64,000 nucleotides of DNA from Lewinella sp. LCG006 (GTDB lineage Bacteria; Bacteroidota; Bacteroidia; Chitinophagales; Saprospiraceae): NCBI RefSeq assembly GCF_040784935.1, contig NZ_CP160680.1:186001-250000 (forward strand), read 5' to 3'. Made by a program: the position numbers and the translations under genes. This document shows positions 1 through 64,000 of this stretch, in pieces; position 1 is the first letter of the stretch; each line of letters starts with the position of its first letter. The notes under the pieces are model-generated. The model made no database searches. It saw nothing but the letters and a program-made list of their open reading frames with translations, and was not told where the DNA came from.

Positions 1-3000
1 GTATAGGTGCCACTGGTACTCACTTCTTCGCCAAAGAGTTCTACACTTTCTCCAGCGCAAATTTGGAGCATTTCTTCGGTACTCACTGGGTTCAGTACCA
101 ATAGGGTGATACTGTGGGTGGAGTCGCAACCATTCTGCCCATCGAAAGTCGCTTGGTAAAGACCAGCTTCCGTAATCACTTCGCCAAACAGCTCAATTTC
201 TTCTCCTTCACAAATAGACAATTCCTCGGCAGTTTGCTGACTTTCCTGTACGATCAACTCAATCTGTACCAGGGAGTCGCAGCCATTCACGCTCGTAAAG
301 ATTTCGGTATACATACCCGGGGCATCTACCTCTTCCCCGTTGATCATAATCGTCTGTCCTGAACAGATTTCTATGGTCTGCTCACTCGTCAAATTCTCTT
401 CATTGAGTACTTCTACTACGACGGCCGTATTGCCCAAACTCAGGTCACAGTTGAAGGTATTGACTGCGCTGACCAAGCTATACGCCGTAGCTACCTCTGG
501 GTATAGCACCAAAGTGCCCCCCAGCGTAAAGTCGGTCACAGTTTGCGGTACACCGTTTGCCTCCAAGATCCAACTAAAGCTACCGCCCCAGGCAATATCC
601 CCCGTCACGGAAAGCTCAACGCCATCGCCTGGACACAATACATCGCGATTGGCCGCTAAACTTAAAACCACCTCTGGGCAAGAGGGCACAAAGGTTAAGC
701 ACTCCGCAAATGGGGAGGTATTATTGCCGCTATTGGTAGCAGTAGCAGTGAGCACTTCATCACCAGTTAGGTTCAGCCCTGTTAATAACCAGTTGCCGTC
801 GGGATCAGTAAAAGTAGTGTTGAGATAGGTTTTCCCTTGGCAGAGCACATTAAAAGGGCAATTGCTATCATCGTTGAGGAAAACTTCGATCAAGTCACCA
901 GGTTCAGCAGTGCCGTATAATTCATTTTCGTTTACTTCCGTGAGCACTGGAGGCTGTTTGTCGCCGTTAGCGCCATTGCGCAGTTGAATACCGCCATTGA
1001 ATCGGTTACAATAGATGCTGTTTTGTGTAATCTGGTGCGCTTGTCCATCGCCCAGCACCCCATCAATATTCACCGCCCACCAGTTATTGTACATGGTATT
1101 GCCTTCAACCAGTATCCGGTTCGCTCGGGAGGTCTGTACGCCATTGCGGAGACTAAACATTTCGTTGCCCCGAATTTCTACATCATCGGTGGTTACATAA
1201 ATACCCGTGGCCTGCTCCGGACTACTAATGGTATTGCTGTCAATGAGAATCTGACTAGCACTGGCCAAAACGGTGATTATCCGTTGGCCATTATAACCAT
1301 AGAGGGTATTGTTTCGGATCAATCCACTTCTACCTCTGACATCAATCAGTTCGCGAAAATCTATTATCGAGTTGTTTCTGATGTTGAAGTTACTCGACGT
1401 TTCTTCCAACAGTACTCCTCGCCCGAAACCTGGGCTTGCATGAAAGATCGTAAAGCCCTGGATGGTATTGAAGTTGCTGGCTATCGTAAACAATGGCTGA
1501 ACATTATCATACACGATGATGCGTTCACCAGCCCCATCAATGAGGATATTATCGTCGACAATCGAGGGTAGTGGTCCGTTGATAAAGAGCGTGTCATCTA
1601 TCGCCAAATCAAAGACGATGGTGTCCAGCTCAGCTAAGGCATTGGCACAGTTAATCGCTTGGCGCAAACTCCCGGCTACACTGTCCTGAGAAGTGGTTAC
1701 CCTGAACGTTGTCCCTTGTGGGCAAACGGAGTCCTCGGTACAAAAACTGGTGAGCTCCTCCCCCATAAATTCTCCTCCGATGGCGTACACTGCGCCTATT
1801 GAATTTTGCAATTTATAATTCCCCAAACCAGTAATGCAACAAATGCCATCATTGCCACTGTCGATTATACGGAAATCATAACACCCATCCGACAAGCAGT
1901 AATCATACTGGCGGGTTGCACGATCCGGAATATCCGTGCTACCAGCATCGGAATGCACGACCATGCCATCTCCGTCCAAAATTTCCCAGCTCACTTCCTC
2001 CGGATGATCATCAAAGGTGATAATGAAGTTGAGTACGTTTTCCAGACAGGCGAGACAGTCGGCATTCTCCGTACAATCGGGGTCATTACAATCTACCAGT
2101 CCGTCTAAATCATTATCAATACCATCGTAACAATTTTCCTGTACCACACCGTTGCAAATTACAACACTCGATTCATCGGTAAATATTCCACCGTTGGCAA
2201 TTTCCAGGCCATCGGCATCACTCAAGGAATAATTTCCTTCTCCACGACCACAACAGATGCCGTCTCCTCCACTATCGAATACAGTTAAGGTATAGCAAGC
2301 GTCGTCCAAACAAAATTCTTCGGTAATGGTCTGGCCAGCCAAATTATTCGTGTAAGCGGTTCCACTTTCTACGACCTCACCCGCCTCGTCGGTCAACTGC
2401 CAGGAGGTCTCGGTAGGGCGATTATCAAGCGTAAGGCTAAAATTGAAAACCGTTTGAGCACAGGGTAGACAAGCTATGTACTCGTCGCAATCAGGATCTT
2501 CACAGTCGGTCAGGCCATCAAAGTCATTGTCAAAACCATCATTACAAATTTCCGGGCTGGGTTCGCAGGGCGACAAGCATTCTGCGTTGTAGACACGACT
2601 CCGGATCAGATCACCAGGTTGTGGGCCAAAACCAAGGGCCAGATCAACGCCTACTGCTCCTATCAGATGACAATAGCTCATAACTGTACCGGCTTCAGGA
2701 AGAGCAGCATTTTGATTACAAGGCTGATTATCACTGTAACCAGCTTCAACACCACAGCGGTCAATCGCCGTGTTATTGCCGTTCCAAACACAATCATGGG
2801 TATGTCGTGAGCCCAAATTATGCCCTGTTTCATGAGATACTACCTTTACGGACCAAGAATAAACCGGGACCTCATTATAGTAGGGAAGAATCCCTGAATA
2901 ACCATGTTTAGCAAAGGAAGTACTACAAAGCACACTTAAATAAGCAAGTCCTCCATTACCTTGGTAACCAATCAAATGAGCAAGGTCGCCATTGAAGTCT

Positions 3001-3869
3001 AAGCCTGTTGCTATTCTAAATTGCGACAAGTATTGGTTAGTTGTAGGTCCGGTATAGGGATCCGTCTCATTCCAAATCACTAGCTCATGAAGATTCAGAT
3101 TAATGGCTTCATTGAAATACATCAAGCTAATCTGATTATATAATCCAGTAATATAATCCGTGGTATTGGCCACCCCTCCTTTGTCCTGGGTGATGTCATT
3201 ATCAACCTCCACGTACATCAGTACACAATTAGCAGGATTGGTTGAGGCACTATTGATTACAGCCTGGTGATCCACCTCAAAATCAATAGGCTCTTCAACC
3301 CCACACTCAAATTCCATGGCGGCATTCAAATCTTCTTCCCGGTAAAGCAGATGTCGCCCGGTAGGATCGTCTTTCAAAGCGGCCACATTGTAAGCTCCCG
3401 TTTCGCTGATGATCATACCAATCATTTGCTCTTTAAAGATACTGATGGAGACCAGCGAACGCTCTTCCCCCTCTACCATCCCCCAGTAGTGGTGGGCATC
3501 GCGTTCGGTAGGGGTATACGACCTTCTATCCTGGTCATAAACAGCAAAAGAAGGGCTCTGGCTGCGTGCCGGAATCAGTAAGAGATGGCGGGTTTGCCCG
3601 TCAGGAAAAGGAAGTGGTAAACGAATACGCCCCGTTCTGCGATACAGCAGTTCGTCGACATTGGCGGGTGAAAGCGTAAAGGTCATACCCGCTTCCAGTG
3701 CAGGGTTGGCCTGGCGAAAAGAAGGGCTTATGGCACGAGCCTCTCGCACCAAATCTACCGCTTCAAAGCTTGCTAAGGGATAATCACTAACGGCTGATGT
3801 AATTAAATTTTGGGCTTGCGTTGTCATCGCCAATAGGCTCAACAGGAGGAGTAGCGCTATATTTTTCAT
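1..3869 (-). CDS. Secreted multidomain M12-type zinc metalloprotease, 3' end outside window
   Basis: The frame starts at ATG 3869 with a clear signal peptide (MKNIALLLLLSLLAMTTQAQ) and stays open to base 1, so at least 1,289 residues are present and the C-terminus is missing. The catalytic motif HETGHNLGSRH (HExxHxxGxxH, encoded around 2,800-2,835) is that of reprolysin-like metzincins, followed by a VMSYCH segment that fits the Met-turn. After the protease come two repeats of about 110 residues separated by 'CxDGxDNDxDGLxDCxDPDC' linkers, then a parallel beta-helix-like region rich in N, I and G, and at the left edge at least three copies of a module 'ICxGExxxxxGexxxxxGxY...GCDS'. The same module occurs in the giant protein at 56966. 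A T9SS sorting domain is expected beyond the window. Probably cell-surface or secreted; the substrate is unknown. Confidence 0.9.
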   Translation of the reverse strand, partial: MKNIALLLLLSLLAMTTQAQNLITSAVSDYPLASFEAVDLVREARAISPSFRQANPALEAGMTFTLSPANVDELLYRRTGRIRLPLPFPDGQTRHLLLIPARSQSPSFAVYDQDRRSYTPTERDAHHYWGMVEGEERSLVSISIFKEQMIGMIISETGAYNVAALKDDPTGRHLLYREEDLNAAMEFECGVEEPIDFEVDHQAVINSASTNPANCVLMYVEVDNDITQDKGGVANTTDYITGLYNQISLMYFNEAINLNLHELVIWNETDPYTGPTTNQYLSQFRIATGLDFNGDLAHLIGYQGNGGLAYLSVLCSTSFAKHGYSGILPYYNEVPVYSWSVKVVSHETGHNLGSRHTHDCVWNGNNTAIDRCGVEAGYSDNQPCNQNAALPEAGTVMSYCHLIGAVGVDLALGFGPQPGDLIRSRVYNAECLSPCEPSPEICNDGFDNDFDGLTDCEDPDCDEYIACLPCAQTVFNFSLTLDNRPTETSWQLTDEAGEVVESGTAYTNNLAGQTITEEFCLDDACYTLTVFDSGGDGICCGRGEGNYSLSDADGLEIANGGIFTDESSVVICNGVVQENCYDGIDNDLDGLVDCNDPDCTENADCLACLENVLNFIITFDDHPEEVSWEILDGDGMVVHSDAGSTDIPDRATRQYDYCLSDGCYDFRIIDSGNDGICCITGLGNYKLQNSIGAVYAIGGEFMGEELTSFCTEDSVCPQGTTFRVTTSQDSVAGSLRQAINCANALAELDTIVFDLAIDDTLFINGPLPSIVDDNILIDGAGERIIVYDNVQPLFTIASNFNTIQGFTIFHASPGFGRGVLLEETSSNFNIRNNSIIDFRELIDVRGRSGLIRNNTLYGYNGQRIITVLASASQILIDSNTISSPEQATGIYVTTDDVEIRGNEMFSLRNGVQTSRANRILVEGNTMYNNWWAVNIDGVLGDGQAHQITQNSIYCNRFNGGIQLRNGANGDKQPPVLTEVNENELYGTAEPGDLIEVFLNDDSNCPFNVLCQGKTYLNTTFTDPDGNWLLTGLNLTGDEVLTATATNSGNNTSPFAECLTFVPSCPEVVLSLAANRDVLCPGDGVELSVTGDIAWGGSFSWILEANGVPQTVTDFTLGGTLVLYPEVATAYSLVSAVNTFNCDLSLGNTAVVVEVLNEENLTSEQTIEICSGQTIMINGEEVDAPGMYTEIFTSVNGCDSLVQIELIVQESQQTAEELSICEGEEIELFGEVITEAGLYQATFDGQNGCDSTHSITLLVLNPVSTEEMLQICAGESVELFGEEVSTSGTY

Positions 3870-3959
3870 AGATAGTTAACTAGGCTGCTAAAGTGTGATG
3901 GAGAACAAGATAAGAAAAATCTTTTTTGGGTAAGGCAATAAACAGCGACCTAAAAGAAA

Positions 3960-3987
3960 GCATTATACACAATGCCGTGCATAATGC
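3960..3987 (-). terminator. Hairpin terminator after the VOC gene
   Basis: On the minus strand the stem GCATTAT/ATAATGC, extended by CAC/GTG, begins one base after the VOC stop codon and is followed by TTTCTTTT. The position and T-rich tail fit an intrinsic terminator that isolates the VOC gene from the metalloprotease gene starting at 3869. Confidence 0.65.
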
Positions 3988-3988
3988 T

Positions 3989-4438
3989 TTATTCTTCAGG
4001 TTTTGTATAAGTCACTATGTCAATTCCAATTCCGTTTGGGTCTTTTATTGCAAAATGTCTGTCTCCCCAAGGTTCGTCTCGGATTTCAATTTCTATATGA
4101 ATACCTTTATCTTTCAGTTGTTTATAAACCTCATCTACTTTCTCAACTTCAATGGTCAAATAAACTCCATTCCCGTTAAATGCAGACTGGAAAATATTTT
4201 GTTGGCTGGGGTGGTTGGGTTGTAAAAAACTGATTTCTGCCGAATGATTGGGGGTATGAAGTAATAAATAAAATTCGTTTTCAAAACTTACCCCAAAGTC
4301 CAATGTTTCTGTGTAAAACTTCTTGGTTTCCTGTAGTTTGTCGGTAATCACTCCGGCATTAAGTTTCATTTGGTTGGTTGATTGTGCATACGTCCAACTT
4401 ACCGTAAGAACAAATGCGGTTAATAAGATTGCTTTCAT
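3989..4438 (-). CDS. Exported VOC (glyoxalase/bleomycin-resistance fold) protein
   Basis: 149 residues. The start is placed at ATG 4438 because it begins a signal peptide (MKAILLTAFVLTVSWTYAQS); the frame is open 22 codons further upstream but that part has no such feature. The body shows one VOC half: 'KLQETKKFYTETLDFGVSF', then a C-terminal 'RHFAIKDPNGIGIDIV' strand pattern with the usual DPNG turn and an acidic residue at the family's metal position. VOC proteins act on or bind small molecules, but nothing identifies a substrate, and most relatives are cytoplasmic, so the signal peptide is unusual. It lies 69 bases downstream of the AraC-type gene on the same strand and may be its target or operon partner. 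Confidence 0.8.
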   Translation of the reverse strand: MKAILLTAFVLTVSWTYAQSTNQMKLNAGVITDKLQETKKFYTETLDFGVSFENEFYLLLHTPNHSAEISFLQPNHPSQQNIFQSAFNGNGVYLTIEVEKVDEVYKQLKDKGIHIEIEIRDEPWGDRHFAIKDPNGIGIDIVTYTKPEE

Positions 4439-4507
4439 TGTCAATGATTTTGTTGTTACAAATTTAGGTTGACAAGAAACCAAGACATTGTAAAAATCGG
4501 ACAAATC

Positions 4508-5344
4508 TTAACGGAAGGCTTCGGAAGGTGTTACACCGTAGAATGTTTTGAAGGTTTTAATAAAATGGGCTTGGTCAAAAAAACCAACATCAAAGTACAA
4601 TTTGTTCGCTCTTAGACTTTGTTTTGAAGGTTTAGCATTTAATATATATTGAAAGCGGACAACGTTACAAAACGATTTTGCTGTAGTGCCAATATAAAAG
4701 TTGAAAATCCTACGCAGCTGTCTTGGACTTAGACCTGTATTAAGGTCTTTTTCGGTATCCAAATACCCATTCTTTTGAAAAATCAGGATTAGCGCATCTA
4801 AAAAACGGTGATCATAATTGGTACCTTTATTTTTTAAAAGTCCGACTAATTTTCCGTTCATTATTTTTGTAATCTTTTCAAATGAATCCTCAGCTTTGAT
4901 TGCGGAATTAATCCACTCGGAAAAATTGGGTAAAATTTTGTTCAGTTCTTGGGATTGATTACTTAAAATTTTGGCGTCCACTCCGAACAAGTATGGAAAA
5001 GCAGAAGGTAAATAACGAATACCTATATAATCAAATTCCTTTCCTATAGGGAATTGAACGAACTTTCGGCAAAATCCCATTACGAAGTTTTCAGCCGGTT
5101 GTTTATGGTCAAAAAAAATATCGATACAACCGTCAGAAACCACTCGATAATTGTAATCTATTTTTAAGGTTTCCTTTGTTTTAAGTTGCCAAAAGCAGTA
5201 AATATAGTTTTCAATTGCTTTATTTGGCAGTATTTCTTGATAACTTATTTCGCTATCATTAACCGAAACGGATGGTTGAATCGGTTTATAATATTCTCTT
5301 ATACTTTTCAGTTCATCCACTGTGTTTTTTTTGGTTTTGTGCAC
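4508..5344 (-). CDS. AraC-family transcriptional regulator
   Basis: 278 residues, apparent start GTG 5344; a second GTG at 5320 (MDELKSIREYYKPI) is an equally good start. The C-terminal ~100 residues carry the AraC double helix-turn-helix, ending with the family signature 'DVGFFDQAHFIKTFKTFYG' plus 'VTPSEAFR'. The N-terminal part, with a CFWQLK segment, resembles the ligand-binding domain seen in many Bacteroidota AraC regulators. The gene begins immediately after the structured region that closes the serine-hydrolase unit (5345-5497), so it may be a further cassette or the first resident gene left of the array. It likely controls the downstream VOC gene. Ligand unknown. Confidence 0.88.
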   Translation of the reverse strand: MHKTKKNTVDELKSIREYYKPIQPSVSVNDSEISYQEILPNKAIENYIYCFWQLKTKETLKIDYNYRVVSDGCIDIFFDHKQPAENFVMGFCRKFVQFPIGKEFDYIGIRYLPSAFPYLFGVDAKILSNQSQELNKILPNFSEWINSAIKAEDSFEKITKIMNGKLVGLLKNKGTNYDHRFLDALILIFQKNGYLDTEKDLNTGLSPRQLRRIFNFYIGTTAKSFCNVVRFQYILNAKPSKQSLRANKLYFDVGFFDQAHFIKTFKTFYGVTPSEAFR

Positions 5345-5497
5345 ATCTCAAGTTCTGTCTGCGTACCCTTCTCCAAAAACAGATCACCTTCCCATCACCA
5401 GCGCAGACAGGTCAGTTGCCGACGGCCAAAGCCTTTGGCGACGAGCTGTTGGAGCTGTCTCAAGAGGTTTACGACCTTTGATGGAGGTGTGTAGTGC
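5345..5497 (-). repeat. attC-like site closing cassette 8 (degenerate)
   Basis: The box at 5487-5497 (plus gtgtgtagtgc) lies one base past the stop of the serine-hydrolase gene and matches 10 of 11 bases of the unit's own start (plus complement of 6950-6937, GTGTGTAATGC), though its GTT is replaced by gag. Inside are a hairpin CTGTCTGCG/CGCAGACAG and a short palindrome GCCAAAG-CTTTGGC. No CGTT boundary is visible at the left end, so this is the weakest of the sites and may be decayed. Confidence 0.45.
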
Positions 5498-5498
5498 T

Positions 5499-6884
5499 TT
5501 AGTTTTTCCCAGTAATCAAAAATTCTTTTAAGGTAACCAAGGTTAACCAACCACCCGTAATATTATTTGCGGTAAAAATAAATCCTACGTCGCTCTCAGG
5601 GTAGTATCTATAGAAAGAAACAAAATCCCTCGTAATGCCAGTATGCCCATAGGATTCTCCAATATTGTCCTTTCTTAATTCAAAGCCCATTCCGCGGGAA
5701 AGAGATTCGTTTATTACGGTGTGTTTTCTAAAAATATCATCATACGTTTTTGGAGACAATCCGACTTTATTCCTTACCGCTATGGCGAATTTTGCAAAGT
5801 CAACAGGGTTCGTCATTAAACTAGCCGCCATGTTCGGTTCTTTAAAGCCCGACCTTGATGGAGTGCCTCTGTAAAAACCGTCGGCAATATTGTTTCTTAC
5901 ATAATCATTCGTTTTAAAATAAAAGTTGTTTAGCCCCAAAGGCTGTATTAATTCTTCTTCAAGGATAGTTTCAATATCCTTGTTAGTTAAGTGTACAAGA
6001 ACTCTTTTTAGATATTCAAAACCTTCACCGGAATAGCCAAATTGCATGCCGGGAGTAAAGAGCAAATCAAATTCGCCTTTTTCATTCCTTTCTGCCCAGT
6101 TTGGAAAACCTGTTTGATGGTTCAATACATGACGTGCAGTAATTAGCCTGTAACGGCTATCGTGTTCCACATCAGGAAATGGCAAGTATTTGTATAAGGG
6201 CTTGTCTAAGTCAATTACACCTTTCTCAACCAACCGCAGTACTACAAAGGAAAAAACTGGTTTGGTAATAGAACCGAATTCAAATATAGTAGACTCGTTT
6301 ACAGCTTCTTCTGTAATCGGATTTACAACTCCATAAGCTTTAGAATATACAACTTGTCCGTTCTTAATGATGGCGAGAGAAGCTCCGGGAACCTGATAGT
6401 AGTCCAGGTTATGAAGTATGAACTCATCCAACATACTTATGCTTGTACTATCTAAATTAAAAATAACCCCCTCTTTTGGTATTGTCGACTGCAGGATGAG
6501 CGTGTCAAGCACAAGGGTATGATGGTTCTGACTGACCGTAGGATCAATATTGAAAAATACTTTCGAAGAAGTCTCATTTATTCTAATAAAGCCTTGGTCC
6601 CAATCCCTATGCCAGTGATAGTTGCTATAAGGGGTAGCTACATAGTCTCCAACAGGTAATAACAGTTTATAATTTCCCGTAGAATCGACTTTTACAAACT
6701 TGATGAAGGCTGGGTCATACTTTGATTTAATGATAACCTTATCTGGAAAATGAATTATCGAGTCGTTTGACCACTTTACCAGACCGTTAACCATAATTGA
6801 ATCGATGGATTGAGCCTGAATTTGCAAGCAAAAAATTAAGCTACAGATTATCCCCGTTGGCAATAATTTATTAATTATGCTCAT
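5499..6884 (-). CDS. Secreted serine hydrolase, class C beta-lactamase fold (cassette 8)
   Basis: 461 residues with a signal peptide. The first ~140 residues form an extra N-terminal domain with no assignment, probably beta-rich. The hydrolase domain follows: nucleophile motif S205-I-T-K208, a YSG at 284-286 where class C enzymes have Y-x-N, and H414-T-G416 in place of KTG. This fits the beta-lactamase-related family (esterases, D-amino-peptidases, PBP-like) more than a true antibiotic-degrading enzyme. The ATG is 66 bases inside the cassette boundary at 6950 and the stop abuts the cassette-end box at 5487-5497. The enzyme probably acts in the periplasm or outside the cell; substrate unknown. 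Confidence 0.85.
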   Translation of the reverse strand: MSIINKLLPTGIICSLIFCLQIQAQSIDSIMVNGLVKWSNDSIIHFPDKVIIKSKYDPAFIKFVKVDSTGNYKLLLPVGDYVATPYSNYHWHRDWDQGFIRINETSSKVFFNIDPTVSQNHHTLVLDTLILQSTIPKEGVIFNLDSTSISMLDEFILHNLDYYQVPGASLAIIKNGQVVYSKAYGVVNPITEEAVNESTIFEFGSITKPVFSFVVLRLVEKGVIDLDKPLYKYLPFPDVEHDSRYRLITARHVLNHQTGFPNWAERNEKGEFDLLFTPGMQFGYSGEGFEYLKRVLVHLTNKDIETILEEELIQPLGLNNFYFKTNDYVRNNIADGFYRGTPSRSGFKEPNMAASLMTNPVDFAKFAIAVRNKVGLSPKTYDDIFRKHTVINESLSRGMGFELRKDNIGESYGHTGITRDFVSFYRYYPESDVGFIFTANNITGGWLTLVTLKEFLITGKN

Positions 6885-6950
6885 TTATAAATGTCTAAAA
6901 GTTAAAATAAAAATAGTTAGGTGTTTTCCTTTGGTTGCATTACACACAAC

Positions 6951-7083
6951 GTTTTTCGGTGCCGCGCAGTGTCTGCCTTAACCAATGTTGCGTCATGGTT
7001 TTAACGTGACCAATTTAGGGATTTTAACCCGAAGAATCAACGTTGTGGCGGCATTGACGCGGCAGCATTGTGGGGCCAGTGGC
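6951..7083 (-). repeat. attC-like site type A, closing cassette 7 (Fic)
   Basis: About 133 bases. The box at 7070-7083 (gtggggccagtggc) matches the start of its own cassette (GTTGGGGCCAATGGC at 8360) with one gap and one mismatch. Long imperfect arms (minus strand TGCCGCGTCAATGCCGCC against GGCAGACACTGCGCGGCA) bracket an inner palindrome around GGTTTTAACG. The left end reads CCGAAAAACGTT on the minus strand, then the next cassette begins. It is clearly homologous over its length to the site at 9249-9374. Confidence 0.7.
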
Positions 7084-7316
7084 GGTTTAAACAAACTGAT
7101 CTTTATGTCATCACTTCAAATTACTCATGAATTCAAAGTAAGTATACTATTTCAATAAGTTTCAATTCCACAAATCGACCTCAAACAATAAACGTTTTGA
7201 TAATCAATAGATTACAAGCAACAATTGTCTTCTGACCTTAGATTCCAACTTAAAATCATCCAATTTTTGTCATTCAATATTTAGTCGTTTATTCGTATTC
7301 TCCGTCTATTCGGAAA
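7084..7316. other. Non-coding 3' region of the Fic cassette
   Basis: These 233 AT-rich bases lie between the Fic stop codon and the attC-like site. I see no ORF, no strong hairpin and no recognisable promoter here; it may be the remnant of a lost gene. Confidence 0.5.
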
Positions 7317-8288
7317 TCAATTCTTCTTTGCTTTATATGTTGTATTTCGTTTATCACCGTGCTTCTCAAACAAACCCATCTCCACCCCTTCTTGTAAATC
7401 TCTACTTGCTGTGGCTGAAGAAATATCTTTAAACACTTCCATATAATCTTTCCTCGAGAATGACGCAATATTCATTGATTTAAAGTATCGTAATCGATCG
7501 TCTCTTTTCATTGTTCTATTACTAAATGATAACAACTCATCTAGTGATTGGCCAATTACTCTAAGCATGTATTCTATAAAAATTGTGGATTCGCCATGGT
7601 TATCACTTGCTCCTAGTACATCATAATATTCTCTTTGAGTATCACTTATTAATGTCTCAAATGGGAGATACTCAAATACAGGATATGTTTTCGACAGAAT
7701 CACACTTTGCCATAATCTTCCCATTCTTCCATTTCCATCCAAAAAAGGATGTATGAATTCCATCTCATAATGAAAGACACAACTTTTGATCAATAATAAG
7801 TCCTCTGTCTCTTTCAGATATTTAAACAAGTCACTCATCAAATAATCCACATTTGCTGCGGGCGGTGCTAAATACGCTACTTTATCTCCTTGAACAATAC
7901 CTACATTTTCAGTTCTGTATTGTCCTGGTTTTTTAATTAATCCCTTCATTAAAAGCTTATGTGCCAATAAAAAGGACTTTGCTGAATATGGATCATATTT
8001 CTCTAGGTTCTCATATACTTCAATCGCATTCTTGACTTCTAGAATATCTTCTTTAGGACCTATTACTCGCTTATTGTCGAGTATCGCTGTAATTTGGTCC
8101 TCAGTTAGTGTATTACCTTCAATCTTTAGAGAAGAATGGATAGTCTTTACCCTATTCCTTTTTCTCAATTGAGGTGAAGGTTTATCTAAGTATAGCGCTT
8201 TAGCTTCACCTAGTCGCTCAGATATTTGCGTTACTAACTTAAAAATTGTGGATGTGAGACTATACGGGGGCTTCACTGATACTATCAT
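7317..8288 (-). CDS. Fic-domain protein with self-inhibitory motif (cassette 7)
   Basis: 323 residues. The Fic active-site motif HPFLDGNGRMGR spans residues 180-191, complete with catalytic His180 and the nucleotide-binding GNGR, so an active AMP-transferase (or other UMP/phosphocholine-type transferase) is expected. An N-terminal helix carries S53-L-K-I-E57-G58, matching the (S/T)xxxE(G/N) inhibitory motif of class II Fic proteins, in which the glutamate blocks ATP gamma-phosphate binding until relieved. The last ~80 residues look like a winged helix, as in many stand-alone bacterial Fic regulators. ATG 8288 is 72 bases inside the cassette start at 8360. No antitoxin partner is encoded beside it, consistent with internal inhibition. 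Target unknown. Confidence 0.93.
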   Translation of the reverse strand: MIVSVKPPYSLTSTIFKLVTQISERLGEAKALYLDKPSPQLRKRNRVKTIHSSLKIEGNTLTEDQITAILDNKRVIGPKEDILEVKNAIEVYENLEKYDPYSAKSFLLAHKLLMKGLIKKPGQYRTENVGIVQGDKVAYLAPPAANVDYLMSDLFKYLKETEDLLLIKSCVFHYEMEFIHPFLDGNGRMGRLWQSVILSKTYPVFEYLPFETLISDTQREYYDVLGASDNHGESTIFIEYMLRVIGQSLDELLSFSNRTMKRDDRLRYFKSMNIASFSRKDYMEVFKDISSATASRDLQEGVEMGLFEKHGDKRNTTYKAKKN

Positions 8289-8360
8289 TTGATACTATCA
8301 AATATACTACTTTCCTTTTAGAATGGGAAAAATTAATAGGCAATAGCCATTGGCCCCAAC

Positions 8361-8598
8361 GTTTTTCGGGACATGTGAGGTTCGCAGCGAAGCGAAGAAG
8401 CTTGTGCAGCACGGGCTTGCCCTAAAAACGTTGTCCAAGATGCGGAGCGGAGTGGAGTATCTTGGTCAACGGATTTGTATATGAGCTGTGGCGTGTCTCG
8501 GCACGAACCTCTCCAAATAAAAACCGGCTTTGGAAGATCCTGCGGATTTTCCAAGTGAGGACTGAACAAGCCATAGCTTATATACTGTGTTGTGGTGC
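8361..8598 (-). repeat. Extended attC-like site, type B, closing cassette 6
   Basis: The box 8589-8598 (gttgtggtgc) is a perfect 10/10 match to the start of its own cassette (complement of 9248-9239). Inner arms GTATATGAGCTGTGG (8477-8491) and CCATAGCTTATATAC (8571-8585) pair 13 of 15. Left of them is the shared module: hairpin GTTGTCCAAGAT...ATCTTGGTCAAC (8430-8470) and arms CGTTTTTCGGG / CCTAAAAACG. Unlike the three other type B sites it lacks the inner AAAATTTT hairpin. A second small hairpin TTGGAA...TTCCAA sits in the loop. Confidence 0.7.
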
Positions 8599-9072
8599 GT
8601 TTTTTTTAACGTTTTGTAAATCCAAATATTTCTTAAAATTGTGTCGAAGTCGGCTTGTTAAAAACATTCCGAATAGATAAAATAAAATTCCCACTGCAAT
8701 TACAATTATTCCAAAAATTGAGGTTTCATTATTTAATTCTGTAATTATTATGAAAATCAGTCCTATTAATACAGTAAGAATAGGGAAAATAGCTAATACG
8801 GGATTTGGTTTAATTTTTAAATTTATTAATGTGTTTTTCCCTGATTTTATTATTTTCCCATATAAATATGCAGTGCTTCTTTTAAAATTTGGCACATACC
8901 ATTTTATATAAGTCCATTTATCATAAGTTTCAAACTCATTTTGACTTGTAAATTTCCCAACAAAGCTTAAGTTACTTTGCTTAAAGATGTCTTCAATTTT
9001 TTGCCTTAAATTATCTCCATTCAAATTCGAAGAGTAATTTATATTTTTGGTATTTAGTATTTTGTCAATCAT
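8578..9072 (-). CDS. Small two-helix membrane protein of unknown function (cassette 6)
   Basis: 164 residues. The N-terminal ~90 residues are soluble, with aromatic-rich strands (KWTYIKWYVPNF). Two membrane helices follow (about residues 93-111, ILTVLIGLIFIIITEL, and 118-138, IFGIIVIAVGILFYLFGMF), then a basic tail. I do not recognise a family; small membrane proteins of this kind are frequent as single genes in cassette-like loci. The reading frame runs through the cassette-end box (8589-8598), so the last residues, NAPQHSI, are encoded by the attC-like site itself. The 5' leader inside the cassette is 176 bases. Confidence 0.75.
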   Translation of the reverse strand: MIDKILNTKNINYSSNLNGDNLRQKIEDIFKQSNLSFVGKFTSQNEFETYDKWTYIKWYVPNFKRSTAYLYGKIIKSGKNTLINLKIKPNPVLAIFPILTVLIGLIFIIITELNNETSIFGIIVIAVGILFYLFGMFLTSRLRHNFKKYLDLQNVKKNAPQHSI

Positions 9073-9248
9073 TTTCTGTCAGTATTTATTATTATAAATT
9101 TTAAAAATTTTCCGTTTGCCTTTTAGTCCGAAAAGAATCATTTCAATTTTGATTTAAGATACATTTTTCAATTCCTCCACAAACATTTTCGGCATTCCAT
9201 TTCTCCGAATCTTCAGACTTTCTCGATTTTTCTTAAATGCACCACAAC

Positions 9249-9374
9249 GTCTCGGTGCCGCGCAGTGTCCGACTTAACCAACGTCACTACATGGTTTTAA
9301 CGTGACCAATTTAGGACTTTTTACTCGAAGAACCAAGGTCATGGCGGCATTGACGCGGCAGCATTGTTGGCTGC
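9249..9374 (-). repeat. attC-like site type A, closing cassette 5
   Basis: About 126 bases, close in sequence to the site at 6951-7083 (shared GCCGCGCAGTG, ATGGTTTTAACGTGACCAA and GGCGGCATTGACGCGGCAGC blocks). Its end box at 9366-9379 matches 11 of 14 bases of the start of its own cassette (complement of 10667-10654). It ends CCGAGACGTT on the minus strand, followed by the start of cassette 6. The size is within the range of classical attC sites. Confidence 0.7.
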
Positions 9375-9399
9375 AGTATTCTCCTCTTATCATTATTAC

Positions 9400-10296
9400 T
9401 CAAGACCTTTTTAGGACTTGAATCAATAAATAATCTTCACTTTCATAAATTATGTTAAATCCAAAATCTGTAGGAATAAAAATTTTAAATGGTCGGTCTA
9501 AGAGTATACTTTCCCTTTTTCCGTTACTCTCTATAATAATTTTTTTGACGCCTGCCGTTGTTTTTGATTCAAAAGCAATATCTCCATACGGCGATGAAAT
9601 GCTACCCGATCCTCTAACCTCTATATCCCAGTTCTCTGATACTGCAATTTCTATAGGAATACCCGGCAAAGTATACTTAACATAAAAAACAGCACCTTCA
9701 TAATTAACTTCTCTTGTTCTCTGTTCGATTTCATTGATTTTTTTCTCAATTGAGTTAAGCAAGGAATATCTTTTGCTTTTTCGATTTTCAAAAAGCTCTC
9801 CAACTCTTGCGCTCAATTCATTTGTTTCAGTAGTACCTGTCAATTTATCCCAAAAACCTAGTTTTTGATATGCTTGGTTTAAAGTTTTACTAGTTCTCTC
9901 ATAATCTCGGGCTATTCTCAAAAAATCTAGTGCTTCAATATGTAAACCATCAAATCCAGGAGGAGCAATGATTGTTCTAAAATAGTCATAGATTTGTTCA
10001 ACATTTGCTGTTTGTCTGTAATCATACCATTTGTTGTAATAAAAAAACCTTTCGTCAGTACTTCGCTTGCAAAAAACGTTCTCTCTACTTGATTGATACA
10101 GGATTCTTTTTTCGAAATATGTGATATTTTTTTCATACAAACCATAATGGCTGATTAAATTGTAGACTATATCAAAGTCGCTCATATACCCAGCCTCTCT
10201 TACATCTAGTTTTCCGCATATATCTATTTTCCCTACTTGGGCATGTAGAGGGAATTGGATTATCATTGTCACTAAAAGAATTTTCCAAGAACTCAT
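9400..10296 (-). CDS. Secreted protein of unknown function (cassette 5)
   Basis: 298 residues with an N-terminal signal sequence (MSSWKILLVTMIIQFPLHAQ). The central part (about 110-205) is helical with a likely short coiled coil (SLLNSIEKKINEIEQRTREVN), and the C-terminal ~90 residues read as alternating beta strands. Two or three cysteines occur near the N-terminus. I recognise no family or catalytic motif. It probably acts in the periplasm or outer envelope. Its stop is about 26 bases from the cassette-end box; upstream, a 370-base leader contains a MITE-like insertion. Confidence 0.75.
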   Translation of the reverse strand: MSSWKILLVTMIIQFPLHAQVGKIDICGKLDVREAGYMSDFDIVYNLISHYGLYEKNITYFEKRILYQSSRENVFCKRSTDERFFYYNKWYDYRQTANVEQIYDYFRTIIAPPGFDGLHIEALDFLRIARDYERTSKTLNQAYQKLGFWDKLTGTTETNELSARVGELFENRKSKRYSLLNSIEKKINEIEQRTREVNYEGAVFYVKYTLPGIPIEIAVSENWDIEVRGSGSISSPYGDIAFESKTTAGVKKIIIESNGKRESILLDRPFKIFIPTDFGFNIIYESEDYLLIQVLKRS

Positions 10297-10490
10297 AAGT
10301 AAAATTGTGAGGTTTTTTGAATAAGTTATATGGTAAAAAAGATCTACGAAAATTTTTAATAATTTCTAGGAGACTGAATAACATTGTCAAGTGATACAAG
10401 CTTAAAATAATTTCGCGCATTAGTCTCTATAAAAACTAAGAAAATGGTTCACACTTCCCATTACACATAGTTTATACCCTCTTATCTGAG
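10297..10490. other. Leader of cassette 5, non-coding
   Basis: AT-rich. I see no convincing gene; the minus-strand frame at 10172-10420 overlaps the real gene and has no family features. Confidence 0.4.
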
Positions 10491-10622
10491 TACAGGACAA
10501 AAGTTATTTTGATTAATATGAATGGCAATTTTACGCATAATCTGGCCTGAAAACCTACAGTGCAGGTCAAAATAAGGGTAGTTAAGGCTAATCATATTAC
10601 CTTCTCAAAGTTTTGTCCTGTA
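10491..10622. mobile_element. MITE-like inverted-repeat element inside cassette 5
   Basis: 132 bases bounded by terminal inverted repeats TACAGGACAAAAGTT and AAGTTTTGTCCTGTA (14 of 15 pair). There is no ORF inside. The immediate flanks (..gag and gaa..) give no clear target duplication. It lies in the leader between the cassette boundary (10667) and the ATG (10296). It resembles a non-autonomous IS derivative; the parent family was not identified. Confidence 0.6.
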
Positions 10623-10667
10623 GAATCCATCCATTCTTTCGTCAGTTTTTCACATATTGCCGCTAAC

Positions 10668-10899
10668 GTTTTTCAGGACATGCAAAGTTCGAAAATTTTC
10701 GACTGCGCTGAGAAAAAATTTTGAATTTCTGCATGTCCCGTGTTGTGCGAGGTTCGGAGCGCAGCGAAGAAGCTTGTGCAGCACGGGCTTGTCCGAAAAA
10801 CGTTGTTCAAGATGCGAAGCGCAGCGGAGTATCTTGGACAACTCTGGGCTGGGCGCAGGCCGAGGAACGAGGCTTGTCGCACAGCCTAAGTTCTGCGAA
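10668..10899 (-). repeat. Extended attC-like site, type B, closing cassette 4
   Basis: The box 10890-10899 (gttctgcgaa) is a perfect 10/10 match to the start of its own cassette (complement of 12460-12451). The cassette-specific stem GGCTGGGCG (10847-10855) / CGCACAGCC (10878-10886) pairs 8 of 9. The shared module follows: hairpin 10802-10842, a GTTGTGCGAGG...CTTGTGCAGCAC arm pair, and a long hairpin around AAAATTTT closed by CATGTCC. The minus strand ends GAAAAACGTT. Confidence 0.75.
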
Positions 10900-10903
10900 G
10901 GCC

Positions 10904-12436
10904 TTATTTTAATCGATCTTTCTCGTAAGCTTGATCAATAAGAGATGCTAGATACTCTAAATCATCTATTGATTTTAAGGTAATTTCATAATCACCATTA
11001 CCAAGGTGACCAATCGTTGAAACGTCTTTGGCTATCCCCCTTGGGTCTTCTAACTCACCAGCATTTAGATTCAACCATATCTTCAATGAAGACTGCTGTA
11101 ACTTCACATCTAATATATTTCCTGTTCCTATGAAAGAGATATAGTGCTTATTTACCTTAAGACTTACATCCTCTCTTGAAAGAATGTAATCCTTAATAGC
11201 TGTGTATATTTTAACTATCGCCTTATTTCTAATTTTATCAATATGATCTATTTCTTCTGTACGTACAAGCCCCCTAAAAAGCTCAATATAATCACTTACT
11301 CCTTCGATAGCATTTTCAAGGTGGCCTACTGGATATTCTATGCCAACACTGTGAACTAATGAATTTCTGACTCGTCGCAGTTCCCGTAACTGATTAAACT
11401 GAAAACTGCTAATTAGCCCGTCTTCCAAAAACTCCTTGATCATTTGTGGCATGAATCCCCTTTCTACATCGCCCTCATTCTGTTGATAATATACCTGTCT
11501 AATTACATCTTCTAATTCTTTCCATAAAATTATAAAGCGGCCAATTAAGTGGTTATTCTCCCCTGCAACAGCTTCTGCAACATTTTCAATGTCCTCTTCT
11601 GGAACGACTACTTCTTCAAGCTTATGAATTGCAGATTCTATAAACTCCTGAATGTCATCAATGAGTTGATTTACTTCTTCAAGGTCAATTTTACTAAAGC
11701 TTTTATTATGAGCAATTTTATTTCTTAAATCGTATAGTTTTTTCCATCTCTTATCAAGAAAGTCACCGTCACAATCAACGATAGTCTCAAAGTATTTTGT
11801 CCAATTACTGATTGGTAAGAGCGATCTAATTTCTTCAATATCAGTATTATCTAAGTTCTTGGCAGTTCTAAGTCTTTTAACAAGATCATCCCTATGAGAA
11901 GGATAATTCTCGCTAAACAAAAAATTTCTAAGCTGTATAAAATCTACGTTATTAAGAATGTTGACGTCTTTATTGTTCGAGTTTATAGACTTCTCTACAT
12001 CTACTGGAATTCTATCTGAGTCCCACCCCATCCCAAGATTTACAAGCATGAACTTTGTTAAAAGTTTTCTCATCAGATTTTCTATGGAATTGATTCTACC
12101 ATATGCTTGCTCAGAATAGTATCTTGATATATCATCCCATATCGTATACTGTATTCTATTCACCATAGAAAGAACTTTCCTAAGCCTCTTTAGTGCTGCC
12201 GTAAAGAGCGGCATTTCTGATTCTGACTCAATCCAAAGTCTTAGATGAAAATACACTGGTTTTTTTCCCGTAGACACATTTCCCTTTGCAACTCCATAAT
12301 TAAATTGGAAACCATTAAAGACAATTTGATCTCTATTGATTACAAAATCAGAATCTGACTGAATGAGATTCTTGAGGGCTTTTACTGTTTTACAGTTAAT
12401 ATCCTCTACAATGATCAAATATTCGACTTTATACAT
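10904..12436 (-). CDS. Protein with two HEPN-like RNxxxH motifs, possible RNase (cassette 4)
   Basis: 510 residues, no signal peptide. Two helical regions each contain the HEPN ribonuclease signature R-N-x3-H in the expected context: R238-N-K-I-A-H243 (DLRNKIAHNKSF) and R357-N-S-L-V-H362 (RRVRNSLVHSVG). The first is followed by a long helix (DLEEVNQLIDDIQEFIESAI), as in HEPN domains of the Swt1/RiboL-PSP kind. The N-terminal ~100 residues and the C-terminal ~90 residues are unassigned mixed alpha/beta. HEPN proteins are often toxins or antiphage effectors that cleave RNA, usually as dimers; two domains in one chain could form that site internally. The ATG is only 24 bases after the cassette boundary, a typically short cassette leader. 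Confidence 0.8.
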   Translation of the reverse strand: MYKVEYLIIVEDINCKTVKALKNLIQSDSDFVINRDQIVFNGFQFNYGVAKGNVSTGKKPVYFHLRLWIESESEMPLFTAALKRLRKVLSMVNRIQYTIWDDISRYYSEQAYGRINSIENLMRKLLTKFMLVNLGMGWDSDRIPVDVEKSINSNNKDVNILNNVDFIQLRNFLFSENYPSHRDDLVKRLRTAKNLDNTDIEEIRSLLPISNWTKYFETIVDCDGDFLDKRWKKLYDLRNKIAHNKSFSKIDLEEVNQLIDDIQEFIESAIHKLEEVVVPEEDIENVAEAVAGENNHLIGRFIILWKELEDVIRQVYYQQNEGDVERGFMPQMIKEFLEDGLISSFQFNQLRELRRVRNSLVHSVGIEYPVGHLENAIEGVSDYIELFRGLVRTEEIDHIDKIRNKAIVKIYTAIKDYILSREDVSLKVNKHYISFIGTGNILDVKLQQSSLKIWLNLNAGELEDPRGIAKDVSTIGHLGNGDYEITLKSIDDLEYLASLIDQAYEKDRLK

Positions 12437-12460
12437 ATCTCAATTTTAATTTCGCAGAAC

Positions 12461-12691
12461 GTTTTTCGGGACATGCGAAGTTCGAAAATTTTCGGCGCAG
12501 CCGAGAAAATTTTTGAATTTCCGCATGTCCCATGTTGTGCGAGGTTCGGAGCGCAGCGGAGAAGCTTGTGCAGCACGGGCTTGCCCGAAAAACGTTGTCC
12601 AAGATGCGAAGCGAAGCGGAGTATCTTGGACAACTCAGGCTACTGCGCAGCCCGACGAAGGAGGGTTGTCGCAGTAGCAAAGTTCTGTACA
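12461..12691 (-). repeat. Extended attC-like site, type B, closing cassette 3
   Basis: The box 12682-12691 (gttctgtaca) is a perfect 10/10 match to the start of its own cassette (complement of 14276-14267). The cassette-specific stem GCTACTGCG (12639-12647) / CGCAGTAGC (12670-12678) is perfect. The shared module hairpin GTTGTCCAAGAT...ATCTTGGACAAC lies at 12594-12634 with a perfect 12-base stem, followed by the arms AACGTTTTTCGGG / CCCGAAAAACGTT and the AAAATTTT hairpin. Confidence 0.75.
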
Positions 12692-12695
12692 GTTT

Positions 12696-14171
12696 TCATA
12701 TAGATTCACCGTCATTAAACGGAACTCCTTGACCACCGTTGTGTTCCCATCCACAACTATGCGCAAACTCATGTAAGACTACTTCAGCAATTCCAAATCT
12801 TGCATCTAAGAGAATCTCATTTATTCTATTTATGCAAATGTGTATATGTTTTGAATTAATACTTAAAATTACAAGTTCGCTGTTATGACCTAAGTCTGGA
12901 CAGTCTGAGCATTTTACGAGTACATTAGGGTCCGTTAGTCTATCTCTAATACAATTCCTTAATTTCAGATCAGTTATGGTGTCGTCAAGGATATCTAATG
13001 CTCTCCAAATTCCTTTAGTGATTGCCCCCTTATACCCTTTGCAGTCACCTAACACTCTAACTCCGGGAGTTATAGAATCCGAAATATTATTAGAGCTCCA
13101 CCCTATATTTCTTCGCCAGTAAAACTCCTGCACCCTACCATTTCCATTTTTCAACTTTCCTACTATATGCTGTGATTGATCTGTATGAACATAGCCAACG
13201 GGATCCGTTGTAAATTTCTCTCCTTCCAATCGATTGGATAAGTTATTGTGTTTCCAACCTCTATTCCTTTTCCACCATAATTCATGTACATCCCCCTCCT
13301 GATCTCTTGCAATCACATGCTGAGTTCCATCTGGATGAGAGTAGCCATATGGTCGGCCAATTATTTGTAGACCATTTACATCATCGGATAGATTGTTTTT
13401 GCGCCAACCTTGATTCCGTTTCCAATAAAACTCTTGGATTTTCCCATTACTTAGTCGCCCAATTATATGCTGAGACTCATCCGTGTGGACGTACCCTATT
13501 GGATCCGAAACAAACCTTACTCCTCCTAATCGATTAGATAGGTTGTTGTGTTTCCACCCCAAATTCCTTTTCCACCATAATTCATGGATATTACCCTGTC
13601 TATCTCTTGCAATCACATGTTGAGTTCCATCTGGGTGAGAGTAGCCATGTGGTCGGCCGATTATTTGCAGACCACCTATATCATCGGATAGATTGTTTTT
13701 GCGCCAACCTTGATTCCGTTTCCAATAAAACTCTTGGATTTTCCCATTATTTAATCGTCCAATAATATGTTGAGACTCGTCCGTATGAACATACCCTATT
13801 GGGTCTGAGGCAAACTTTATCCCTCCTAATCTTTCGGATAAGTTGTTTTTGCGCCAACCTCCTCCTATTCTCCACCAAAGCTCATAAATACTCCCATCTT
13901 GACCTCTTCCAATAACGTGTTGTGTTCTATCAGGATGTGAATATCCAAATGCAGGACCTAATAATTTGATCCCACCCACTTTTTCACTCAAATTGCTAAA
14001 GTTCCATACGCCATTTCGCTCCCACCAATACTCATAAATATCCCCATTTGCTTGAACACAAATTATGTGTTGTGTGCCAATCAGCTCTTCATCACTAGCA
14101 TATGTTGAAAATACACTTACTGGTTGAAGATGAGAATACCCGAACGGGGTGTAATGTGAACCAAACCGCAT
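12696..14171 (-). CDS. Beta-propeller-like repeat protein with C-terminal metzincin motif (cassette 3)
   Basis: 491 residues, no clear signal peptide. Residues ~1-370 are about seven tandem units of ~50 residues built on 'GYxHxDxxQHxIxxxxxGxIxExxWKRNxGWxxNNLS'; some adjacent copies are nearly identical in DNA. The pattern (W-rich strand, GW, terminal D/N-L-S) resembles PLL-like/DUF346 lectin propellers. The C-terminal ~120 residues hold a zinc-protease motif, H467-E-F-A-H471-S-C-G-W-E-H477 (HExxHxxGxxH), only about 14 residues before the stop, so any Met-turn would be missing or lie upstream. It may be a carbohydrate-binding peptidase; export is unclear. The stop abuts its attC-like box. Confidence 0.8.
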   Translation of the reverse strand: MRFGSHYTPFGYSHLQPVSVFSTYASDEELIGTQHIICVQANGDIYEYWWERNGVWNFSNLSEKVGGIKLLGPAFGYSHPDRTQHVIGRGQDGSIYELWWRIGGGWRKNNLSERLGGIKFASDPIGYVHTDESQHIIGRLNNGKIQEFYWKRNQGWRKNNLSDDIGGLQIIGRPHGYSHPDGTQHVIARDRQGNIHELWWKRNLGWKHNNLSNRLGGVRFVSDPIGYVHTDESQHIIGRLSNGKIQEFYWKRNQGWRKNNLSDDVNGLQIIGRPYGYSHPDGTQHVIARDQEGDVHELWWKRNRGWKHNNLSNRLEGEKFTTDPVGYVHTDQSQHIVGKLKNGNGRVQEFYWRRNIGWSSNNISDSITPGVRVLGDCKGYKGAITKGIWRALDILDDTITDLKLRNCIRDRLTDPNVLVKCSDCPDLGHNSELVILSINSKHIHICINRINEILLDARFGIAEVVLHEFAHSCGWEHNGGQGVPFNDGESI

Positions 14172-14276
14172 AACTAATTATTATTTTAAACATTAAATAT
14201 ATCACAACTATCAACATCATAAAAAACTACACCATGAATTATCACCTGGAAGTTATAATTCATAATTGTACAGAAC

Positions 14277-14575
14277 GTTTTTCGGGACATGCGAAGTTCG
14301 AAAATTTTCGGCGCAGCCGAGAAAAATTTTCGAATTTCCGCATGTCCCGTGTTGTGCGAGGTTCGCAGCGGAGCGGAGAAGCTTGTGCAGCACGGGCTTG
14401 CCTGAAAAACGTTGTCCAAGATGCGCAGCGAAGCGGAGTATCTTGGACAACGCTTAGTGCAGCCGCAGCCCCACAATGGATCGCTTTCCAACTGCAATTC
14501 CCCTCAATAAACAGCTCTTTTCCCCCGAAGCAAATCCCTCTTGTGGGGTTGTCGGTCTGCACCTTGTTGGGCGTT
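14277..14575 (-). repeat. Extended attC-like site, type B, closing mini-cassette 2
   Basis: The box 14566-14575 (gttgggcgtt) matches the start of its cassette (complement of 14795-14785, GTTGGGGCGTT) except for one extra G. Inner arms GTGCAGCCGCAGCCCC (14457-14472) and GGGGTTGTCGGTCTGCAC (14545-14562) pair well. The shared module sits at 14277-14451, with a perfect 12-base stem at 14411-14422/14440-14451. Confidence 0.65.
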
Positions 14576-14581
14576 TGTTTT

Positions 14582-14749
14582 TCATTGCTCACACGGCGGA
14601 CATATCCCACCAACATCAGCATATCCACTTGCGCGGTGGGAATTCTTCTTTTCAGCTCCCACTAATGCGGACATTTCACATCCCATCAAGGTAGAACTTT
14701 TGCGGCACTTCTTCTCACCGTTTTCTGGGGGATGCTTTCCTTCAAGCAT
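14582..14749 (-). CDS. Possible 55-residue cysteine-containing protein (mini-cassette 2)
   Basis: The frame from ATG 14749 encodes 55 residues with several cysteines, ending GGICPPCEQ, and stops seven bases before the cassette-end box. The same frame is open further upstream but that would begin inside the neighbouring attC-like site. There is no recognised family and no clear ribosome binding site. The DNA also shows hairpins (around ATGCTT...AAGCAT and TCCCACC...GGTGGGA), so the unit could instead encode an RNA. Confidence 0.35.
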   Translation of the reverse strand: MLEGKHPPENGEKKCRKSSTLMGCEMSALVGAEKKNSHRASGYADVGGICPPCEQ

Positions 14750-14795
14750 TTTACTAGCCCCTGGGTGATCATCACAAAAGCTATAACGCCCCAAC

Positions 14796-14852
14796 TCTGG
14801 CTTGTGTGCAGGCAGAGGAACGAGGATTGTCACACAAGCTTTGTTAGCGGAA
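14796..14852 (-). repeat. Short attC-like site closing cassette 1
   Basis: 57 bases. The box 14843-14852 (gttagcggaa) is a perfect 10/10 match to the start of its own cassette (complement of 15823-15814). A 9-base perfect stem GCTTGTGTG (14800-14808) / CACACAAGC (14831-14839) encloses the loop. It lacks the extra hairpin module of the type B sites and is the most classical attC in size and shape. Confidence 0.75.
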
Positions 14853-14874
14853 GTCCTATTTTAATCATAACTAA

Positions 14875-15774
14875 TTATTTAAGGAGTTTTATCCAATCGT
14901 TTCTTATTCGATATCTCCTTACATAGTAAGAATCAACAGCAATATCCCTATGTCTAGCTGGACGTAATTTAATCTGATTAGAAAATATATTCAAAATATC
15001 ATCTTTTGTAGCGTTTGTTCTATTGCTGATTAGCTCAGTTGATACTATTTCACCATGACAGTTTAGACCAAATTTTAATGAAAAAACACCCTTTTTATCT
15101 TTGAGGTGGATCAATTTTAACTTTCTATAAAATTCACTTTCATTCACAATACTAGCTAACTCATCGCATATGTTAAATACCATTTCTGATTCACAGAAAT
15201 CAGCTCTATAAATGGCCGCATTATTAACTAATTCATTGATGTAATTACCATATTTTCTATACTGCATATTCACTTGCTCGCCAGGACTAATTATGATAGG
15301 ACTATTCTTACAATAGTCTTGTAAAATGTAAGTAAAATAGTTACAATCATTACCAAATTGTGTTTCTGGTAAGTCCTCTATTGAATCACAGCTACTATAG
15401 GTTACATATTTTACACATTCACTATTATTATCTGATGGCATGCCAATTAGAACTCGACTTTTAAATGGTGGAATGTAATACCGATGTTCTATCCCTCCAA
15501 TTTCATAAATGATGACCAAACCCTCTTTATACTCCATAGGTATTTCAAGTATTCCATCTTGGATCTCCCCTATATATCTGTATTCCCTGGTTTGACTATT
15601 GATTATAGCAACTTTTTCGATAGAAACCACAAACTCTTCCAAACGATCGAGAGCTAGTTGATTATCATACTGTATTATTCTGATCTCTCTATCACTTGCG
15701 AATAATTGTTGAGGAATCACGCTAACAGTACAAACTATTAATAGAACCAGTCTTTTTTTAGCATTTACTTTCAT
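14875..15774 (-). CDS. Secreted protein of unknown function with TonB-C-like end (cassette 1)
   Basis: 299 residues from ATG 15774, which begins a signal peptide (MKVNAKKRLVLLIVCTVSVI then PQQLFAS). A longer frame to 15900 was rejected because it would cross the cassette boundary at 15823. The N-terminal half is beta-rich; six or more cysteines occur in the middle. The last ~80 residues (GVFSLKFGLNCHGEIVSTEL, then RYRIRNDW) resemble the TonB C-terminal/energy-transducer fold seen in many small Bacteroidota periplasmic proteins, which is a weak assignment. The leader inside the cassette is 49 bases. Function unknown. Confidence 0.75.
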   Translation of the reverse strand: MKVNAKKRLVLLIVCTVSVIPQQLFASDREIRIIQYDNQLALDRLEEFVVSIEKVAIINSQTREYRYIGEIQDGILEIPMEYKEGLVIIYEIGGIEHRYYIPPFKSRVLIGMPSDNNSECVKYVTYSSCDSIEDLPETQFGNDCNYFTYILQDYCKNSPIIISPGEQVNMQYRKYGNYINELVNNAAIYRADFCESEMVFNICDELASIVNESEFYRKLKLIHLKDKKGVFSLKFGLNCHGEIVSTELISNRTNATKDDILNIFSNQIKLRPARHRDIAVDSYYVRRYRIRNDWIKLLK

Positions 15775-15823
15775 CCTACAATCAAGTATAATTTTATGTT
15801 CATTCTTTCTAATTTCCGCTAAC

Positions 15824-16203
15824 TTACTTATATGCGAAAGTCCCCCCCTTTTTGCCGTACTTTTACAAACCCATCCTTTGGGGTACCAACCTCCACTCAC
15901 TGCCTTAACAGTAATCGGCGCTGGCTTTCCTCTTTTTTAAAAACGCCATTTTGCTGTGTAGTCCTGCCGAGGCAGTATGTCCAGTAGTATGCAGGGACTG
16001 CTTGCAGTCTGGAAAAGGGGTGCCGGTATTGTGAATAATTTAAGCAGTATTCAGCTCCGGAAAACAGCAAAAAAGAATAGATAAGGAGAGATGAGCCAGC
16101 GTGTTGGTCAACTTTACTTTACAAGTATAATGTATTTTGCAAGAAAGTACAAGCCCTCTTATTGGCCGTGGCTAAATAGGCATAAATCAATTATCTTCAC
16201 CTC
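15824..16203. other. Intergenic region at the right border of the cassette array
   Basis: No ORF of note. The cassette array ends here: the bases before GTTAGCGGAA on the minus strand (TATAAGTAA) do not resemble any attC-like site in the block, so this could be an attI-like site or a deletion scar. A TATAAT hexamer at about 16125-16130 could serve the plus-strand gene at 16204. Confidence 0.4.
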
Positions 16204-17349
16204 ATGAAAAATCGCAACGCCATCCTCCTCGTCTTTTTGGTCTTCCTTTTTGTGCAGCTTGATGCCCAGTACTACCCCGAAAAATGGGTGTGGGAAGAAC
16301 GAACGCCCTCTTCCCAAGGTTTTGATGCGGCCCTGCTCGACTCCGCCGTGAGCTTTGCGCTCAACAACGAATACAGCGGGCAAAAAGACCTGCGACTGGC
16401 CATCCTCGAAGGTTTTAGTCGGGAACCAGGGCACGCGCTCCAAGGGCCCACCAAAGCGCGTGGCGGCCCAGCGGGGATCATCCTCAAAAACGGCTATATC
16501 GTCGCGCAGTGGGGCGATGTACAACGGGTAGATATGACCTTTAGCGTCACCAAAAGCTATTTGTCAACGATCGCCGGATTGGCCCTCGAAGATGGGCTCA
16601 TCCAGTCGGTAAAAGACCCCGTGAAAGACTACGTTTGGGACGGCACTTTCGACGGCGAGCACAATGGCAAAATCACCTGGGAGCACCTCCTGCACCAAAC
16701 CTCCGACTGGTCGGGCGCCCTCTTTGGCCTCTACGACTGGGCCGACCGCCCCGATCGCGAGGGCTCCTTTGATGAATGGCGCTACCGCGAGCTGCACGAG
16801 CCGGGTACGCACTACAAATACAACGATGTCCGTGTCAACGTGCTGGCCTATTCCCTACTGCAAGTGTGGCGGCGGCCGCTACCCCAGGTCCTCAAAGAAA
16901 GGATCATGGACCCCATCGGTGCCAGCACAAGCTGGCGCTGGTATGGCTACGACAATACCTGGGTCAATATAGATGGTGTAGAGATGCAATCCGTCAGCGG
17001 CGGTGGCCATCACGGCGGCGGCATCTTCATCAATACCCTGGACCACGCCCGCCTGGGCCTCTTGTTTGCCCGCAAGGGACAATGGCAAGGCCAACAACTG
17101 ATCGCCAAATCCTGGACTGACATGATCCAGACGCCCACCCCGGCCAACGCCAGCTACGGCTACATGTGGTGGCTCAACCAGGGCGAACGCGCCTGGGAAG
17201 GCGTACCCGGCCACCTGTACTACGCCGCCGGCTTTGGGGGCAACTTCATCGTCGTAGACGAACAAAACGATCTCGTCATCGTCACCCGCTGGCTACAGCC
17301 TTCGGAGATTGGGGAGATGGTGAGGAGGGTTTATCAAAGTCGGAAATGA
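16204..17349 (+). CDS. Secreted serine hydrolase, beta-lactamase family
   Basis: 381 residues with a signal peptide (MKNRNAILLVFLVFLFVQLD). The motifs of the class C/DD-peptidase-like fold are visible: nucleophile S114-V-T-K117, a tyrosine in the YNDVRVN segment at 206, and a glycine-histidine-rich GGGHHGGGIF stretch near 264-273 where KTG normally lies. Length is normal for the family. It is likely an esterase or peptidase of the periplasm or outer surface rather than an antibiotic resistance enzyme. Base composition is clearly more GC-rich than the cassette block to its left, marking the return to core-like DNA. Confidence 0.9.
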   Translation: MKNRNAILLVFLVFLFVQLDAQYYPEKWVWEERTPSSQGFDAALLDSAVSFALNNEYSGQKDLRLAILEGFSREPGHALQGPTKARGGPAGIILKNGYIVAQWGDVQRVDMTFSVTKSYLSTIAGLALEDGLIQSVKDPVKDYVWDGTFDGEHNGKITWEHLLHQTSDWSGALFGLYDWADRPDREGSFDEWRYRELHEPGTHYKYNDVRVNVLAYSLLQVWRRPLPQVLKERIMDPIGASTSWRWYGYDNTWVNIDGVEMQSVSGGGHHGGGIFINTLDHARLGLLFARKGQWQGQQLIAKSWTDMIQTPTPANASYGYMWWLNQGERAWEGVPGHLYYAAGFGGNFIVVDEQNDLVIVTRWLQPSEIGEMVRRVYQSRK

Positions 17350-17623
17350 TGGGGTAAGGGTGTAAAAGTGTAAAAGTGTAAGGGTGTAAGGGTTGTTTGA
17401 CTTCCACTTACCCAACCTTTACACCTTGTTCAAAGTGAACAATCGGACGTCGGAGGTAGATAATGCTACTAGCAGCACCACATGGCATAACCCTTACACC
17501 TTTACACCCAACCAACCCTTCCACCCTTAAGTCATAACCACGTAAAAAACAGCTATTTAAGGCACAAATTGTACTTTTAACACTTATTGCTAAAAGGTTT
17601 GAAAAATAATTTCGATCTTTGAA
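17350..17623. repeat. Intergenic low-complexity inverted repeats (GGTGTAA-type)
   Basis: The right flank of the gene at 16204 carries runs of 'GTGTAA(A/G)(A/G)G' on the plus strand (17357-17394) and their complement (about 17489-17530), which could fold into a long imperfect hairpin. Related GTGTAAGGG tracts recur at 26013, 48200-48235 and 48975-49010. No gene. Confidence 0.55.
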
Positions 17624-17695
17624 GTGTTACTTTCGCCATTATTAGCCGTTAAGCGTGTGACTTTTGTCGGAATAATACGTCATCAAACCTTTTTT

Positions 17696-18619
17696 ATGTC
17701 AAAAACTATATTGTTTTTCTCTGTTTTCTTCGCCTGTATGCTTTTTGGTAATTCCCCGGTAACTACGATCAGCCCGATGCTTGAAGAGGAAGTCGTTGAG
17801 GCGGCTCCTTTCCAACCATTGCGTAGTATGGCCGATGCGGATTTGCAAACAGCTTTGGAAAATGTACTCAACCGCAATCCACAATGGCAATCCTTGATTC
17901 GCAACAAAAAAATGGCCGTTAGCCTGGTGGATATGAGACAGGAGAACGCTCCACGCTTGGCCAATGTCAACGGCGACCACATGATGTACGCCGCTAGCTT
18001 ACCGAAAATTGCTGTGCTGCTTGCTGCTATGGACGCCCTCGAAAAAGGCGAACTTGTTGAGACGCCAGAAATTACCAGTGACATGCGGCAAATGATTGCT
18101 CGCTCGAACAACGCAGCGACGACCCGCATGATCGACCGTCTGGGTTTTGCTAAAATCCAGGCCGTTATGACCGACCCTGCCTACAAACTCTACGATCCTG
18201 AACAGGGAGGAGGAATTTGGGTAGGCAAGCGCTACGGCAGTGGCGGCGGGCGCAATCCAGACCCCATCAAAGGGCTTAGCCACGCAGCTACGACCACGCA
18301 GGTATGCCGTTTCTACTACCTGATGTCACAGAAAAAATTCGTCACACCTGAACGCTCAGAGCAGATGATGTCGATTATGGTTGATCCTGAGTTGCACCAC
18401 AAATTTGTCAATACGCTGGATCGGATCGCTCCGGATGCTAAGGTCTTCCGTAAATCTGGCTCTTGGCAAACTTACCACTCTGATTCAGTGATGGTGATGG
18501 GCCCCAACCGCCAATACATCCTTTCTGCTTTGATCGATGATGCAAACGGTGAGGTCATTTGCCGCGAATTGGTAACGGCCATTGAACAAGCTTTGGCCAT
18601 TGCTTCGGTACAATCCTAA
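17696..18619 (+). CDS. Exported class A beta-lactamase-like serine hydrolase
   Basis: 307 residues from ATG 17696, which starts a signal peptide (MSKTILFFSVFFACMLFGNS); the open frame 24 codons upstream has no such feature. The class A/PBP-like triad of motifs is present: S101-L-P-K104, S137-N-N139 and K253-S-G255. The classical omega-loop ExxLN is not obvious, so a genuine beta-lactamase activity is doubtful; such proteins in Bacteroidota are usually annotated as serine hydrolases of unknown substrate. Followed directly by a strong terminator. Confidence 0.88.
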   Translation: MSKTILFFSVFFACMLFGNSPVTTISPMLEEEVVEAAPFQPLRSMADADLQTALENVLNRNPQWQSLIRNKKMAVSLVDMRQENAPRLANVNGDHMMYAASLPKIAVLLAAMDALEKGELVETPEITSDMRQMIARSNNAATTRMIDRLGFAKIQAVMTDPAYKLYDPEQGGGIWVGKRYGSGGGRNPDPIKGLSHAATTTQVCRFYYLMSQKKFVTPERSEQMMSIMVDPELHHKFVNTLDRIAPDAKVFRKSGSWQTYHSDSVMVMGPNRQYILSALIDDANGEVICRELVTAIEQALAIASVQS

Positions 18620-18641
18620 AAGCAACCATCGAACTTTCAAC

Positions 18642-18683
18642 AAAAGCGGTTCGTTACGGCTATATGCCTAACGAACCGCTTTT
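18642..18683. terminator. Strong bidirectional hairpin terminator
   Basis: The arms AAAAGCGGTTCGTTA (18642-18656) and TAACGAACCGCTTTT (18669-18683) are perfectly complementary over 15 bases. It begins 23 bases after the stop of the gene at 17696, with A/T runs at both ends. Confidence 0.85.
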
Positions 18684-18936
18684 GATTTGTCTTACTTAGT
18701 AATTTAGCTTCGCTGATGACCTTCGGTGATCGTCACTTCGTTCCTCGGAGTTGTCGTACCCCCTCAGAGTTGATGGAAATAACTGATTCCATTTTTACGC
18801 TTACTCAACGAATCCTTATTAATTTCTGACGTATACTGGATAAAGCTGTTGATTTTTTAAGAATTTCCGTAGGTTCGGCCTGTAATAATGATGATCTATA
18901 ATCTTCGATTCCAAACCCCACAAATTGCGTTTCCCC

Positions 18937-21738
18937 ATGTCGGTTCCCCAGCTTAGAATGAAGCTGCAATTGCACGAAGGAGAAGGCCGCCGCCTGTTCC
19001 CATTGTTGTTGCTGATGTTTCTGACGCTGACGAACCTCATTCTGTTGAAATCTACTGCCAGTAGTTTGTTTTTGGCCGAGCTAGGTGCTGCACAGCTCCC
19101 AATAGCTTTTTTGTGGGTCGCCGTCACTGCCACGGTTAGCACACTGGTATTTTCGGTGCTCAGCCAGCGCTTTGCCCTCACTACACTTATCCAGTTTACC
19201 CACGTTGTCACGGCTGGTATTACACTCTGGTTTATGCTCTTGCTGAAATTCAGCGAGCCTGGACGTGGACAGTTGTACATTTTCTACGTTTGGAGCAACC
19301 TCTTCGGCGTGATTACCGTTTCCCAGGTCTATCTGCTGGCCGGAGAGCTGTTTGGAATAAGGGAAGCCAAGCGGCTCTTTGTATGGGTAGGAGTCGCGGC
19401 CATCAGTGGCGGGGTTTTCGGAGGCTACCTCACCAGTGTTTTGGCGACTTTCCTCAGCAGTGCTTCCTTGCTTGGTACGGCCGCAGCGCTTTCTGGTGCC
19501 TGTTTCCTATCAGCCCTTTACTTGCGCCGATTCTCCCATGTTCCACAAACGGAAGAAGTCAACTCATTGACGGTCATTTGGCGAGAATTTTGGTATCCTT
19601 TTCAGTATTTTCGTCAATCGCACTACCTGCACCTGGTCGCAGGCATCGTCTTTCTGGCGGTCATTGTAGCCAAACTTGTTGAATACCAATACAGTAGCTT
19701 TGCACTGGAAGCATACCGTGACGTAGAAGACCTTGCTGCCTTCTTTGGCTTTTGGTTGTCGACCATCAGCTTATTATCGTTGGGAGTGCAGGTCTTGTTT
19801 ACCAAATACGCCCTTAAGAACATAGGTGTTAGTAGAAGTTTACAAATGCTCCCGCTGGGCTTGCTAGGGGCAATGATTGTACTCTTGTTCTTCCCCATCC
19901 TTTGGGCGGTTGTCATTGCTCGTGCCATCGATGGCGGCTTTAAACAATCCCTGCATAAATCGGCCTTTGAGCTCTTGCTTTTACCCTTGCCTAATGCGGA
20001 GAAGAAATTCAGCAAAACCTTCATTGATGTTTTTGTCGATAGCATAGCCACCGGGATAAGTGGTTTACTGCTCATCTTTTTTGTGAGAGGCGCGGCGCTG
20101 CCTACGGAAGCAGTCACCCTTCTCACCATCGTTTTTTTATTAGCCTGGGTGTGGGTGACCTATCATTTAGGAAAAGCTTATTTGAATACTTTTCGCTTAC
20201 GGCTCAACAAGCGGGACATAGCCGATGTTGTCCCGGGGCTTAGTTTGAAAAAAAACAAAATCTTGCCTGGAATGGCCAGATTGCTGGAAGAAGGTAGTGT
20301 TAGTCAGATGACTTACGTCTTGAAAAAATTACCGGCCATTGGACCACAGGACATTTTTGAACAACCCTTGGTTCACCTGCTTGATCATCCTCACTCAGAG
20401 ATCAGAGTACGCGCCATCACTTGCCTGACAGACTATAAAAGGGTGCGTATCGACAAAAAAATAATGAACCTGCTGGAAGACGACCCTTCTATTTCCGTCA
20501 AGGTCGAAGCGCTTTTTTACCTCGTTCGCCGACAACCTCATCAGCAACTACAGCAATTGGTACAATTTCTGGATGATGAGAATGCACTCCTGGCCGATGT
20601 TGCACTCCTTACTTTGGTCGCCGAAGTAAGTGGAAACCCTGTTTTATGGAAAAAGTTGAACATCAAAAATCGGCTTGAAACCATGATTGCTACCGTAAGT
20701 ATGTTGCCAATGGGTACCCATCGAGACGAGCTGCAACTTATTACGGTACGCGCCATCGAGGCGGCCCGGGAACCCGATTTTTACTACAAGCTAGAAGAGT
20801 GGCTCCCTGATGCCAACTACGATGTCTCGAAAGGCATCCTTCACGCCATGGGCATTTTGAAAGAGGAACGCTTTTTACCATTTTTATGGGAGCAGTTGAA
20901 AAAAGACCATGCCTTGATGGTTTCTCAAATTCTTGCCACTTTTGATGAAGACATCCTACTCCCTTTTCTTGAAAAGAAACTAAGGGGAGAGTCACCCGAG
21001 GAACTGCATCTGGCGCCGCGCATCATGGCCAACCTTCCCAGTCCGCGTGGCGTGGCATTCTTGCTTGATCAGCTCAATTCTTCCGACCAGACCATCCGGG
21101 ATGAAGCGATTAATGCACTTTGTAAAATCCAATCAGAGTGGCCACAAGTTCGTTTTGATCGCAAACGACTACAACGGCAGCTTTTAGAGGAAGCTTCCCT
21201 CTTCCAGCGCATGCTTTCTTTGCTTTACGCACAGTTACAAGCCTATCCCAATGATGAAGAGCACCTGCGCAACGCCCGGCGCAACCTTCTGGAACTGCTG
21301 GAAACACGCCTTGATCGCAACATCGAGCGCATCTTCCGCCTCCTTGACCTGCGCTATTCTTCTAGTGACTTTTTAACCATTTATATCAACCTCAAAGATG
21401 GTCTCCCAGAACAGCGAAGCAGTGCCTTGGAGTTTTTAGAAAACCTGCTCGAACCCTCCCTCATGAAGCTTATCCTGCCGGTGGCCGAGCTGGTCGTCAT
21501 GGATCTTTCCGTCAATAGCAAGGAAAAATCACTCCCGGTAAAGCTGTTGGAAGAGGAAACCTGCTACCGTGAGATTTTTGCCCTCAACGACCATCAACTC
21601 AGTCTTAGTTTGCTCAATTTGATTCGCCAGGACCAAGCCAGCCATTACGCTGCCATTGTGAGACCGTTGACGGCTTCTACTCAACCGCTTCTAAGGACGA
21701 TCGCCCAGGAAACCCTGGATACTATTGCTCCTGCCTGA
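18937..21738 (+). CDS. Twelve-helix MFS/ADP-ATP-carrier-like transporter fused to HEAT repeats
   Basis: 933 residues from ATG 18937 (a TTG four codons upstream is less likely). Residues ~18-420 contain about 12 hydrophobic helices arranged as in MFS/Npt1-type nucleotide transporters, with a DGGFKQSLHKSAFELLLLPLP segment between helices. Residues ~430-930 are soluble and made of helical pairs with HEAT-like periodicity (for example HPHSEIRVRAITCLTDYKRV, and DQTIRDEAINALCK). The fused HEAT solenoid probably binds a protein partner or regulates the transporter. Substrate unknown. The last 17 bases overlap the 3' end of the convergent gene at 21722. Confidence 0.85.
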   Translation: MSVPQLRMKLQLHEGEGRRLFPLLLLMFLTLTNLILLKSTASSLFLAELGAAQLPIAFLWVAVTATVSTLVFSVLSQRFALTTLIQFTHVVTAGITLWFMLLLKFSEPGRGQLYIFYVWSNLFGVITVSQVYLLAGELFGIREAKRLFVWVGVAAISGGVFGGYLTSVLATFLSSASLLGTAAALSGACFLSALYLRRFSHVPQTEEVNSLTVIWREFWYPFQYFRQSHYLHLVAGIVFLAVIVAKLVEYQYSSFALEAYRDVEDLAAFFGFWLSTISLLSLGVQVLFTKYALKNIGVSRSLQMLPLGLLGAMIVLLFFPILWAVVIARAIDGGFKQSLHKSAFELLLLPLPNAEKKFSKTFIDVFVDSIATGISGLLLIFFVRGAALPTEAVTLLTIVFLLAWVWVTYHLGKAYLNTFRLRLNKRDIADVVPGLSLKKNKILPGMARLLEEGSVSQMTYVLKKLPAIGPQDIFEQPLVHLLDHPHSEIRVRAITCLTDYKRVRIDKKIMNLLEDDPSISVKVEALFYLVRRQPHQQLQQLVQFLDDENALLADVALLTLVAEVSGNPVLWKKLNIKNRLETMIATVSMLPMGTHRDELQLITVRAIEAAREPDFYYKLEEWLPDANYDVSKGILHAMGILKEERFLPFLWEQLKKDHALMVSQILATFDEDILLPFLEKKLRGESPEELHLAPRIMANLPSPRGVAFLLDQLNSSDQTIRDEAINALCKIQSEWPQVRFDRKRLQRQLLEEASLFQRMLSLLYAQLQAYPNDEEHLRNARRNLLELLETRLDRNIERIFRLLDLRYSSSDFLTIYINLKDGLPEQRSSALEFLENLLEPSLMKLILPVAELVVMDLSVNSKEKSLPVKLLEEETCYREIFALNDHQLSLSLLNLIRQDQASHYAAIVRPLTASTQPLLRTIAQETLDTIAPA

Positions 21739-22981
21739 CAATAGCGTCAATTTGGCCCGCCAGACGACGGTGATCGAAATTGGAGTTTTTGCTAAGCACA
21801 TTACTCATCAATACCACAATGTATTTCGCACCTTCGGGTTGCTCCACAATGGCTACTGAGTTCATGTAGTTGAAGCGATTGCCCGCGTATTTGCCACAGG
21901 GCCCACGCTTGTTGGGATCACAACTGTAAAGGCTACCCGATTTAAAATACAAGGCGGCATCATCCAAGGCCTCGGAAGTACCGTAGCGAATTCGGCGATC
22001 CGTCATATACAACAGGCGCTTCATCTCCAGGCTGGAGCGAGGATCCGTCACCCGTCCACTTTCCAGCGCGATCAGGAATTTCATCAAGCCCTTGGGGCTA
22101 CCAATACTCCCCCCTTGCCCGGGGATAATGTTACTGGCACCGCGGGTAAACATCAGCCCTAACCGCCATTCCTCGGGGTCGATACCCAGCGCAACCAGTG
22201 GACAGCTTACCACGTCGATAGCTAAATCCATCAACTCTTTACGGGGGGTGTTTTTCAGGTATTCTTGTACATCCGTTTCGTTCAGGCAAGGATACTCCGA
22301 CTGAAAGACGCGCATCAACAACACTTCGCGCCAAAGTACCGAAGCAGCACCATTGTTGCTCACAGAAACCATGTGGTCAGCCCATTCAAAAAGGCTAAAC
22401 TCGTCGCTTTCCCTTACCTGTCGTTTGTAATACTTCCCCCCGTCCAATTCGTAAAAAGGAACGGTATGCTCATCGTACACAGCAAAAGGACCACCTCGTA
22501 CAACCCGCTCTTTGAGCAAAGCTATACGCGCATCGAAATTGAAAGGATAGATATTTTCCAGTTCACAAAACAAGCCGGCTAAAACCGCGAGCTTGCCAAC
22601 ACTTCCTGGCTGGAAGCCACGCGTAGGCTGCCGGTCTGCGTAGCGAATGGGGCGTCCTGGGGTAACGTCGAGTAAGGCTACGGAATAACTCTCATTGAGG
22701 TTGGGAAACAGCCCGTTGAGTGTTTCTTGTAAAGCAGGGTCGGGCGTTGGGTAATCGAGCATTGGACCATGATCAGCATTGTACAAATTGAGCTTGATCT
22801 GCTCCGTCGTTAGTAAAGCGCCGTTGGGGGGCATCTTTTCATCGATTTCGCCCAGAATAATGCGCTCAAGTCTTAATAAACGACGAATCCCCGTATAAAG
22901 GTAGCCATCGATAGGATAAGCAAAACTCAAGGATGGTATACTCACCATCAGTACCAGCAAAAGTATTACAGAACGTAGCAT
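21722..22981 (-). CDS. Exported class A-type serine hydrolase (PBP-like)
   Basis: 419 residues with a signal peptide (MLRSVILLLVLMVSIPSLSF). Motifs of the penicillin-interacting fold: S127-V-G-K130, S208-N-N210 and K347-S-G349. The protein is longer than class A beta-lactamases, with ~95 extra N-terminal residues. The ATG lies one base past the stop of the upstream gene (22983-25898), so the two are translationally coupled and likely act together at the envelope, perhaps on cell wall or a glycan. Convergent with the transporter gene. Confidence 0.87.
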   Translation of the reverse strand: MLRSVILLLVLMVSIPSLSFAYPIDGYLYTGIRRLLRLERIILGEIDEKMPPNGALLTTEQIKLNLYNADHGPMLDYPTPDPALQETLNGLFPNLNESYSVALLDVTPGRPIRYADRQPTRGFQPGSVGKLAVLAGLFCELENIYPFNFDARIALLKERVVRGGPFAVYDEHTVPFYELDGGKYYKRQVRESDEFSLFEWADHMVSVSNNGAASVLWREVLLMRVFQSEYPCLNETDVQEYLKNTPRKELMDLAIDVVSCPLVALGIDPEEWRLGLMFTRGASNIIPGQGGSIGSPKGLMKFLIALESGRVTDPRSSLEMKRLLYMTDRRIRYGTSEALDDAALYFKSGSLYSCDPNKRGPCGKYAGNRFNYMNSVAIVEQPEGAKYIVVLMSNVLSKNSNFDHRRLAGQIDAIVRQEQ

Positions 22982-22982
22982 A

Positions 22983-25898
22983 TTAAATTTTTTGGGTCAA
23001 ATCTACCGCTTGGTAGGGTTCGTAACGGGGGTTAATAGACTGGAGATAACCGGAAGCGGCAGCCTGCTTGTTTTCCACAAAAGGCCGTACCTGGAACAAC
23101 CATAAATGATCGTCTTTGAAGCCCATTTCCATATCGTAAGTAATGGGTTTACTGCCTTCTTCCCGAGGATAGTTGGCTTCGACAAAATCACTAAGGTTTT
23201 TGATGCTCGTGAGGTTGCGCAGGTTGAGCAGGGGGTTCGCCAGCGGATCAACGCCTTTATTCGTTCCTCCAGTTGTGGGCAGATAAAGGTAATTGACTTC
23301 CCGTGCGGGGCTCAGCATGGCAATGTGTCCCGTGGGAAAGATGGTGTACGTTTCGGCACGCTGGCCATCGACGGCCCCTCCTACCCCACGGCTAAAGGCG
23401 GCGGTGATCTCATCTAAACGGCCATTGCTGACATTTTGGGTGATCACCACCCCGGAATAATCAACATTGACCCCAGGAATTACTAAAAGCGAGGGGTAGA
23501 CATTTTCGGGGTTGTTGAGGTAGCGCTGCCGCCACTTGAAGCTCCGCTCAGTATAAGGCGAAATCCACACTTCGCGGATACCTTGCCAGATTTTCTGCTC
23601 GTCACGAACGTTGAAGATGGTCTTGTTCAGGCCAGCGCCGGTAAAGTCTTTCAGGTCTTCCATATTGGTATCACTCCTCAGGAAGACAGGCAATTCGCCG
23701 AAAGGCTGGTTCAAAATACGGGCAAATGAGTCGCGAAACTCTTGCTGAAAACCAGGTAAAAAAGGAATGGTCTCCAACATGGTACGCAGTTCTCCGAGAT
23801 GGGCGAGCAAGTTGGTTTCAATCTCCGCCTCACTTTTACCTGCCGAACGTTCTTGCTCAGCCGTTTTAAACCCTTGCTGTAAAAACGCCCAGTAAGAGAG
23901 GTCGCGCCCCGGAATGGTTTGCTCCATGTGGGCTTTGAACAAGCCGAAAGGCAACACAAAACCTTCTACCACCTGCTCGGGAAACATCTGCTTGAGCTGT
24001 CCGAGGTTGGCAGCTTTGGGGCCACACCAACGGCCCGAAGAAGCGGCGTTCAACTCCCGCAAATTGATAATCCGGCGGGTTTCCAATTGCATCTTATCCA
24101 GGGGCACCGTCACCCGTTCTTCACTGCGCTCCTTGACGGCAAATAGTTCTTTTTCCTGGTCCGACATCTTCTTGGCGGGCTTCAGGATGATCGTGCCACC
24201 AGGGGAGACCGCGTAGAAGACTTCATCGCCATTCCAGCGTTTCAGGTCGTTGAGGTTTTCTTCACTGAGCACTGCATTGGGGATGGCCAGGTTGCGCGCC
24301 AACAGCTGCACATGGGAAACCATGTTGCCTTCGGAGACGGTAGCAATGCCCGCGACAGGCTTGAGGTCGGCAGGTGGGTGATCAAAAACGTAGATTTTCT
24401 TGGGATCAATCTCCATGTCTTCGCTGGCTTCGTCGATGACCACCAGTTCTCCTTTGGCAAAACCAGGGTTCAGGCCGCGCATCGTAGACGGATTGCTCAA
24501 GGCCGCAATATCGTTTTTCAGATCGGCCTCCGCCGCCGCAAAAGCACTCAGACGCTCTACCGACATCCCCAACGGCAACAATACCGAAGAGCGAATCAGG
24601 TCGTCGATGAAGGTGCGCGCCTTGGGTTCGATGCTCGTAAACATCTCCAATTCTTTTCCGTAAAGGGAACGCGCCAGGTTGGTCGACCATTCCAACAAGC
24701 GGCGAGACTGCTCAGCACTGAACAGCAAAGCCCCCAGTGGCATCGTTGTACTGTCTGGCACCGACCACTGGTCAGAAGAGTAGCGGTACCATTCCCAGGG
24801 TGCGAGGTAGCCGCTGGCCGCGGTGGCTTGCTCCAGGTAGCAAATTTCTTCCAGCTGCTCCAGGACGGTTGGCTTTTTTTGCTTACCCGCCGTACGGTAA
24901 AGCACCTGCTCTAGCATCAGGCTGATGTCCATGGCCGCCAACCGGTACGATCCTCGCGACAAGCTCATGATTTCATCGCGGATATCCCGCATCAGGTCGG
25001 AGGTAGCCGAGATGTGCGCAATGTCGGGGCTGTCTTTATGAAAATAAGCCAGGTAGTCATTCACCTTTCCCCGCAGTGGATGATCAGCAGGGAGGCCTTT
25101 CAATTGCTGCTTGATTTCTTCGTAGCGATCAAAGCTGTAATGTTGCTCCATCACCTCGATCAGCTCGTTCATGGTTTGTAGCTGATCAGGCTTGAAAGCG
25201 GCTTCGTGTTCCTTTTTGAAGGCACGTACCGCCGCCAAATCGGTACGGTCAGGCTGGCCATGTATTTTTACCCGCAGGTCCATGAACTTGGTGTAGGACT
25301 CGGACAAAATTTTGGAAAGCGCCCGCATATCAATGGTTCCGGGAGTATCTTCGCGGTGTGGGATACGCTGCACGGCTTGCCGGAGGAGGAAGAAATTTTC
25401 GGTCAATTTGTCCTCATCGGCCAGGGCCCAGATGAGGAAATCCTTACCCCATTTTTGCTCGTCTTCGATCTGGAAAGCCCCCCGGTAGTATTGGCCACGC
25501 TCCAGTATCCAACCATTGTCATTGAGTTGCAAGTACTTGTCGATCTGGTACTGCTTCAGTCTGGATTGTTGGTAGGAAGCATCCCAGAAGTCGGCCTTTT
25601 CACCACCAGCCAGAATTTGGGCCGGGAAGAAATGGTAATCCTTGCCGTAACGAATCAGCTCCGGCGATAGGCGGGCACGCTGGATGGCATCCTTATCATT
25701 TGGGCAGGGGTCTTTAGGCTCACGTACGGTGCCATCGCTACAAAACCAGCGAATATCGCGGTAAGGGCCGCGTATGAGGCCGCGCCATTCGGTGATCTGT
25801 TCCTTTACTGCTTCTGGGTTTTTAATCTCCTGAGCAACAAGGGTATGTGGCGTAACAAAAGCAATAATGAACAATAGGAATAGCAAGCGTAATACCAT
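22983..25898 (-). CDS. Exported phosphotransferase with glucan-water-dikinase-like domain order
   Basis: 971 residues from ATG 25898, which starts a signal peptide (MVLRLLFLLFIIAFVTPHTL then VAQ); a TTG 13 codons upstream gives no signal. Residues ~25-480 are helical and unassigned. Around 500-580 lies a PEP-utilising swivelling domain with the catalytic His529 in NMVSHVQLLARNLAIPNA. Residues ~630-960 are a PEP-synthase/PPDK-type ATP-binding domain (R741 in LRSDTNMEDLKDFTGAGL, and a late TYDMEMGFKDDHLWLFQVRP). The order His domain then ATP domain is that of glucan/phosphoglucan water dikinases, not of PEP synthase. An exported ATP-dependent enzyme is puzzling. Coupled to the serine hydrolase downstream. 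Confidence 0.8.
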   Translation of the reverse strand: MVLRLLFLLFIIAFVTPHTLVAQEIKNPEAVKEQITEWRGLIRGPYRDIRWFCSDGTVREPKDPCPNDKDAIQRARLSPELIRYGKDYHFFPAQILAGGEKADFWDASYQQSRLKQYQIDKYLQLNDNGWILERGQYYRGAFQIEDEQKWGKDFLIWALADEDKLTENFFLLRQAVQRIPHREDTPGTIDMRALSKILSESYTKFMDLRVKIHGQPDRTDLAAVRAFKKEHEAAFKPDQLQTMNELIEVMEQHYSFDRYEEIKQQLKGLPADHPLRGKVNDYLAYFHKDSPDIAHISATSDLMRDIRDEIMSLSRGSYRLAAMDISLMLEQVLYRTAGKQKKPTVLEQLEEICYLEQATAASGYLAPWEWYRYSSDQWSVPDSTTMPLGALLFSAEQSRRLLEWSTNLARSLYGKELEMFTSIEPKARTFIDDLIRSSVLLPLGMSVERLSAFAAAEADLKNDIAALSNPSTMRGLNPGFAKGELVVIDEASEDMEIDPKKIYVFDHPPADLKPVAGIATVSEGNMVSHVQLLARNLAIPNAVLSEENLNDLKRWNGDEVFYAVSPGGTIILKPAKKMSDQEKELFAVKERSEERVTVPLDKMQLETRRIINLRELNAASSGRWCGPKAANLGQLKQMFPEQVVEGFVLPFGLFKAHMEQTIPGRDLSYWAFLQQGFKTAEQERSAGKSEAEIETNLLAHLGELRTMLETIPFLPGFQQEFRDSFARILNQPFGELPVFLRSDTNMEDLKDFTGAGLNKTIFNVRDEQKIWQGIREVWISPYTERSFKWRQRYLNNPENVYPSLLVIPGVNVDYSGVVITQNVSNGRLDEITAAFSRGVGGAVDGQRAETYTIFPTGHIAMLSPAREVNYLYLPTTGGTNKGVDPLANPLLNLRNLTSIKNLSDFVEANYPREEGSKPITYDMEMGFKDDHLWLFQVRPFVENKQAAASGYLQSINPRYEPYQAVDLTQKI

Positions 25899-26154
25899 CG
25901 TAAAGGTTTTTCGGTAATGAAATACAAGATGCTTCAAGGTAAAAAAAATTCAGAGGTTCAACGGCAGGAATTGCTATTTTGTGCGCTCCAGCCGCAAGGT
26001 TTTTTGATGGAAGGGTGTAAGGGTACCATGACCATCAACATCAACCATCAACAAACAACAATCAACTTTCAACTTTCAACCATCAACAAACAATCTAACC
26101 ATCCTCCCCTACGAACCCACCCTCGCCGGCATCACCATCAACGTCCATCTCATT
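25899..26154. repeat. Intergenic (CAAC/CATC)-rich low-complexity tract
   Basis: From about 26028 to 26098 the plus strand is nearly all short repeats of CATCAAC, CAACAAA and CTTTCAA. It directly precedes the Lgt-like gene, whose frame is open back to 26032 without an ATG or GTG. An ATG at 26028 exists in another frame. Confidence 0.6.
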
Positions 26155-26850
26155 TTGGAGTATTTGGCGTTTTTTCTGGCCTTCCGTTATTATGTTTTTT
26201 TGCGTAAGCGGCAAGAAGACACTATCTCTTCCGACAATCGCTTATCCATTATCATCGGTGCCATCTTTGGGGCTTTGCTAGGGTCTCGCCTGGTGGGTTA
26301 CCTAGAAAACCCTGTCCTGATTTCTTCTGCCGAACAGTTCGTACAATTGATGAATACCAAGACCATCATGGGCGGCCTGTTCGGTGGACTACTAGGAGTA
26401 GAACTCGCTAAAAAGATCATTGGCGAAAAACAGTCCTCGGGCGACCTCTTTACGCTTCCCATTATCGTGGGAATTTTCATTGGTAGAATTGGCTGTTTCC
26501 TGATGGGCACCAAAGAATTCACTTACGGCAAAGTCACCACCTTCCCGCTGGGCATGGACCTCGGCGATGGCCTGTTGCGGCATCCCCTCGCCCTGTACGA
26601 GCTGGTCTTTCTGGCCGGATTGTTTTGGTTGCTAAAACGCTTTCGCGAAACAAAAGACCTCGAAAGTGGAATGTTGTTCAAACTGTTCATGTTGTCCTAC
26701 TTCGGCTTCCGCTTTTTGCTGGAATTCCTCAAGCCCAATGTTTTCTTTGTGTTGGGGCTGAGTAGTATTCAGTGGTTATGTGTAATTTGTTTTGTGTACT
26801 ATAAAATAGAGCAACGCAGCAAATCAAGATCACCTAATCGCCTGGACTAA
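26155..26850 (+). CDS. Lgt-like (prolipoprotein diacylglyceryl transferase family) membrane protein
   Basis: 231 residues from the first usable TTG, 26155. About seven membrane segments. Family landmarks are visible: GRIGCFLMG (the Lgt GRxGNFxN region), HPLALYEL (HPTQLYE) and RFLLEFLKP (RFxxEFxR). The upstream in-frame codons read LPYEPTLAGITINVHLIL, which looks like the genuine Lgt N-terminus, yet contain no standard start codon, so the true start is uncertain or the upstream repeat has shifted the frame. Key residues differ somewhat from canonical Lgt (C and M in the GRIGN motif), so it may transfer a lipid to something other than prolipoproteins. It precedes a radical SAM gene of the tetraether-lipid-synthase type. 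Confidence 0.78.
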   Translation: MEYLAFFLAFRYYVFLRKRQEDTISSDNRLSIIIGAIFGALLGSRLVGYLENPVLISSAEQFVQLMNTKTIMGGLFGGLLGVELAKKIIGEKQSSGDLFTLPIIVGIFIGRIGCFLMGTKEFTYGKVTTFPLGMDLGDGLLRHPLALYELVFLAGLFWLLKRFRETKDLESGMLFKLFMLSYFGFRFLLEFLKPNVFFVLGLSSIQWLCVICFVYYKIEQRSKSRSPNRLD

Positions 26851-26941
26851 TAGGATAGGCCACAGATCTAACGGATAAAACGGGTCGACACGGTTTTCTT
26901 TTCAAAAAGTCTGTGCTGATCCTGTTTAATCCGTTTAATCC

Positions 26942-26962
26942 GTGTTCTATCAAATAGAACAC
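26942..26962. other. Perfect hairpin between the Lgt-like and radical SAM genes
   Basis: GTGTTCTAT-caa-ATAGAACAC, a 9-base perfect stem 51 bases upstream of the radical SAM ATG. It may be an operator or a leader hairpin; no T-run follows. Confidence 0.5.
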
Positions 26963-27012
26963 TTCGATAAGCTTGCTTTGACCATAAGAAGATCGTTATT
27001 AAAAACTAACAA

Positions 27013-28404
27013 ATGCCTACCAGAAACTACACCTATTACGACTTCACCCTCAGCCTCTGCCCGCAGTGCCTCAAGCGGATTGATGCCAAAATTGTCTTTG
27101 AAGACGAGAAGGTGTACATGCTCAAGCGCTGTCCCGAACATGGCCGCAGCAAAGTGTTGATCGCCGACGATATTGCTTACTACAAAAACATCCGCAACTA
27201 CAACAAGCCCTCCGAGACGCCCTATAAGTTCAATACCGCGACTCACTACGGCTGCCCTTACGACTGTGGTTTGTGCCCCGACCACGAGCAGCATTCCTGC
27301 CTCACGGTGGTGGAGGTCACCGATCGTTGCAACCTCAGCTGCCCTACCTGTTATGCGGGCTCCTCCCCTACCTACGGGCGGCATCGCACCCTCGACGAGA
27401 TCAAAGCCATGCTAGACGCGGTGGTTGAGAACGAAAAGGAACCCGACGTGGTGCAAATCAGCGGCGGCGAACCAACCATTCATCCGCAGTTTTTCGAAAT
27501 ATTGGATTACGCCAAGTCGCTGCCCATCAAGCACCTGATGCTCAATACCAATGGCATCATGATTGCCAAAGACCAGGCTTTCGTCGAAAGGCTGGCCAGC
27601 TATCAGCCCGATTTTGAAATCTATCTTCAGTTCGATTCTTTCAAAAAAGAGGTACTGGAAACCATGCGCGGGGCCAATCTTACGAAAATAAGGGAAGAAG
27701 CACTGGCCCGGCTGAACGCCCTGAACCTGTCGACCACGCTGGTCGTCACCCTACAGAAAAACCTCAATGACGATGAAATTGGCAAGATCATTGACTTTGC
27801 TTTAAAGCAAAAATGTGTGCGGGGTGTTACCCTGCAGCCCACCCAAATAGCCGGGCGACTGGAAAACTTTGATGCCCAAACGGATCGCATCACCCTCACG
27901 GAAGTACGCCGTAAAATCCTGGAACAAACCAATGTTTTTCAGGCCGACGACCTCATTCCCGTGCCCTGCAACCCGGATGCCCTCGTCATGGGCTACGCTC
28001 TCAAATTAGGCGACGAAGTAGTGCCCCTCACCCGCTACATCAATCCCGTCGACCTGCTGGACAACAGCAAGAACACCATCATTTACGAGCAAGATGAGCA
28101 GCTACACGGCAAGATGATTGAGCTCTTCTCCACTGGCAACTCGGTGGACAGTGCCAGTGAGAACCTGCATTCCATCTTGTGCTGCCTGCCTCGTATTGAT
28201 GCGCCGAACCTGGGGTACGACAACCTCTTCCGGGTCATCATCATGCAGTTTATTGATGCTTACAATTTCGATGTGCGGGCGATCAAAAAATCCTGTGTTC
28301 ACATCGTGAACAAAGACAACAAAATCATCCCGTTTGAGACCATGAACCTGTTTTATCGCGATGATAAACTGGCTTATTTGAAAACCCTCCAAAATCAAGC
28401 ATGA
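27013..28404 (+). CDS. Radical SAM protein of the MJ0619/tetraether lipid synthase type
   Basis: 463 residues, ATG 27013. The radical SAM cluster motif is C106-x3-C110-x2-C113 (DRCNLSCPTCYAG), followed by SGGEPTIHP. The N-terminus carries extra cysteines C16, C19, C40, C81, C85 and C88 (CPQC, RCPEHG, GCPYDCGLCPDH), and the C-terminus ends with a conserved-looking CVHIV...KIIPFETMNLFYR block. This architecture is that of the MJ0619/Tes group, whose archaeal members join lipid tails by carbon-carbon bond formation. The assignment rests on these motifs, and the substrate here is an inference. It lies next to an Lgt-like lipid-transferase homologue and overlaps by four bases (ATGA) a small membrane protein, suggesting a lipid-modification operon. 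Confidence 0.82.
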   Translation: MPTRNYTYYDFTLSLCPQCLKRIDAKIVFEDEKVYMLKRCPEHGRSKVLIADDIAYYKNIRNYNKPSETPYKFNTATHYGCPYDCGLCPDHEQHSCLTVVEVTDRCNLSCPTCYAGSSPTYGRHRTLDEIKAMLDAVVENEKEPDVVQISGGEPTIHPQFFEILDYAKSLPIKHLMLNTNGIMIAKDQAFVERLASYQPDFEIYLQFDSFKKEVLETMRGANLTKIREEALARLNALNLSTTLVVTLQKNLNDDEIGKIIDFALKQKCVRGVTLQPTQIAGRLENFDAQTDRITLTEVRRKILEQTNVFQADDLIPVPCNPDALVMGYALKLGDEVVPLTRYINPVDLLDNSKNTIIYEQDEQLHGKMIELFSTGNSVDSASENLHSILCCLPRIDAPNLGYDNLFRVIIMQFIDAYNFDVRAIKKSCVHIVNKDNKIIPFETMNLFYRDDKLAYLKTLQNQA

Positions 28405-28604
28405 TGCTATTACTCGAAGTAGGAAATCTAGGCGGCATATTTTTGATCATTTTCCTGATCATGCACCTGCCTTCTATTGTGCTAGGTATCATCGGCCTAG
28501 CCATCAAAAACAACAAGCCAAAAGCCGCAAAGACCTTGTTTATTATTGCTGGCGTCTACCTGGTGATCAGCTATGGGACTTGTGGAGCGATGATGGGGTT
28601 CTGA
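28401..28604 (+). CDS. Small two-helix membrane protein
   Basis: 67 residues. The ATG overlaps the TGA of the radical SAM gene (ATGA), indicating translational coupling. Two membrane helices (about 10-33 and 44-62) are joined by a basic KNNKPKAAK loop. No family recognised. The context suggests an accessory of the lipid-modification operon. Confidence 0.65.
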   Translation: MMLLLEVGNLGGIFLIIFLIMHLPSIVLGIIGLAIKNNKPKAAKTLFIIAGVYLVISYGTCGAMMGF

Positions 28605-29032
28605 GGGGAAAGAATTGTACTTTTTTGTTCTTTTCGAGGGAGGGTCACGCAGTGACAGGGGAAGGCTACCTTCGCCGCGAGGGCTATTCTCCCTCGATCC
28701 TGTGGATCGGTCCCTGCAAATACGAAAACGGAATTTTGCGGACATCCCGACGCAGGCACAGCCAACGCCGAACAAAAGGGCAGTAGAATATAGCAGAGGT
28801 AGATTACCTTGCGTCACTCCTTCCTCGGGAGGAAGGAGCCGGAGGATGGAGCTAAACCAGCGCGCAAGGCGTAGCCTGTAGCGCGACGCAGGGACGGCCC
28901 TACCGTATGGCTCCAAAAACAATAAATAACGGTCTCTGTAACAACGAAATAGACCTCTACCACAAGCTAGAAGCCGCGAATACTCCCCTGCTTATTCCTT
29001 CCCAACAAATTACTTATTACTTTTGCCACCCT
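28605..29032. other. GC-rich intergenic region with palindromes; candidate promoter at its end
   Basis: No convincing gene. It contains CTCCTTCCTC-gg-GAGGAAGGAG (28817-28838) and other G/C-rich inverted repeats. The plus-strand frame from 28907 is open into the next gene but looks non-conserved. TACTTTTG at 29018-29025 matches the Bacteroidota -7 box (TAnnTTTG) directly before ATG 29033; a matching -33 box is not clear. Confidence 0.45.
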
Positions 29033-31699
29033 ATGCTAGCAAAACTTATTCTCATCCGGGCCTGTACTTACGACCTGGCCGAACTGGATTTTAGCCACGG
29101 CGATGCCATGCAGCTCGTGGGGGGCAACAACGTGGGCAAGAGCTCGATGATTTATGCGCTCAATTTTCTGTTTGTGATCAACCGCAAGCGGATGTCTTTT
29201 ATGGGGCGCAAACCGGCGGATAAAACCACCATGGAATACTATTTCCCCACCGCGGAGAATAGCTTTGTGGTCTTTGAAATCAGCAAGCGGGGGCGCAAAT
29301 ACTGCATCCTGGTATGGCGCGATGGCGGCGGTAATGCCTGCTACGGCCGACTGGAACACGCTTACGAACGGGGCTTATTTTTTGAAGAAGAAGACGGTGG
29401 CCTCCAACCGCTCAGTCTGAGTGCGCTGCGGCGCAAATGGCTCCTTCAGGGGATCAAATTGACGATACTCAAGAACAATCCGGAGATTTTTCGCACGGTC
29501 TACCATACGGGTAAAGCCAACGACGCGGCGGTCTGGCTACGCAGCAGTGGACACGGGCGCGGCGCCGAAGGGTTTAGTAAACTGTATCGCTACCTGATTG
29601 ATACGCGCCTGATTGATGATACGGCATTGCGCGAGATTCTCTTGCTAGCCGATCACCGCAGCGAAGACAAACTCAGCTACAGCGGTATCAACCTCTCCGA
29701 TATTGAACGCTTGCGCAAGCTGAAGGCGCAGGCCGACCTGCTCCATAAGAACCAGGACAAATTTGCCCAATTCCGCGACGGCTACCAGCGGCTGGCCAGC
29801 GACCAGGAAGAACTCAACCAGATGGCCGCGGCTTTCCGCTTTCATTCGACGCAGATACGTGCCGAGATGGAAGTCAATCAACACCGCTACCAGGAAGACC
29901 TCCTCAATGGGCAGGAGCAACTGGCGCGTATCCAGGCCAAATACCAGGAAGTGCAGCGCGAAATCGGCGCACTGCAAGCCCAAAAGCGCAGCGGACAACA
30001 GCAGTTGGAAAGCATCCAAAAGTCGATCGCAGACATCAAGGCCTTACCTACGGAAGATTTTCTGCACAATAGCCGCGAGAATATCCAGGCCGCCGTCAAC
30101 AACCTGCAGTTTCAGTTAACGGAATTGGGGCAACTGAAAATTAGCCCCGCCGAACTGAAAGCGCGAATTGCGAAATCTCAACAGCGGATTGCCCAACTGA
30201 GCCAGCAGCGCGACAACCTCGCCAATTGGCTAATCTTTCACCTGGCTGAAAGAGACGAAGACCGACAGCTGCTCAATGCCGTATTGAGCCCCGCCACGGC
30301 GCGTTTGGATGCGGCGGCTTTGCGCAAAAAAATCACCAGCACCGACACACTGGTCAAGCTTTTTGACGGTGCGTTGGAATTGCCCAAAGACTTCAAGCTC
30401 CCGGAGCTGCCCAACCCCGAGCAGATTGCCGCAGAAATAGCCGAAGAACAAGAAAAACTCACCCGTAATGAACGCCTGCTGCAAGCCGCACAAAACCGAG
30501 CGGAACTGGAAAAGGAAGTTCAGGACAACCGACAGAAATTAGCTACCATCCAGTCGCAGTTGCAACAAATTGCCAATTTACCGCAATTGGAAAGCCAAGC
30601 CCAGGAGCAGGTCGCTACCCAGCAGGAGCAGGCGACCCAACTGGAAACCCTGGAAAGCGATAGCCGCCGCCTGACCGAAGACCTGCGTCTGCGCAACCAG
30701 GAGCAAGAACTTCTGCGAGAAAAGCAGCGGGACTACAAAAACCGCGAGCAACGCATTATGAACTGGCTGCGAAAGCTGGAGAGTTTCCAGCTAGACACGC
30801 AAAAAACGGTTTACACCCCTACCGGCCAGGCACCACCCGACCTGGAACGCCTGTTCAATGAGCTGGAAAAGCGCTATATGCAACTCAAAGAGTTGCTCAA
30901 CAGTACCCGTAGTGCTTTTGAATTCCTGCGGCGGGATTTGCTTTCTGAAACCGCTGATGAAGCAACCTTCATCGAAGAAACCGACCAGGCTTATAAAGGA
31001 CTGGATGATCAGGAAAAGGTCATCGACTCGCTGGTAGATAGTATTGGGCAGCGGTTTGCCAATCCGGCCTCCGACTTTTTGCACCAGTATGGCTTGTTCC
31101 GTGATTTCATCAACCAGAAGTTTAATCGGAGTCTGGCCAAGTTGCATATTTCCAATATCGAAGCCTTGCGCATCGAGCTGGTACCTAATGATCGCCTGCA
31201 AACCGACTTGCGAAAAATCGGGGAGTTGGACTTGAGCAGCAACAGCCTTTTTGGAGGCGAACGGGGTGGCCTTACCGTCTTGCGGCGCTACATTGAGCAA
31301 GGCAAAGACATTGATTTCAGCGACCTGTTCAGCTTACAGCTTAAGCTGACCATTGCTGGCAAAGAGAAAACCGTCGACCTGAGCAAGCAGGTAGAAAGCG
31401 ACGGTACCGACCGGATGCTGCGTCTCGTGATCGTGATGCAGGTGATCAGCCGCCTGGTGGATTTGAGCCCCGAAAACCGCATCGTCATGTTCATTGATGA
31501 AATCGCGACCATCGATGGTAAGAACCGCCCACAGTTGGTGGATTTTTGTCGGGAACACCACTTCTACCCCATTTTCGCTGCGCCAGAGATGGTGGAAGGC
31601 TTTGACCGCTACGTGCTCATCAACCGCATGTCCAACAAACGTTTGGTGGTAGAGGAAGGAAAACACTACGTCGATGTCGAAAGAAATCCAGCGCTATGA
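29033..31699 (+). CDS. SMC-like condensin ATPase (MksB/JetC-type)
   Basis: 888 residues from ATG 29033, chosen because MLAKLILIRACTYDLAELDF is a typical SMC/AAA N-terminus; 42 more codons are open upstream. Walker A is GGNNVGKSS near residues 30-38. Residues ~230-680 are mostly coiled coil with a central break (RIMNWLRKLESFQLD). A FGGERGGL segment could correspond to the ABC signature loop, and the Walker B-like FIDEIATIDGKN lies near 823. Length matches MksB rather than MukB. The four-base overlap with the next gene shows an operon. It should load on and extrude DNA together with the two downstream subunits. Confidence 0.82.
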   Translation: MLAKLILIRACTYDLAELDFSHGDAMQLVGGNNVGKSSMIYALNFLFVINRKRMSFMGRKPADKTTMEYYFPTAENSFVVFEISKRGRKYCILVWRDGGGNACYGRLEHAYERGLFFEEEDGGLQPLSLSALRRKWLLQGIKLTILKNNPEIFRTVYHTGKANDAAVWLRSSGHGRGAEGFSKLYRYLIDTRLIDDTALREILLLADHRSEDKLSYSGINLSDIERLRKLKAQADLLHKNQDKFAQFRDGYQRLASDQEELNQMAAAFRFHSTQIRAEMEVNQHRYQEDLLNGQEQLARIQAKYQEVQREIGALQAQKRSGQQQLESIQKSIADIKALPTEDFLHNSRENIQAAVNNLQFQLTELGQLKISPAELKARIAKSQQRIAQLSQQRDNLANWLIFHLAERDEDRQLLNAVLSPATARLDAAALRKKITSTDTLVKLFDGALELPKDFKLPELPNPEQIAAEIAEEQEKLTRNERLLQAAQNRAELEKEVQDNRQKLATIQSQLQQIANLPQLESQAQEQVATQQEQATQLETLESDSRRLTEDLRLRNQEQELLREKQRDYKNREQRIMNWLRKLESFQLDTQKTVYTPTGQAPPDLERLFNELEKRYMQLKELLNSTRSAFEFLRRDLLSETADEATFIEETDQAYKGLDDQEKVIDSLVDSIGQRFANPASDFLHQYGLFRDFINQKFNRSLAKLHISNIEALRIELVPNDRLQTDLRKIGELDLSSNSLFGGERGGLTVLRRYIEQGKDIDFSDLFSLQLKLTIAGKEKTVDLSKQVESDGTDRMLRLVIVMQVISRLVDLSPENRIVMFIDEIATIDGKNRPQLVDFCREHHFYPIFAAPEMVEGFDRYVLINRMSNKRLVVEEGKHYVDVERNPAL

Positions 31700-32907
31700 T
31701 CTTGAAAGCAGAGCCCAGGACGATCATGCGCTTTATCGAAGACAACTTCGAGGCGCTGAGCCAGTTGTACCGCATCCAGCTCAAGAAAAACATCATTCCG
31801 GCGGAGAGCTTCGACGAGGTGACGCGCCACAAGGGGGACATTGTGACGCGCCGGCTGTCGGCCTTTAAGATCATGCGCCCCGTGGGTGACGACTACCGTC
31901 TGGCGGAAGAAGTAGGTGCTTATCTAGGGTTCCTGATGCAGGAATTCAAGCCGCTGTTGCCGGAACAGTTGCGGCGCTACCATACCTCTATACAAGATGT
32001 TTACGAGCTGCTGACCATCCGCCCCAACCTGGATGACAAGACCCGTAGCCTGCGGTTGGAACACCTCTACAACGAGGTGCAGAGTTTTCTGGACAACGTC
32101 ACCAACAACACCTATACCCTGCTCAAACGCAGTCAGCGCCTGAAGGTGAACCGCCAGCAGATGACCTACTCCGAGCGAGTCAAGGAAGCACGCCTGCTGA
32201 TTGAGCAATACATCGATCCGCTAAATCGGATTGTGAACCTGAACGATGCCAACTCCATCGCTTCACTGCTACAAAATATTGGCCGCGAAATCAACCTGGA
32301 TCGGATGGCCAGCTATCCGCCTTCCGTCATTGAGCGCTACGAGCAGTTGGACAACCTCTTGCGGCAAGTGAACACCCGCTTGCAACGCGAAAGCGACGTT
32401 ATCCGCCGGGAGCTTACCCCCCTCATCGAGCGCATCAAGCGGGAGAGTGAGGTGCTGGGCGGCTGGCTGGTCTTTTTGGAGCGCCCGCTGCTAATGACCG
32501 TTCCCGACTTCGCCAAGCGGAACCCGCAAAATATCTTTGGTGACCAAACGGCGGCCGACCTCAAGATTTACATGGAGCAGTTTCGGCAGCACCGGCAAGC
32601 TTCGCGCATCAAGTTATCGGAAGGCCCCGTGGTGCAAGAAACGCCCCTGCTGGATCGCCAGCTCTACCGCAAACGGCTGAAGGCAGCCTTACCGATCAAC
32701 GACTTTTTCACCTGGTGCCTACAAGCCATAGCCGACCATCCACCCGAACGGCAAGAAAGTGATCTTTTTGAATTGACGAGTCTGCTTTTTAGCTCCGAAG
32801 AGCAATACGAACTGGTGTTCAGCGGCCAGCGGCAGCGCGTGCAGCTCAATAAGCAACACTATATCCTGCCGCTGTTCCAAGTGACGATAAAACCTGAGCA
32901 ACCATGA
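31696..32907 (+). CDS. Kleisin-like condensin subunit (MksF/JetA-type)
   Basis: 403 residues; the ATG overlaps the ATPase stop (ATGA). The N-terminus (residues ~5-90) reads as a winged helix (SQLYRIQLKKNIIPAESFDEV). A long helical middle and a second winged-helix-like region at ~315-400 (LYRKRLKAALPINDFFTWCL) follow. This is the layout of MukF/MksF kleisins that bridge the ATPase heads. I rely on position and architecture, because the sequences of these families diverge strongly. It also overlaps the next gene by four bases. Confidence 0.7.
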   Translation: MILKAEPRTIMRFIEDNFEALSQLYRIQLKKNIIPAESFDEVTRHKGDIVTRRLSAFKIMRPVGDDYRLAEEVGAYLGFLMQEFKPLLPEQLRRYHTSIQDVYELLTIRPNLDDKTRSLRLEHLYNEVQSFLDNVTNNTYTLLKRSQRLKVNRQQMTYSERVKEARLLIEQYIDPLNRIVNLNDANSIASLLQNIGREINLDRMASYPPSVIERYEQLDNLLRQVNTRLQRESDVIRRELTPLIERIKRESEVLGGWLVFLERPLLMTVPDFAKRNPQNIFGDQTAADLKIYMEQFRQHRQASRIKLSEGPVVQETPLLDRQLYRKRLKAALPINDFFTWCLQAIADHPPERQESDLFELTSLLFSSEEQYELVFSGQRQRVQLNKQHYILPLFQVTIKPEQP

Positions 32908-33437
32908 CCTATCCACCAGAACATTACGAAATTGTCAAAGCATTACTCTCCGAAGGGCGTTTCCTCTTGGAGGGGGAAGCCGCTTTTTTGTCCTTACGGG
33001 AAAACAAGGATTTTTACACCAAATTTTTCCACGCGTCTTTCCGGCTAGACCTAAGTATTACGGCCGATTACGCGCTGTTGAAGAGCAGTAAGGACGTCGA
33101 TAATGTGGCGCGTTCGATCTGTGTCTACCTGGCCATCCTCTGTTATGAGCTTGATCACCAGGATGGGAATTTGCTGGAAATTTTGTCTTTCAACACCTTC
33201 TCCATTACCGAATGGGAAGATCGCTTTGAGCAATCGTCCTACTACAATGTCATGGAAGCTACCGACCGCTTGCGCAATGCTCATCAGCGGCAGAAGTTTT
33301 ACCAGTTGCTGGCGCGGCGCGGGCTCATCAAGCGTATTGATGACGATCTGTTTCAGTTTACACCAGCGCATCGGTACTTTTTGGAGTATGCGCGGGAGTT
33401 GAATATGCGGGAAATGACTAGGATTGTAGGATTGTAG
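32904..33437 (+). CDS. MukE/MksE-like (KITE) condensin subunit
   Basis: 177 residues, with the ATG overlapping the stop of the kleisin-like gene. The N-terminal block ALLSEGRFLLEGEAAFLSLR, followed by FYTKFFHASFRLDLSITADYALL, matches the MukE/MksE pattern (a short helical pair, then a strand-rich wing with a tyrosine). A C-terminal winged helix (KFYQLLARRGLIKRI...FTPAHRYFLEYA) completes the fold. It should bind the kleisin middle region. No JetD/MksG nuclease gene follows. Confidence 0.72.
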   Translation: MTYPPEHYEIVKALLSEGRFLLEGEAAFLSLRENKDFYTKFFHASFRLDLSITADYALLKSSKDVDNVARSICVYLAILCYELDHQDGNLLEILSFNTFSITEWEDRFEQSSYYNVMEATDRLRNAHQRQKFYQLLARRGLIKRIDDDLFQFTPAHRYFLEYARELNMREMTRIVGL

Positions 33438-33710
33438 GATTATGGGATTTTGAGATTTTGAGATTTGGGGGGCGTAAGATGGTGATTTGTTTCAGTTTAT
33501 TCCAATGGCTTTTATCGAGAAATAATCTGGGTAAAAGTCGCCGTTCTATTCGCGGCAATAGATGTTTTCCTGGCATTTATGTATTATCATACTGTTTGCT
33601 AGAGAAGGAAACAGCGTAAGAGCATTCTGTTCATCCATTCAGTCGTCTAATTCCTTTAGCTTACTTTTTTTAAAAAAACAATCCAAATTGCAGGTTTTTT
33701 CACAGCAACT
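33438..33710. other. Intergenic region with (GGATT/TTTTGAGA) low-complexity repeats
   Basis: The first ~40 bases after the condensin operon are short repeats (ggattgtaggattgtaggatt, then ttttgagattttgag). The remainder holds no gene that I can support. Confidence 0.4.
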
Positions 33711-33758
33711 ATTGTGCAAGTAAAAACTTGCGTATATATTTGCAAGCAATTACTTGCA
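33711..33758 (+). promoter_or_regulatory. Promoter with overlapping ArsR operators
   Basis: -33 box ATTG (33711-33714), 20-base spacer, -7 box TATATTTG (33735-33742): an almost perfect Bacteroidota TTTG-N20-TAnnTTTG promoter. Two palindromes overlap it: GCAAG-taaaaa-CTTGC (33716-33731) and TGCAAG-caatta-CTTGCA (33741-33758). These have the size and 6-base spacing of ArsR-type operators and lie where binding would block RNA polymerase, so autorepression by the downstream gene is likely. Confidence 0.75.
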
Positions 33759-33775
33759 CAACAAAACCAGCAGCC

Positions 33776-34099
33776 ATGAGAAGAGATGTATTCAATGCCA
33801 TAGCAGACCCTACCAGGAGAGGGATTCTCATGTCCCTGACCAAAGAATCACATAATGTAAATGCTTTGGCGGAAAAGTTTGACATGACCAGGCAAGCCGT
33901 TTCGCTGCATGTGAAATATTTGCAAGAATGTGGGGTCATCTCTATAAAGCAAGAAGGCAGAGAACGCTACTGCAATTTGGAAGCACAAAAATTAGCGGAG
34001 GTAGCGGATTGGCTGCAACCTTTTAAAGAAATTTGGGAAGCTCGATTCAGCAACCTGGATGACTTATTAGACCAATTAAAATCACAAAACAAGAAATAA
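33776..34099 (+). CDS. ArsR-family repressor
   Basis: 107 residues from ATG 33776; longer frames would start inside the operator. The winged helix-turn-helix is clear: MRRDVFNAIADPTRRGIL, FDMTRQAVSLHVKYLQ (recognition helix) and the GRERYCNL wing. There are no metal-binding cysteine pairs of the ArsR/SmtB type, so this belongs to the branch that partners with SRPBCC proteins and probably senses a small molecule or redox state. One base separates its stop from the SRPBCC gene. Confidence 0.92.
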   Translation: MRRDVFNAIADPTRRGILMSLTKESHNVNALAEKFDMTRQAVSLHVKYLQECGVISIKQEGRERYCNLEAQKLAEVADWLQPFKEIWEARFSNLDDLLDQLKSQNKK

Positions 34100-34100
34100 A

Positions 34101-35048
34101 ATGAATAAAACAAATTTCACCGCTGAGCAAAACAAACTAACGGTCACAAGAACTTTTGATGCTCCCCTGGAACTCGTCTGGAGAGCCTGGACAGAAGCCG
34201 AACTACTAGATCAATGGTGGGCACCGAAACCCTGGCAATCCAAAACCAAATCAATGGCTTTTAAAGAAGGGGGCACTCGTCTTTATGCGATGATTGGGCC
34301 GGAAGGAGAAGAGCATTGGGGGATAACCACCTATACAAGTATTGCGCCCACTACTTCCTTCTCCGGCGAAGATGCTTTTTGTGACAGTGACGGTCTGATA
34401 AACGAAGAATTTCCAGTAGCCACCTTCGTCAATCAGTTTGTCGCCAACGAAAATCAAACTACCGTAAAGATCGAAACAGCATATGCCTCCGAAGAACAAT
34501 TGAAGCAAGTCATAGCAATGGGCATGAAGGAAGGTTTGAGTTTAGCTTTTGAACACCTGGATGAATTTATCAAACAAAAATTCAAATTGATGGGTGATTT
34601 GAAAACAGATGGCCAAGCCAGAGTAACTACTTATCTCAATTTTCCTGGAACAACGGAAAAAGCATTCACGTTTTACAAATCTGTCTTCAAAACAGAATTT
34701 TCAGGAAATGGCATTCAAAGGTTTGGCGACCTTCCTCAAGAACAAGGGCAAGCTCCCGTACCTGAAGATATCAAAAAAATGGTGCTGCATGCTGAACTCC
34801 CTATTCTAGGCGGCCATGTGCTAATGGCAACCGATGCTCCCAAAGAAATGGGGTTTACTTTAGAACAAGGCAACAATATGCACATCTGCCTCGAACCAGA
34901 TTCCCGCGAAGAAACTCAACGTTTATTTGATGCACTATCTGAAGGAGGAAAGATTATTATGCCTTTGGAAGACATGTTTTTTGGAGCTTTCTTCGGAAGT
35001 TGTACCGATCAATTTGGAATCAATTGGATGTTTAACTTTAAAATGTAA
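34101..35048 (+). CDS. SRPBCC (AHSA1) domain fused to a PhnB-type VOC domain
   Basis: 315 residues. Residues ~10-160 form an AHSA1/START-like SRPBCC domain (TRTFDAPLELVWRAWTEAEL, QWWAPKPW). Residues ~170-315 form a PhnB/3-demethylubiquinone methyltransferase-like VOC domain (VTTYLNFPGTTEKAFTFYKS, FGSCTDQFGINWMFN). In most genomes these are separate neighbouring genes behind an ArsR regulator; here they are one chain. Both bind hydrophobic or small ligands. Function otherwise unknown. Confidence 0.88.
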   Translation: MNKTNFTAEQNKLTVTRTFDAPLELVWRAWTEAELLDQWWAPKPWQSKTKSMAFKEGGTRLYAMIGPEGEEHWGITTYTSIAPTTSFSGEDAFCDSDGLINEEFPVATFVNQFVANENQTTVKIETAYASEEQLKQVIAMGMKEGLSLAFEHLDEFIKQKFKLMGDLKTDGQARVTTYLNFPGTTEKAFTFYKSVFKTEFSGNGIQRFGDLPQEQGQAPVPEDIKKMVLHAELPILGGHVLMATDAPKEMGFTLEQGNNMHICLEPDSREETQRLFDALSEGGKIIMPLEDMFFGAFFGSCTDQFGINWMFNFKM

Positions 35049-35054
35049 TAATAA

Positions 35055-35480
35055 ATGAAAACAACCACCATCATCATTCGTATTCTGGTAGGAGCACTAT
35101 TCGTTTTCGGAGCTGTTGCCTATTTTTTAAATCTGTTTCCTGCCCCGGAGTTGACAGGAGACATGAAAACCTTTAATGACGGTTTAGAAGCCTCCGGCTA
35201 TTTAGTACCACTTATCAAAGCCATCGAGTTGATTTGTGGAATTGCCTTTCTCACTGGGCGGTTTGTACCGTTGGCAGTAGTTGTCATTTTCCCAATTGTT
35301 GTAAATATTGTGGCTGTGCATATTTTCCTAGCTCCTGAAGGTTTAGCCGTTGCCCTGTTTCTTTTGTTCTCAACGCTATTTTTAGCTTATCGCAATAAGC
35401 ATCACTACGAAGGTCTATTCGTAATCAAATCTCTTCCCTCTCCCCATCATGCAAAAGACGGTAGTATTTCCCTCCCTTGA
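35055..35480 (+). CDS. DoxX-family membrane protein
   Basis: 141 residues with four membrane helices (about 6-27, 48-70, 74-95, 99-118). The charged KAIELICGIAFLTGRFVPLA segment fits DoxX/DoxD-like proteins. It is third in the ArsR operon, six bases after the SRPBCC-VOC gene. Its 3' end overlaps the convergent phosphoesterase gene by 56 bases. Confidence 0.82.
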   Translation: MKTTTIIIRILVGALFVFGAVAYFLNLFPAPELTGDMKTFNDGLEASGYLVPLIKAIELICGIAFLTGRFVPLAVVVIFPIVVNIVAVHIFLAPEGLAVALFLLFSTLFLAYRNKHHYEGLFVIKSLPSPHHAKDGSISLP

Positions 35481-36597
35481 TCAGCAGGCCTTCTGATGAT
35501 TTGTGGGGCCATTTTTTATGGTAATCCTTGGGGTGGCTGACGTCGATGCCGATCACTCGGCCGGCAAAGCTACGCTTGACTTTTGACTGGATGGTATGGC
35601 CTACTACCACTGCCTGGGCATTGTATTTATCCAGCGGTGCGTCCACTTGTTCCTGGGTCAGGTCTTCTCGGAAGTAGCCTCGGTACCAACAGATGCCAGT
35701 GTGGTTGGATAGCAACAGCTGCGCGGCATCCTTTTCTCTGGTAGGGAAATAAGGCAGGTAATAATTGGCCCGGTTGATGGCATTGATCTCGGATAAGCTC
35801 ACCTCAGTGGTGGCCAAATCCGGATGCAACCCGCCGTGTACAAAAAGGTGACCATTGATCAGCGCGATGGTATTCTTGCTGGCCATCCAGCGCCCCAAAA
35901 AGGAGTTGGCATCCAGCAAGTGGTGGATTTGCTTGCCCAAAATGGCGGCTACACCAAAGTACTTGGGCGAGTTGGATTCGAATTTGCCTTGCATGTTTTT
36001 CAACTCATGATTGCCTAACAAGTAATGCACTTTTCCGCCGTGTTTTGCGGCCTCCTGTTCTAGTCTGTAAATAAACCAAAGTACCTGGGTCGTAGAATAG
36101 CCCCGATCTACAAAATCACCGACCAGCACCAGATGCCCCTTACCAAATGTCCAGTGGAGATCAACATCAATCACCTGCTGGTGGATGAGAAAATCACGGA
36201 AGGTTCTGTAGCCACTCTCAATATCAGAAATAGCCAAAATGGGTTGATCGTCCTCAAAAATATCAGGTGGTATTTCGTGTTTTGCCTTGATGACCATATC
36301 AAAACTGCTACCATCCAACGGAAATGGACAAGTAAGCGAGAAAGTAGAATCCGCTGGATAAAGCTGCTGATCGACATAAAAACCCTCCTCTTTATTTCCC
36401 CTGATGTAATTGACGGACAGTGTCGTATCATTTTCATAAAAAAGGTAGGGGCCTTCCCCATCCAGGTTTCTCATCAAGGGATTATCACCGTAATGGACAG
36501 CGCCATTTTCTTTAAGGAGGATTACCACTCCGATAGCGAGTAGTACCAAAATCGTGAGTCCGATGTGTTTAAGGTAGCGTAAGATTCGTTTTTTCAT
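35425..36597 (-). CDS. Membrane-anchored PPP-type metallophosphoesterase
   Basis: 390 residues from ATG 36597, where a short basic stretch and one membrane helix (KHIGLTILVLLAIGVVILL) begin; the 69 codons upstream are GC-rich and lack any family features. Catalytic metal motifs of the PPP/bacterial PP2B-like phosphatases are visible: AISDIES (atypical GDxH position), VGDFVDRG, LLGNHEL and VVGHT. The first motif is DIE rather than GDIHG, so metal binding at that position may be altered. The catalytic domain probably faces the periplasm. Confidence 0.85.
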   Translation of the reverse strand: MKKRILRYLKHIGLTILVLLAIGVVILLKENGAVHYGDNPLMRNLDGEGPYLFYENDTTLSVNYIRGNKEEGFYVDQQLYPADSTFSLTCPFPLDGSSFDMVIKAKHEIPPDIFEDDQPILAISDIESGYRTFRDFLIHQQVIDVDLHWTFGKGHLVLVGDFVDRGYSTTQVLWFIYRLEQEAAKHGGKVHYLLGNHELKNMQGKFESNSPKYFGVAAILGKQIHHLLDANSFLGRWMASKNTIALINGHLFVHGGLHPDLATTEVSLSEINAINRANYYLPYFPTREKDAAQLLLSNHTGICWYRGYFREDLTQEQVDAPLDKYNAQAVVVGHTIQSKVKRSFAGRVIGIDVSHPKDYHKKWPHKSSEGLLIKGGKYYRLLHDGEREEI

Positions 36598-36922
36598 CGT
36601 GTTTTTTTTTTGATAGGTTGGTGTGCCAATCCTTGACACGGAGAGTGGACCTAATGGACAGGTTACCCTCCTCCGCTCTTCGGGCAGCCACCCTCGACGC
36701 TGCGCATTGGTGCCGCCAGCGGGACACATGGGCGGCCCGTGGCCCGAAAAATTCTCCCGGAGGCTTCCCAATAGCGGCAAGGTAAAGGCCGTCCGCATTA
36801 GCAACTAATCGCAGGGATGAACAAGTGTCTGGCCGTGATCCAAAATTCTAGCAGAGTGATGAAGTGACTTCGTCCCACATTTACGCAAGGTCGGCTACCG
36901 TTGCGGGGCGTTCATCAAATAG
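36598..36922. other. Intergenic region, GC-rich then AT-rich
   Basis: Divergent spacer between the phosphoesterase and the histidine kinase. The middle (36640-36800) is G/C-rich and open in one minus frame but has no recognised product. Confidence 0.4.
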
Positions 36923-36954
36923 TTTGTGAGGGAAATTATATCCGGCTACATTTG
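36923..36954 (+). promoter_or_regulatory. Consensus Bacteroidota promoter, near-leaderless
   Basis: -33 box TTTG (36923-36926), 20-base spacer, -7 box TACATTTG (36947-36954), an exact TTTG-N20-TAnnTTTG match. The expected transcription start falls at or within a few bases of the kinase ATG (36958), so the mRNA should be leaderless or nearly so. Confidence 0.8.
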
Positions 36955-36957
36955 AGT

Positions 36958-38121
36958 ATGACTACAGCAATAGAAAACTATAATCGACCACTGGTCGGGC
37001 TCGGGCTTTCCTTTCTCCTAATGGTCAGTTCGTTAATACTAATGGAGTTTGGCATCGAATCGGGGCTACTTTTTATGATGACTGCGATTGCCAACTTACT
37101 GTACTTAACCATAGTTTGGTTCATCAATAAAAGAGCAAACAGGGTGATTACACCGTCGTGGCGGCAAAAAGAGATCCGGGTAGCGGTGCTTATACTTGGT
37201 GCTTTGTTTTTGATTGGCGCTATAGAATCTTATTTCCACGCTATCATTTTTGTAATAATTTTTGTCGAGTTACTTTTCTTCCTATTTGTATTTGGGTACG
37301 ATCAGTTTACCCAAACCACCAATGCAACACCTGGTGTAATGGAGAACGAAAAATCGCGGTTCTCTCCCTGGATGTATTGGCTGTTTATTATAGGAAATGG
37401 CCTCCTATTGATCATTGGAGAAGATTACTTTACGGATAAAGACCAATTCGGCGTTGCCATCCTCTTGTACTTCTGTTCGCTGTTTTTTCTATTTACGCGA
37501 TGGTTTTTCAAACAGGCAAGGTTCCTTCTTAATTTAAAAACAGAAAAGAACAGAACCGAGCTACAGCATCTCCAAAGCCAGGTCAACCCGCACTTCTTTT
37601 TCAACATGCTCAACAACCTGTACGGCTTGGTAGACAAAGACACAAAAAAGGCCCAGCAACTTATTCTAAAGCTGTCGGACATGATGCGTTACAGTATTTA
37701 TGATGGTCAAAAAGAGCGCGTCTCGCTCGCCGAAGAAGTCGACTACTTGAGGAATTACCTCGACCTCCATCAGATGCGTTATCATAAGAAAATTGACCTA
37801 AAATTTGAGACGGAGATTGAAGACGATCAACTCCAACTTATGCCACTCCTGTTTATCATTTTAGTGGAGAATGCCTTCAAACACGGCGTCGAAAATCTCC
37901 GGGCAAATGCCTACGTACACCTGAGTCTTAAAGCCACGGCCAACAGCATAGCTTTCAGCGTAGAAAACAACTTTGATGAAGAAGAGGTAAGCACTCCAAC
38001 AGGCTTGGGTCTACGCAACCTCAAAAGGAGGCTAGAGCTGGTTTATCCAAAAAAGCATAACTTATCCACGCTAAAAACCGCCAATACCTACCGTGCAGTA
38101 TTAACTATTGACCAACTATGA
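36958..38121 (+). CDS. LytS-type sensor histidine kinase
   Basis: 387 residues from ATG 36958, set by the promoter. About six membrane helices in the first ~190 residues form a 5TM/7TM-type sensor with no extracellular domain. The kinase part contains LQSQVNPHFFFNMLNNLYGL, with the phospho-accepting His in the NPHFFFN motif, followed by a HATPase (FIILVENAFKHGVEN, GLGLRNLKRRLELVY). It phosphorylates the response regulator encoded next, with which it overlaps by four bases (ATGA). Confidence 0.93.
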   Translation: MTTAIENYNRPLVGLGLSFLLMVSSLILMEFGIESGLLFMMTAIANLLYLTIVWFINKRANRVITPSWRQKEIRVAVLILGALFLIGAIESYFHAIIFVIIFVELLFFLFVFGYDQFTQTTNATPGVMENEKSRFSPWMYWLFIIGNGLLLIIGEDYFTDKDQFGVAILLYFCSLFFLFTRWFFKQARFLLNLKTEKNRTELQHLQSQVNPHFFFNMLNNLYGLVDKDTKKAQQLILKLSDMMRYSIYDGQKERVSLAEEVDYLRNYLDLHQMRYHKKIDLKFETEIEDDQLQLMPLLFIILVENAFKHGVENLRANAYVHLSLKATANSIAFSVENNFDEEEVSTPTGLGLRNLKRRLELVYPKKHNLSTLKTANTYRAVLTIDQL

Positions 38122-38813
38122 TCAAGTACCTCATTGTAGATGACGAACACATTGCTCATGATATCATCAAGGGGTATTGTGATATGTTGCCTCATCTGGA
38201 ACTTGTCAAAAATTGTTACGATGCTATCGAAGCGTTGGAATGCCTGCGGCAGCAACCTGTTGACCTCATCTTTCTCGACCTCAACATGCCCAAGCTAAAG
38301 GGGTTTGATTTTCTACGTACCCTGGCGGCACCACCCAAAATTATTGTGACGACAGCCTATCAAGAGTTCGCCCTCGAAGGCTTCGAACTCAACGTGGTCG
38401 ACTATCTGCTGAAGCCTTTTAGTTTTGAACGTTTCTTGAAAGCCTTGAATAAGGTCGTCAATACTACGCCCACTGGTCCCCCTACCCTGGCATCAAAAAC
38501 CGCTGTCGGAAACAGCATCTTTTTGCGTAGCAATAAGACCTACCTGCAGGTTAACCTCAGCGACATTCTCTATTTGGAAGCCTCCGGTAACTATACTAAA
38601 ATCATTACCACAGCAAACACCATCTCCGTCCGTCAGAAAATATCGGAATTACTGACCAGCCTCCAATTTGAACAACTCGTCCAGGTACACAAGTCATTTG
38701 CGGTCGCTAAAAACAGGATCAATAGCATTGAAGGGAACCGCATTTTTATCCAGGATTTCGAAATCCCCATTGGCAAGATCTACAAGATGAATGTGGATAG
38801 GATGTTGGAGTGA
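38118..38813 (+). CDS. LytTR-family response regulator
   Basis: 231 residues. The receiver domain has D8, D9 and the phospho-acceptor D54 (LIFLDLNMPKLKGF), then T/A and K positions (VTTAY, LLKPF). A LytTR DNA-binding domain occupies ~130-230 (IFLRSNKTYLQVNLSDILYLEASGNYTKI...FVAVHKSFAV pattern). It is co-transcribed with the kinase and targets are not visible. The downstream palindromes at 38875-39080 are too symmetrical to be LytTR direct repeats. Confidence 0.93.
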   Translation: MIKYLIVDDEHIAHDIIKGYCDMLPHLELVKNCYDAIEALECLRQQPVDLIFLDLNMPKLKGFDFLRTLAAPPKIIVTTAYQEFALEGFELNVVDYLLKPFSFERFLKALNKVVNTTPTGPPTLASKTAVGNSIFLRSNKTYLQVNLSDILYLEASGNYTKIITTANTISVRQKISELLTSLQFEQLVQVHKSFAVAKNRINSIEGNRIFIQDFEIPIGKIYKMNVDRMLE

Positions 38814-38874
38814 GGGAACCTGAGATAATTTGCGCGGGCTTCCGTCCTACGGTTGGGGCATATTTATGTGTTTT

Positions 38875-39080
38875 GACCTCGGAGAGGTCGTAAATTGGTA
38901 GAACCATGTTTATTGGAGTTAAACCGACCTCGGGAGAGGTCGAATATTAATCCACATTGGCTGATGGGGCAGAAAGCATCAAAAAGGAGGAGAATGATAT
39001 ATTCTTAATATACGACCTCTCCCGAGGTCGTTTCATCGGTTGCCTATTACTTTCTTCCAATATTTCACCTCTCCGAGGTG
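38875..39080. repeat. Nested palindromic repeats (GACCTC...GAGGTC, REP-like)
   Basis: Four palindromes: GACCTCGGAGAGGTC (38875-38889), GACCTCGGGAGAGGTC (38926-38941), GACCTCTCCCGAGGTC (39014-39029) and CACCTCTCCGAGGTG (39066-39080). Copies 2 and 3 are exact reverse complements; copies 1 and 4 nearly so. The whole therefore forms a nested inverted arrangement. It lies in ~500 bases without a gene (38814-39318). Confidence 0.8.
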
Positions 39081-39318
39081 TTTTTCGTCGGTGCGCTCTT
39101 GTTTTTTTTGAGAAGGATTCCAAACGTAGGGCTTCAATCCGCACTTGGAGCACATTTAAACGAGTCTACTCGTAGTAAAACCCAGTGCGTACTGAAGCCC
39201 GCGAAACCTGATTTACAGCGCATGTTAGTTTCCGAACTATCCCACTGATCTTCCGACCAGCAGCTCGATCATGACTGGTAGCTGGCTACGCCGATGATAT
39301 GGCAGTGTCAACCCCATC

Positions 39319-40905
39319 CTACTTCATCACCTTGTCCAGCACATTCACCCCGGTCATCGCCGTGGCGGTGAGTACACCCGAAAAGAGCGCTTCTCCTACC
39401 CCGGCGGTCACAATATCTTGCCCCGTGAGGTAGAAGTTCTTGATGGGTGTGCGGGGTTGAAGAAAACGTTGTCGGAAACGCTGAGGGCTGTGATCCAGGC
39501 CGTAGATTTCTCCCTTGTCGTAATTGACAAAATGCTGGGTCGTCAGTGGTGTCGACAGTTCGTAGCAATCTACTTTGCCTTCCACTTGCGGCATTTGTTC
39601 GTACAATTCCGCTAACAGGCGCTGGGCTATCCGTTCTTTGAAGGCTTCGTAATCTTCGCCCCTTTTCATCCAACGGCTGCCTTCCCAATTGGCGAAAGCT
39701 TCGTAAGGAACGAGCGTGATAATATCAATCGTACTGCGCCCCGGGTAGCGACGATTCCAATCCGGATCTTTGGCCGAAGGAAAGGAAACATACACTACAG
39801 GAAAAGGCTGATCCAAATCTGCCAAATAGCGATCCACACAAGCATCGTGATCAAGGTCGCCGGGATAGATCCAGAGGTTGGTCTTGGGCAATTGGAGTTC
39901 CTCGGGGCTGCCGTGCAAGCCAATGTACAGACAAGCGTGAGCCACGGAACGTTCCACCTTTTGCAGAGGCTCCAACAATTGGTGCTCCTTCACCACGGCG
40001 GCGGGCAAGAGTTTATGATACGTCGTCATCACCCCCGCGCCGCTGACGATGCGATTGGCGGTGAGCACCTTGCCGTCGGCCATGCGCACACCGGTGGCCG
40101 TATTACCTTCTATCACTATTTCCGCGACCTCAGCACTCACAAGAATCGTTCCACCAGCAGCTTCGATGACCGGATCGATAGTCTCCACAATCTGCGAGGA
40201 GCCACCCACGGGAAAGCTACCGCCGCCGAAGTAATGTCGCGCCACCGAGGCGTGAATCACAAAACTGCTTTTCTTGGGTGGCAAACCATAATCACCATAC
40301 TGCCCACTGAGCACGCGGATGAGTTCTTCATTATCAGTGAGGGAACGTAAAACCTCGTAGGTCGTCTGGTCGGAAAATTTATGAAATGGTCCGCGCAAAA
40401 AACGCCCCGACAGCTTGCTTAAGAATCGTGGCAGGGCCTTGTCCATATAAAACCACCTACTGGTCTTATTGGCTTCAAACACCAGGTCGACGTATCTTTC
40501 GATAGCGGCTGTTTCCTCCGGAAAGTAGGCAGAGAGTTGTGCCGTAAAGTTTTTCACCCCTTTAACCAAGTCGTAGTGCCGGTCGCCCAGTATGATGCGG
40601 TCGTACACTTCACCCATGTCGGCCCACTGCAATTGGTCGTTGCTGATATAGTCAAACAAACGCTTGATCACACTGTTGGGCCGCTGTACCTCTCCGATGT
40701 AGTGAATTCCCACATCCCACTCGTACCCCCTACGCTTGAAGACGTGCGTAAACCCACCGGGAGTGTAGTGTCGCTCCAACACCAGCACCCGCTGCCCTTC
40801 TTTGGCCAGAATAGCCGCCGTCGTTAAGCTCCCCATCCCGGAACCGATGAGGATGGTATCGTAATAGTCGGCGAGTTCGTGGCGCTTTTTGTAGGATTGG
40901 ATCAT
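39319..40905 (-). CDS. FAD-dependent phytoene-dehydrogenase/RetSat-type oxidoreductase
   Basis: 528 residues. The N-terminal dinucleotide fold DTILIGSGMGSLTTAAIL is followed by VLVLERHYTPGGFTHVFKRR, typical of carotenoid desaturases/isomerases and all-trans-retinol 13,14-reductase (RetSat). A C-terminal FAD segment NFYLTGQDIVTAGVGEAL is present. The likely substrate is a carotenoid or other polyene lipid; no carotenoid genes flank it. Soluble or membrane-associated. Start ATG 40905. Confidence 0.88.
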   Translation of the reverse strand: MIQSYKKRHELADYYDTILIGSGMGSLTTAAILAKEGQRVLVLERHYTPGGFTHVFKRRGYEWDVGIHYIGEVQRPNSVIKRLFDYISNDQLQWADMGEVYDRIILGDRHYDLVKGVKNFTAQLSAYFPEETAAIERYVDLVFEANKTSRWFYMDKALPRFLSKLSGRFLRGPFHKFSDQTTYEVLRSLTDNEELIRVLSGQYGDYGLPPKKSSFVIHASVARHYFGGGSFPVGGSSQIVETIDPVIEAAGGTILVSAEVAEIVIEGNTATGVRMADGKVLTANRIVSGAGVMTTYHKLLPAAVVKEHQLLEPLQKVERSVAHACLYIGLHGSPEELQLPKTNLWIYPGDLDHDACVDRYLADLDQPFPVVYVSFPSAKDPDWNRRYPGRSTIDIITLVPYEAFANWEGSRWMKRGEDYEAFKERIAQRLLAELYEQMPQVEGKVDCYELSTPLTTQHFVNYDKGEIYGLDHSPQRFRQRFLQPRTPIKNFYLTGQDIVTAGVGEALFSGVLTATAMTGVNVLDKVMK

Positions 40906-40998
40906 TTTGGTTGGATGCTTTGCTGCTTTGCTGGTTGGATGGTTGGATGGTTTGTTTGTTGGACAAAAAAATCCTAACCATCCAACTATCCAATAATC
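40906..40998. repeat. GGTTGGAT low-complexity inverted repeat
   Basis: Runs of ggttggatgg on the plus strand (40909-40963) and their complement (ccatccaactatcc, 40978-40991) can pair. It separates the two minus-strand genes and resembles tracts elsewhere in this window. Confidence 0.55.
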
Positions 40999-42471
40999 CT
41001 AGTACTCCTTCACCACCTTGCATGACTGTAACAATCGTCCGGTGCCTTGCTCGTACACGGTTACGAAATAGACGCCACTGGGGAGGCCCGCCAAATCGAA
41101 GGTCAATTGCTCCGATTCAGCCTTTTTAGTTGCTAGTTCCCGACCCGTAATATCATTTAGGGAGACGGTAACAGCCGTAGGGTTTTCGCCGATGGTGATC
41201 TGTACCAGACCACTCGTGGGGTTGGGGTAAACAGACAGCGAGGGTGTTTCTTCTAAAACTGCCGTCGACGTTGGCTGCTCATCTTTGTAGACGCGTACCC
41301 AGTCGACCTCCACGGTATGTGGGTAGAGGCTGTTATCAGGTGTACCGCCCCAAGCACCTCCTACCGCGTGGTTGAGGATGATAAAGAAGGGCTGATCAAA
41401 AGGCCACTGGGCCTCGCTATCGCCAATGGAGGATTTTTTGACCCTCATGTAGGTTTCGCCATCAACGCTGAAGCTCATCTCCTCCGTGTCCCATACCAGA
41501 CCGTAGGTATGAAAACCAGTATCGTAATCATCGATCTGGTAAGTGCCCGTAATTTGGGTACCAATGGTGTGATTGTAAGCCTGGGTATGGATGGCGGCGC
41601 CGAGGTTATTGAAATCCTGACCGTGCTCCATGATGTCGATCTCGCCGCAACGGGGCCAGCCGATGCCTGGTTCGAAGATATTTTCGCCCAGCATCCAGAA
41701 AGCAGGCCAGGTACCTGGACCGCGGGGCAGCTTCATACTGGCTTCGATCTTTCCGTACTGAAACGTGATCTTGCCCAAGGTTTCGATCTTACCCGAGGTA
41801 TAGTTGCGGGTGGCAGGTGCGTTCATCGCGGGGCCCTGCCCCGTGTAGGTTTCCTGACGGGCGATCAGCTTGAGCGTACCGTCCGAGACAACGATGTTCT
41901 CCGGTCGAGGGGTATAAAACTGTAGTTCACCATTGTCGGGGTTGCCGTGATGAACTTTTGACCAATAGTTCTCATCAACAGCATTACCGTTGAATTCGTC
42001 AGCCCAATCTAATACCCAGTTGGGTTCATAAATTTCTTCTTCCGAAAGGACAAAAAAATCGAGGTTGCAGACGCCTGTAACTCCCCGACCTACCAGAAAG
42101 AGATCATGCGTACCCGTCACCGCATCGATCCCTGTGAGCTGTGCTTCAAACACCGTCCAGTCAAGGGTATTTTGCGGATAAAAAGTACCGATGATTGGTC
42201 CATTAAGGGCATCCAGGCGAATTTCTACGCTCCCGCCATTGTTGCCTTTAGCGGTTTGGAAAGTGATGCTGTTATAGCCACCATCAAAACTGATCGCCGT
42301 GTATTGCAGCCAGTCGCCATCGTCAAAATAGCCGATGTTTGTACCGCCATTTTCCAGTTCTATGCCTTGCATGGCAGCATAATCTTCGGCTTCTACCTGC
42401 ACGGGCGTTGCGCTGAGTACCATTGGTAAAAGGAGAGCCAGGAATACGAGAAATCGATAATTGTTTTTCAT
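40999..42471 (-). CDS. Secreted GH16 beta-glucanase with CBM6 and T9SS type A sorting domain
   Basis: 490 residues: signal peptide (1-20); CBM6-like carbohydrate-binding domain (~25-145, VEAEDYAAMQGIELENGGTN, IGYFDDGDWLQY); GH16 catalytic domain (~155-395) with nucleophile/acid motif E277-I-D279-I-M-E282; and a C-terminal T9SS type A domain (LSVYPNPTSGLVQI...GVYFVTVY). It should hydrolyse beta-1,3- or mixed-linked glucans (laminarin) outside the cell. It is just downstream of a TonB-dependent receptor gene on the same strand (42 bases), though without a SusD homologue, so it is not a canonical polysaccharide utilisation locus. Confidence 0.94.
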   Translation of the reverse strand: MKNNYRFLVFLALLLPMVLSATPVQVEAEDYAAMQGIELENGGTNIGYFDDGDWLQYTAISFDGGYNSITFQTAKGNNGGSVEIRLDALNGPIIGTFYPQNTLDWTVFEAQLTGIDAVTGTHDLFLVGRGVTGVCNLDFFVLSEEEIYEPNWVLDWADEFNGNAVDENYWSKVHHGNPDNGELQFYTPRPENIVVSDGTLKLIARQETYTGQGPAMNAPATRNYTSGKIETLGKITFQYGKIEASMKLPRGPGTWPAFWMLGENIFEPGIGWPRCGEIDIMEHGQDFNNLGAAIHTQAYNHTIGTQITGTYQIDDYDTGFHTYGLVWDTEEMSFSVDGETYMRVKKSSIGDSEAQWPFDQPFFIILNHAVGGAWGGTPDNSLYPHTVEVDWVRVYKDEQPTSTAVLEETPSLSVYPNPTSGLVQITIGENPTAVTVSLNDITGRELATKKAESEQLTFDLAGLPSGVYFVTVYEQGTGRLLQSCKVVKEY

Positions 42472-42513
42472 TTTAAAGTTTACTAGTAGAGTTGTTCTTG
42501 CAGAACAACTCTG

Positions 42514-44925
42514 TTAAAAATTAGCACTTACCGCAAGGATAAAATTCCTTCCGGGAGCAGAAATGCCGGCACTATAGGGTCGGTAACGCTGATCGGTCAG
42601 ATTCTCCATTCCTGCGCTGATCGTAAAGATAGTGGACAGATCGTACAATGCCTTAAGATTTAAGGTATACCATGCTGGAGAATAATTATTTCCATTGGCA
42701 TCCTTGGCGTAGATTTCATCTTTTCCCTGCTCTTCCACTGCCAAATCCTCAAATTTGCGTTCGCCTTGGTAGTTGGCGTAGCACTGTAAATTCAACTTCT
42801 TGGCCTTATACATTAAGCGGCTTACGCCAAACAAAGGAGCAGCATGACGGGAGGGACTCTTGGTACCATCGTCTAGCTCTTCTTCTCCAATCTGATAGTT
42901 GATGGAAGAGGAAAAACTGAAACCAGCGGGGAGTTTCCATTCCAAACCTGCTTGGATACCGTAGACATTGGCAACTGCCGCATTCTGGATAGCTTGCACC
43001 TGGCTGAGGACGCCATCGTAAAGGATGCTGTCCTGACCATTGAGCTGAAAGTTCCTTTGCACCAACGCATTTTGCAAAACGGTATAATACCCTGTAAGGT
43101 CAATCTTGACAACGTCGTTGAATACTTTGGCAATGCCTACATCGAAATTGGAAGCATATTCGGCTTCAAGATTGGGATTGGGCAGGGTTACTGCACCAGG
43201 CTCTGAATCGAAAATCTTCCCAAGGTCATCCACATTGGGAGAACGGAAGGCCGTGCCAAAATTTGCACTAATCACCCAAGTATCCGCAGGTCGATAAACG
43301 GCACCGATGCTTCCTGTCAAGGAACCCTCATTTAATTTTGCCTCGTTAAACGGGAAAGGGTAAAATTCCAGGTTATTGGCAAAGTCAGCATCAAGACGGT
43401 ATTGATTGAAACGCAAGCCCGCTTGCAGGGTGAGATCTTTCTGGACTTTAAATTCGTCGCTAACATAAACTGCGGCAGAACTCCAAGTCGCCGCAGGATA
43501 TCGGGAAGCCCCTTTCGCTACTTCACCCGTGGAAATATTGGTGATCAATCCTTCGGAAGTAATGTCGTTTAATACATATTCCAGCCCGTAAAACAAGGTA
43601 TGCTTGCCGCCAAAACCTTTCGTAAAATCCAGGTTTAGCGAATAGGCTTCCACATTTTCGATTTGTGTATTTCGGTCCTCTTTGTTCAAGGATCGATCGA
43701 TACGGCTTTCTTCAAAAGATTGCTGGGCCAAGCGGAGGGTCATTTCATCGTAGACACCATTGTTGCCTTCGTGAGCTATATTCAGGTGGTTCATCATCCA
43801 CTTTTGGGGGCCGTAATTCCATTCCGCATAACGGGCGGTGCCGTTGCGCACCCGGTTGTGACGATCATACCGCCCGTAGGGAGAGGTCGCCGAATAGTGA
43901 AATCCGTACTGAAAATCCCAGGCTTCATTGGGTTGGAAACGCACCTTTTGCATGAAATTCATTTGGGAATAAGCCGAGGGGATTTGCAAGAGAGGGTCTT
44001 CCTGGGTAATCACCACATCCGTACTATCCTGGCGCTGTACAAAGTAGTCTTTGAGGTAATCATCCGGACCCTTACTGCCCTGCCGAAGGTGGTCGAAATC
44101 CCAGGCACTGAAACTGGTCACGAGCGCCCACTTTTCCCAACCTACATTGACATCAAAGTGGCCCGTTTTTTCCTGATTCGCCGAAGCATAACGCGTAAAG
44201 GCTTTTCCCGTAATCAACGGCTTGTCATCAACATACAATTGCGGGGTAAGGGTCTGAAAACTCATAACCCCACCAATGGCATCACTGCCATAGATAACGG
44301 AGCCTGGCCCAAACAATACCTCCGTATTGCTGATCGCAAAAGGATCCAAATTGATGACGTTTTGAAGATTGCCACCTCTGAAAATAGCCGTATTCATCCT
44401 TACTCCATCGACGGTATACAAGAGCCTATTGGTGGCAAAGCCGCGAATCATTGGGCTACCTCCACCTTGCTGGCTTTTCTGGATATACACTTTCCCCGAG
44501 ATGCTTAGCAAATCTGCTGCCGTTTGCGGATTTTGCAGGGCTACTTCTTGTGGAGAAATTGAAATAATTTTCATCGGCACCTGCCCTGAAGATTGCTGCC
44601 AACGCGTAGCGGAAACCACAATCTCATCCAAATTCAGATTGAAGTGTTCCAAAGAAACTTGAAAATTCATAGCTGCTAGTTCCGCGTAGCTTTTCGCCAA
44701 CATTTTGTAACCAAGCATCCTGATTTCGATATTTTCGGCTCCCTGAAAAGCAGAGATATCTGCCCGCCCATTGGCATTGGTCACCGCATAGGCTTCGGGC
44801 TGAGTACTCAAAAGCGTCACAAATTCGAGTGGCTTATTCGATTCCAGGTCTTTAACCGTTATGGTTTGGGTATGCGACCAGAAGGCACAGCATAGCAGCA
44901 ACCATAGTAATAAATGTTTTTTCAT
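42514..44925 (-). CDS. TonB-dependent outer-membrane receptor
   Basis: 803 residues from ATG 44925 at the signal peptide (MKKHLLLWLLLCCAFWSHTQ). A short carboxypeptidase-like domain (~22-105) precedes the plug (~115-225: DEIVVSATRWQQSSGQVPMK, MIRGFATNRLLYTVDGVRMN) and a 22-strand barrel ending in the aromatic C-terminus FILAVSANF. The plug features resemble haem/haemoglobin-type receptors. No SusD partner is present. It probably imports an iron complex, haem, or possibly products of the GH16 enzyme encoded downstream. Confidence 0.92.
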   Translation of the reverse strand: MKKHLLLWLLLCCAFWSHTQTITVKDLESNKPLEFVTLLSTQPEAYAVTNANGRADISAFQGAENIEIRMLGYKMLAKSYAELAAMNFQVSLEHFNLNLDEIVVSATRWQQSSGQVPMKIISISPQEVALQNPQTAADLLSISGKVYIQKSQQGGGSPMIRGFATNRLLYTVDGVRMNTAIFRGGNLQNVINLDPFAISNTEVLFGPGSVIYGSDAIGGVMSFQTLTPQLYVDDKPLITGKAFTRYASANQEKTGHFDVNVGWEKWALVTSFSAWDFDHLRQGSKGPDDYLKDYFVQRQDSTDVVITQEDPLLQIPSAYSQMNFMQKVRFQPNEAWDFQYGFHYSATSPYGRYDRHNRVRNGTARYAEWNYGPQKWMMNHLNIAHEGNNGVYDEMTLRLAQQSFEESRIDRSLNKEDRNTQIENVEAYSLNLDFTKGFGGKHTLFYGLEYVLNDITSEGLITNISTGEVAKGASRYPAATWSSAAVYVSDEFKVQKDLTLQAGLRFNQYRLDADFANNLEFYPFPFNEAKLNEGSLTGSIGAVYRPADTWVISANFGTAFRSPNVDDLGKIFDSEPGAVTLPNPNLEAEYASNFDVGIAKVFNDVVKIDLTGYYTVLQNALVQRNFQLNGQDSILYDGVLSQVQAIQNAAVANVYGIQAGLEWKLPAGFSFSSSINYQIGEEELDDGTKSPSRHAAPLFGVSRLMYKAKKLNLQCYANYQGERKFEDLAVEEQGKDEIYAKDANGNNYSPAWYTLNLKALYDLSTIFTISAGMENLTDQRYRPYSAGISAPGRNFILAVSANF

Positions 44926-44982
44926 AATAATATATAGGAAACGCGTTCCCCGGCTACAGCAATAGTCGGAGAAACAGTTATA

Positions 44983-45135
44983 GTCCTCCAAGGTAGGATT
45001 TGTGATTTTTGACCTGCTCTTTTTCCCCTTCGCTGCGTTGAAAAGCCTCGCCAACGCGCTGCGTTGCCTGCGTTTTTCGCCTTGCGAATGGAAAAAATAG
45101 CGTCTTCAAATTCTCACAAATCTTACCTTGACGGA
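44983..45135. repeat. Long inverted-repeat element (MITE-like or cruciform)
   Basis: Outer arms CAAGGTAGGATTTGTGA (44989-45005) and TCACAAATCTTACCTTG (45114-45130) pair 16 of 17, extended by GTCC/GGAC at the tips. The interior is dominated by G/C-rich GCG/CGC alternations (GCCAACGCGCTGCGTTGCC). No ORF. Confidence 0.65.
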
Positions 45136-45258
45136 CTTTATTTTAATAATACAGGCATAGCCCAACAACTCTAACAAGTTGATAGACAACCAATCGAAGA
45201 AATAAATAAGAAGGGATGCTGTTGTGAAATTTCCTTGTGCAATATCACAATAAGCATT

Positions 45259-45792
45259 TTAAACAAACGCCTTCGGCGGCGGCACAGGAGGTGGGTAAAC
45301 AAAGGAGCTGTAATGATGCTCGTAAGTAAAAGAAACTTGACCTTTTTGAAAGGTACCTGCCCCAAATATCGGAGGAGGAATACAGTAGAGCGATTTAAAA
45401 AAATCTATGAGCTTATCTTGTTGGGAAGGCTGAACGGGCTGTTTACTTTGCGTACTGACGAGTAGTTCTTCCAACTGCTGATTCAGTTTCGTTTCAGCTT
45501 CATCCCACCAGCACCAGTAATAAGTTGTATCTCCGTGTGTTTCGGTCTTTACCACATCGTACATCTGATCCGCGTACTCAAACTCGCGAGAATGCTCCCA
45601 GCGCAGCAAGGTTTGTGACTCTTTTTCGGTAAACTTTAGCAACACAAGACCATCATGGTCGCCGCTACTGCTGATTTCTCGTTCAACCTTCTTACGGGTT
45701 TGTATTTTTTGGTAATGCAGAAAGGTAAAGGTAAGCGCAAGGGGTGCTACCAAACACAAAAACAGCAACAGACTGGCGACTTTACCTTTCAA
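45259..45792 (-). CDS. Membrane-anchored protein of unknown function
   Basis: 177 residues with one N-terminal membrane helix (ASLLLFLCLVAPLALTFTFL) and a soluble domain of ~130 residues containing paired tryptophans and aspartates (YYWCWWDEAE). It ends in a proline-rich PPPVPPPK tail. It looks like a conserved Bacteroidota hypothetical found near TonB-dependent receptors, but I cannot name a family. Confidence 0.72.
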   Translation of the reverse strand: MKGKVASLLLFLCLVAPLALTFTFLHYQKIQTRKKVEREISSSGDHDGLVLLKFTEKESQTLLRWEHSREFEYADQMYDVVKTETHGDTTYYWCWWDEAETKLNQQLEELLVSTQSKQPVQPSQQDKLIDFFKSLYCIPPPIFGAGTFQKGQVSFTYEHHYSSFVYPPPVPPPKAFV

Positions 45793-45855
45793 TAAAAAAT
45801 GTTTTAGGAAACGAAGTTAATCAATATTGATCCCTCGCCAAGAATTATATTGGCA

Positions 45856-48096
45856 ATGTTTACCTTTGTTTCCGGTAACTTTCAAAATCATTCCCACTTG
45901 TCAGATCTCCTCCTTCTTACGCCTCCCTTCACCCAGCTGAACACGCCCTATCCGGCAACGGCCTACTTGAAAGGGTTTCTGAATACGAAGGGCATCTCTT
46001 CGTACCAGATGGACCTAGGTATTGAGGTCATGCTGGCGCTGTTTACGCGCGAAAGCCTGGAGCTGCTCTTTGAGGCTGCCTATGAACACGATCGATTAGA
46101 GACGCCCAACACCCAACGGATGTATGCCTTGCGGCACGCTTATCTAAAGACCATTGAGCCCGTAATTGCCTTCCTACAAGGGCACCAACCCACACTGGCG
46201 CGCCATATTTGCAGTGAAAACTACTTGCCCCAAGCCAGTCGCTTCGAGCAGTTGGACGATATGGAGTGGGCTTTTGGCAACATGGGCATGCAGGACAAAG
46301 CCAAGCATTTTGCGACCCTCTACCTGGAAGATTTATCGGATTTTATCGTGGAGTGTATCGACGAGCATTTTGGCTTCAGCCGTTACGCCGAAAGGCTGGG
46401 AAGATCGGCCAACAGCTTTGACGAACTCTACCGTGAGTTGCAGGAGGAGCTTTCTTACGTCGACCAACTGACGGTAGATATTCTGGCCGAACGCATGGAG
46501 GAAATACAGCCCAAACTGGTGTGTATTTCGGTGCCGTTTCCGGGCAATTTATTCAGCGCTTTCCGTTGTGCACAGTACCTGAAAGCCCACTATCCAGAGG
46601 TAAAGACAGCGATGGGCGGCGGCTTTGCCAATACCGAGCTGCGCGACCTGAAGGAACCACGCGTTTTTGCTTTTTTTGACTATATCACCCTCGACGATGG
46701 GGAACTGCCCATTGAGTTATTGACCAAGAACGTGCTGGTGCCAGCGGATAAAAATCCGGACTTTCAGCTCTTCAAGCGCACCTTTCTGCTGGATGAGAAA
46801 GGCGAGGTGCTCTACAATAACTTTTCGCTGCAGCAAGACTACAAGCAGAGCACCGTGGGCACGCCCGACTATTCAGACCTGCTGCTCGACCAATACATCT
46901 CCGTCATTGAGATCGCCAACCCTATGCACAGTTTGTGGAGTGATGGCCGCTGGAACAAGCTCACCATGGCGCACGGCTGCTACTGGGGCAAATGCACTTT
47001 TTGCGACATCTCGCTCGACTACATCAAACTCTACGAGCCTGTAGCCGCCCGCCTGTTGGTAGACCGGATGGAGGAATTGATGGCACAAACCGGCGAAAGT
47101 GGCTTTCACTTTGTGGATGAGGCCGCGCCGCCAGCGCTCATGCGGGCGGTAGCCCTGGAGATCATCCGGCGCGGGTTGACGGTGACGTGGTGGACCAATA
47201 TCCGCTTTGAGAAGAGCTTCACCAGGGACTTGTGCAGGCTGCTGGCTGCCTCGGGGTGTATAGCTGTTTCCGGAGGCTTGGAGGTTGCCTCCGACCGCCT
47301 GCTGGAGTTGATCCAAAAGGGGGTGACGGTAGCGCAGGTGGCGCGTGTGACCCGCTACTTTACCGAAAGTGGTATCATGGTGCACGCTTACCTCATGTAC
47401 GGCTACCCTACCCAGACGGTACAAGAGACCGTCGACAGCCTGGAGATGGTTCGGCAGTTATTCGAGGTGGGCGTATTGCAATCGGGTTTTTGGCACCAGT
47501 TTGCCCTCACTGCACACAGTCCGGTGGGGTTAGATCCGGCAACTTATGGCGTGGTACCTCACCAAGCCGAGATCACCTTCGCCAATAACGATATTCAGTT
47601 TACGGACCAAACGGGAATTGACCACGACCAGTTTAGCTTCGGTCTCAAAAAGTCCTTGTTCAACTACATGCACGGGATTGGTTTTGAGTTTGAGTTGCAG
47701 GAGTGGTTTGATTTTCAAGTGCCTAACACCACGATTGCGGAAGATTACATTGTGCGCAGCCTGGAAGATGCCCCCTACCCCATTACCAAACCCTCGGCCA
47801 AGATCGTTTGGTTGGGCAGTACGCCAAGTAGCTCCCCCACGGGTAAAAGCAAGAAAGGCAAGCCACTAATGGAGCTTACTTTTCACGATCAACGCGATAC
47901 CGTTTCGGTCAACCTCCCCGAGCCACAGGCCGAGTGGTTGATCAAGATGCTAGAAAACGCGGCTCCCCAGCAGGAAAAGCCCCTTCCGTTTGAAAAATTG
48001 AAAACCGATTATCTACTTCATTTCGACAATTTCGATGCGTTCTGGTATTCGGATGAGATGGAGACGGTACGGGAGATTGGACTGGTGGGGGTTTGA
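45856..48096 (+). CDS. Radical SAM protein with B12-binding-like N-terminus
   Basis: 746 residues from ATG 45856 (a TTG two codons upstream is less likely). Residues ~10-280 resemble a cobalamin-binding Rossmann domain (LLLLTPPFTQLNTPYPATAY, then KLVCISVPFPGNLFSAF, MGGGFANTEL). The radical SAM core follows, with CYWGKCTFC (CxxxCxxC) and a later GGLEVASDRLLELIQKG. Such proteins methylate or rearrange unactivated carbons. The C-terminal ~130 residues are an extra domain. Substrate unknown; it stands alone. Confidence 0.88.
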   Translation: MFTFVSGNFQNHSHLSDLLLLTPPFTQLNTPYPATAYLKGFLNTKGISSYQMDLGIEVMLALFTRESLELLFEAAYEHDRLETPNTQRMYALRHAYLKTIEPVIAFLQGHQPTLARHICSENYLPQASRFEQLDDMEWAFGNMGMQDKAKHFATLYLEDLSDFIVECIDEHFGFSRYAERLGRSANSFDELYRELQEELSYVDQLTVDILAERMEEIQPKLVCISVPFPGNLFSAFRCAQYLKAHYPEVKTAMGGGFANTELRDLKEPRVFAFFDYITLDDGELPIELLTKNVLVPADKNPDFQLFKRTFLLDEKGEVLYNNFSLQQDYKQSTVGTPDYSDLLLDQYISVIEIANPMHSLWSDGRWNKLTMAHGCYWGKCTFCDISLDYIKLYEPVAARLLVDRMEELMAQTGESGFHFVDEAAPPALMRAVALEIIRRGLTVTWWTNIRFEKSFTRDLCRLLAASGCIAVSGGLEVASDRLLELIQKGVTVAQVARVTRYFTESGIMVHAYLMYGYPTQTVQETVDSLEMVRQLFEVGVLQSGFWHQFALTAHSPVGLDPATYGVVPHQAEITFANNDIQFTDQTGIDHDQFSFGLKKSLFNYMHGIGFEFELQEWFDFQVPNTTIAEDYIVRSLEDAPYPITKPSAKIVWLGSTPSSSPTGKSKKGKPLMELTFHDQRDTVSVNLPEPQAEWLIKMLENAAPQQEKPLPFEKLKTDYLLHFDNFDAFWYSDEMETVREIGLVGV

Positions 48097-48208
48097 GAGC
48101 GTTGTTGTTGGTTGATTGTTGATGGTTGGTTGTTGATGGTTAGCTTCAATATTCAACTTTTAATCACTTTCTACCTTTTTGGTGCGGGGGGCTTTTAACA
48201 GTGTAAAC

Positions 48209-48320
48209 GTTGGAAAGGTGGAAGGGTGTAAAAGTTAACTGCTTGGCAAGGGGTGCCGATTGCAGGGTTTTACCACCTAGTTTTTTCGAACCACATAAGG
48301 CGCCTAAGGGCACCTAAGAT
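48209..48320. repeat. Direct repeat, left copy, flanking the FISUMP gene
   Basis: Begins gttggaaaggtggaagggtg and continues through aagttaactgcttggcaagg to ccacataaggcgcctaaggg. The same sequence, minus a ~25-base internal segment, recurs at 48985-49072. Confidence 0.75.
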
Positions 48321-48375
48321 TTTGTTTTTACCACAAAGGCAAATAGGTGTCTCTGACCGCTTAATAAGACAAGAT

Positions 48376-48975
48376 TTGAGTAGATTACTATCCATTATCA
48401 TAGTCGTAGCACTGCTACAAAGTAGTTGCGAGGATGTTAAGTCAGGGAAGAGCAACCAATTCGTCGACAGTAGGGATCTGCGAGTCTACGAGGTCGTCAC
48501 CATTGGTGCTCAAGACTGGCTAGGGGCTGATTTAAAGTTCCATACGCCAGAATCGTTTTGCTACGAAAACGAGGAAGAAAACTGCCGGGAATACGGCAGG
48601 CTCTATAATTTTCAAGAAGCGAAGACCGCCTGCCCGGAAGGCTGGAGATTGCCCACGGAAACGGATTGGCGAACCCTGGAACAAGCGCTGGGCATGCAGC
48701 CTACCGAAGTGGAGGCCATAAGGGTATGGCGCGGCGAAGAGGAAGGTACCCTGCTGGCAAAACAGCTAGGTGTAAAATATTCAGGCATGGGTAAATTCCG
48801 AGGTACTGGCTTTTTGGGCAAAGACCAATTTGTTTATTATTGGGTAGATGCGCCGGGGCCAGCAGGTGAGCAATTTTCGCTGTATCGGATGCTGAGCAAA
48901 AGAGAAAGTGGCATTTATAGTGACCAGGTTCCAAAAATGGATCTTTGTTGTGTACGTTGTGTCCGGGGAGATTAG
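48376..48975 (+). CDS. Lipoprotein with FISUMP domain
   Basis: 199 residues if started at TTG 48376, which places a signal helix (LLSIIIVVALL) directly before a lipobox QSSC; a GTG at 48253 inside the flanking repeat gives a longer form. No in-frame ATG is available. The domain (VVTIGAQDWLGADLKFHTPE, YGRLYNFQEAKTACPEGWRL) is the Fibrobacter succinogenes major paralogous (FISUMP) domain, common in lipoproteins and secreted proteins of Bacteroidota and Fibrobacteres and of unknown function. The gene sits between two copies of a ~90-110-base direct repeat. Confidence 0.78.
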   Translation: MSRLLSIIIVVALLQSSCEDVKSGKSNQFVDSRDLRVYEVVTIGAQDWLGADLKFHTPESFCYENEEENCREYGRLYNFQEAKTACPEGWRLPTETDWRTLEQALGMQPTEVEAIRVWRGEEEGTLLAKQLGVKYSGMGKFRGTGFLGKDQFVYYWVDAPGPAGEQFSLYRMLSKRESGIYSDQVPKMDLCCVRCVRGD

Positions 48976-48984
48976 GGTGTAAGG

Positions 48985-49072
48985 GTTGGAAAGGTGGAAG
49001 GGTGTAAAAGTTAACTGCTTGGCAAGGGGATGCGGGTTTCGAACCACATAAGGCACCTAAGGGCACCTAAGT
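48985..49072. repeat. Direct repeat, right copy, flanking the FISUMP gene
   Basis: Matches 48209-48320 apart from the internal gap; begins ten bases after the FISUMP stop. Confidence 0.75.
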
Positions 49073-49156
49073 TTTTTTTGCTTTTTTACTACAAGCGAGG
49101 TGCGCATAAATGCATGAATGTATTTATACGAATGGGTACCTACTCACCCAGCATAC

Positions 49157-49648
49157 TTAATTCCCCACCCTGGTAGAATGCAACATCTTCAGTTTCCAGC
49201 CCTCAGCAGTCTTCACGGCGACGGCGCTTTCCAGCCAGTGGGCTTGTCCGGTGGTATCTTGGCCGACGGTCCAGGTGCCGTAGTTGTGGTAAGTCGTCCA
49301 GGCGAGGTTTCCGCTACCTTCGGTGGTTAGGAATTCCATTCGGTTGGTACGTTGGTAGCCTTGTTCGAGCATACCTGTCATGGCCCTGCGCTGGTAGTTG
49401 ATGATGGAGTCGTTGGTCCACACTTCGCCATGTTCTAGCAATAGGAAGTCGTCGGTATGCAAGCGCGCGAGGCTATTGGTGTCCAGCGCCGACCAAACTT
49501 GATCGAAAGCATCGATCACCAGTTGTTGGATGGCCTGCTCGGGGGAAATTTCGTCCACTTTGGGTTCCGTTACAGGATCAGAAGGCGTGGCTTGTTGGCA
49601 AGCGCTTAAAGCGAGCAAAAGGAGGAGGTAGAGGTTTTGGATTTTCAT
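49157..49648 (-). CDS. NTF2-like (DUF4440/SnoaL-type) lipoprotein
   Basis: 163 residues. Lipoprotein signal MKIQNLYLLLLLALSAC with Cys17. The domain (AIQQLVIDAFDQVWSALDTN, then FLLLEHGEVWTNDSI, GWKLKMLHSTRV) has the cone-shaped NTF2/SnoaL fold signature. Family members bind small molecules or serve as enzymes; no catalytic set is evident. Two palindrome-containing direct repeats lie upstream (49679-49743) and probably regulate it. Confidence 0.85.
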   Translation of the reverse strand: MKIQNLYLLLLLALSACQQATPSDPVTEPKVDEISPEQAIQQLVIDAFDQVWSALDTNSLARLHTDDFLLLEHGEVWTNDSIINYQRRAMTGMLEQGYQRTNRMEFLTTEGSGNLAWTTYHNYGTWTVGQDTTGQAHWLESAVAVKTAEGWKLKMLHSTRVGN

Positions 49649-49678
49649 AATTAATTTTTTTGTGGTTTTAAAGGTGAT

Positions 49679-49743
49679 CGTATGATCGTATTGGTACGAT
49701 TGAGGTATACTAAACGTATGATCGCAATGGTACGATTGGGGTA
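49679..49743 (-). promoter_or_regulatory. Tandem palindromic operator-like repeats
   Basis: A 29-base unit occurs twice (49679-49707 and 49715-49743; 26 of 29 identical, 36-base period). Each holds a near-palindrome: ATCGTA-ttgg-TACGAT in the first, ATCGCA-atgg-TACGAT in the second. It lies 31 bases upstream of the lipoprotein ATG, suggesting binding sites for a dimeric regulator. Confidence 0.55.
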
Positions 49744-49753
49744 ACCTTTTTCA

Positions 49754-49872
49754 AAATCGGAAGTCAGAAGTCGGAAGTCGGAAGTCGGAAATAGGTTCAC
49801 CTAGTGGCCTGCTCTCCTCTTGGTTCTCGTGTGTTTTACTACTTCCGACTTCCGACTTCCGATCTCCGACTT
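49754..49872. repeat. Heptamer repeat (GGAAGTC)n with its inverted counterpart
   Basis: The plus strand has about four units of GGAAGTC (49754-49790), and after a 50-base spacer the complementary GACTTCC units (49840-49872), ending eight bases before the stop of the CvfB-like gene. The two arms can form a long hairpin. A related GACTTCC stretch appears at 63933-63942. Confidence 0.75.
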
Positions 49873-49879
49873 TACCCCC

Positions 49880-50716
49880 CTACTCCGCAATCCGAATCCC
49901 TCCATCTTCCAGCGTAATCTTCCGCTGACGGTACAGGTCTCCAATGGCTTTTTTGAAGGCTTTTTTACTGATCTGAAAATGGTGATAAATCACCTCCGGA
50001 TCGCTTTTATCGGTGATGGGCAGATAGCCGTTGTTTTGCTCCAGGGCGTGGTAAATATCCTCGCTATTCTTGCTGTTGAAGTTTTGATAACCAATGGGGT
50101 GAAGTGAGATATCGATCTTGTTGCCCTCGCGGATTTTCTTGACGTAGGCCGTCATTTTATCCCCGATGCGGAGATCTTTGAAAATCTCATTTTTGTAGAC
50201 CAAGCCTCGGTGCTTGTTGTTCACGGTAACGGAATAGCCAATCTCGGTTTCGCGGTAAACGAGGATTTCGACTTCCTCGCCCTCTTCCACCGTCAGCTCA
50301 TCATTGACGAGCCATTTTTCCAGTTTATTGCTGGCGTAGAGGCGGTCGGTTTCTTCGTCAAGGGCGAGATACACGACGTACCAGCGGCCTTCTTCCATTT
50401 TTACACGTTGCTCGCTGTAGGGCACCATCAAGTGCTTCTCCATTCCCCAGTCGAGGAAGGTGCCTACATCAGCGACATCAACCACCTCAAGCAAAGCAAA
50501 CTCATTGAGTAAAATACCAGGGGTGAGTGTAGTAGCCACTTTACGTTCATCGTAATCAAGATAAACAAACACCCTGATCTGGTCACCAATATCGTAGTGT
50601 TCTGGCACGTATTTATTCGGAAGCAAGACATCCTCGCCTTCTTCATCACCCAGGAAAAGACCTACGCTGGTTTCCCTTAGTATCTCTAAATCGTTGTATT
50701 TCCCTATAGCTATCAC
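49880..50716 (-). CDS. CvfB-like S1-domain RNA-binding protein
   Basis: 278 residues with start GTG 50716, supported by the family N-terminus (MIAIGKYNDLEILRETSVGL, FLGDEEGEDVLLPNKYVP). Three S1-like OB modules (about 1-65, 70-135, 145-210) and a C-terminal winged helix (HHFQISKKAFKKAIGDLYRQ) match CvfB/YitL. The family binds RNA and affects virulence-factor or stress expression in Gram-positives; its role in Bacteroidota is not established. Confidence 0.9.
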   Translation of the reverse strand: MIAIGKYNDLEILRETSVGLFLGDEEGEDVLLPNKYVPEHYDIGDQIRVFVYLDYDERKVATTLTPGILLNEFALLEVVDVADVGTFLDWGMEKHLMVPYSEQRVKMEEGRWYVVYLALDEETDRLYASNKLEKWLVNDELTVEEGEEVEILVYRETEIGYSVTVNNKHRGLVYKNEIFKDLRIGDKMTAYVKKIREGNKIDISLHPIGYQNFNSKNSEDIYHALEQNNGYLPITDKSDPEVIYHHFQISKKAFKKAIGDLYRQRKITLEDGGIRIAE

Positions 50717-50730
50717 GTATGCTTATTTTA

Positions 50731-52065
50731 TTACGCTGTTCTCCTTTGCTGCCAAAACTCCCAACTTCCCCACAAAAGTACAACTATATATTCCAATCCT
50801 ACGAGCCAAAGATTTTCATAGTATTCAGAGTAGCTGTAATTGATGTAAGTAAGTAAAATCATACCTGACCATACGACTGGCCAGCGATAAGGCGTGAAGA
50901 CGCACAAAACCAGTGGCAGGGCCGTATACCAAGGGTGAACGGTAGTGGCACAAAACAGATATATACCGATGGCAAACAACCAACGACCGGGCAGTTCGGC
51001 CCAGCTTTCGCTGGCGCGTTCTTGCAGTGCCCGGCCGGTGATGGCCACAAACACCAAGGCCGCCAGAACAGGCCCTACAAAACGAATAAGGTTAAAACCA
51101 CTGATCTGGTACCCCACCCAACGAACAACATAGTACAGTGATCCATTGAACTCAAATTGCTGAAAATACAGGTTGACACTGCTGGAAAAATTTTCCACAA
51201 ATGAACTACTCAAAAGAGGCACCCAGCTCAGTATCAACACTATGCCAAGTATAGCAAAATATCCAAAACTGCGCTTCCAACCCAGTCGCCGAATCAGGAA
51301 AGGAAAGAACAACAGCGGCAATAGCTTACTGGCTACCGCCAATGCCATCGCTCCCGCAGAAGCGGCAAAAGACCATCCTCCCCGACGGCGCCAGCGCAAA
51401 AGGAGCCAGCCCCCCAGCAGCAGGAAAAAGATCATGGCACCCTCAAAGTGTAAGTTCCCTACCACCTCCACAATGATCAAGGGGTTGAGCGCGTACCAAA
51501 GTGCACTACTTGCGGGGAGGCCCCACTCGCGTAGGAGTGCCAAAAGTAGAAAGATCGTCCCTACTTCCATGAGCAACAAAAAAACTTGCATGATTACCGC
51601 CGCGCCCCGTACACTGTCGGGCGAAAGCCAAGAAGAGAAGGCAAACAAGCCTTGTGCTACAGGTGGGTAGATGGTATAGTATTCGGGCGAGTTGAGTTTA
51701 CTGAAAAGCGCCTGGTTCAAACCGGGCAGCTCGTGTCCTGCTTGCAGGTACCATACCGGCAAATGATCAAAAGGGTTATGCCCAGCCAGCCAAAGGCGGC
51801 CATCCCACACAAAACGGTAGATATCATCCGACAATGCCGGGAAGGCACCTACCAAAGCCAAACGCAACACTATGGCTACCCCCAGCCAATACGCGAGATC
51901 GGCTTGCTTCACCCTGTTGACCTGCCATACATAGACGAAGAAAAATACCCCGTAACAACAGATGATACGTGTAAACGAAGACTGCTCAACACCGTAACCT
52001 AAGCCTAAGGTTGCCAAAAGCATAACGAAGCCCGCGAGCAGTTGATGAAATCTTGGAAATTGCAT
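50731..52065 (-). CDS. Multi-pass GT87-like glycosyltransferase (polyprenyl-phosphate sugar donor)
   Basis: 444 residues from ATG 52065; a longer frame to 52134 would include the terminator hairpin of the upstream gene. About 11-12 membrane helices. The first large periplasmic loop carries FPALSDDIYRFVWDGRLWLA, the DD motif expected of GT-C enzymes (GT87/DUF2029, mannosyltransferase-type). It probably transfers a sugar from a polyprenyl-phosphate carrier. It clusters with two GT2 genes on the same strand; the smaller one (53799) resembles the cytoplasmic synthase that makes such donors. Confidence 0.82.
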   Translation of the reverse strand: MQFPRFHQLLAGFVMLLATLGLGYGVEQSSFTRIICCYGVFFFVYVWQVNRVKQADLAYWLGVAIVLRLALVGAFPALSDDIYRFVWDGRLWLAGHNPFDHLPVWYLQAGHELPGLNQALFSKLNSPEYYTIYPPVAQGLFAFSSWLSPDSVRGAAVIMQVFLLLMEVGTIFLLLALLREWGLPASSALWYALNPLIIVEVVGNLHFEGAMIFFLLLGGWLLLRWRRRGGWSFAASAGAMALAVASKLLPLLFFPFLIRRLGWKRSFGYFAILGIVLILSWVPLLSSSFVENFSSSVNLYFQQFEFNGSLYYVVRWVGYQISGFNLIRFVGPVLAALVFVAITGRALQERASESWAELPGRWLFAIGIYLFCATTVHPWYTALPLVLCVFTPYRWPVVWSGMILLTYINYSYSEYYENLWLVGLEYIVVLLWGSWEFWQQRRTA

Positions 52066-52080
52066 TATCAGTAAAATAAC

Positions 52081-52126
52081 AAAGTGGTTAAGGTATGCTG
52101 TTATTACAGGAATCCTTAACCACTTT
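52081..52126 (-). terminator. Hairpin terminator after the processive GT2 gene
   Basis: AAAGTGGTTAAGG (52081-52093) and CCTTAACCACTTT (52114-52126) pair perfectly over 13 bases; on the minus strand the stem is followed by GTTATTTTAC. It lies 69 bases past the stop at 52195. Confidence 0.7.
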
Positions 52127-52194
52127 GAAGACATTTTCGTTGCGACAGCTCTTGTACTACTCTGTTTTTGTGAACAAGACTATGGTCGATACAA

Positions 52195-53769
52195 CTAGAG
52201 CCTCAAATGCTTCACGGAAAAGAAGAAGATAGCACCAAAACCAAGCGCCAGCATCAAGTGGAAAACAACGAAAGTTGTATTCTGCACGTAAAAGGCTCCA
52301 CCTACTGCAGCAATAAAGTACAGCGACAACAGCCCCTCTCCGATCGTTGTCCAGGTGAGCTTCTTGGTGAGGTAATTCTGCTTTTTAAAGCTATCGGTGA
52401 TGTTCTTGATATTGAACTTTGGCGTACGTACGAATGGCGACTTCTTGCCACGGTACCCTTGCAAAACTGCCACGGAATTGTGCAAAGACAAGCCCATCGA
52501 CAGTGCTAAGAACAGTGGGAAGAGGAGGATGAACTTCGTCACCGCCTTGCCAAAATCCTTCTCCTGATTGGCGGGGCTTTGGATATTGGCCACGTAGTAA
52601 ATCGCAATGATCGACAGCAGACCTACCAGGAAGTAAGCAAAGAAATTCTTGCTAAAGCCCAGCTCGATCAAATCCCCCAAGAAGAACAACAGCGGCACAC
52701 TCGACACTCCTGCCAGAAAGACGAACAAGAAAACCGAGCTCGCCAGCAAGTGGCTGGTAGCATGGATTTTTTGGTTCAGGCTTAGGTTAGAACGCCATAC
52801 CGTAGGCAGCATTTTTTTAGCGGTTTCCGCACCACCTTTCATCCAGCGAAACTGCTGCGATTTGAAGCTATTCATTTCCGCAGGCAATTCGGCTGGTGAG
52901 CCGATGTTTTCCAAGAAGCGAATCTTGTAGCCTTTCAACTGGGAACGGATGCTCAAATCCAGGTCTTCCGTGAGGGTATCGGCCTCCCAGCCACCTGCGT
53001 CTTCGATGGTTTTGCGACGCCAAACGCCGGCAGTGCCATTAAACTGAAGCATGTACTCACCGTTCATCCGCCCCACTTGCTCCACCGTAAAGTGCACGTT
53101 GAGCTGTAAAGCCTGCAAACGGGTGATGAGGGAATAATCTTCATTGATGTGTTCCCAACGGGTTTGCACAACGCCTACTTTCTCATCTTGGAAGTAAGGT
53201 AGGGTACGTAGTAGGAAGTCTTTCTTGGGTAGAAAATCGGCATCAAAGATGGCCATAAATTCCCCTTTAGCAGCAGACATACCATCCCGCAATGCGCCAG
53301 CCTTGAAGCCCTGACGAACCTCGCGGGTCACCTGTTCAATGTTATAACCTTGGGCTTTGTATTCCGCTACTTTTGCAGCAACAATATCGATCGTTTCGTC
53401 GGTAGAATCATCCAGAATATGGATTTCGTAGCGGTCTTTGGGGTAATCAAATTCCGCGACAGCGTCGATGAGGCGTTCGATCACGTACATTTCGTTGTAG
53501 ATCGGTAATTGTACCGTCACGAAAGGGTAAGCGTCGGTATCCTCTTCGGCAAAAGCCGTCATTGAACCCGATCCCGAATGCCAGTTTTCATGACCGGCAG
53601 CAACAGCCACCTGAAGCGGCTGCTCATGTTCAGCCATGATCATCTCCGGCGTATTGCGGCGACCGCGCTTGTAGTAATACAAGAGGTTGAATTGCATCAC
53701 ACAGTAGATGGTGATGTACAACAGGGCGAGTGTATACACTCCGAGCACCAAAAAAGCAAGTGTAGTCAT
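52195..53769 (-). CDS. Processive family 2 glycosyltransferase (cellulose-synthase-like)
   Basis: 524 residues. One N-terminal membrane helix, a GT-A domain (~80-330), then four to five C-terminal helices. Motifs of processive GT2 enzymes are complete: IHILDDSTDE (D1), IFDADFLP (DxD), TLTEDLDLS (TED) and QQFRWMKGG (Q(Q/R)xRW). It should polymerise or transfer a sugar from a nucleotide or lipid donor across the inner membrane. It lies 29 bases downstream of the second GT2 gene. The substrate cannot be told from sequence. Confidence 0.9.
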   Translation of the reverse strand: MTTLAFLVLGVYTLALLYITIYCVMQFNLLYYYKRGRRNTPEMIMAEHEQPLQVAVAAGHENWHSGSGSMTAFAEEDTDAYPFVTVQLPIYNEMYVIERLIDAVAEFDYPKDRYEIHILDDSTDETIDIVAAKVAEYKAQGYNIEQVTREVRQGFKAGALRDGMSAAKGEFMAIFDADFLPKKDFLLRTLPYFQDEKVGVVQTRWEHINEDYSLITRLQALQLNVHFTVEQVGRMNGEYMLQFNGTAGVWRRKTIEDAGGWEADTLTEDLDLSIRSQLKGYKIRFLENIGSPAELPAEMNSFKSQQFRWMKGGAETAKKMLPTVWRSNLSLNQKIHATSHLLASSVFLFVFLAGVSSVPLLFFLGDLIELGFSKNFFAYFLVGLLSIIAIYYVANIQSPANQEKDFGKAVTKFILLFPLFLALSMGLSLHNSVAVLQGYRGKKSPFVRTPKFNIKNITDSFKKQNYLTKKLTWTTIGEGLLSLYFIAAVGGAFYVQNTTFVVFHLMLALGFGAIFFFSVKHLRL

Positions 53770-53798
53770 CCTTATTGACTTTTACCTAACTGCTGAAA

Positions 53799-54524
53799 TT
53801 ACAGCAGCTTAAAAATGGTCCACAAAATCTTATGTCCAGCAAGTATCGTTCCACGAATGGTTCCAGATACTTTTGACACCCCCACACGGCGGCGGTAAGT
53901 AACGGAAACTTCCGTACAGCGTAATTTTTGTTTGGCTGCTTTAACCTGCATCTCAACGGTCCAACCAAAATCAGGATCCTGCATTTGCAAATCCTGAAGC
54001 TTATTCCAGCGGATTGCCCGAAAGGGACCGAGGTCAGTAAAGTGATAGTTGTAAAACAGTCGGATCAAATTCGTGGCCAGCCAATTGCCAAAAATTTGTT
54101 GGGGTTGCATTGCTCCGTTCTCTCTAGTTCCTGTGGCCCGTGAGCCAATCACCATATCCATCTCTTCTTCAAGAATCGGTTTGATGAGCAAAGGTAACTC
54201 TTCTGGGTGATCTGAGTAGTCTCCGTCCAAAAAAACCACAATATCAGGCTGTTCTGATGCTTTTTTAGCTTCAATATGCGCCATTCCAGCCAAACAAGCA
54301 CTTCCATAACCAGGCTTCGGTTGGTTCACAACGGTAGCACCAGCCTGGGCAGCCACTTGTGCCGTCTTATCGGTACTCCCATTGTTACAAACAATAATTT
54401 CACGTACCCAATCCCTGGGAATGTCTGCTACCACCAGCCCTATTGAAGTTTCTTCATTGAAAGCTGGAATAATAAGATCAATAACCGGTTTACTCAAAGT
54501 TGATGCTTTACAAGCAGCAGACAC
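53799..54524 (-). CDS. Family 2 glycosyltransferase (dolichyl/polyprenyl-phosphate sugar synthase-like)
   Basis: 241 residues. LIIPAFNEETSIGLVVADIP, VCNNGSTDKT and VFLDGDYSDHPEELP form the GT2 nucleotide- and metal-binding core (DGD at the DxD position). GPFRAIRW and the C-terminal RRRVGVSKVSGT are like polyprenyl-phosphate mannose/glucose synthases. No C-terminal membrane pair is present. It is probably the donor-lipid synthase for the GT87-like enzyme two genes downstream. Confidence 0.88.
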   Translation of the reverse strand: MSAACKASTLSKPVIDLIIPAFNEETSIGLVVADIPRDWVREIIVCNNGSTDKTAQVAAQAGATVVNQPKPGYGSACLAGMAHIEAKKASEQPDIVVFLDGDYSDHPEELPLLIKPILEEEMDMVIGSRATGTRENGAMQPQQIFGNWLATNLIRLFYNYHFTDLGPFRAIRWNKLQDLQMQDPDFGWTVEMQVKAAKQKLRCTEVSVTYRRRVGVSKVSGTIRGTILAGHKILWTIFKLL

Positions 54525-54955
54525 GCCTCATTAGATCACCTTGTCTGCATACCTACAGAATGAATTCTAAGCAAAGGTACACCAAATGAGTAGATTCTGT
54601 GTGTCCCAATGCCTACATATTCTATTGTTGGTATTTTGACGAAAATAAGTTGCTTAGTCACTTCGCCAATGCAGCTTAGGCTGGAGTCCAAATGCGGGTA
54701 ATTCAGAATAATCCTCGTTCAAAAAAATGAGCATATTTTTTCCATAATTCGTAACCTTCTCTATTAGCTGCCGTACAATAGCCCAAAATGGGTAAATACC
54801 AATTTGCCCAGGCACAAATAACAATAATGAGTGGAACCATATAGCTTCGGCTTTCCTACGGGTAGCTGAAGCGAAACTCGGCTTTTGTATTAACCCTCCG
54901 ATGTGTATTCGGGCAAAAGCTGTGCTTATTTACTTGCGGAAAAATCATTTCACTC
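54525..54955. other. Intergenic region without recognised features
   Basis: Divergent spacer of 431 bases between the GT2 operon (minus) and the small plus-strand gene. I see no gene and no clear promoter match to TTTG-N20-TAnnTTTG. Confidence 0.4.
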
Positions 54956-55261
54956 ATGCGGAAAGGAAACACTACCTTAACAACGGCTCAAATAAATCTG
55001 GCGCTCCAGCGGCTGGAACTGCTATTGGAGTCGGACTCTCAGGAGCTCTTCCAAAAATTACAAACTGAAAAAGACGTTCATCTCCCCTATTTGAGTCAAG
55101 CACTCAAAAAATCACCAGGACAATTAAAAAGGCAGCTGGACAAGCTCAAAGCCACGGGCTTGGTTTACAGCTCTAAGCGGTATCCCAAAAGTTATTCCCT
55201 CAATCATTTTCGTTGTTTAAAAATACGTCTTCAGGTGGAGGCGGTGGTGGAAATGTTGTAG
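54956..55261 (+). CDS. Small winged-helix-like protein, function unknown
   Basis: 101 residues, ATG 54956. Helical N-terminus, then a possible winged helix (HLPYLSQALKKSPGQLKRQL, followed by KLKATGLVYSSKR). This could be a MarR/ArsR-like minimal DNA-binding fold; no closer family. It stands alone. Confidence 0.55.
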   Translation: MRKGNTTLTTAQINLALQRLELLLESDSQELFQKLQTEKDVHLPYLSQALKKSPGQLKRQLDKLKATGLVYSSKRYPKSYSLNHFRCLKIRLQVEAVVEML

Positions 55262-55384
55262 CTTGGGCTTTGGCCCCCGAGCACTGGTTTGCATTTACCG
55301 TCCGTCGTAGGCCAAGCCAACGCCGAACCGTAGATGTACGACCAGTTAGAAGGCATTTTTAAAGTGCCTTCTAGCTCTTTAATT

Positions 55385-55909
55385 CTACTTCCCCTCCCGC
55401 CACCGACTTACCCAGGCACTCAACGCGATGGCCAAGGCGGTGGCTACATTCAAACTGGAGTTGCGCCCGTACATAGGGATGTGCACACAACCATCCAGCA
55501 CCTCCAATACCTCCCTGCTAATCCCGGATTGTTCCGCCCCCAGCACTAAAATCGTTGGTTGCGGAACTTCAGTTCGCAAATAGTCGTCCAAGGCCTTGCT
55601 TTGATTGGTAATTTCCACCCCGATCAGGGTGTATTGTTGCGTTTTTGCCGCTACTAAAGCTTGCGCCAGGTTGGCTTGGTGCACAAAAGGCACCCATCCC
55701 TCGGTGCTCCGGGCGGTCTTACTAATTTTGCGATTTGGGGGTACGGGGCTAGCACCTCCCAACCAAATGGCTTCTACCCCGAAGGCATCCGCCAAGCGAA
55801 AAGCCATCCCCACATTCCGGGGGTCCTGCCAATTATCGCAGGCCAGAATGAGGGGAAAGGCTTGTTTCGTCCACCGGGTTTCCCGGTGGCTCAGTTGTTC
55901 TTGTTTCAA
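55385..55909 (-). CDS. SpoU/TrmH-family RNA 2'-O-methyltransferase
   Basis: 174 residues with apparent start TTG 55909 (an adjacent CTG is possible; the ATG at 55920 is out of frame and ends after four codons). SPOUT motifs are present: ILACDNWQDPRNVGMAFRLA (motif 1), LVLGAEQSGIS (motif 2) and IPMYGRNSSLNVATALAIAL (motif 3, knot and SAM site). It should methylate a tRNA or rRNA ribose. The start lies 11 bases after the dodecin stop, suggesting coupling. Confidence 0.9.
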   Translation of the reverse strand: MKQEQLSHRETRWTKQAFPLILACDNWQDPRNVGMAFRLADAFGVEAIWLGGASPVPPNRKISKTARSTEGWVPFVHQANLAQALVAAKTQQYTLIGVEITNQSKALDDYLRTEVPQPTILVLGAEQSGISREVLEVLDGCVHIPMYGRNSSLNVATALAIALSAWVSRWREGK

Positions 55910-55920
55910 CAGCTGAACAT

Positions 55921-56121
55921 TTAGTCCGTTACCCGGAAAGAGATTTTACAGATTACTCCGTAAGTTGTAATCTTGCCATCCTGAACGTGCGCTTTGATAT
56001 CTTTTACGAATACCGAATCCACGTTACGAACGGTTTTGCTTACTTCTGTTACTGCTTTTTGCATAGCATCTTCAATACCTTTTTCCGAAGAGGCGATTAC
56101 TTCAATTACTTTGACAATCAT
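55921..56121 (-). CDS. Dodecin (flavin-binding)
   Basis: 66 residues: VKVIEVIASSEKGIEDAMQK, then AVTEVSKTVRNVDSVFVKDI and a C-terminal KISFRV strand. Length and the beta-alpha-beta-beta pattern match dodecins, which form dodecamers that store or buffer riboflavin/FMN. The usual flavin-stacking tryptophan (xxW in SWEDA) is not evident; the equivalent site reads GIEDA, so ligand preference may differ. Confidence 0.88.
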   Translation of the reverse strand: MIVKVIEVIASSEKGIEDAMQKAVTEVSKTVRNVDSVFVKDIKAHVQDGKITTYGVICKISFRVTD

Positions 56122-56232
56122 AGTTTTATTGGTTTTGTTAATAGTGAAAAGGAAGATAGGGATTTTTAGGCGAATTGGTACTGAAACGTTTTTTGGGGAA
56201 GGGGTGTTCGATACGGGAGTTACAGAGCTGGA

Positions 56233-56502
56233 TCAACGCCAGTCCTTACGGCCCATTGCGAAAATAATGTAATAAACCACAACCAATACAAGCAGGAAGG
56301 CAGGCAAAGCAGCTGCATAAAATGCCCATTTGGGATTACTCACACGCAACCATAAAGCCCCAATAATAGCGGCTAAAAGCGCTGTATTAAAGGCCATCAT
56401 ACTCCCCATGCTGCGATTAGAACTTACAGCAAAGGTTTCATAAAGACTTCCTAACAGCACTAAACAATCGATAATCAGGAAAATCCAGAAAAATGATTTC
56501 AT
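56233..56502 (-). CDS. Small three-helix membrane protein
   Basis: 89 residues with three membrane helices (3-23, 37-54, 60-82) and a short charged tail (GRKDWR). No family recognised. Confidence 0.65.
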   Translation of the reverse strand: MKSFFWIFLIIDCLVLLGSLYETFAVSSNRSMGSMMAFNTALLAAIIGALWLRVSNPKWAFYAAALPAFLLVLVVVYYIIFAMGRKDWR

Positions 56503-56515
56503 AGCTGATGTTATT

Positions 56516-56827
56516 TCAATAATTAGATAGTACGTAGTAAGTAGCTATATTCTGCTGGGACAAATTTCGCTGCAAGCGGAAAATCTCTTCACCAACATCA
56601 CCGTACATATTCGAGATAAAATAACATGATTCCAATTTATTTTTAGGTCTAGCAAGAAAAAAACCTTCTCTGAATGATTGCAGCAAGGCAGGGGCAGTAT
56701 AGATGAGAATAGTTCTCCCAAAAATTGACTTACCACTTTGTGCATCCCTATAGTTATACCCTACGAATGATATACGCTGTCCTTTTTTGGGGAGACATAA
56801 CTGATCTCCCTCCCCAAAAAGCAGCAT
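56516..56827 (-). CDS. Possible small protein of unknown function
   Basis: 103-residue frame from ATG 56827. Composition is protein-like but there is no recognised domain, signal or membrane helix. It lies just upstream of the small membrane protein on the same strand. It may be a real gene or a chance frame. Confidence 0.4.
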   Translation of the reverse strand: MLLFGEGDQLCLPKKGQRISFVGYNYRDAQSGKSIFGRTILIYTAPALLQSFREGFFLARPKNKLESCYFISNMYGDVGEEIFRLQRNLSQQNIATYYVLSNY

Positions 56828-56965
56828 TTCCCCCTTTCGTCGTATCTTTACCCTGAGGACTGGTGAGAAACCGTTTTTTCTTCGCCAGCCTTCACAATAT
56901 TATCCCAAGAACAGCAGTCTATAAAGCGCATAATCGTTTTATCAGCTGCCAGAACATTACCTCCC

Positions 56966-59900
56966 ATGCGCCAACGGCTCGTGCGCCTTTTATTGTTTTC
57001 CCTCCTCACCGTGATGTGCCTATCGCGGGGCTTTGCCCAAAATTGTGGACAAAGAGATACCATCATCTTTACGGCCAATTCTACCGCTTCGATAGCGCTT
57101 GAGATCAGTGACTACTTCAACGATGACCTTAGTGATCCCATGCAAGGCTTGTGTGGCATTGAACTGGGGTTTGTACACCAGTTTGTTGAAAACTTTGAGC
57201 TTTCGCTAACTTCTCCTGCCGGGCAAACCGTTAATCTTCTGGGACCTAATAGCGACGATCCTTTTGCATTTACGCCGGGTACCCAATGGCAGATTAGCCT
57301 GGTCAGCTGTGCTGCTGTCGCTCAACCAGATAGTGCCTTTACCGCTCAATGGAACAATAACCAGACCGAAAACTGGGTGCCTTTTGGCTTTTATGATGGC
57401 TCGTACTACCCCTTTGGCGGCTGCCTTGAAGATTTCAATACGGGGCCCGTCAACGGTACCTGGACCTTTAATATCACCAACAATCCTTCCAATAACCCCG
57501 GTGCCATTACCTACATAAGGCTTATCTTCTGCGATAGTCGTGGTGTAGAGTGTTGTTTTGCCCAGCCAGGTCAGTGGCAAAACGAAAACTTGCAGGCCTG
57601 CATTGGTGCCGATACTTTGCAAATCACTCCCAACATCAACTTCCCGCTTGGTGAAGCCGATACCCTCGAATACAGCTACGCCTTCCTCATTAGCCAAGAT
57701 GGAATTTACCAACAACTCGACTCCGTGCTTGATCTACGAACTGCGGCAGCCGGGGAATACGACATCTGTGGCTTCTCTTACCGCAGTAGCCAGCTCGACA
57801 GCCTGCCGCTCCCCGATGGAGTACTCACCATCGACAGCATCCGATCCAATCTCGAAGGGCTGGAACCCTGGCTTTGTGGGCTCCTCACGCCCGAATGTTT
57901 GCACGTCAGCATCATCGCACCGCCCGATACCACCCGCCTCAGTGAGCGCATCTGTCGGGGCGATAGTATCGTCGTCGGCGGACAAAGCTTTCTCGATAGT
58001 GGATTTTATACCGTCGATCTGAATAATTTTGTCGGCTGTGACAGTATCGTCACCCTGGATCTTTTTGTCCAGGAAGTACAGTTTACCCAAATTGACACCG
58101 TCCTCTGTCCGGGAGATACCGTCTTTGTGGGCAATACATTTTATTTTGAAACGGGCTTTTATCGGGATACCCTCGCGAGCGTTGAGTTGGGCTGTGATAG
58201 CATCGTCAACCTCAATCTCGTTGTCTTAGCCGAGCAAATCACACCGCTCACCCCGGTCATTTGTGCGGGCGAAAGTTTTGCTGTAGGCGACAGTTTACTG
58301 ACCACCACTGGGAGTTACCAAATCCTACTGACCTCCGTAGCGGGCTGCGACAGTTTGGTGAGCGTAGATTTATTGGTGCTTGATCCCCAAGCCAACATTA
58401 CAGGGCCCGCGGAGATCAGTTGCGCGCAACCAGCAACACTCCTCAACAGTACCGGTTCCTCACCATCTGGGCAGCTTACCTTCCAATGGCTAAGCATCAA
58501 TGAGACCCCTTTAGCGACCACCCCTACCCTACTCGTTGATGCCGCCGCCTCCTATATTTTGGCAGTAAGCCAGGAAGTTTCAGGAACCGTCTGTATGGCT
58601 CGGGATACGTTTGTACTCAACGAAAATTTTGCTACCCCCACCGCCGATGCCGGACCAGCGGCCACCATCACTTGTAGTCAACCGAGCACCCAAATTGGTG
58701 GGCCAAATACCAGCACAGGCTCGGCCTTCACGTATCAGTGGTCTACTACCAACGGCAATATCACTGGGTCTACCAACAGTCCATTCACCACCGTCAACAG
58801 TGCGGGGGATTACCAACTCGTTGTTCAAGACACTTTTAGCTCATGTACCGACACGAGCACCGTTAATATTGTTGCCGACCAACAGCCACCTACCGTCCTT
58901 ACTGGTCCCGCTTTTACGCTCAACTGCCTTGTTGTAGCAGATACACTCGACGGCTCTGCTTCGCTTGGTCCCAACATTTCTGCCAGTTGGTCAGGGCCTT
59001 GCATTAGCAATACACCAGCTCCTGGCTTAGCCATCGTCGACTGTCCAGGATGGTATTTTCTCGAAATCCTCAACACCAGCAACGGTTGTAGCGCAGTGGA
59101 TTCCTTGTTGATCCAGGAAGATATTTCGCCAGCCATGGCAGCCATCGCTCCAGCGGATACCCTTACCTGTGCCAGCACAACTGTTTTACTAGATGGAACT
59201 CCCTCCACGCCAACCGGGATGATCGACTTTAACTGGATAGGCCCCTCGGGACAAAGTGCGACTACAGGGACCTTCTCGGTGATGGAAACCGGCAATTACG
59301 AACTAATCATCGTTCGCCAGGATAACTTTTGTCGGGATACTGCTACTATTATTGTAGCACAAGACACATTGGCACCCCTTGCTGATGTTGGCCCCAACAT
59401 TACGCTAAATTGCTATGCAGGAACAGCCGTTCTGCGCGGCAACAACACCTCCCTTGGTGCTGCTTACAGCTACCAATGGTTCAGCAGTAGCATACCCATT
59501 CCTAATGCCTTAAGTGACAGCCTCCTCGTAACTGAGGCGGGCACCTACTCCCTGGAAGTGACGGACAACCGCAACGGCTGTACCGATACAGCTACTGCCG
59601 AAGTAGACGAAGATTTTATCACACCCGAAGACGTCATCGCAGGGTCGGGCCAATTGCTGGCTTGCGGAGGTGATCTGGTACAACTCGTGCCCGATAGCAC
59701 CGTTTTCTCCAACCCCGTCACATGGGAGTGGACCGCCGATTGCATCACCCCACAATCAGATAGCTGGGCCATTTTCACGGATTGCCCCGGGCTGTATACC
59801 CTTACGGTCACCAATATTGAAAACGGCTGCCAGGGTAGTGATACCACCAGGGTCAGTTTAGCACCCAACTTTAGCATTGCTATTCTGCCAGACACCGCTT

Positions 59901-62900
59901 ACCTCTCTTGCGAGACCGGATCAGTAAGTTTAGACAACAGTGGCAGTATTGGAAGCGTTTTTCAGTGGTTTTTGGATGATGTTCCCATCAGCTTAGCCAA
60001 CAATCAACCTACCGTAGACGTGTCCGGCATTTACACCCTGGTCACTAGCGATATCAATCAGTCTTGTTCTGATACAGCTTTCGTCAATGTGCTAATCGAC
60101 TGTACCCCCGTGGCCATAATTGATCCGCCAGAAGTGCTTACTTGTGCCAACCAATCCATCTTTTTAAACGGAACCAATAGCCAGGTTACCGGACCTCGAA
60201 CTTATCTTTGGACGGGGCCATCTGCCAGTTGCTTGCTTTCTCCTACAGATGCGCCGATCATGGAGGTGGTCTGTCCGGGAGAATACCAGCTTATTGTGGA
60301 GCACAGCATCTTCAATTTGCGGGACACCACTACGATCACCGTCCTGATTGATACCGTTGCTCCTATCGTAGATGCAGGGCCTAATCAACAAATCACCTGT
60401 AACACAACCCTGGCCAACCTACAGGGAACCGTCGTGGGAAATAGCAATGATTTTACTTTCGCCTGGACGCCCTTCTTTGCTCCTGATGACACGCTCAGTC
60501 AGAATATTAACTACACCACCAATGCTGCCGACACCTACGTGTTTATGGCACAGAACATCAACAACGGCTGTATTAGCACAGATGTCGTTCAAGTTACGCT
60601 CAACAATAGCCCCCCTAATATTGCCTTTGGAAGTACTGTTTTTCCGTGTCAAGCCGACACTTTCCGATTAAGGGCTTTTGTCACTCCTGCAGGAGGCGAT
60701 TATTCCTACACCTGGAATGGCTTAGGCGTTCAGGCCGACGCCAACACTTCGGCTGTTTTGATTAACCAGACTGGCGATTATACCTTCTCGGTCGTCAATA
60801 ACCAAACAGGCTGTACCAGCAACGAGCTGATTACCGTTACCGAACAAACCTGCGTTCCTTGTCTGGACTTGTTGCCCGTCGATACCTTGGATTGCCTTAC
60901 GGCTAACCTTGATCTCGAAGTAGCATTTTGCCTCTCTTGCGAGGGTTGTGTGCTCCAATGGTCGGACGAAAACGGTGACCTGCCCGGTGAGCAAAGCCTA
61001 ATGCTGTCTGTCAGCAGCCCTGGCAACTATACCCTTACCGCGATTGACACCCTTGGTTTTAGCAATTCAGTAACCGCTACCGTGCTTGAATTGACAAGTC
61101 CGCCAATGGTTGACTTGGGGCCTGATCGAATGATCACCTGTGACAGTAGTTCCATTTTCTTGCAAAATTTGCTACTCAATGAAGAGGGTACCTACCACTA
61201 TCGTTGGGAAGAAACAACATTAGGCGACTTACCAAACTCAGGCACTACACTTACGGTAACGGAACCTGGCGAATACCTCCTTGAGTTAACCAATTTACTC
61301 ACCGGCTGTGCCAGCAGTGACACTGTTTTAGTCACCGAAAACTTGCTCCCACCCGTGGCAGAAGCGGGCCCCAACCTGGAACTGACCTGCCAGAGTAATG
61401 CAATTGCACTGGATGGTACTGGCTCCACCCTCAGCGGCGTAAGCTACCAATGGACAGGGCCAAATGCAAGCTGTATATCCGGTAATGACAATACCACACC
61501 GCTCGTCACCTGCCCGGGATTATACACCCTGGAAGTGACCAATCTCCTCAATGGCTGTACGGCCACGGATACCGTACGCGTAAGCCTCAACGAAGATGTA
61601 CCCGTACTCACTACCTTCCCCGACACGGTGCTCACCTGTAGCCAAAACAGCATCACCCTGGTGGCAGCACCACCAGCTACGGGAAGTTTCATGACCCGTT
61701 GGTGCCCACTCAATGATTTGGGGGAAGAGCTTTCTTTTATGTGTACCCCTAATTCCACCACTTTAGTGGTAAACACGCCAGGGCAATACCAATATACTGC
61801 TATAAATGACGATACGGGTTGTAGCAATAGTTTTGTCGTAACAGTAGGCATCGATACGCTCCCTCCGATGGTGGAGGCAGGAAATACCGACACGCTCTTT
61901 TGCACCCTCAACAACTTGCAGTTGGCCGGAACAGGCCCCGCAACAGCCACCTACTCGTGGAGCAACCCTGATCTGGAACAAATCGACAATGCCACCTCAT
62001 TACAACCGATTATCTACACCCCTGGTTGGTATTTTCTCGAAGTACAATCACAGATCAATGGCTGTACGGCCCTGGACAGTGTGTTCATTGCCGAAGATGA
62101 AAATCAACCCACACTCACGATGGGCAATGATACCCTGATTAATTGCTTACAACCAACGGTCCGACTGTCTGCTAGTGGAATGACTTTTAATGGCACCCCC
62201 AATTGGGCTTGGACAACACCTACGGGCAACCTGATCGCCGATGCAAGCACCCCAACCCCACTCGTTGGAGCGGGTGGCTGGTATTTGCTCACCCTCACTG
62301 ATGCTGGCAATGGTTGCCCCGTTACAGATAGCCTGTTCGTGAGTGAAGACCTTGCCCCCCCGCTAGCTACCGTGGAAGGCTTGGGCAATTTGCAGCTTAA
62401 CTGTAACCAGGACACCCTGTTGCTAGATGGCACCAATTCCATGTCAAGCACAGGAGATGGCTTAGCTTACACCTGGAGGACGGTCCCACCCGGCAGCTTA
62501 TTCCCCGATGTGCTGGCGCCACAGGTATTTACGGATCGCCCCGGCAATTATTCCCTCATTGTTACCGACCTCGGCAATGGCTGTAGGGATACAATCGCCT
62601 TTAATGTGGGTGCCAATTTTGTTCGTCCAATTCCTGTTTTGGCCTTGGCGGAACCCATTACTTGTAGCACTTCCAGCAGTATTTTAAGTACCACCCAACC
62701 CACAAATACCGCCGATTTTCAATTCCTCTGGACCAACGAAAACGACGAAACCATCAGCAACAGCCCCACTGCCCAAGCAACAACAAGCGGCTGGTATTAC
62801 CTGGTTTTAACCTCCAACATCAATGGCTGTAGCAGTCGCCCCGATTCAGTGTTTGTAGGCAGCTCAATAAGCTTACCGCAAGTAGTCGTCAATACGGATG

Positions 62901-63895
62901 GCAATATCAGTTGTGACCAGATGGTGGTCCACCTCGATGGTAATGGTTCTTCTCAGGGTACCAACTTTAGCTACCAATGGTCTAGTAATGATGGTTCACT
63001 GTTGGGAAATGGTACCAACTTACTGGATTCGACCCAAATGGCAGGCACCTACACCTTAACGGTAATGAACAATGCCACCGGCTGTGCAAATACCGATAGT
63101 GTAACGGTGATACTCCAGGGCATGCCCATCAGTGGCCTTGATGTGGATTTCGTCTCTCCCCCCTGCTTTGGCGATCAATCGGGAAGTATCAGCATCAACG
63201 AAGTCATGGGCGGCAGCCCTCCCTACCTCTATCAAATCAATGGGCAGGGGTTCAGCCAGCTATCCTTTTTTGAAGACTTGCTTCCTGGCAACTATCAAGT
63301 GCAAGTAGTCGGTAGTGAAGGTTGTCAATGGGAAGAATCCATTACGCTCACGGCTCCCCTTCCTTTAGGGTTGAATTTGGGGCAAGATCTGGACGTCACC
63401 TTGGGAGATAGTGTTGTGCTAACTCCTGAGCCTACCCGCCCAATTAGTACCTGGAAGTGGAATGCGCCGGGCTTATTGTCGGAAGACGCTCCTTTTATGC
63501 CGATCATTACCCCTTTGGAAACACAATTCATTCTGCTCACGGTCACCGATGAAAATGGCTGTACCGCCACGGATACCCTCCGCATCTTTGTCAACAACCT
63601 CAGCCGGGTATTTATCCCCACCGTTTTCTCCCCCAACGGGGATGACAACAACGACTACTTCACCCTCTACGCTGGCGATGAAGTAGCCGAGATCGAAAGC
63701 CTGCGCATCTTCAGCCGCTGGGGCAACATGGTCTTCGAGCAAGACAACTTCCCCCCCAACGCCCCCACCCTGGGCTGGGACGGCACCTTGTGGGGAGAAC
63801 CCCTCAACCCCGCTGTTTTCGTCTATTACGCACGAATCCGCTACACCGATGGGAGTACTGAACTGATCACGGGAGATGTGGTGTTGATGAAATAG
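56966..63895 (+). CDS. Giant secreted repeat protein with T9SS type B (gliding-motility-associated) C-terminus
   Basis: 2,309 residues. Signal peptide (RLVRLLLFSLLTVMCLSRGFA); a P/proprotein-convertase-like domain (~25-170: DYFNDDLSDPMQGLCGIELG, GTWTFNITNNPSNNPGAITY); a linker domain; three 'CxGDSxxxxGxxxxxxGxY...GCDS' modules (~300-445); then 19 Ig/PKD-like units of ~85-95 residues built on 'AGPxxxLxCxxxxxxLdGtxSxxxxxxxYxWtxP...GxYxLxVtnxxNGC'; one SprB-like repeat (~2055-2130); a PKD-like unit; and a C-terminal CHU_C domain (FIPTVFSPNGDDNNDYFTLY, RIFSRWGNMVFE). The last directs export by the type IX system. It is probably a surface adhesin or gliding-related filament. Confidence 0.93.
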   Translation: MRQRLVRLLLFSLLTVMCLSRGFAQNCGQRDTIIFTANSTASIALEISDYFNDDLSDPMQGLCGIELGFVHQFVENFELSLTSPAGQTVNLLGPNSDDPFAFTPGTQWQISLVSCAAVAQPDSAFTAQWNNNQTENWVPFGFYDGSYYPFGGCLEDFNTGPVNGTWTFNITNNPSNNPGAITYIRLIFCDSRGVECCFAQPGQWQNENLQACIGADTLQITPNINFPLGEADTLEYSYAFLISQDGIYQQLDSVLDLRTAAAGEYDICGFSYRSSQLDSLPLPDGVLTIDSIRSNLEGLEPWLCGLLTPECLHVSIIAPPDTTRLSERICRGDSIVVGGQSFLDSGFYTVDLNNFVGCDSIVTLDLFVQEVQFTQIDTVLCPGDTVFVGNTFYFETGFYRDTLASVELGCDSIVNLNLVVLAEQITPLTPVICAGESFAVGDSLLTTTGSYQILLTSVAGCDSLVSVDLLVLDPQANITGPAEISCAQPATLLNSTGSSPSGQLTFQWLSINETPLATTPTLLVDAAASYILAVSQEVSGTVCMARDTFVLNENFATPTADAGPAATITCSQPSTQIGGPNTSTGSAFTYQWSTTNGNITGSTNSPFTTVNSAGDYQLVVQDTFSSCTDTSTVNIVADQQPPTVLTGPAFTLNCLVVADTLDGSASLGPNISASWSGPCISNTPAPGLAIVDCPGWYFLEILNTSNGCSAVDSLLIQEDISPAMAAIAPADTLTCASTTVLLDGTPSTPTGMIDFNWIGPSGQSATTGTFSVMETGNYELIIVRQDNFCRDTATIIVAQDTLAPLADVGPNITLNCYAGTAVLRGNNTSLGAAYSYQWFSSSIPIPNALSDSLLVTEAGTYSLEVTDNRNGCTDTATAEVDEDFITPEDVIAGSGQLLACGGDLVQLVPDSTVFSNPVTWEWTADCITPQSDSWAIFTDCPGLYTLTVTNIENGCQGSDTTRVSLAPNFSIAILPDTAYLSCETGSVSLDNSGSIGSVFQWFLDDVPISLANNQPTVDVSGIYTLVTSDINQSCSDTAFVNVLIDCTPVAIIDPPEVLTCANQSIFLNGTNSQVTGPRTYLWTGPSASCLLSPTDAPIMEVVCPGEYQLIVEHSIFNLRDTTTITVLIDTVAPIVDAGPNQQITCNTTLANLQGTVVGNSNDFTFAWTPFFAPDDTLSQNINYTTNAADTYVFMAQNINNGCISTDVVQVTLNNSPPNIAFGSTVFPCQADTFRLRAFVTPAGGDYSYTWNGLGVQADANTSAVLINQTGDYTFSVVNNQTGCTSNELITVTEQTCVPCLDLLPVDTLDCLTANLDLEVAFCLSCEGCVLQWSDENGDLPGEQSLMLSVSSPGNYTLTAIDTLGFSNSVTATVLELTSPPMVDLGPDRMITCDSSSIFLQNLLLNEEGTYHYRWEETTLGDLPNSGTTLTVTEPGEYLLELTNLLTGCASSDTVLVTENLLPPVAEAGPNLELTCQSNAIALDGTGSTLSGVSYQWTGPNASCISGNDNTTPLVTCPGLYTLEVTNLLNGCTATDTVRVSLNEDVPVLTTFPDTVLTCSQNSITLVAAPPATGSFMTRWCPLNDLGEELSFMCTPNSTTLVVNTPGQYQYTAINDDTGCSNSFVVTVGIDTLPPMVEAGNTDTLFCTLNNLQLAGTGPATATYSWSNPDLEQIDNATSLQPIIYTPGWYFLEVQSQINGCTALDSVFIAEDENQPTLTMGNDTLINCLQPTVRLSASGMTFNGTPNWAWTTPTGNLIADASTPTPLVGAGGWYLLTLTDAGNGCPVTDSLFVSEDLAPPLATVEGLGNLQLNCNQDTLLLDGTNSMSSTGDGLAYTWRTVPPGSLFPDVLAPQVFTDRPGNYSLIVTDLGNGCRDTIAFNVGANFVRPIPVLALAEPITCSTSSSILSTTQPTNTADFQFLWTNENDETISNSPTAQATTSGWYYLVLTSNINGCSSRPDSVFVGSSISLPQVVVNTDGNISCDQMVVHLDGNGSSQGTNFSYQWSSNDGSLLGNGTNLLDSTQMAGTYTLTVMNNATGCANTDSVTVILQGMPISGLDVDFVSPPCFGDQSGSISINEVMGGSPPYLYQINGQGFSQLSFFEDLLPGNYQVQVVGSEGCQWEESITLTAPLPLGLNLGQDLDVTLGDSVVLTPEPTRPISTWKWNAPGLLSEDAPFMPIITPLETQFILLTVTDENGCTATDTLRIFVNNLSRVFIPTVFSPNGDDNNDYFTLYAGDEVAEIESLRIFSRWGNMVFEQDNFPPNAPTLGWDGTLWGEPLNPAVFVYYARIRYTDGSTELITGDVVLMK

Positions 63896-63940
63896 GTGTT
63901 GATGGTTGGGTTGCGAGGTGCGTAAATAATTCCGACTTCC

Positions 63941-63958
63941 TTCCGATAGCTATCGGAA
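63941..63958. repeat. Perfect 18-base palindrome
   Basis: TTCCGATAGCTATCGGAA, 45 bases after the giant gene's stop, within a GACTTCC/TTGGTT low-complexity spacer. No T-run follows, so it is more likely a REP-like element than a terminator. Confidence 0.6.
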
Positions 63959-64000
63959 CCGACTTTAAAAATGGATGGTTTGTTGGTTCAAAAATCACTC

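Follow-up and report, generated by a model that had tools for sequence, protein, structure and literature searches.

Between positions 15823 and 5345, on the minus strand of the 64,000-nucleotide stretch of Lewinella sp. LCG006 analysed here (NZ_CP160680.1, positions 186,001 to 250,000; hereafter the window), direct reading reveals a row of units, each of which starts at GTT, runs to the reverse complement of its own first bases, continues into a structured tail and stops where the next GTT begins. This organization resembles an integron cassette array, and the genome-wide recombinase list places no recombinase in the window. The locus raises the question of whether it is a cassette array and, if so, to which kind of integrase it belongs.

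Array architecture in the window

The closure of units on their own starts was evaluated by counting exact 10-mer GTT...AAC pairs. Nine pairs were present in 5300-15900, with the same count on either strand, whereas 50 dinucleotide shuffles of this interval averaged 0.44 with no shuffle above 2, and five control regions from the same window held 0-3. Four of the nine pairs close gene units (15823-14843, 14276-12682, 12460-10890 and 9248-8589). Another three belong to palindromes that carry no gene and close on themselves (14451-14411, 12634-12594 and 12593-12461), and the remaining two join one palindrome copy to the end of another. When one mismatch was permitted the signal was weak: 26 pairs were counted, and the shuffles averaged 15.7 with a maximum of 31, so that the excess is unclear. 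By eye, the units starting at 14795, 10667 and 8360 pair closely, and that at 6950 is degenerate. The pair count and the by-eye reading thus agree with the sequence-only reading, which had reported a GTT start with 10/10 closure in four units, close pairing in three and degenerate pairing in one. Its claim that the pairing is unit-specific, and not a simple repeated spacer, also holds, since the pairing differs between units and exceeds the shuffles. It had further counted eight one-gene units; eight units are indeed present, but 14795-14452 has no evident gene, which leaves seven gene units plus one. The parts of the locus, all on the minus strand, are as follows.

15821..16129, minus: some 300 bp of leader, with an attI-like core at its end (about 15870-15824, ending ...TTTGTAAAAGTACGGCAAAAAGGGGGGGACTTTCGCATATAAGTAA before GTT) common to other loci
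14796..15823, minus: cassette 1; gene 15774-14875 (299 aa), attC-like site with R'' 14852-14843 and tail 14842-14796; 10/10 pairing, covarying hairpin
14452..14795, minus: cassette 2; no evident gene, begins GTTGGGGCGTTATAGC..., R'' 14575-14566; matches in other arrays
14277..14451, minus: palindrome pair; gene-less GTT...AAC units 14451-14411 and 14410-14277, both closing on their own starts, at one mismatch in the second; copies at several sites of this genome and of the same-genus genome G002
12635..14276, minus: cassette 3; gene 14171-12696 (491 aa, DUF346 repeats, PF03984, 44 bits), attC-like site 12691-12635; 10/10 pairing, hairpin
12461..12634, minus: palindrome pair; repeat copies and own-end pairing
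10843..12460, minus: cassette 4; gene 12436-10904 (510 aa, HEPN_Swt1/DUF5655 by Pfam), attC-like site 10899-10843; 10/10 pairing, hairpin
10668..10842, minus: palindrome pair; repeat copies, first member pairs with one mismatch
9249..10667, minus: cassette 5; gene 10296-9400 (298 aa); the attC-like site is longer, at about 9376-9249, with imperfect R'' (direct reading)
8471..9248, minus: cassette 6; gene 9072-8578 (164 aa, probable membrane protein), R'' 8598-8589, tail 8588-8471; 10/10 pairing
8361..8470, minus: palindrome pair, second member shortened; one mismatch each
6951..8360, minus: cassette 7; gene 8288-7317 (323 aa, Fic protein, PF02661), attC-like site at about 7079-6951, R'' with a 1-nt gap (direct reading)
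5345..6950, minus: cassette 8; gene 6884-5499 (461 aa, beta-lactamase-family serine hydrolase, PF00144, 154 bits), closing site degenerate from about 5497 (direct reading)

The products of cassettes 1 and 5 matched no Pfam family at E≤0.01. The 3' end of the cassette 6 gene overlaps its R'' box, and the match of this gene to LiaF-TM was weak and under the cut-off. PADLOC assigned the cassette 4 protein to PDC-S18 (104 bits, covering the DUF5655 part) and the cassette 7 protein to SoFic (161 bits), so that defence-like genes occur among the cargo. Four pairs of gene-less palindromic units, absent from the sequence-only reading, lie between cassettes (14451-14277, 12634-12461, 10842-10668 and 8470-8361). 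In an Rfam scan, all matches fell below the gathering scores.

attC-like sites and cassette sharing

The attC-like sites were further characterized by alignment. In nine sites, seven from this genome and two from G002, 93.5% of cells were paired, compared with at most 46% when the alignment was slid, and both-side changes were found in 9 of 12 pairs. The L''/L' stems vary in sequence between sites and keep their pairing. As in attC, an imperfect hairpin lies between core sites that are complementary within the unit. A covariance model built from the nine sites found, among 150 candidates scored per genome and at E≤0.01, 15 sites in this genome (7 used in training), 26 in G002 (2 used in training), and 6 and 2 in the genomes G001 and G003, the weakest matches lying close to the threshold. 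Five sites fall on a 6-kb contig of G002 (C53), where four units stand back to back and each closes on its own start. Moreover, the R stem carries a near-constant mismatch at position 11, where the own match falls to 0.12; it is 0.52 at position 10 and about 0.6 at positions 12-14, in a profile of 124 rows that include chance pairs and in which positions 1-9 were selected. The recombinase box may end at this mismatch.

Comparison between arrays gave 37 matches of at least 90% identity and at least 180 bp, of which 17 begin and 27 finish at a GTT common to both arrays, compared with 5% and 8% of random internal positions. These matches are not independent, because most involve arrays of this genome and G002 and many are palindrome-pair copies. 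The gene-less cassette 2 matches a unit of the array at 4.17 Mb in the same genome (96% over 524 bp including the palindrome pair, with GTT breaks on both sides) and a unit on contig C17 of G002 (86% over 542 bp, with the same GTT start). In other examples, a 1441-bp cassette is 97.8% identical between Flavobacterium enshiense (L103) and genome G413 (L244), two hosts with integrases of 34.6% identity; loci L233 and L235 share a 1059-bp match at 97.6% identity; and the attC of the first cassette of the 1.91-Mb array shares 88% identity with an attC from a Flavobacteriaceae genome (L110). The arrays compared had no run of two or more cassettes in common at 90% identity. The sequence-only reading had named breaks away from GTT, or a conserved gene order, as evidence against cassettes; as far as the comparison was run the outcome is favourable, with identity breaks clustering at GTT.

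Entry site and associated integrase family

The DNA preceding the first GTT of the window ends in an attI-like core (...TTCGCATATAAGTAA before GTT), which recurs at four other positions of this genome (a single contig), namely 4.172, 1.916, 5.107 and 4.665 Mb, giving five loci with the window included, and on contigs C6, C8, C17 and C79 of G002, of which C8 and C79 are near-identical contig ends and perhaps one locus. At these nine sites, the first unit after the core is an unrelated cassette in the window, at 1.916 and 5.107 Mb and on C17, and a version of the palindrome at the other five. The whole leader of about 300 bp is common only to the window and the loci at 1.916 and 5.107 Mb, and upstream integrase sequence is common to those at 4.172 and 4.665 Mb and to C6. 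On C6, an intact integrase frame of 575 codons has its stop about 40 bp before the GTT, and a palindrome pair and gene units follow downstream of attI in the orientation of the integrase. The locus at 4.17 Mb holds a recombinase pseudogene with only residues 51-114 and 408-574 left (115-407 missing), and that at 4.66 Mb holds a remnant of residues 533-575 split over two frames. The integrase profile gave six matches in this genome, five of them listed without coverage of the N-terminal part. Neither at the window locus nor elsewhere in the genome was an intact integrase of the cognate type found, which upholds the earlier statement that the array lacks one, and no match to the window array was found in the orthologous place in G002 (C7). 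Since the pseudogene and the remnant are the sole cognate integrase traces found, the window array is probably now fixed. Our best reading is that it is one of several arrays in a genome without an intact cognate integrase.

To place the integrase, its sequence and predicted structure were compared with those of IntI. The span from Arg I to HxxR is 90-96 residues in all 81 Bacteroidota rows of the family, compared with 133 in all 10 measured IntI (12 were given), and the IntI-specific additional domain was not found. The G002 integrase scored 209.8 bits against TIGR02249 (cut-off 265), with the match split into two stretches. In the tree, IntI forms its own clade at 100/100 with the family integrases outside; the family clade itself has support of 86/95, its bootstrap not settled, and control recombinases fall outside it except for one row (L268). 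In length and motifs, the catalytic part is near XerA/Xer. The best PDB match of the integrase model by Foldseek was the integron integrase IntI4 (2a3v), which places the catalytic part near that of IntI and counts against the reading proposed below.

Most of the family integrases carry HARP-like modules at the N-terminus. HARP-like domains are of the kind that reads DNA forks and junctions between single and double strands. Pfam HARP (PF07443) was above its cut-off in one of six proteins tested, the G002 integrase (26.2 against 25 bits), and below it or absent in the other five; at E≤0.1, HARP was found in 2 of 21 N-termini. In the N-terminal fold search the top matches were 4o66 and an XPB-forked DNA complex (E 0.063); in the profile search, 4o66 reached E 1.1. 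By score, the resemblance to HARP is weak.

The association of this family with arrays was assessed by searching genome contigs with an integrase alignment profile, and the best 80 named loci were kept. Among these, a number of Bacteroidota loci had far more exact pairs in the 3' DNA than their shuffles, for example 8 in Rufibacter (L127; 1.0 in shuffles), 7 in F. enshiense (0.6) and 7 in Seonamhaeicola (L119; 0.8); several other Bacteroidota loci had none, and non-Bacteroidota loci had 0-2. Named members of several Bacteroidota families show the same architecture on the 3' side of the integrase, with units mostly of 400-1600 bp; the tails frequently measure about 53 or 118 nt. Of 40 family loci fetched, those with 1 kb or more of 3' DNA numbered 31; they held 63 pairs against 13.6 in shuffles, and 13 of their units, spread over 8 loci, were chained (0.1 in shuffles). 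The first unit lies 45-136 bp past the integrase in 10 of the 31, and no unit was found close to the integrase in the other 21. In contrast, 19 usable loci of 20 taken for other recombinases held 14 pairs (7.6 in shuffles) and 2 chained units, both at one locus (L262), and none had a unit starting within 1 kb. These counts indicate that the link between integrase and array is real, though an array is not detectable beside every member. In a set of 41 loci whose choice favoured arrays and which contains some chance pairs, the first unit lies at most 300 bp from the integrase in 29. A strict inverted repeat at attI was significant in only 8 of 29 sites. Judged by position and sequence only, the attI-like site adjoining the integrase gene would be the point of cassette entry.

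Within the class of the window the family is not rare: the integrase profile matched 83 of 149 genomes at E≤1e-90 (a hand count that includes some matches without the N-terminal part). No protein above the IntI cut-off was found in this genome, and a single one turned up across at least 73 genomes of the class (hand count). The phylum's other classes commonly have true IntI, as does a genome of the same family (G031).

Proposed mechanism, alternatives and relation to known integrons

An integron-like cassette logic is strongly supported, at the level of sequence, by own-end pairing, a common attI-like entry, covarying hairpins and GTT-bounded sharing; these features, together with the position of attI, the integrase association and the lack of the IntI insertion, are what is directly present in the DNA. 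We consider it likely that the array in the window belongs to a Bacteroidota capture system of integron type, in which an integrase other than IntI would join folded attC to attI. In the proposed mechanism, a non-IntI tyrosine recombinase would capture small gene circles, each carrying one attC in which the closing R'' box, the L''/L' hairpin and the circle's own starting R' box would fold as one stem. The recombinase would join this attC to the attI directly 3' of its own gene, with the cut between AA and GTT, and cassettes would pile up downstream of attI in the orientation of the integrase. The reaction would probably take place between a folded single-stranded attC and a double-stranded attI, and the N-terminal HARP-like modules may read DNA structure as the IntI-specific insertion does in classical integrons.

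The same cassette system could instead recombine ordinary double-stranded core sites in the manner of Xer, with the hairpins used otherwise, for example as transcript ends. A recombinase without the IntI insertion, a catalytic part close to XerA/Xer, and some attI sites that contain a perfect inverted repeat like an Xer core site would fit this explanation, but L''/L' stems that differ between sites and still pair would not, and a pairing of 9-10 bp that resumes past the position-11 mismatch suits a stem spanning the junction and not a short double-stranded crossover; we regard it as unlikely. Much less probable still is that the array is the leftover of a former classical IntI integron of this genome. 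The anatomy of the sites does resemble attC, and IntI is known from the phylum's other classes and from G031; the scarcity of IntI in the class and its lack in this genome speak against such an origin, as does the same attI core joined to a family-type integrase in G002 and to two remnants here. The sequence-only reading had called the locus a CALIN. It is integron-like in kind and has no integrase, as that term implies, but the designation as CALIN of a classical integron does not fit: the recombinases that immediately precede related arrays belong to a family that lacks the IntI insertion.

That no integron is involved, and that MITE or REP-like palindromic repeats dispersed between genes produce cassette-like pairing as a by-product, is hardly credible. 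The 41- and 134-bp palindromes do occur in many copies across this genome and G002, yet the pairing is unit-specific and above shuffles, shared cassettes end at GTT, and arrays that follow the integrase in several Bacteroidota families gave no palindrome match.

The proposed capture system shares with IntI integrons, both mobile and sedentary chromosomal, the tandem and mostly one-gene cassettes in one orientation, the GTT insertion point, the R''-L''-L'-R' hairpin with own-start/own-end pairing, the attI entry and an integrase whose best PDB match by Foldseek is IntI4. It differs in an integrase that lacks the IntI insertion, lies outside the IntI clade and mostly has a HARP-like N-terminus, and in an R box of 9-10 bp with a position-11 mismatch, whereas that of IntI integrons is a fixed GTTRRRY heptamer. 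Like a CALIN, a cluster of attC sites without an integron integrase, the window array has no integrase beside it; unlike a CALIN, it keeps an attI-like site, and its cognate integrase type is not IntI. XerA/XerC/XerD-type recombinases are similar in catalytic domain length and motifs, but the family has a HARP-like N-terminus and attached arrays, and the Xer controls, L268 excepted, fall outside its clade. According to PMC9668308, archaeal integrons likewise have attI directly downstream of the integrase gene, but their integrases are reported to carry the IntI-specific additional domain.

No earlier description of a non-IntI integron-type system in Bacteroidota was found in a search of openly available journal papers. 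In the text of the IntegronFinder 2.0 survey (PMC9024848), one complete integron is named in Bacteroidetes proper, in Salinibacter, and Bacteroidota are listed among integron-bearing phyla in PMC8618304. PMC8138268 calls the insertion essential, and yet not fully conserved in its integron-like subgroup. PMC2426708 discarded integrases that lack the additional domain or patch, so at least one integron survey filter would exclude this family. These findings suggest a second kind of integron, possibly missed by present detection methods. We lean, by a modest degree, towards a second integron class across Bacteroidia, which would combine folded attC-like sites and an attI 3' of an integrase outside the IntI clade with one to three HARP-like modules replacing the IntI insertion. 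If true, a cassette-capture integrase would be present in most genomes sampled from the class (83 of 149 at E≤1e-90), and it could be asked, as a matter of mechanism, if recombination at hairpins requires the IntI insertion or can proceed with a substitute for it.

Leader and palindrome pairs in the array

Three arrays without an integrase, including the one in the window, share a leader of approximately 300 bp that ends in the attI-like core, the core itself being far shorter. This leader may contain a promoter or may be a trace of entry-site copying. In addition, palindrome pairs (41 + ~134 bp) were found in the form GTT...AAC followed by GTT, either directly after attI or in between cassettes.

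Leader: window 16129-15824; also 1.9156 Mb and 5.1066 Mb of the same genome
Palindrome pairs, without a gene: window 14451-14277, 12634-12461, 10842-10668 and 8470-8361

Further copies of the pair lie at 1.91, 4.17, 4.18 and 5.11 Mb of the genome and in the same-genus genome G002, where both arms are altered (GTTGCCC/GGGCAAC); the pair was not found in two other genomes searched, G001 and G003. The palindrome pair may be a non-autonomous element that hitch-hikes on the integrase. In cassette 6, the gene (window 8578-9072) extends through the cassette's own closing box.

Cassette units and an attC-like site elsewhere in the genome

Other sites were located on the chromosome (G000:C1), where the attI-like ATATGAGTAA followed by GTT precedes the unit at 6544403.

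6544403 (-) and 6391522-6396191: cassette units with attC-like sites
6399408-6399466: attC-like site, immediately ahead of the L292 frame
6399564-6400409: L292 tyrosine recombinase frame, overlapping a transposase-like frame

We take the overlapping transposase-like frame to be IS91-like. A near-copy of the L292 recombinase is present at 6.409 Mb, and attC may be a target of this recombinase.

Family integrases, IntI and possible intermediates

Many family integrases in the L221-L260 set lie at contig ends (<1 kb of 3' DNA in 9 of 40 fetched), as expected if arrays break assemblies. Downstream of L262 (G352:C73), a control recombinase, two chained cassette-like units were observed, perhaps an orphan array.

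A true IntI (421.9 bits) is encoded at G031:C40:3592-4530, in a genome belonging to the same taxonomic family as the window, and is the sole protein above the IntI cut-off among the listed genomes of the window's class. In the recombinase tree, L104, L133 and L139, from one genome each of Undinarchaeales, Peregrinibacteria and Patescibacteria, cluster with IntI (99/95). Despite this grouping, they lack the IntI insertion, with a span of 91-92 residues from Arg I to HxxR, and are possible intermediates.
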